From positions 1-14,022 of the forward strand of contig JAPKMW010000172.1 of assembly GCA_026645575.1 (NCBI GenBank): DNA of 14,022 nucleotides, read 5' to 3'. Under the pieces are notes generated by a model. The model did not search any database. It had not been told where the DNA came from and was given only the letters and a program-made list of their open reading frames with translations. The stretch comes from Caldilineaceae bacterium. Its GTDB lineage: Bacteria; Chloroflexota; Anaerolineae; Caldilineales; Caldilineaceae. Positions 1 to 14,022 of the stretch are shown piece by piece (position 1 is the stretch's first letter; each line of letters starts with the position of its first letter). A program made the position numbers and the translations under genes.

Positions 1-342
1 AACTTACTAATGATCGTCGCAGGGTGCTGAATCAGGGGTAACAGGTATTATAAACTAATACGTTTATCAGTAACTTATGGAGACAGGGTTTGTATATACG
101 AATAATTGTAGGACTTATGCACCACAGAAGTTCGACTTTTGGCAAAAGTCGAACTTCTGTGGTGCATTACCGGCAAGCATCTATCTCTCCTCAAGCTACG
201 CTACCACGGTCATCTATGGTAGCTATTATAGTACAGCAAAGTGATGCTTCAGAAGAAAGCGGCTGCATCAGATGAAAAAGAGCGCTACCCCCACCAGCAA
301 GACGCGGCGTGAGGTAGCGTTGCAGAAGGAGCCATAATAGCT
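1..342. other. Upstream non-coding region
   Basis: I see no credible coding sequence here. The only open frame across it runs through a long palindrome and has no recognisable protein features. The DNA is more AT-rich than the genes that follow. It holds a perfect 24-bp inverted repeat (117-167) and a shorter one, CTACCA at 201-206 with TGGTAG at 217-222. A TATTAT word at 224-229 could serve as a -10 element, but I find no convincing -35 partner, so I do not call a promoter. The promoter for the 343 gene presumably lies in this stretch. An AAGGAG Shine-Dalgarno sequence is present at 326-331. Confidence 0.6.
117..167. repeat. Perfect 24-bp inverted repeat with 3-nt loop
   Basis: The left arm 117-140 is the exact reverse complement of the right arm 144-167, separated only by GGC. 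No T-run follows on either strand, so it does not look like a normal intrinsic terminator. It could be a small mobile-element remnant, a REP-like element, a processing site, or a very stable hairpin in an upstream transcript. Its inner sequence AAGTTCGACTTT (128-139) recurs once past the far end of the gene block, at 13948-13959. Confidence 0.9.
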
Positions 343-1848
343 ATGCGTAGAATCTTTTGGCTTGGTTTCCTGCTGGCCGTCGGCCTATCCGGCGGCTGCA
401 CGATCTTGATTGACCCGACAACCACTACAGAACCGGTAGCGGTGATCGATGGCGGAGTCACGCCACCGGCTGCGCTAGCCGCCTTGCTGACCGACACACC
501 GGCGACGATGACGGCCATCACCATGACCACGTCCTTTTCAATTCCCGGCAACCTGATCGCTGTGGTCGGGGAAGGGGAACCGGGGTCGCAAGTGGCGATT
601 CTGGTGGACAATATCACCTTGATCACCGCAACCGTCAATGCCCAGAGCAGGTGGGAGACCACTGTCTATGTCGATGATATGGAACATCTATTGGAGGTGC
701 GTAACCCGGCGATGACGGATATTGAAATGCCCGATGTGATCTTCCGAGTAGAAACAAACACACAATCCATTGAGCGCTTTTTGCCGGAATCCACGATCCG
801 GCCGGTAGTACCCGGTCCCCCTACGGAATTCGGCTATGCCACCGCCGCCTTTGTCGAACAGAAATTCACTCCGGTCACGGTCTTCTACGCCACAGACCGC
901 ACAGACACGGGTTCCAGTGACCCGGCTGATAAATATGGCGGGCAGTGGAGTTCACGTATTGAGCTTGGCACTTGCATTGTCACTATTCCCGACACGCACC
1001 AGGCCGGCGAAATTGAGACGCCAAGCATCTGGGCCGCGGAATTTTCGGCGGACCCGGCGCGCCATGTCATTTTAAGCGCCATCCACGAACTGGAGCAGGA
1101 TGAATTTTACGCCCGGTTCAACGACCGCATGGCGGCGACGGGAGAGACCTTTGTCTTTATCCACGGCTTTAATGTGACCTTTGAAGATGCAGCCCGCCGT
1201 ACTGCCCAAATGGCCTACGATCTTGGCTTTCGCGGCGCGCCGGTCTTCTACAGTTGGCCCTCCAAAGGAGCTTATTTGGGATACAACGCCGACGGCGCGA
1301 GTATCGAACGGAGTACACCGCGTCTGCAGCGCTTCCTGGCCGACGTGGCGGCACAGACCAATGCCCATACGATCCACCTCATCGCTCATAGCATGGGCAA
1401 TCGTGGGTTGACAAGCGCGTTGATGGCACTGAGTACGGAGTTGCCCACTGCGCAATTGGATAAGTTCAACCAAATCGTGCTGGCGGCGCCGGACATTGAT
1501 GCCGAGATTTTCAAGGAGCAGATCGCCCCCAAAATCGCGCCGCTGGGTGAGCAAGTGACACTCTATGCCTCGTCCAAGGATATGGCGCTCCAGCTTTCGC
1601 GATGGATGCACGACTATCCGCGCGCTGGGGAAAGCGGTGAGCGGTTGGTTATCTTCGATGGCATCTATACGATTGACGCTTCGACAGTCAACACCGATTT
1701 TATCGGTCATAACTACCCCTATGGCTTGACCATCGTTGCCGACATTTTCGAGATGTTTCATGATCATGATTTTCCCGAAGACCGTTTCAATTTGGAAATG
1801 GTGGAGACGCCGGTCGGCAAACATTGGCGCTTCCGCCGGACACAGTGA
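343..1848 (+). CDS. Lipoprotein with Ig-like domain and DUF900-type alpha/beta hydrolase
   Basis: Predicted secreted, lipid-anchored esterase-like hydrolase of 501 residues; its substrate cannot be read from sequence. Residues 1-19 form a lipoprotein signal: a basic start, a hydrophobic core and a lipobox L-S-G-G-C with the acylated Cys19. Residues about 68-112 have the pattern of a bacterial Ig-like fold (G-x-G-E-P-G-S-x-V ending at a Trp-containing strand). The catalytic part spans about 175-470 and matches the DUF900 hydrolase family: oxyanion-side motif F-I-H-G-F-N (272-277), nucleophile elbow H-S-M-G-N with Ser350, an acidic candidate in A-P-D-I-D (Asp384 or Asp386), and a late His456 in G-H-N-Y. 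AAGGAG at 326-331 supports this start. It is the first gene of the block and ends 29 bp before the next. It is not a standard eCIS component. The hydrolase call is firm; a link to the particle is inference from position. Confidence 0.88.
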   Translation: MRRIFWLGFLLAVGLSGGCTILIDPTTTTEPVAVIDGGVTPPAALAALLTDTPATMTAITMTTSFSIPGNLIAVVGEGEPGSQVAILVDNITLITATVNAQSRWETTVYVDDMEHLLEVRNPAMTDIEMPDVIFRVETNTQSIERFLPESTIRPVVPGPPTEFGYATAAFVEQKFTPVTVFYATDRTDTGSSDPADKYGGQWSSRIELGTCIVTIPDTHQAGEIETPSIWAAEFSADPARHVILSAIHELEQDEFYARFNDRMAATGETFVFIHGFNVTFEDAARRTAQMAYDLGFRGAPVFYSWPSKGAYLGYNADGASIERSTPRLQRFLADVAAQTNAHTIHLIAHSMGNRGLTSALMALSTELPTAQLDKFNQIVLAAPDIDAEIFKEQIAPKIAPLGEQVTLYASSKDMALQLSRWMHDYPRAGESGERLVIFDGIYTIDASTVNTDFIGHNYPYGLTIVADIFEMFHDHDFPEDRFNLEMVETPVGKHWRFRRTQ

Positions 1849-1877
1849 CCTTGTAGCGATAGCAGGAGAACCAACCC

Positions 1878-2186
1878 ATGTCCGATGCCGCCCCAGCCGA
1901 GAAGACGATTCCCTGTGCCGAAGCGATCAAAAAAGCCTACGCCGTTTCCGATGCGCTCTATGATGTAACCGGCGACGAGTTGATCGGCGAGGAACGCGCC
2001 ACCGTGCTGGCGTTGCTAACCGAAGCGCGCAATCTGGCCGTTGAGTGTGGTTGTGAAGCGCTGGTTGACGAAGCTGACAAAGTGCGCATGGACGTGGCGG
2101 AGAAGAAGGCGCTGGATCAGATCCTTAATGCACTGGATCAATTAAAAAACGCTGCCAAACGTTGTATGAAACCGGCAGCGTTGTAG
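1878..2186 (+). CDS. Small helical protein of unknown function
   Basis: A 102-residue protein that I do not recognise. It has no signal peptide or membrane segment. Composition is rich in Ala, Leu, Glu and Lys with long helical stretches, probably a soluble helical bundle. Four cysteines occur (13, 57, 59 and 96), with C-G-C at 57-59, but no complete metal site is evident. The start is supported by AGGAG at 1864-1868, nine bases before the ATG. It lies 29 bp after the hydrolase gene and about 100 bp before the Ig-like/coiled-coil gene, so co-transcription is likely. A 9-bp inverted repeat (2148-2156 with 2174-2182) covers its last codons. It could be a chaperone, immunity or cargo-adaptor protein for a neighbour, but nothing in the sequence decides this. 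Confidence 0.7.
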   Translation: MSDAAPAEKTIPCAEAIKKAYAVSDALYDVTGDELIGEERATVLALLTEARNLAVECGCEALVDEADKVRMDVAEKKALDQILNALDQLKNAAKRCMKPAAL

Positions 2187-2283
2187 TAATGATCAGGCCC
2201 GCTCGCAGCTGATCCGTGATCCGCTGAGGGCAGAGGTACATAACGTGAGGAAGCCAATCATGGCAAAAAGGAGAAGACGAGCG

Positions 2284-3411
2284 ATGGCAGCAAAAGGTAC
2301 GCTCAAGTTACAAACAGAGCCACGATCAGTGATGAACGGCGGAAAAAGCAGATTGACAGCAACCTTGATCGATGAAAATGGTAAGTTGGTTGCTGATCAG
2401 GAAATTGTGTTCAATCGCAAAAAAGAAGGTGCCGATATTGAGATCGGCAAGGCCAAAACTGCGGCTGATCATGGGGCAGCGACGATTGAGTTTGGTCCGA
2501 TTACTGAGCCTAGTGTGGCAAAAGGGCATGAGGTCATTGTCTGGGCAACAATCGACGCACTCCGCTCCAACGGTATGAAGATTGGGCTTTTTGAGACACA
2601 AACGGAAGCCGATTTCGATGACAAGTTGAAGCAACTTGCGGCGGCGCAACAGGAACAACAGGAACAGGAACGGCGCACCGCTGCTAAAGCAAGCGAAGTA
2701 CAAAGTCTGAAACAACAGATTGACGCTCTCATTAAAACACCAGCGTCGCCACCGGAAATCGGCGATACGAAGGCTGCCTATGAGAAAGCTTTCAACGGCT
2801 TCAAGACTGGTATGGCTGACGCAAACGGGAAACTTACCGAGATTGAAACTTTGATTTCTGCTCAGATTGACAAGCCGAAACGGGATGGGATTGTTGCACA
2901 AGCTAACCAAGTTGATGTGGACATCAATGCGCTCACAACCCGCATTGGGCAACTTAACACCGAAGTGACAACATTGAAAGGCAAAGTAACTACAGCCACA
3001 GAGCAACTCAAGCAGAAAAGGGAAGAGTGGGAATCGCTCAAAGGGACCAGAGCTGCCATCAACAGAAAACTGAAAGAGTGTAAAGACGAAATCGAAGAGC
3101 TAATGGCAGCCGTAAAAGAAGGTGTCAACAAGAATGACAAGGTTGCGCTCGGCCAACAGTATCTGAAACTGCTAGAAACCAAGAGTAAAGTGGGGGAGAT
3201 CAACAGGCTTGCAGCAGAACCGGCGGCTCTCGAAAAGAACCTGGCGGCAGCCTGGCAGCAGATTATTACGAAAAAACAGGACCTGGCAAAGGCTGAATAC
3301 GAGCATGAACAAAAGGAAAAAGAGAAAAGCCAGGAAAGCGAGAAATTAGAGAACCGGCAAAAAGGGCGTGAAGAGGAGATCAAGGCGATTATCGAGAAGC
3401 TTGTCAAGTAG
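2284..3411 (+). CDS. Ig-like domain plus long coiled-coil protein
   Basis: A 375-residue protein of unknown function. Residues about 4-105 look like an invasin/Big_1-type beta-sandwich, with alternating strands, a D-E-N-G-K loop, a strand ending in V-F-N and a later A-A-T-I-E-F strand. From about 110 to the C-terminus it is almost entirely helical and charged (Gln, Glu, Lys, Ala), with heptad-like spacing in two coiled-coil blocks, about 110-150 and 170-375, divided by a Pro-rich break. There is no signal peptide, unlike true invasins. Start choice: GTG at 2245 and ATG at 2260 are also in frame (388 or 383 residues), but AAGGAG at 2268-2273 sits ten bases before the ATG at 2284, and the extra N-terminus is only basic residues. 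It lies 80 bp before the cap gene. It could be an eCIS accessory structural protein or a cargo. Codon use looks less GC-rich than in the tail genes. Confidence 0.75.
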   Translation: MAAKGTLKLQTEPRSVMNGGKSRLTATLIDENGKLVADQEIVFNRKKEGADIEIGKAKTAADHGAATIEFGPITEPSVAKGHEVIVWATIDALRSNGMKIGLFETQTEADFDDKLKQLAAAQQEQQEQERRTAAKASEVQSLKQQIDALIKTPASPPEIGDTKAAYEKAFNGFKTGMADANGKLTEIETLISAQIDKPKRDGIVAQANQVDVDINALTTRIGQLNTEVTTLKGKVTTATEQLKQKREEWESLKGTRAAINRKLKECKDEIEELMAAVKEGVNKNDKVALGQQYLKLLETKSKVGEINRLAAEPAALEKNLAAAWQQIITKKQDLAKAEYEHEQKEKEKSQESEKLENRQKGREEEIKAIIEKLVK

Positions 3412-3491
3412 CCTTGAGCAAAAGACGATATATCAAAAGACGATACAAAGTGTAACGCCCAGCCGGGAACAGAGAAAGGAGCGCCGATTCG

Positions 3492-4079
3492 TTGATCCAC
3501 TTTGTCGATGAAACCCTGCACAAGTTGCTACAGGCCGAAGGGCCGGAACTCTTGCGCAAGATCGCGATCAGCTTTAGCGCACCGGATCGCGAGTTCGCCA
3601 AGAATGTGCCGCCGCCGGCAATCAATCTCTTTCTGTACGATATTCGCGAGAACTTGGATCTGCGCAGCAACGAGACCTGGATCACGCGCAACGACAACGG
3701 CAAAGCCAACTTGGAACAGCCGCCGGTGCGGGTCGATTGTTCGTACCTGATCACCGCCTGGAGCAATGCTGACGATGCACCACGAGAAGAACACCGCTTT
3801 CTGGGAGAAGTGATGCGCACCTTGTTACGTTTCCCGGAATTGCCCAGACAATATCTGCGTGGGGAACTGGCCCGGCCCGGTCTACCACTGCCGACAGCAG
3901 TCTTACATCCAGGGCGGCTTCAGAGTCTGGGCGAGTTTTGGCAGGCGCTAGATGGGCAGCCACGCACAGCGCTCAACTACACCATCACCATTGCCGTACA
4001 ACCCAGTGCGCCTGTCGAAAGCGATCTTGTCACTGGCGTCAATAGTGATCTGGGAATGCGAGGAACCGACAATGGCTGA
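3492..4079 (+). CDS. DUF4255 / Pvc16_N-type tail terminator (cap) protein
   Basis: Likely the cap that ends tube and sheath polymerisation at the distal end of the particle, equivalent to Pvc16/Afp16. It is 195 residues long. The N-terminal helix (F-V-D-E-T-L-x-x-L-L) is followed by the family hallmark around residues 38-60: P-P-A-I-N-L-F-L-Y-D-I-R-E-N, then a charged D-L-R-S-N-E stretch. Further on, V-D-C-S-Y-L-I-T-A-W and E-E-H-R-F-L-G are also typical of DUF4255. The start is TTG, supported by AAGGAG at 3476-3481 with a ten-base spacer; no better ATG precedes the conserved N-terminus. It overlaps the next gene by eight bases, which indicates coupled translation. It is shorter than cap proteins that carry an added C-terminal domain, and here the next gene appears to supply such domains separately. 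Confidence 0.9.
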   Translation: MIHFVDETLHKLLQAEGPELLRKIAISFSAPDREFAKNVPPPAINLFLYDIRENLDLRSNETWITRNDNGKANLEQPPVRVDCSYLITAWSNADDAPREEHRFLGEVMRTLLRFPELPRQYLRGELARPGLPLPTAVLHPGRLQSLGEFWQALDGQPRTALNYTITIAVQPSAPVESDLVTGVNSDLGMRGTDNG

Positions 4080-4731
4080 TCAGCCGTCCATTCGCCACTG
4101 GGTTACCCTGGCCGGTCGCGTCATCGATCAACAGAGCAAGCAAGCCATTGTGGGCGCCGCCGTGACCTTGACGGAAGGGCCGCCGGCCTTTCAAAGCACA
4201 GTTACCGTGCGCCAACAAGATCCGGCGTGGGTGCAAAGAAAGGAGCGGCTCAATCAGACGATCAGCCGGGCGGGGGGGCTGTTCTATTTTTTAGATCTGC
4301 CGGTCGGCGGCCCCTATAAGCTTACCGTCACCGTCCCTCAGCAGCTTGCTCGTTATGCCACGCAGACGCACCCCGTCGCGATTGACGTGGCGCCCATGCC
4401 GGCTACGGCCGCCAGCCGTGTGGCCTATCCGTGGGTGGAAGTCGCTTTGGTCTCCACGGGGGTGACGGGCCGGGTTACCACCACGATAAATGGGGCGCCG
4501 GCCCCAGTGGTGCGGGCCAGGGTGAGCATTCAGGATGCGCAAACCGTGACCGATGCCAACGGTGAGTTTGCCCTGCATGGGCTGATTGGCGCACGCAAAG
4601 CGGCCCGTATCGCACTACCCCAGGCGCAACTTGAGGTCAAGGCGACAGGGTTTGCGCCCCAAACAATGGCGGTTGACTTACAAGCCGGCGTACTCGCCGC
4701 GGCGCTACAAATCAATCTGATTGCTCTGTAA
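4072..4731 (+). CDS. Tandem carboxypeptidase-regulatory-like domain protein (cap-associated)
   Basis: A 219-residue protein with two beta-sandwich domains of the carboxypeptidase-regulatory-like class. The first (about 9-115) begins V-T-L-A-G-R-V-I-D and includes G-A-A-V-T-L, then F-Y-F-L-D-L-P-V-G-G-P-Y before a Y-K-L-T-V strand. The second (about 125-219) has G-V-T-G-R-V, A-R-V-S-I, then D-A-N-G-E-F-A-L-H-G-L and a final strand. The ATG at 4072 is chosen over upstream starts because AGGA at 4061-4064 precedes it and all domain sequence follows it; a longer reading would overlap the cap gene heavily. The eight-base overlap with the DUF4255 gene suggests the product acts with the cap. In some eCIS a similar domain is fused to the cap protein (from memory of the family). 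The role is probably structural; no catalytic residues are apparent. Confidence 0.8.
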   Translation: MADQPSIRHWVTLAGRVIDQQSKQAIVGAAVTLTEGPPAFQSTVTVRQQDPAWVQRKERLNQTISRAGGLFYFLDLPVGGPYKLTVTVPQQLARYATQTHPVAIDVAPMPATAASRVAYPWVEVALVSTGVTGRVTTTINGAPAPVVRARVSIQDAQTVTDANGEFALHGLIGARKAARIALPQAQLEVKATGFAPQTMAVDLQAGVLAAALQINLIAL

Positions 4732-4856
4732 ATGTGTCGTCAAAAGTACGGAAGAGACCAATTTGTTGCTCTTTCTTCGTCAGTCGATTCAATTTTTAGG
4801 AAGGGCGGGGCGCCACCTGTTGCGCCATGCCACCGAGCAAAAAAGGAGTGTAAATC

Positions 4857-6056
4857 ATGCCAGAATATCTTTCACCTGGGGTATATGTCGAGGAAATTCT
4901 TTCCGGCCAGGCGCCCATTGCCAGCGTCAGCACCGTGATCGCCGGCTTCCTTGGGAAAGTTGATGAGGCAGATATTGTCATGCCACCAAAACCAGGTCAA
5001 TTTGAAAAAGATGATGATGGGAACACTGTGTATGATGACAAGAACAAGCCAAAGCCTATTTTCTTTAAACTCACAGATGTAAATGAACCCCAACTTATTA
5101 CCAGTTGGGTCATGTTTAAGGAGAAATTTGGCGATTTCCAGCCGCAGAACAAGCGGCTTGCCCATGCAGTCTATGGTTTCTTCAACAATGGCGGCAATCG
5201 TTGTTGGGTTGTTCGTGTCGAGGATGACACAGATGAAGCCAAGATCAAACAAGGCTTGGAAGAGTTTGAAAAAATCGACGAGATTACCATGGTCATAGTG
5301 CCAGGTGCCCAGGCGAAGGCAATTCAGGAAGCCGTTATCGATCATTGCGAAAAGATGCAAGATCGCTTTGCCATCCTTGATGGGCAACAAGATCCTGATC
5401 AACTGAAAGTTGAAAACATTACAGGAAATGTGCGCACCAGCACTTATGCGGCTCTCTACTTTCCCTGGATCAAAGTATCTGATCCACTCACCAAAGGGGG
5501 AGAGGAGTTCATTCCTCCCAGCGGGCATCTTGCTGGTCTCTATGCCCGCACTGATACTAATCGTGGGGTGCATAAAGCGCCGGCGAATGACATTCTCCGT
5601 GGCGCGTTGGATGTCAAGCAACGACTCAGCAAGGCTGATCAGGATGGGTTGAACCCGCAAGGGGTCAACGTCATTCGCAAATTCAATGGTGATATCAGGG
5701 TTTGGGGAGCCCGCACCCTAGGCGGTGAAAAGAACACTGAATTCAAGTATATCAACGTGCGGCGGCTTTTCCTCATGTTACGCGAATCAATCGATGAGGG
5801 CACCCAGTGGGTGGTCTTTGAACCAAACGACAAGCAGTTGTGGGACAAGATCCGCCAAAACATTACCGCCTTTCTCACCAATATCTGGCGCAGCGGCGCG
5901 CTCTTTGGCGATACGCCGGAACAGGCTTTCTTTGTCAAATGTGACGAGGAACTCAACCCCAAGGAGGTGCGCGACCTGGGACAAGTCATCACCGAAATTG
6001 GCGTAGCGCCGGTCAAACCGGCCGAGTTTGTGATCTTCCGAATTCAACAGAAATAA
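4857..6056 (+). CDS. Contractile tail sheath protein 1
   Basis: Sheath subunit that polymerises round the inner tube and contracts to drive it into a target membrane (Pvc2/Afp2 family). It is 399 residues, within the usual range for simple eCIS sheaths. The N-terminus S-P-G-V-Y-V-E-E-I (6-14) is the donor-strand motif typical of sheaths. Further landmarks are F-F-N-N-G-G-N-R-C-W (108-117), R-F-A-I-L-D (170-175), P-P-S-G-H-L-A-G-L-Y-A-R-T-D (220-233), V-H-K-A-P-A-N (238-244), N-V-R-R-L (300-304) and the conserved C-terminal K-C-D-E-E-L-N-P…I-T-E-I-G…P-A-E-F segment (361-391). AAGGAG at 4843-4848 supports the ATG. A 125-bp gap precedes it, longer than other gaps in the tail block, so an internal promoter is possible though none is clear. 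Residues about 41-70 form a charged, AT-rich stretch. Confidence 0.97.
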   Translation: MPEYLSPGVYVEEILSGQAPIASVSTVIAGFLGKVDEADIVMPPKPGQFEKDDDGNTVYDDKNKPKPIFFKLTDVNEPQLITSWVMFKEKFGDFQPQNKRLAHAVYGFFNNGGNRCWVVRVEDDTDEAKIKQGLEEFEKIDEITMVIVPGAQAKAIQEAVIDHCEKMQDRFAILDGQQDPDQLKVENITGNVRTSTYAALYFPWIKVSDPLTKGGEEFIPPSGHLAGLYARTDTNRGVHKAPANDILRGALDVKQRLSKADQDGLNPQGVNVIRKFNGDIRVWGARTLGGEKNTEFKYINVRRLFLMLRESIDEGTQWVVFEPNDKQLWDKIRQNITAFLTNIWRSGALFGDTPEQAFFVKCDEELNPKEVRDLGQVITEIGVAPVKPAEFVIFRIQQK

Positions 6057-6090
6057 CTGGTTTTAGGAGGCAGAGGGAGTCAACGCGGCT

Positions 6091-7521
6091 ATGACCAATT
6101 ACGCAACACCGGGCGTCTATATCAAGAGTGTGGTGCATCCCATTCCAACCCAGGCCCTGCACACAGGCGTCCCCCTCTTTATCGGGCTGGTGAGCGCCGA
6201 TCGGCTTGCGCAAGCGCCTAGCCAGGATTTTGACACCACCCCCTTACCAGAAGGGGATGGTGCGCTGATGGTGGTACGTTCGAAGCGCATATTGATACAA
6301 AATCTAGCCAAGACGAACGCCTTTCAGGAACGTCGCCGTCGTGCCACGCCCGACTATTTTTTGGCAAGATTGCCGGATACCAACGCCGCAGTCACTGTTG
6401 AAGCCATCGATGCTGCGGTTGCGGAAGATCCCTGGTTACGCCACTACAGCCATACAGAACGCTTCAATCTCTGGCCCGATTTTGAAAAAGCCTATGGCGC
6501 CCTCTTCACCCGCGGCTACTTGGCGGCGGCTATCCAAGGCTTCTTTGCCAATAATGGACGCTTCTGCCGCTTGCAAATGGTCAGTTACCAACCGTGGCGC
6601 GCCACGCCGCTGGACGCGTTGACGGCGGGCCTCCGTGCGGTCGAAGCCGCCGACGACATTGATCTCATCTGTGCGCCGGATATACTGTGGCTTCATGCTC
6701 AGGGCGTGATTGACGCGGCGACTGTCTTTGCCATGCAAAAGGTCATCCTTGACCACTGTGACCGGCTGGGCAATCGCTTTGCCATTCTGGACGCGCTGCC
6801 CGACGTAACGACGGACGCGCTCAAGGCGCAGCGGCAAGCGTTGCGGTCAAAAAACGGGGCGCTCTACTACCCTTTTGTGGGTGTCAAGCCGCTCGCCGGC
6901 ACGCAACCAAGTACGGCGGAAACAGCCCAAACGCCATTGGTCTATGCACCCCCCTGCGGCCACATTGCCGGCGTCTATGCCCGCACCGATGAGCAGATCG
7001 GCGTCCATAAAGCGCCGGCCAATGCCCTGCTGCAAGGCGTGATCAGCTTAGCCGACGATGTCGATGACACGCAACAAGGCGAACTCAATCCCGTTAACAT
7101 CAATTGTCTGCGCGCCTTTCCCACCCGCGGCATTCGCATTTGGGGGGCGCGTACCCTGAGTGACGACGACGAATGGCGCTATGTCAATGTACGCCGGCTC
7201 ATGATCACGACAGCGCGCTGGGTCGAACGCAACATGATGGACGAAACTTTTGAACCGCATACGCCGGCGCTCCGGGCGCGCATCCGGCGCGAAGTAACCG
7301 TTTATCTCGATGGCCTCTTCCAAAGAGGGGCCTTACGCGGCAACACCGCACAGGAAGCTTATTATGTCAAGTGTGACGAAGAGAACAACCCTGACGCCGT
7401 GCGCGACGCCGGGATGATCATCACCGAGATTGGGCTGGCGGTAGCGGCCCCTGCCGAATTTATGGTGGTACGCCTCATTGCCGATGCCGCCGGCGTGACG
7501 ATTGTGGAAGCTGACAAGTAA
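6091..7521 (+). CDS. Contractile tail sheath protein 2
   Basis: Second sheath paralogue, 476 residues, like Pvc3/Pvc4 in PVC particles. It shares with sheath 1 the N-terminal T-P-G-V-Y motif (6-10), F-F-A-N-N-G-R-F-C (151-159), R-F-A-I-L-D (229-234), G-H-I-A-G-V-Y-A-R-T-D (290-300), V-H-K-A-P-A-N (305-311), N-V-R-R-L (366-370) and the C-terminal K-C-D-E-E-N-N-P…I-T-E-I-G segment (427-448). It differs by an extra stretch at about 40-125 that includes R-R-R-R (81-84), probably an outward-facing domain or loop. An AGGGAG at 6074-6079 is the likely ribosome binding site; the stronger AGGAGG at 6065-6070 is too far from the ATG. It starts 34 bp after sheath 1. It may form a specialised ring or mix with sheath 1; the sequence cannot tell which. 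DNA is more GC-rich than in sheath 1. Confidence 0.96.
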   Translation: MTNYATPGVYIKSVVHPIPTQALHTGVPLFIGLVSADRLAQAPSQDFDTTPLPEGDGALMVVRSKRILIQNLAKTNAFQERRRRATPDYFLARLPDTNAAVTVEAIDAAVAEDPWLRHYSHTERFNLWPDFEKAYGALFTRGYLAAAIQGFFANNGRFCRLQMVSYQPWRATPLDALTAGLRAVEAADDIDLICAPDILWLHAQGVIDAATVFAMQKVILDHCDRLGNRFAILDALPDVTTDALKAQRQALRSKNGALYYPFVGVKPLAGTQPSTAETAQTPLVYAPPCGHIAGVYARTDEQIGVHKAPANALLQGVISLADDVDDTQQGELNPVNINCLRAFPTRGIRIWGARTLSDDDEWRYVNVRRLMITTARWVERNMMDETFEPHTPALRARIRREVTVYLDGLFQRGALRGNTAQEAYYVKCDEENNPDAVRDAGMIITEIGLAVAAPAEFMVVRLIADAAGVTIVEADK

Positions 7522-7558
7522 TTTTGAGTCGATAACGCAACAAAAGGAGAGCAACGCT

Positions 7559-8011
7559 ATGGCTATTGAAAAACGCGAGGGTAATGTGAAAGATCCCTAC
7601 CGCGGTTATCGTTTTCGGGTGGAAATTGATGGCATTCAACGCGCCGGTTTTCGCGAATGTTCTGGGTTGGATTCAACCCAAGACCCGATTGAATATCGTG
7701 AGGGGACGGAGATCATGACCGTGCGCAAACTACCCGGTCTCACCAAATATTCTAACATTTCGCTCAAATGGGGTGTCACCGACAATGACAAGGATATTTG
7801 GGACTGGCGCAAGCAGGCTGCCGACGGCAAATTGGATAAACGCAAAAATGTCGCCATCATCCTGATTGACCAGAGCGGCGCCGACGCGATCCGTTGGAAT
7901 ATCCGGGAAGCCTGGCCCACCAAGTGGACCGGCCCTTCCTTCAATGCCACAGGCAATGAGGTGGCGATTGATACGCTGGAAATTGCCCATGAGGGGGTGG
8001 AACGACAATGA
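7559..8011 (+). CDS. Inner tube protein 1 (T4 gp19-like)
   Basis: Main inner-tube subunit, related to Pvc1/Afp1 and phage T4 gp19. The 150-residue length is normal for the family. Hallmarks in order are P-Y-R-G-Y-R-F-R-V-E-I-D-G (13-25), A-G-F-R-E-C-S-G-L (29-37), I-E-Y-R-E-G (44-49), K-L-P-G-L-T-K-Y (57-64), W-G-V-T, W-D-W-R and a late W-T-G-P-S-F-N-A-x-G-N-E-V-A-I-D segment. The ATG at 7559 follows AAGGAG at 7544-7549; an upstream in-frame start would overlap the sheath 2 gene and add no family sequence. Its TGA overlaps the start of the next gene in an ATGA arrangement, so the two are translationally coupled. With the sheaths it forms the core contractile module. Confidence 0.96.
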   Translation: MAIEKREGNVKDPYRGYRFRVEIDGIQRAGFRECSGLDSTQDPIEYREGTEIMTVRKLPGLTKYSNISLKWGVTDNDKDIWDWRKQAADGKLDKRKNVAIILIDQSGADAIRWNIREAWPTKWTGPSFNATGNEVAIDTLEIAHEGVERQ

Positions 8012-8379
8012 GCATGTTACAAACGCAATTTGAATTTCTGCTGCCGCATGGCTATGTGGATAAAGAAGGCAATCTCCATCGCGCCGGCCAGATGCGCATG
8101 GCGACCGCCTATGACGAGATTGCGCCGCTCAAAGATCCGCGCGTCCAGAGCAACCCCGGCTACCATGTCATCATCTTGCTTTCGCAGGTGGTCACCAAAC
8201 TGGGGGAGGTGGAATTTATTAACCCCAAGGTGATCGAAAATCTCTTTGCCGGCGACATGGCCTATTTACAGGGCCTGTATCAACGCATCAACCACAACGG
8301 GCACAACCATCTGGCGGTGACCTGCCCCGGTTGTGGCGAACAGTTCGAGGTGGCGGTTGAAGCGGCGGGGGAATCATAG
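8008..8379 (+). CDS. Tail or baseplate-hub assembly chaperone-like protein
   Basis: A 123-residue protein conserved next to tube genes in eCIS loci. It resembles the T4-type baseplate hub or tail assembly chaperones, a resemblance judged from memory of the family. Features: L-P-H-G-Y-V-D (12-18), H-R-A-G-Q-M-R-M-A-T-A-Y-D-E-I (24-38), P-L-K-D-P-R-V (40-46), a hydrophobic helix with L-L-S-Q-V-V-T-K-L-G (57-66) and a C-terminal C-P-G-C knuckle (106-109). With only one CxxC pair it would not hold zinc alone unless it dimerises. It starts in a four-base ATGA overlap with tube 1. Five G at 8367-8371, just before its TAG at 8377-8379, and the hairpin beginning at the stop codon suggest that some ribosomes may shift to the -1 frame and make a longer product containing the next ORF. 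A role in helping tube or hub assembly is inferred from position. Confidence 0.82.
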   Translation: MSMLQTQFEFLLPHGYVDKEGNLHRAGQMRMATAYDEIAPLKDPRVQSNPGYHVIILLSQVVTKLGEVEFINPKVIENLFAGDMAYLQGLYQRINHNGHNHLAVTCPGCGEQFEVAVEAAGES

Positions 8380-8416
8380 GCTACCCCTTAGAGCGGTTGT
8401 CTGAGGAGGTAGCCTA
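8367..8416 (+). promoter_or_regulatory. Candidate -1 frameshift or coupling element (G-run plus hairpin)
   Basis: Five consecutive G occupy 8367-8371. After a five-base gap a hairpin begins exactly at the chaperone stop codon: 8377-8385 (TAGGCTACC) pairs perfectly with 8408-8416 (GGTAGCCTA), and 8386-8388 can continue pairing with 8404-8406 after one bulged A. In the chaperone reading frame the GGG codon at 8368-8370 could re-pair with GGG at 8367-8369, moving ribosomes into the frame of the DUF6760-like ORF. The second codon of the slip window re-pairs poorly, so it is not an ideal heptamer. The hairpin also hides an AGGAGG at 8404-8409. Function is inferred. Confidence 0.5.
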
Positions 8417-8558
8417 CATCGCCTATCATTTCCACTGGCCCTATGATCAAGTCATGCAACTGGAACATCGCGAACGCCAACAGTGGGTGGGCGAAATCGC
8501 CAAAATCAACCAACGCATCAATGCCGAAAGCGAAGCGGAGAACGGACGATGGCAGTAG
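8376..8558 (+). CDS. DUF6760-like small eCIS protein, non-canonical start
   Basis: Small protein of about 60 residues with a body typical of the DUF6760 family of eCIS and phage-tail loci: Y-P-L-E-R-L-S-E-E-V-A-Y-I-A-Y-H-F-H-W, then L-E-H-R-E-R-Q-Q-W-V-G-E-I-A-K-I-N. Its molecular function is unknown. The frame is open from 8361 (after a TGA at 8358-8360) to TAG at 8556-8558. No ATG, GTG or TTG lies ahead of the conserved segment; the first is TTG at 8397, which would cut off Y-P-L-E-R. I set the start at ATA (8376-8378), which overlaps the chaperone TAG in an ATAG arrangement. The other explanation is a -1 frameshift from the chaperone gene, giving a fusion of about 183 residues. It overlaps the tube 2 start by ten bases. 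That the ORF is real is well supported; the start is not. Confidence 0.7.
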   Translation: MGYPLERLSEEVAYIAYHFHWPYDQVMQLEHRERQQWVGEIAKINQRINAESEAENGRWQ

Positions 8559-8980
8559 ATCGGGTCGATCCCTATCTGGGATTCAATTTCGTGGTGGAGA
8601 TCAAAGGGATGCAAGTGGCCGGTTTTACCGAGGTCTCCGGTCTACAGGTCGAGATCGAGGTGCAGGATTACCGGGAAGGCGGGCTAAACACCCATCTTCA
8701 CCGGCTGCCCGGCCCGGCGCGCTATCCCAACAACTTAGTGCTACGGCGCGGTCTGGCCAGCGATGACCTGTGGCGCTGGCATCAAGCAGTGGTGAAGGGG
8801 CAGATCGAGCGGCGCAACGGCTCGGTCATCCTGCGCGATAGCGGCGGCCAGGAGCGGTGGCGGTGGAATTTCGAGCAAGCCTATCCGGTACGCTGGAGTG
8901 GGCCGGAGTTGCGGGCGCAGACCGCCGAAGTGGCGGTTGAGGTGGTTGAATTAGTCCACCGTGGGATTAGCAAAGAATAG
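8549..8980 (+). CDS. Inner tube protein 2 / tube initiator (Pvc5-like, gp19 family)
   Basis: Second gp19-type tube protein, 143 residues, likely the ring that joins the main tube to the hub, as Pvc5/Afp5 do. It shares with tube 1 the order P-Y-L-G-F-N-F-V-V-E-I-K-G, A-G-F-T-E-V-S-G-L, Y-R-E-G-G, L-P-G-P-A-R-Y and the late Y-P-V-R-W-S-G-P-E-L…V-E-V-V-E-L-V-H-R-G end. It differs from the main tube in the R-R-G-L-A-S-D-D-L-W-R-W-H segment. The ATG at 8549 is preceded by GGAG at 8537-8540; the start lies inside the last codons of the DUF6760-like ORF. A longer upstream reading adds only sequence from the neighbour's shadow frame. Its position just before the Pvc6-slot and LysM genes fits an initiator or adaptor role. 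Confidence 0.93.
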   Translation: MAVDRVDPYLGFNFVVEIKGMQVAGFTEVSGLQVEIEVQDYREGGLNTHLHRLPGPARYPNNLVLRRGLASDDLWRWHQAVVKGQIERRNGSVILRDSGGQERWRWNFEQAYPVRWSGPELRAQTAEVAVEVVELVHRGISKE

Positions 8981-8981
8981 A

Positions 8982-9013
8982 ACAGAAGAAGAGTAGGACA
9001 GAAGAAGAGTAGG
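8982..9013 (+). repeat. 16-bp tandem repeat between tube 2 and the next gene
   Basis: The unit ACAGAAGAAGAGTAGG occurs twice head to tail (8982-8997 and 8998-9013), with a partial third copy starting at 9014. It fills the 46-bp gap before the ATG at 9027. Purine-rich, it provides several weak Shine-Dalgarno-like GTAGG or AAAGG words. Copy number could affect initiation of the next gene. Confidence 0.9.
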
Positions 9014-9026
9014 ACGGAAAAGGTCA

Positions 9027-11288
9027 ATGGCTGGGCAAGACCAGAACGATCGCCTAGAAGCAGCGCTTGTGCAGCGCTACCATACACCAGATCACTCAGG
9101 CTCAGGACAGGCGGGGCGGATAGCGCGTCGCTTTACGCAAACGCGACTACCTTTGCTCGCCCGGTTGCAGCGACTCACCCTGAATCGCACAACGATCGCC
9201 GGCGCCTGGGTAGCAATGCCATACCGCTTGTACACCCTTGCCCCAAGCGCCCGCTCACTTACGACGTCATCGGCATTGACGCCAACCTACGGGACAGGCG
9301 GTAGTCGGTTGCCAGCGCTGGGGGCGTCATTTGGCTTAATGCCCACGCCGGGGTCATTGCTACGCGCAACAACTCAACCAGCGCCTGGCACAGCAAGGCT
9401 TATGGCGCCCGCAACGTCGCAACCGGCAGCCGCGATCCAGCGACAGGCCGGCAGTCCGCCGGCGGTTTCCGGGCCGCCTTCCGTTGGCGTCCGGCAGCAG
9501 ATCCAACGTGCGTCCGCTGGCGAGCAACCTGATGATCAACAGGAGGAAACGGTAAACCGAAGCAACGTCCTCATGCGCGCCTTCACGCCTGTTATCACCG
9601 CCGCAGCAACCCATGCGGGCAACCGGCCGATGCAAGTGACAGCGCCACTGACCACAGCGTTGCATAACAATGCAACCACGGCGGCAAGCGGCGCACCCTC
9701 AATGGTTATGCCGACAGTCACGATAGCCCGTCGGGTGATTGCCGCCCCCGACGCGATGCCCCCTGTTATGCCGAGCGTCGGGGCGCCTTTTAGCAGCGTG
9801 ACACCAACGCGGCCAAGCGTGTCCAAAGCAGACCACGCGATAGCAGCGCCCATCGGATCATTACAGCACCAACCAGCGCACAGTCCGGCCCGGCCAATAG
9901 CGCCAAAAGCGGTGACAGCGCCCCCGGCGACCACACACGCAAAGCGTGCCCCCTTGTCGCCAGCGGTGCAAAGGGTGGCAACAACAACGGCGCTTCAGCC
10001 ATCAACGCAGCCGACTGCTCATGCCGCCTTGGTTCTGCGGCATACAATAAGCGGGGTGGCGCCTACGGCAGCAGCGACAGGAACGACCGCAGGAAACCGG
10101 TCAACCAGTGCTGTCCCTAGTGTACAAAGAGCTACAGCGCCGATGACAATGCCTGGCAGACAGACGCCCCTGTCGATGAACCGACAGCCGGCCGCCCCTG
10201 GTTTGCGGATGAACATGCAGACGATGGCGCTACCGCCTCGTCACCTCACCCTACCGGCGGCGGCACAGCGCGCCATTGCGTTGGGACAAACAGTCACGCA
10301 CCAACCGACGAGTTCTCCGCACCAACGCAACGTGCCGGCAATGCTCGATGGCGGCAGAGTGGCGCCACTGGCTGTGGCAGCGGCGCCAAGCAAACCGATC
10401 ATAGCGGCCCCAGTGGCGCCGTCACCGCACCAGCCCCCAATACCCCCAAGCAGCGGCGGCACGGCGACTTCTGTGCAACGCATAACGGCTGCCGGCAGTA
10501 TGCAACCGACGGTGGCGCAGCGCGCCGTTACATCAGGGCAACCAGTCACGCACCAGCCGACGAGTTCTCCGCACCAACGCAACGTGCCGGCAATGCTGGG
10601 CGGCGGCGCGGCGGGCGAAGCAGTGGGCGGGGTGTCACCACTGGTTGTGGCAGCGGCGCCGAGCAGGCTGATAATCACTGGCGCGGCGCCATCACCGTCT
10701 CAGCCCGCCATCACCCCGATCAGAGGCATTACAACAACTGCGGTGCAACGGATTACGGTTGATGGCAGCACGCCGCTGTCACCGCCGCTGAGACCGGATC
10801 GCCTACCGGTGGTCGCGCCGGCGCCGTGGCGTCCGCTGGCAGGTGCAATGGCAGTCGGTGCAACATCCTTGAGCCAACCAACAGCCTTCCCATCCTTGCC
10901 CATGCCGCCGGCCCAAGCCATGAACAGTTGGGGAGTGTCGGGGAATAGCCAGGCGCCTAACACCAACAATGGCATGACAGCCTTTCCCGCTGTTCAACGC
11001 AGCGGTAAGGGTGGCTATGGCGCCAATAGTACGACCAATACCGTCTGGCTTACCGCAGGGGCGCGGGGAGCAGTCCAACGCGCCGACCTGATAACGGCTG
11101 ACCGAGCGGCGGCGCCTACCGGGACAAGCGCCCCTGCCCCAGGCTTTGCTCCTACGGCAACAATGACGCCGGACGCGCAGTGGAATAACAGCAGCCATCA
11201 GACGCCGGATTTGGAACGGTTGGCGGATGAAGTCTATGCCATTTTGGAACGCCGTATCACCATCGAACGGGAAAGTCTGGGCTTATAG
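9027..11288 (+). CDS. Large Pro/Ala/Thr-rich disordered protein in the Pvc6 position
   Basis: A 753-residue protein between the tube initiator and the LysM hub gene, where PVC and Afp loci have the short Pvc6/Afp6. Most of it (about 60-720) is low complexity, dominated by Pro, Ala, Thr and Ser, and probably disordered. Residues 1-55 are basic and hydrophilic with L-V-Q-R and L-Q-R. A short tripeptide [V/I/L/A/H]-Q-R recurs at least fourteen times along the chain (for example 137, 159, 314, 366, 483, 573, 656 and 683). A segment of about 80 residues is duplicated (411-490 and 495-580). The last 28 residues are different in character: L-E-R-L-A-D-E-V-Y-A-I-L-E-R-R-I-T-I-E-R-E-S, an amphipathic charged helix that resembles a conserved eCIS C-terminal motif (from memory). 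There is no signal or membrane segment. Frame consistency and the clean end support a real gene. Function is unknown: docking, linker or cargo-loading roles are possible. Confidence 0.78.
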   Translation: MAGQDQNDRLEAALVQRYHTPDHSGSGQAGRIARRFTQTRLPLLARLQRLTLNRTTIAGAWVAMPYRLYTLAPSARSLTTSSALTPTYGTGGSRLPALGASFGLMPTPGSLLRATTQPAPGTARLMAPATSQPAAAIQRQAGSPPAVSGPPSVGVRQQIQRASAGEQPDDQQEETVNRSNVLMRAFTPVITAAATHAGNRPMQVTAPLTTALHNNATTAASGAPSMVMPTVTIARRVIAAPDAMPPVMPSVGAPFSSVTPTRPSVSKADHAIAAPIGSLQHQPAHSPARPIAPKAVTAPPATTHAKRAPLSPAVQRVATTTALQPSTQPTAHAALVLRHTISGVAPTAAATGTTAGNRSTSAVPSVQRATAPMTMPGRQTPLSMNRQPAAPGLRMNMQTMALPPRHLTLPAAAQRAIALGQTVTHQPTSSPHQRNVPAMLDGGRVAPLAVAAAPSKPIIAAPVAPSPHQPPIPPSSGGTATSVQRITAAGSMQPTVAQRAVTSGQPVTHQPTSSPHQRNVPAMLGGGAAGEAVGGVSPLVVAAAPSRLIITGAAPSPSQPAITPIRGITTTAVQRITVDGSTPLSPPLRPDRLPVVAPAPWRPLAGAMAVGATSLSQPTAFPSLPMPPAQAMNSWGVSGNSQAPNTNNGMTAFPAVQRSGKGGYGANSTTNTVWLTAGARGAVQRADLITADRAAAPTGTSAPAPGFAPTATMTPDAQWNNSSHQTPDLERLADEVYAILERRITIERESLGL
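10257..10496 (+). repeat. Internal direct repeat, copy 1
   Basis: Encodes residues 411-490 of the large disordered protein. It matches copy 2 at 10509-10766. The core 10291-10345 differs from 10543-10597 at one of 55 bases, while the rest is more diverged. The shared protein core is T-H-Q-P-T-S-S-P-H-Q-R-N-V-P-A-M-L, followed by A-A-A-P-S, a Pro-rich stretch and V-Q-R-I-T. Confidence 0.9.
10509..10766 (+). repeat. Internal direct repeat, copy 2
   Basis: Encodes residues 495-580 of the large disordered protein. It is the second copy of the segment at 10257-10496 and carries a Gly/Ala-rich insertion of about ten residues after the shared core. The near-identical core suggests recent duplication or gene conversion within the gene. 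Confidence 0.9.
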
Positions 11289-11304
11289 CAACTGAGGCAA
11301 GCGC

Positions 11305-11943
11305 ATGGAACTGGAAAAAGTCAAAATTAAACGTCATATCCCGCCGGGTGAGGAATTTTCGGTCCTTTTTAATCCGAGCAGTTATCGGCTCACGGCGGCC
11401 AACCAGTTTGTCGAGGTGGCGGTTCCCGGTTTACGGGCGCCGCTCATCCAGTTTGGCCGGGGCAATGTACGGACATTGAGTATGCAGTTCTTCTTCGATT
11501 CCTATGAAGAGCGGAAGGATGTCCGTGATTACACACGCAAGATCACCGATCTGTTGGAGACTGAGCGCGAATTACATGCGCCGCCAGTCTGCTTATTGAC
11601 CTGGGGGGGACCAACCTTTGTCGGCGTTTTGGAGCAGGCTAATACCAATTTTACCTTTTTCCTGCCGAGCGGTCGCCCGGTGCGGGCAACCATGGATGTG
11701 ACCTTTAAGGAATTTCCGGAAACAACGATCCTGGAGCAATTGAGCCGGCAAAGCTCCTCCCATTTTGAAAAGGAATATATTGTCTGCGCCCACGACACCC
11801 TGAGCAGTATTGCCGGTGAATTTCTTGGTGATCCGCGCGCCTGGCGCGCCATTGCCGACAAGAATGAGATTGAGAACCCCTTGGCGCTCTATGTTGGGCA
11901 GCCATTGATTATCCCGGCGACCGAAGGGCAACACGAAAGCTAG
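11305..11943 (+). CDS. LysM-domain hub/adaptor protein (Pvc7-like)
   Basis: A 212-residue protein matching Pvc7/Afp7 and the LysM-bearing T4 gp53-like adaptors, which link the central hub and tube to the baseplate. Residues 1-145 contain the family's phage-derived part: F-S-V-L-F-N-P-S-S-Y (18-27), then L-S-M-Q-F-F-F-D-S-Y-E (58-68) and L-L-T-W-G-G-P-T-F-V-G-V-L (97-109). A LysM domain follows at about 157-204, with Y-I-V…D-T-L-S-S-I-A at its start and a final V-G-Q-P-L-I-I-P. In this setting LysM probably serves as a structural part of the baseplate rather than a peptidoglycan anchor (known for the class). The ATG is preceded by TGAGG at 11293-11297. The next gene begins two bases after the stop. 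Confidence 0.93.
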   Translation: MELEKVKIKRHIPPGEEFSVLFNPSSYRLTAANQFVEVAVPGLRAPLIQFGRGNVRTLSMQFFFDSYEERKDVRDYTRKITDLLETERELHAPPVCLLTWGGPTFVGVLEQANTNFTFFLPSGRPVRATMDVTFKEFPETTILEQLSRQSSSHFEKEYIVCAHDTLSSIAGEFLGDPRAWRAIADKNEIENPLALYVGQPLIIPATEGQHES

Positions 11944-11945
11944 CT

Positions 11946-13040
11946 ATGAGCATCGATAATCGGCAATATTACGCGCCTGACTTTCTGATTACCAGCGGGA
12001 ATGTTAAGTTGCGTCACGGCGCCACCATTGAGGTCATTTCGCTCGCCGTTACGGAAACCTATGACAAAGCGGACTCTTTTACCTTTACCATCAGCGACCG
12101 TCACCCCGAGCGGGCGCGGTTTGCCGGCGGCCCGCAATTGCAGTGGCTGGACAGCCCTGTCTTTGCAGAAGGCCAGGAAGTGACCATCGAAATGGGCTAC
12201 GTTGATAACCGCACGATCAAGCTGGCCGGGGAGATCACCGCCGTGTCGCCGACCTTTCCAGAGAGCGGCGTGCCGACGTTGACGGTGCGCGGCTTCAGCT
12301 TCCTACAGCGGTTGCAGAACAAACATCGGCGGGAGCCTTTTGAGTCTACCACCGATAGCGGAATTGCTGAAGAGATCGCCAGGGAGATGCGCTTAACGCC
12401 GATTGTCGATGCGACTGCAGCGCGTCATGGCTTGTTTGCCCCTAACGATGCGTCGTACCACGAAATTCTGCTCAAACGGGCCAAGCGCATTGGCTATGAG
12501 GTCGCCGTGAAGGAACATACGCTCTACTTCCAAAAGCCGCGCTACCTTGTCCAATCCACACCGGCCTTTACACTGGAGTGGGGGCGTGATCTCATCAATT
12601 TTACGCCCAGCCTCAACACGAACAACATGGTGACGGAGGTGACGGTGCGTGGTTCACAGACATCCCAAGGGGGCGCCAAGACACCGCTGGTGGGCAAAGC
12701 TGTGGCCGGCAATGAGCGCATGAAGATGGGGGGCCAAACGGGGCCACAGATTGTCAAAGCAGGCGGGCGCGAAAAAAAGGTGTTGCTCGACGAACATGAT
12801 TTGGCCGATCAACAGGAGGCGAACGCCATTGCCCTGGCCCATCTGGAAAGTGCAGCATTGGAGTTTGTCAGTGGCCGGGGCGCCACCATCGGCAATCCTG
12901 CCTTACAGGCGCGCCGGGTGATCGCCTTGAAAGGGTTGGGGCAACGCTTTAGTGGCGTCTATTATGTTGTCTCTACCACCCACACCATCAGTGCAAGCGG
13001 GTATCGAACCGATTTTGAAGTCAAAAGGAATGGTCGATGA
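11946..13040 (+). CDS. Phage late control gpD-type tail hub protein
   Basis: Trimeric hub subunit of the gpD/gp27 class, 364 residues, equivalent to the N-terminal half of VgrG or Pvc8. The N-terminal region has Y-Y-A-P-D-F-L-I-T (residues 8-16), a D-S-F-T-F-T-I-S strand and G-Q-E-V-T-I-E-M-G-Y, typical of these beta-barrels. The middle has L-T-V-R-G-F-S-F-L-Q-R-L and the helical I-A-E-E-I-A-R-E segment. The G-Y-E-V-A-V-K-E-H-T-L-Y-F part is characteristic of gpD hubs, and Y-Y-V-V-S-T-T-H near the C-terminus is also common. It starts two bases after the LysM gene and overlaps the spike gene by four bases, which fits co-translation of two parts of one hub-spike complex. The ribosome binding site is weak, so re-initiation from the upstream stop is likely. 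Confidence 0.93.
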   Translation: MSIDNRQYYAPDFLITSGNVKLRHGATIEVISLAVTETYDKADSFTFTISDRHPERARFAGGPQLQWLDSPVFAEGQEVTIEMGYVDNRTIKLAGEITAVSPTFPESGVPTLTVRGFSFLQRLQNKHRREPFESTTDSGIAEEIAREMRLTPIVDATAARHGLFAPNDASYHEILLKRAKRIGYEVAVKEHTLYFQKPRYLVQSTPAFTLEWGRDLINFTPSLNTNNMVTEVTVRGSQTSQGGAKTPLVGKAVAGNERMKMGGQTGPQIVKAGGREKKVLLDEHDLADQQEANAIALAHLESAALEFVSGRGATIGNPALQARRVIALKGLGQRFSGVYYVVSTTHTISASGYRTDFEVKRNGR

Positions 13041-13846
13041 ATTTAGCAGAACATGTCGTCACCGCCTTGCGCCACCAGAAAGAGAGCGGGCGCAAAGAAT
13101 ATGGCATTGTGACCGGGATTGTGGTTGATATTAACGACCCGAAGCAACTGGGGCGAGTACGCGTCAATTTTCCTGATCTAGCCGATATAGAGACCGAGGG
13201 CGTGGCGATTGAAGCAGGTCAAAAACGGGCCACCAGTAACTGGGCGCGTATTGCCACCCTGATGGCCGGCAAGGAGCGCGGCAGCTATTTTATTCCCGAA
13301 GTCAACGATGAAGTGATTGTTGCCTTTGAACATGGCGATCTGAGCCGCCCGCTTATCATGGGCGCGCTCTGGAATAGTGAGGACAAGCCGCCGGTGCAGA
13401 TGGATGGTGAAGGCAAAAATGACATCCGTGCCTTCTATTCACGCCGCGGTCACAAAATCGTCCTCAATGATTCCAGCGATCAACCCTCCATCCGTATCGG
13501 CGACAAAGAGGATAAGAACACAATTTTCATTGATCTGGCAAAGGGAGCGATGCAGATCAAAGTGGAGGGCGATCTGACGATTGAGGCCGGCGGCCAGATC
13601 ACCATACAGGCGGGCAAGACGTTGACCATTGAGGCGCAAAATGATCTAACCCTGGCGACCAAGGCCAATCTCAAAGCAAAAGCCAATAGCGCATTGAACC
13701 TGGAGGCCAACAGCGCAGCCTCGCTCAAAGCCCAATCCAGCATTGCCATTGAAGCCAGCGGCCAAACCTCGGTCAAAGGCGCCACGGTCAGCGTCAACGG
13801 GAGTGGCATGGCTGAACTCAAGGGTGGCTTGGTCAAGATCAATTAA
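13037..13846 (+). CDS. Spike protein, gpV/VgrG C-terminal type
   Basis: Central spike that tips the inner tube, 269 residues. Residues about 20-115 form the OB-fold of gpV/gp5 (G-I-V-T-G-I-V-V-D-I-N-D-P…L-G-R-V-R-V-N-F-P, then W-A-R-I-A, F-I-P-E-V-N-D-E-V-I-V-A-F-E-H-G-D and P-L-I-M-G-A-L-W). From about 150 to the end is a beta-helix of short repeats (I-E-A, T-I-Q-A-G, L-K-A-K-A, L-N-L-E-A) typical of spike shafts. The protein stops without an added effector domain, so any toxin would be separate. It starts in a four-base ATGA overlap with the hub gene. In PVC, hub and spike are one protein; here they are two genes. A separate PAAR tip protein is expected but not in view. Confidence 0.95.
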   Translation: MNLAEHVVTALRHQKESGRKEYGIVTGIVVDINDPKQLGRVRVNFPDLADIETEGVAIEAGQKRATSNWARIATLMAGKERGSYFIPEVNDEVIVAFEHGDLSRPLIMGALWNSEDKPPVQMDGEGKNDIRAFYSRRGHKIVLNDSSDQPSIRIGDKEDKNTIFIDLAKGAMQIKVEGDLTIEAGGQITIQAGKTLTIEAQNDLTLATKANLKAKANSALNLEANSAASLKAQSSIAIEASGQTSVKGATVSVNGSGMAELKGGLVKIN

Positions 13847-13863
13847 TGGTCATTTGAGATAGC

Positions 13864-13922
13864 GCTCTTCGCGCGTCCGTGACTCGCAACCGGTCAGAGC
13901 GAGTCACGGACGCGCAGAGAGC
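13864..13922. terminator. Strong hairpin after the spike gene, possible terminator
   Basis: The inverted repeat 13871-13887 with 13899-13915 is perfect over 17 bp with an 11-base loop. Pairing continues outward at 13864-13868 with 13918-13922 after a two-base interruption. It begins 17 bases after the spike stop codon. A T-run (13934-13938) lies eleven bases past the stem rather than immediately after it, so it is not a textbook intrinsic terminator. It may end or reduce transcription, or protect the 3' end of the mRNA. Confidence 0.6.
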
Positions 13923-14022
13923 CGCAACTTATATTTTTACGGCATCTAAGTTCGACTTTGTACATTCTTGAGTAAGCGCACTACCTGGTGGCTTGCCAGG
14001 GGTGCAAAATATTCAGGCAGCA
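13923..14022. other. Non-coding end of window
   Basis: No coding sequence is evident. The stretch holds the word AAGTTCGACTTT (13948-13959), which is shared with the palindrome at 117-167, and a weak 5-bp stem (CCTGG 13984-13988 with CCAGG 13996-14000). The expected next eCIS gene, a gp25-like baseplate protein, does not begin here. Confidence 0.5.

Follow-up and report, generated by a model that had tools for sequence, protein, structure and literature searches.

Tail chaperone frameshifts are already known from phages. In chaperones of the lambda G/GT type, as they are presented in the consulted part of PMC5009743, one gene gives two products through a low-level -1 shift near its end, the extension made by the frameshift is said to bind the tube protein, and the spacers in front of the stimulators of -1 frameshifting measure 5-9 nt. 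The shift site of lambda G/GT is G_GGA_AAG. In phage P2 a short chaperone-like protein (E) receives a -1 extension (GpE, PF06528), and the product E+E' is annotated as a -1 frameshift in the phage P2 record. The heptamer T_TTT_TTG was found in P2 and, in phase and leading into E', in all eight further P2-type phage loci scanned as a positive control. The next gene in P2 is that of the tape measure, T.

The window, by which we mean the whole analysed stretch of 14,022 nucleotides from a Caldilineaceae bacterium, belongs not to a phage but to an eCIS, an injection machine. Its chaperone-like gene and its DUF6760 reading frame are very probably one gene read two ways, by a programmed -1 frameshift of the lambda G/GT and P2 E/E' kind. 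Such a reading had been proposed in the initial annotation, and the alignment of homologous loci, in which the G-run, the missing start codon and the hairpin were compared, speaks strongly in its favour. It had also been noted as not known to be described for eCIS, the extracellular contractile injection systems, and no eCIS frameshift was found in the open-access literature searched.

The comparison of loci establishes the heptamer, spacer, stem, frame relation and missing start and the conservation of these parts. From this layout we infer slippage, its efficiency and the role of DUF6760 as follows. Most ribosomes would stop at the chaperone TAG and release the short chaperone, while a fraction of them, held up by the downstream stem-loop, would slip back one base on G_GGG_GAA and continue in the -1 frame, giving a protein of about 183 aa in which DUF6760 forms the C-terminal domain of the chaperone. 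On the analogy of lambda G/GT and P2 E/E', the short form would coat an assembly partner, the long form would use its DUF6760 tail to recruit tube subunits, and the ratio of short to long form would set tube assembly.

Organization of the locus

According to a Pfam profile search of its open reading frames, the window holds part of an eCIS cluster comprising two sheath genes, a tube gene, the chaperone-like gene, DUF6760, a second tube gene, a CIS_tube/LysM protein and a protein with a Phage_base_V domain. The features around the junction are listed in Table 1. The second tube gene scored above the cut-off of TIGR02241 and below that of NF053770. It occupies the place that T has in P2; a tape-measure gene, which is a criterion for phage tail chaperones, does not lie directly downstream in the window. 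Elsewhere in the cluster, two tandem sheath genes of unequal length (399 and 476 aa) were noticed at positions 4857-7521, and a 753-aa Ala/Pro/Thr-rich ORF without a Pfam match at 9027-11288.

The chaperone frame and the -1 frame are both open only from 8361 to 8379. This overlap, the placement of DUF6760 in the -1 frame, the run GGGGG at 8367-8371 and a perfect 9-bp stem (8377-8385 with 8408-8416) had all been given in the initial annotation and proved correct to the base.

Table 1. Positions of the features at the chaperone-DUF6760 junction in the window
Feature	Position	Strand	Evidence
Tail tube gene (gp19 family), upstream of the chaperone	7559-8011	+	PF06841, 161 bits
Tail assembly chaperone-like gene, 0 frame, 123 aa, CPxC zinc-ribbon-like end; product of normal termination	8008-8379	+	ORF; phrog_508
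-1 frame ORF with DUF6760 (PF20546), without ATG/GTG/TTG ahead of the core	8361-8558	+	56.3 bits, cut-off 27
Proposed shift site G_GGG_GAA	8367-8373	+	in-phase G_GGG_G in 130/158 loci, 16.6 expected
Spacer of 6 nt before the conserved stem core; 3 nt precede the full-length stem of the window locus	8374-8379	+	
Chaperone stop TAG, within the outer stem	8377-8379	+	
Stem 5' arm; conserved core GCTACC 8380-8385	8377-8392	+	fold pair list, pair counts
Stem 3' arm, A8407 bulged; conserved core GGTAGC 8408-8413	8400-8416	+	fold pair list; Val codon GTA 74/75
ATA codon overlapping the stop, rival non-canonical start	8376-8378	+	no start codon conserved at that place
Second tube gene (gp19 family, CIS5/TIGR02241-like), start inside the DUF6760 ORF	8549-8980	+	PF06841, 128.8 bits

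Loci compared

A first set of 88 loci consisted of the best 80 of 559 genome matches and eight viral contigs. The titles of the genome records in it name Myxococcaceae, Anaerolineaceae, SAR324, many cyanobacteria, Massilia, Caballeronia, Nitrosospira, Accumulibacter, Acidobacteria, Gemmatimonadetes, Nitrospirota, Rubrobacter, Nocardiopsis, Flavonifractor, Methanoperedens and ANME-2. A second set, likewise of 88 loci (L089-L176), was obtained from family searches centred on four first-set genomes, in which DUF6760 was found in 38/400, 23/396, 16/391 and 17/294 genomes (94 matching genomes among 1481 drawn); for the 38/400 search the loci came from 30 of the 38 matches, and group membership throughout the second set was deduced only from the named locus at the centre of each search. 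Six loci without a DUF6760 match (L066, L087, L088, L141, L157, L176) and two without a chaperone adjoining DUF6760 (L134, L159) were dropped before counting. The 169 remaining loci, window included, were reduced to 158 non-redundant ones by removing regions more than 95% identical.

Reading frame and proposed shift heptamer

DUF6760 follows the chaperone in 85 of the 88 first-set loci (best 80 of 559 plus the eight viral contigs) and lies in the -1 frame in all 85. Both genes are present in 83 of the 88 second-set loci, with DUF6760 in the -1 frame in 81, and over the non-redundant loci, window included, this relation is found in 156 of 158. The exceptions are L137 and L156. Both have DUF6760 in frame 0; in L137 it has a GTG of its own, and L156 has no start and is perhaps degenerate. 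The -1 phase alone is little proof, because ATGA overlaps yield the same phase.

An in-phase G_GGG_G occurs in the last 15 chaperone codons of 130/158 loci, against 16.6 (sd 3.7) expected when the amino acids are kept and synonymous codons are redrawn at each locus's own usage in all 158 loci. The other loci were assigned to G_GGA_AAN (8), T_TTT_TTN (4), A_AAT_TTN (4), C_CCT_TTN (2) or no heptamer (10), so that 148 of 158 have some listed class, the two C_CCT_TTN loci and L166 (which has starts of its own and a site 33 nt ahead of the stop) being doubtful as shift sites. Some listed class lies in the last nine codons of 144/158 chaperones; among nine-codon windows from the remainder of these genes, 106 of 2740 contain one (3.9%). 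In the first set with the window (best 80 of 559 and eight viral) 82/86 loci have the in-phase G_GGG_G, as GGGGGAG (45), GGGGGAA (27), GGGGGGA (5) or GGGGGGG (5); among the four others L008 has G_GGA_AAA, and L071, L078 and L079 have T_TTT_TTG. If GGGGG were kept for the Gly-Gly that it encodes in the -1 frame, this would itself require translation of that frame there.

In the window heptamer the P-site half re-pairs perfectly and the A-site half imperfectly. It can be reasoned that the A-site Glu codon re-pairs with GGA only via G-U at the middle position, and therefore P-site slippage alone may dominate. This weakness had been pointed out from the window (GAA to GGA); it is real but general, since GAR follows the G-run in 100 of 130 G-run loci (54 GGGGGAA, 46 GGGGGAG).

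While P2 has T_TTT_TTG, most of the examined eCIS loci have G_GGG_G; the P2 heptamer is shared by L071 and the clostridial eCIS loci L078 and L079. In these three loci the -1 frame stays open, with conserved-looking residues, for about 150 nt between T_TTT_TTG and DUF6760, which suggests, judging from sequence, a longer linker in the fusion, though an ATG or GTG also stands just before the core. The usual eCIS motif differs from that of lambda G/GT, to which the archaeal loci come closest: the archaeal-phylum loci L160-L165 have G_GGA_AAT/C, and GGGAAAC was seen by eye upstream of DUF6760 in a Haloferax larsenii plasmid (L181). These sites are like those reported, in the part of the literature consulted, for haloarchaeal tailed viruses (HCTV-1, -2, -5), which are viruses and not eCIS.

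Two results near the heptamer were set aside. Gly encoded as GGG in 79/79 loci and a preceding codon ending in G in 68/68 is a circular result, the loci having been chosen for in-phase GGGGG; the synonymous-codon test on all 158 loci takes its place. GAGG, GGAG or AGGA was found 8-20 nt upstream of the heptamer in 60/82 G-run loci against 12.9% of control windows; an upstream Shine-Dalgarno-like stimulator is not claimed, the signal being confounded by conserved Phe-Glu-Val-Glu codons.

Start codons and stop position

The absence of ATG, GTG and TTG ahead of the DUF6760 core, stated earlier for the window, was confirmed: the sole such codon ahead of or near the core in the -1 frame is TTG 8397, which lies inside the conserved core. 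In 94/130 G-run loci none of these three codons stands between the heptamer and the Tyr codon of the core, and 39/130 have none of ATG, GTG, TTG, CTG, ATT, ATC and ATA before the core; the junctions GTA GTT TGC and GTC TGG CGC are examples from these 39. In the 36 loci which do have an ATG, GTG or TTG between site and core, 33 of these starts overlap a TGA stop (NTGA); they may be a by-product of that stop, and such loci could use both routes. The chaperone stop follows the heptamer after 0 codons in 69 of the G-run loci, after 1 in 51 and after 2-12 in 10. Of the 127 loci that have a Tyr codon at this point, 117 place it 8 nt from the end of the heptamer, and the distance from heptamer to stem hardly varies although the stop sits 0-12 codons past the heptamer.

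These counts bear on translational coupling, in which ribosomes would stop at TAG and restart on the ATA in the overlap (or on ATC), GGGGGA serving as Shine-Dalgarno sequence, so that DUF6760 would be made as a separate small protein. The ATAG overlap and the G-rich run just upstream of it in the window would suit such a restart, as would relatives with an apparent Met at this place: among the 37 database relatives in A1, 22 have Met or Val as first residue, no more than two residues ahead of YP, though a gene caller reports an ORF only where it has a start. Coupling is nevertheless quite unlikely in view of the loci with none of the seven start codons and of the ten in which the stop lies 2-12 codons past the heptamer. 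It leaves unexplained why the phase of the G-run to the chaperone codons is kept far above synonymous expectation, why the run is swapped for G_GGA_AAN, T_TTT_TTN or A_AAT_TTN, and why the arms of the stem are fixed at the nucleotide level and pair. Smaller groups of loci have classical heptamers, or a different stem, at the same position; a frameshift signal would be expected to vary in this way, whereas a Shine-Dalgarno sequence with an ATA start hardly accounts for it.

An ordinary start is present in 8/10 loci without a heptamer against 36/130 G_GGG_G loci (Fisher p 0.0015, with kinship not removed and with the 18 loci of other heptamer classes, 10 of them with a start, left out), and therefore frameshifting is not indispensable for every DUF6760. 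Within the heptamer-less group L132, L135, L136, L139 and L140 use an ATGA start for DUF6760, a use which counts in favour of coupling. In these five loci the frameshift was apparently replaced by ordinary coupling, or the reverse.

The lack of a start could also be put down to sequence error or decay, the window ATG having been lost (to ATA or ATC) and DUF6760 not being made, or a base having been miscalled. Judged from proteins, the closest relatives P0001 and P0121 have an apparent ATG where the window has ATA, and a single base lies between the window TCATAG and the TCATGG deduced for the closest relative. The start-less layout recurs, however, in the 94 G-run loci mentioned above, and the DUF6760 core of the window is intact, far over its curated Pfam cut-off, which makes this explanation most improbable. 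A plain ATG start lost by one base had been the first reading, made from proteins only (P0121/P0001), and was dropped on the DNA of the 88 loci; the frameshift was taken up instead because ATG, GTG and TTG are absent within 24 nt of the site in 67 of the 82 first-set G-run loci, window included. It had been suggested in advance that close relatives with an ATG before YPLER and no G-run or stem would count against frameshifting. This was found in part: Met stands directly before GYPL in the proteins P0121, P0124 and P0125. In P0127, a close relative (90% identical), DUF6760 is called only from LSEEV, inside the core.

Downstream stem-loop

The perfect 9-bp stem is the base of a 16-bp stem in the window, in which 8377-8392 pair with 8400-8416 around a loop at 8393-8399. 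Its folding energy is -25.9 kcal/mol (z -4.79), and none of 200 shuffles was as stable. Stability differs among the loci: z lies between -0.4 and -1.3 in 4 of 8 folded sequences (L004, L014, L073, L085), and the 52-nt stretch following the G-run ranks within the most stable 5% of same-locus windows in 79/130 loci (median percentile 0.03) and outside them in 51/130.

The codon test of the stem arms outweighs covariation, because the stem core hardly varies. It was made on 79 non-redundant first-set G-run loci, the expected numbers being based on the codon usage of the locus concerned. The codon ahead of Tyr specifies Gly, Cys, Arg or Ser in 78 loci and is NGC in all 78 (27.7 expected), Tyr itself is TAC in 78/79 (35.5 expected), the second Glu of EEVA is GAG in 74/79 (33.7 expected) and the Val codon is GTA in 74/75 (12.3 expected), including 22/24 loci with a GC content of at least 60%, where GTA is rare. 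The bases fixed in this way are the arms GCTACC and GGTAGC, both of which are exact in 74/82 loci.

Pairing was counted in alignment A3 of 82 G-run loci, where 81.7% of cells pair; shifting the partner by 1-3 columns lowers this to 27-53%. Double changes are seen in 7/13 pairs against 3.6 in shuffles, and the covariation score is 0.125 against 0.082 +/- 0.006 in shuffles, of which 0/500 were as high. In L001 a C-G to U-A change in the core keeps the stem, alongside Val to Ile. The pair just outside the core is, in 78 distinct rows, G-C in 31, C-G in 10, U-A in 7, A-U in 6, G-U in 2 and unpaired in 22; by another count it is formed in 58/82 loci, with 36.7 expected if the two positions were independent. 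Further pair types in A3 are not above shuffles (155/500 as high), sliding by +2 is not separated from the register (36 double-change cells vs 34 in register; covariation 0.108 vs 0.125), and RNAalifold predicted only eight pairs, with a covariation term of only -0.04.

A different stem, GACGTACGCGA with TCGCGTACGT, is found in 24 loci (A4: L085, 11 loci of the 38/400 search and 12 of the 23/396 search), with 93.2% of cells pairing against 11-45% when slid. Apart from L119, which was added by hand, the loci of A4 were picked because CGTAC or CGTAT follows the stop, and the evenness of the 5' arm is thus partly by choice, the pairing of the 3' arm not. The number of A4 pairs with double changes was reached by 37/500 shuffles. 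L126, which belongs to A4, has no heptamer.

The homopolymer run could also act on the RNA polymerase, which would add a G in it so that some mRNAs are read straight into DUF6760. Such transcriptional slippage would give a nearly identical product, it would account for conservation of the run, and the in-frame fusions P0241 and P0244, as deduced from the proteins, look like longer runs. Five G are short for polymerase slippage, and the A_AAT_TTN and G_GGA_AAN sites are without a long run; this mechanism is hardly to be expected here. The pairing stem placed 6 nt downstream, at its conserved core, fits a ribosomal stimulator and falls inside the criterion of about 5-9 nt for -1 frameshift signals, as given in the consulted part of PMC5009743.

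Chaperone and DUF6760 as protein families

The profile phrog_508 ("tail assembly chaperone") was matched by 26/26 aligned chaperone relatives (best E 8.7e-08, window 0.00036), and Pfam TAC_7 by only 3/26 (best 0.047). The chaperone model is of modest confidence (pLDDT 66); its best viral fold matches are baseplate and T4-like baseplate hub assembly proteins, the HK97 tail assembly chaperone 2ob9 appearing only at rank 3 (E 1.3). By tblastn the chaperone was found in 4 of 50,697 phage records, all of Streptomyces phages, and in 41 of 72,556 plasmid records.

DUF6760 weakly resembles the P2 extension. A weak match to Phage_P2_GpE PF06528 was obtained for 13/38 DUF6760 members (best 0.0017), the window sequence reaching 0.1 at 12.6 bits, below the cut-off of 23. 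Profile comparison by hhalign with ten GpE sequences gave E 8e-06 over 62 columns (probability 65%, identity 16%), and the spacing from FHW to the next W is the same in both families. The fold search with DUF6760 gave no match at E <= 0.001, and the search of solved structures by sequence nothing useful. The top fold match for both proteins came from Myoviridae sp. ctgXL3 (chaperone E 2.4e-06; DUF6760 E 0.2, weak; BFVD A0A8S5QRT9 and A0A8S5QR30), a virus which, going by these models, perhaps carries the chaperone-DUF6760 pair.

In-frame chaperone-DUF6760 fusion proteins made up two of the five matches of a fusion search (P0241, P0244), the other three not being chaperone fusions. Their sequences suggest natural fusions or errors in the length of the G-run.

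Implications

It seems likely that DUF6760 does not, as a rule, constitute an independent gene. It would instead be a recruiting domain, putatively homologous to P2 E', that frameshifting adds to the eCIS tube chaperone. Its -1 signal, in most cases G_GGG_GAR with a nucleotide-fixed stem, would then have survived the change from phage tail to injection machine throughout bacterial and archaeal phyla, motif and stem being replaced piecewise and the layout staying constant.

The GpE domain is annotated as a separate gene in five P2-type phage loci and as a joined gene in one, and DUF6760 is treated by eCIS annotation in much the same way: in five annotated plasmid stretches it is a separate gene in four (in L179 starting inside the core) and is not listed in L180, the plasmid gene table being incomplete. 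If the frameshift is true, DUF6760, a family of unknown function, gains a role and the annotation of eCIS clusters needs revision. Particles expressed from the genes as annotated could lack an assembly factor or have it out of balance. The motif G_GGG_GAR, seen in the first set from cyanobacteria to Methanoperedens and ANME-2 archaea, would moreover offer a natural test of slippage on a Gly-Glu codon pair.
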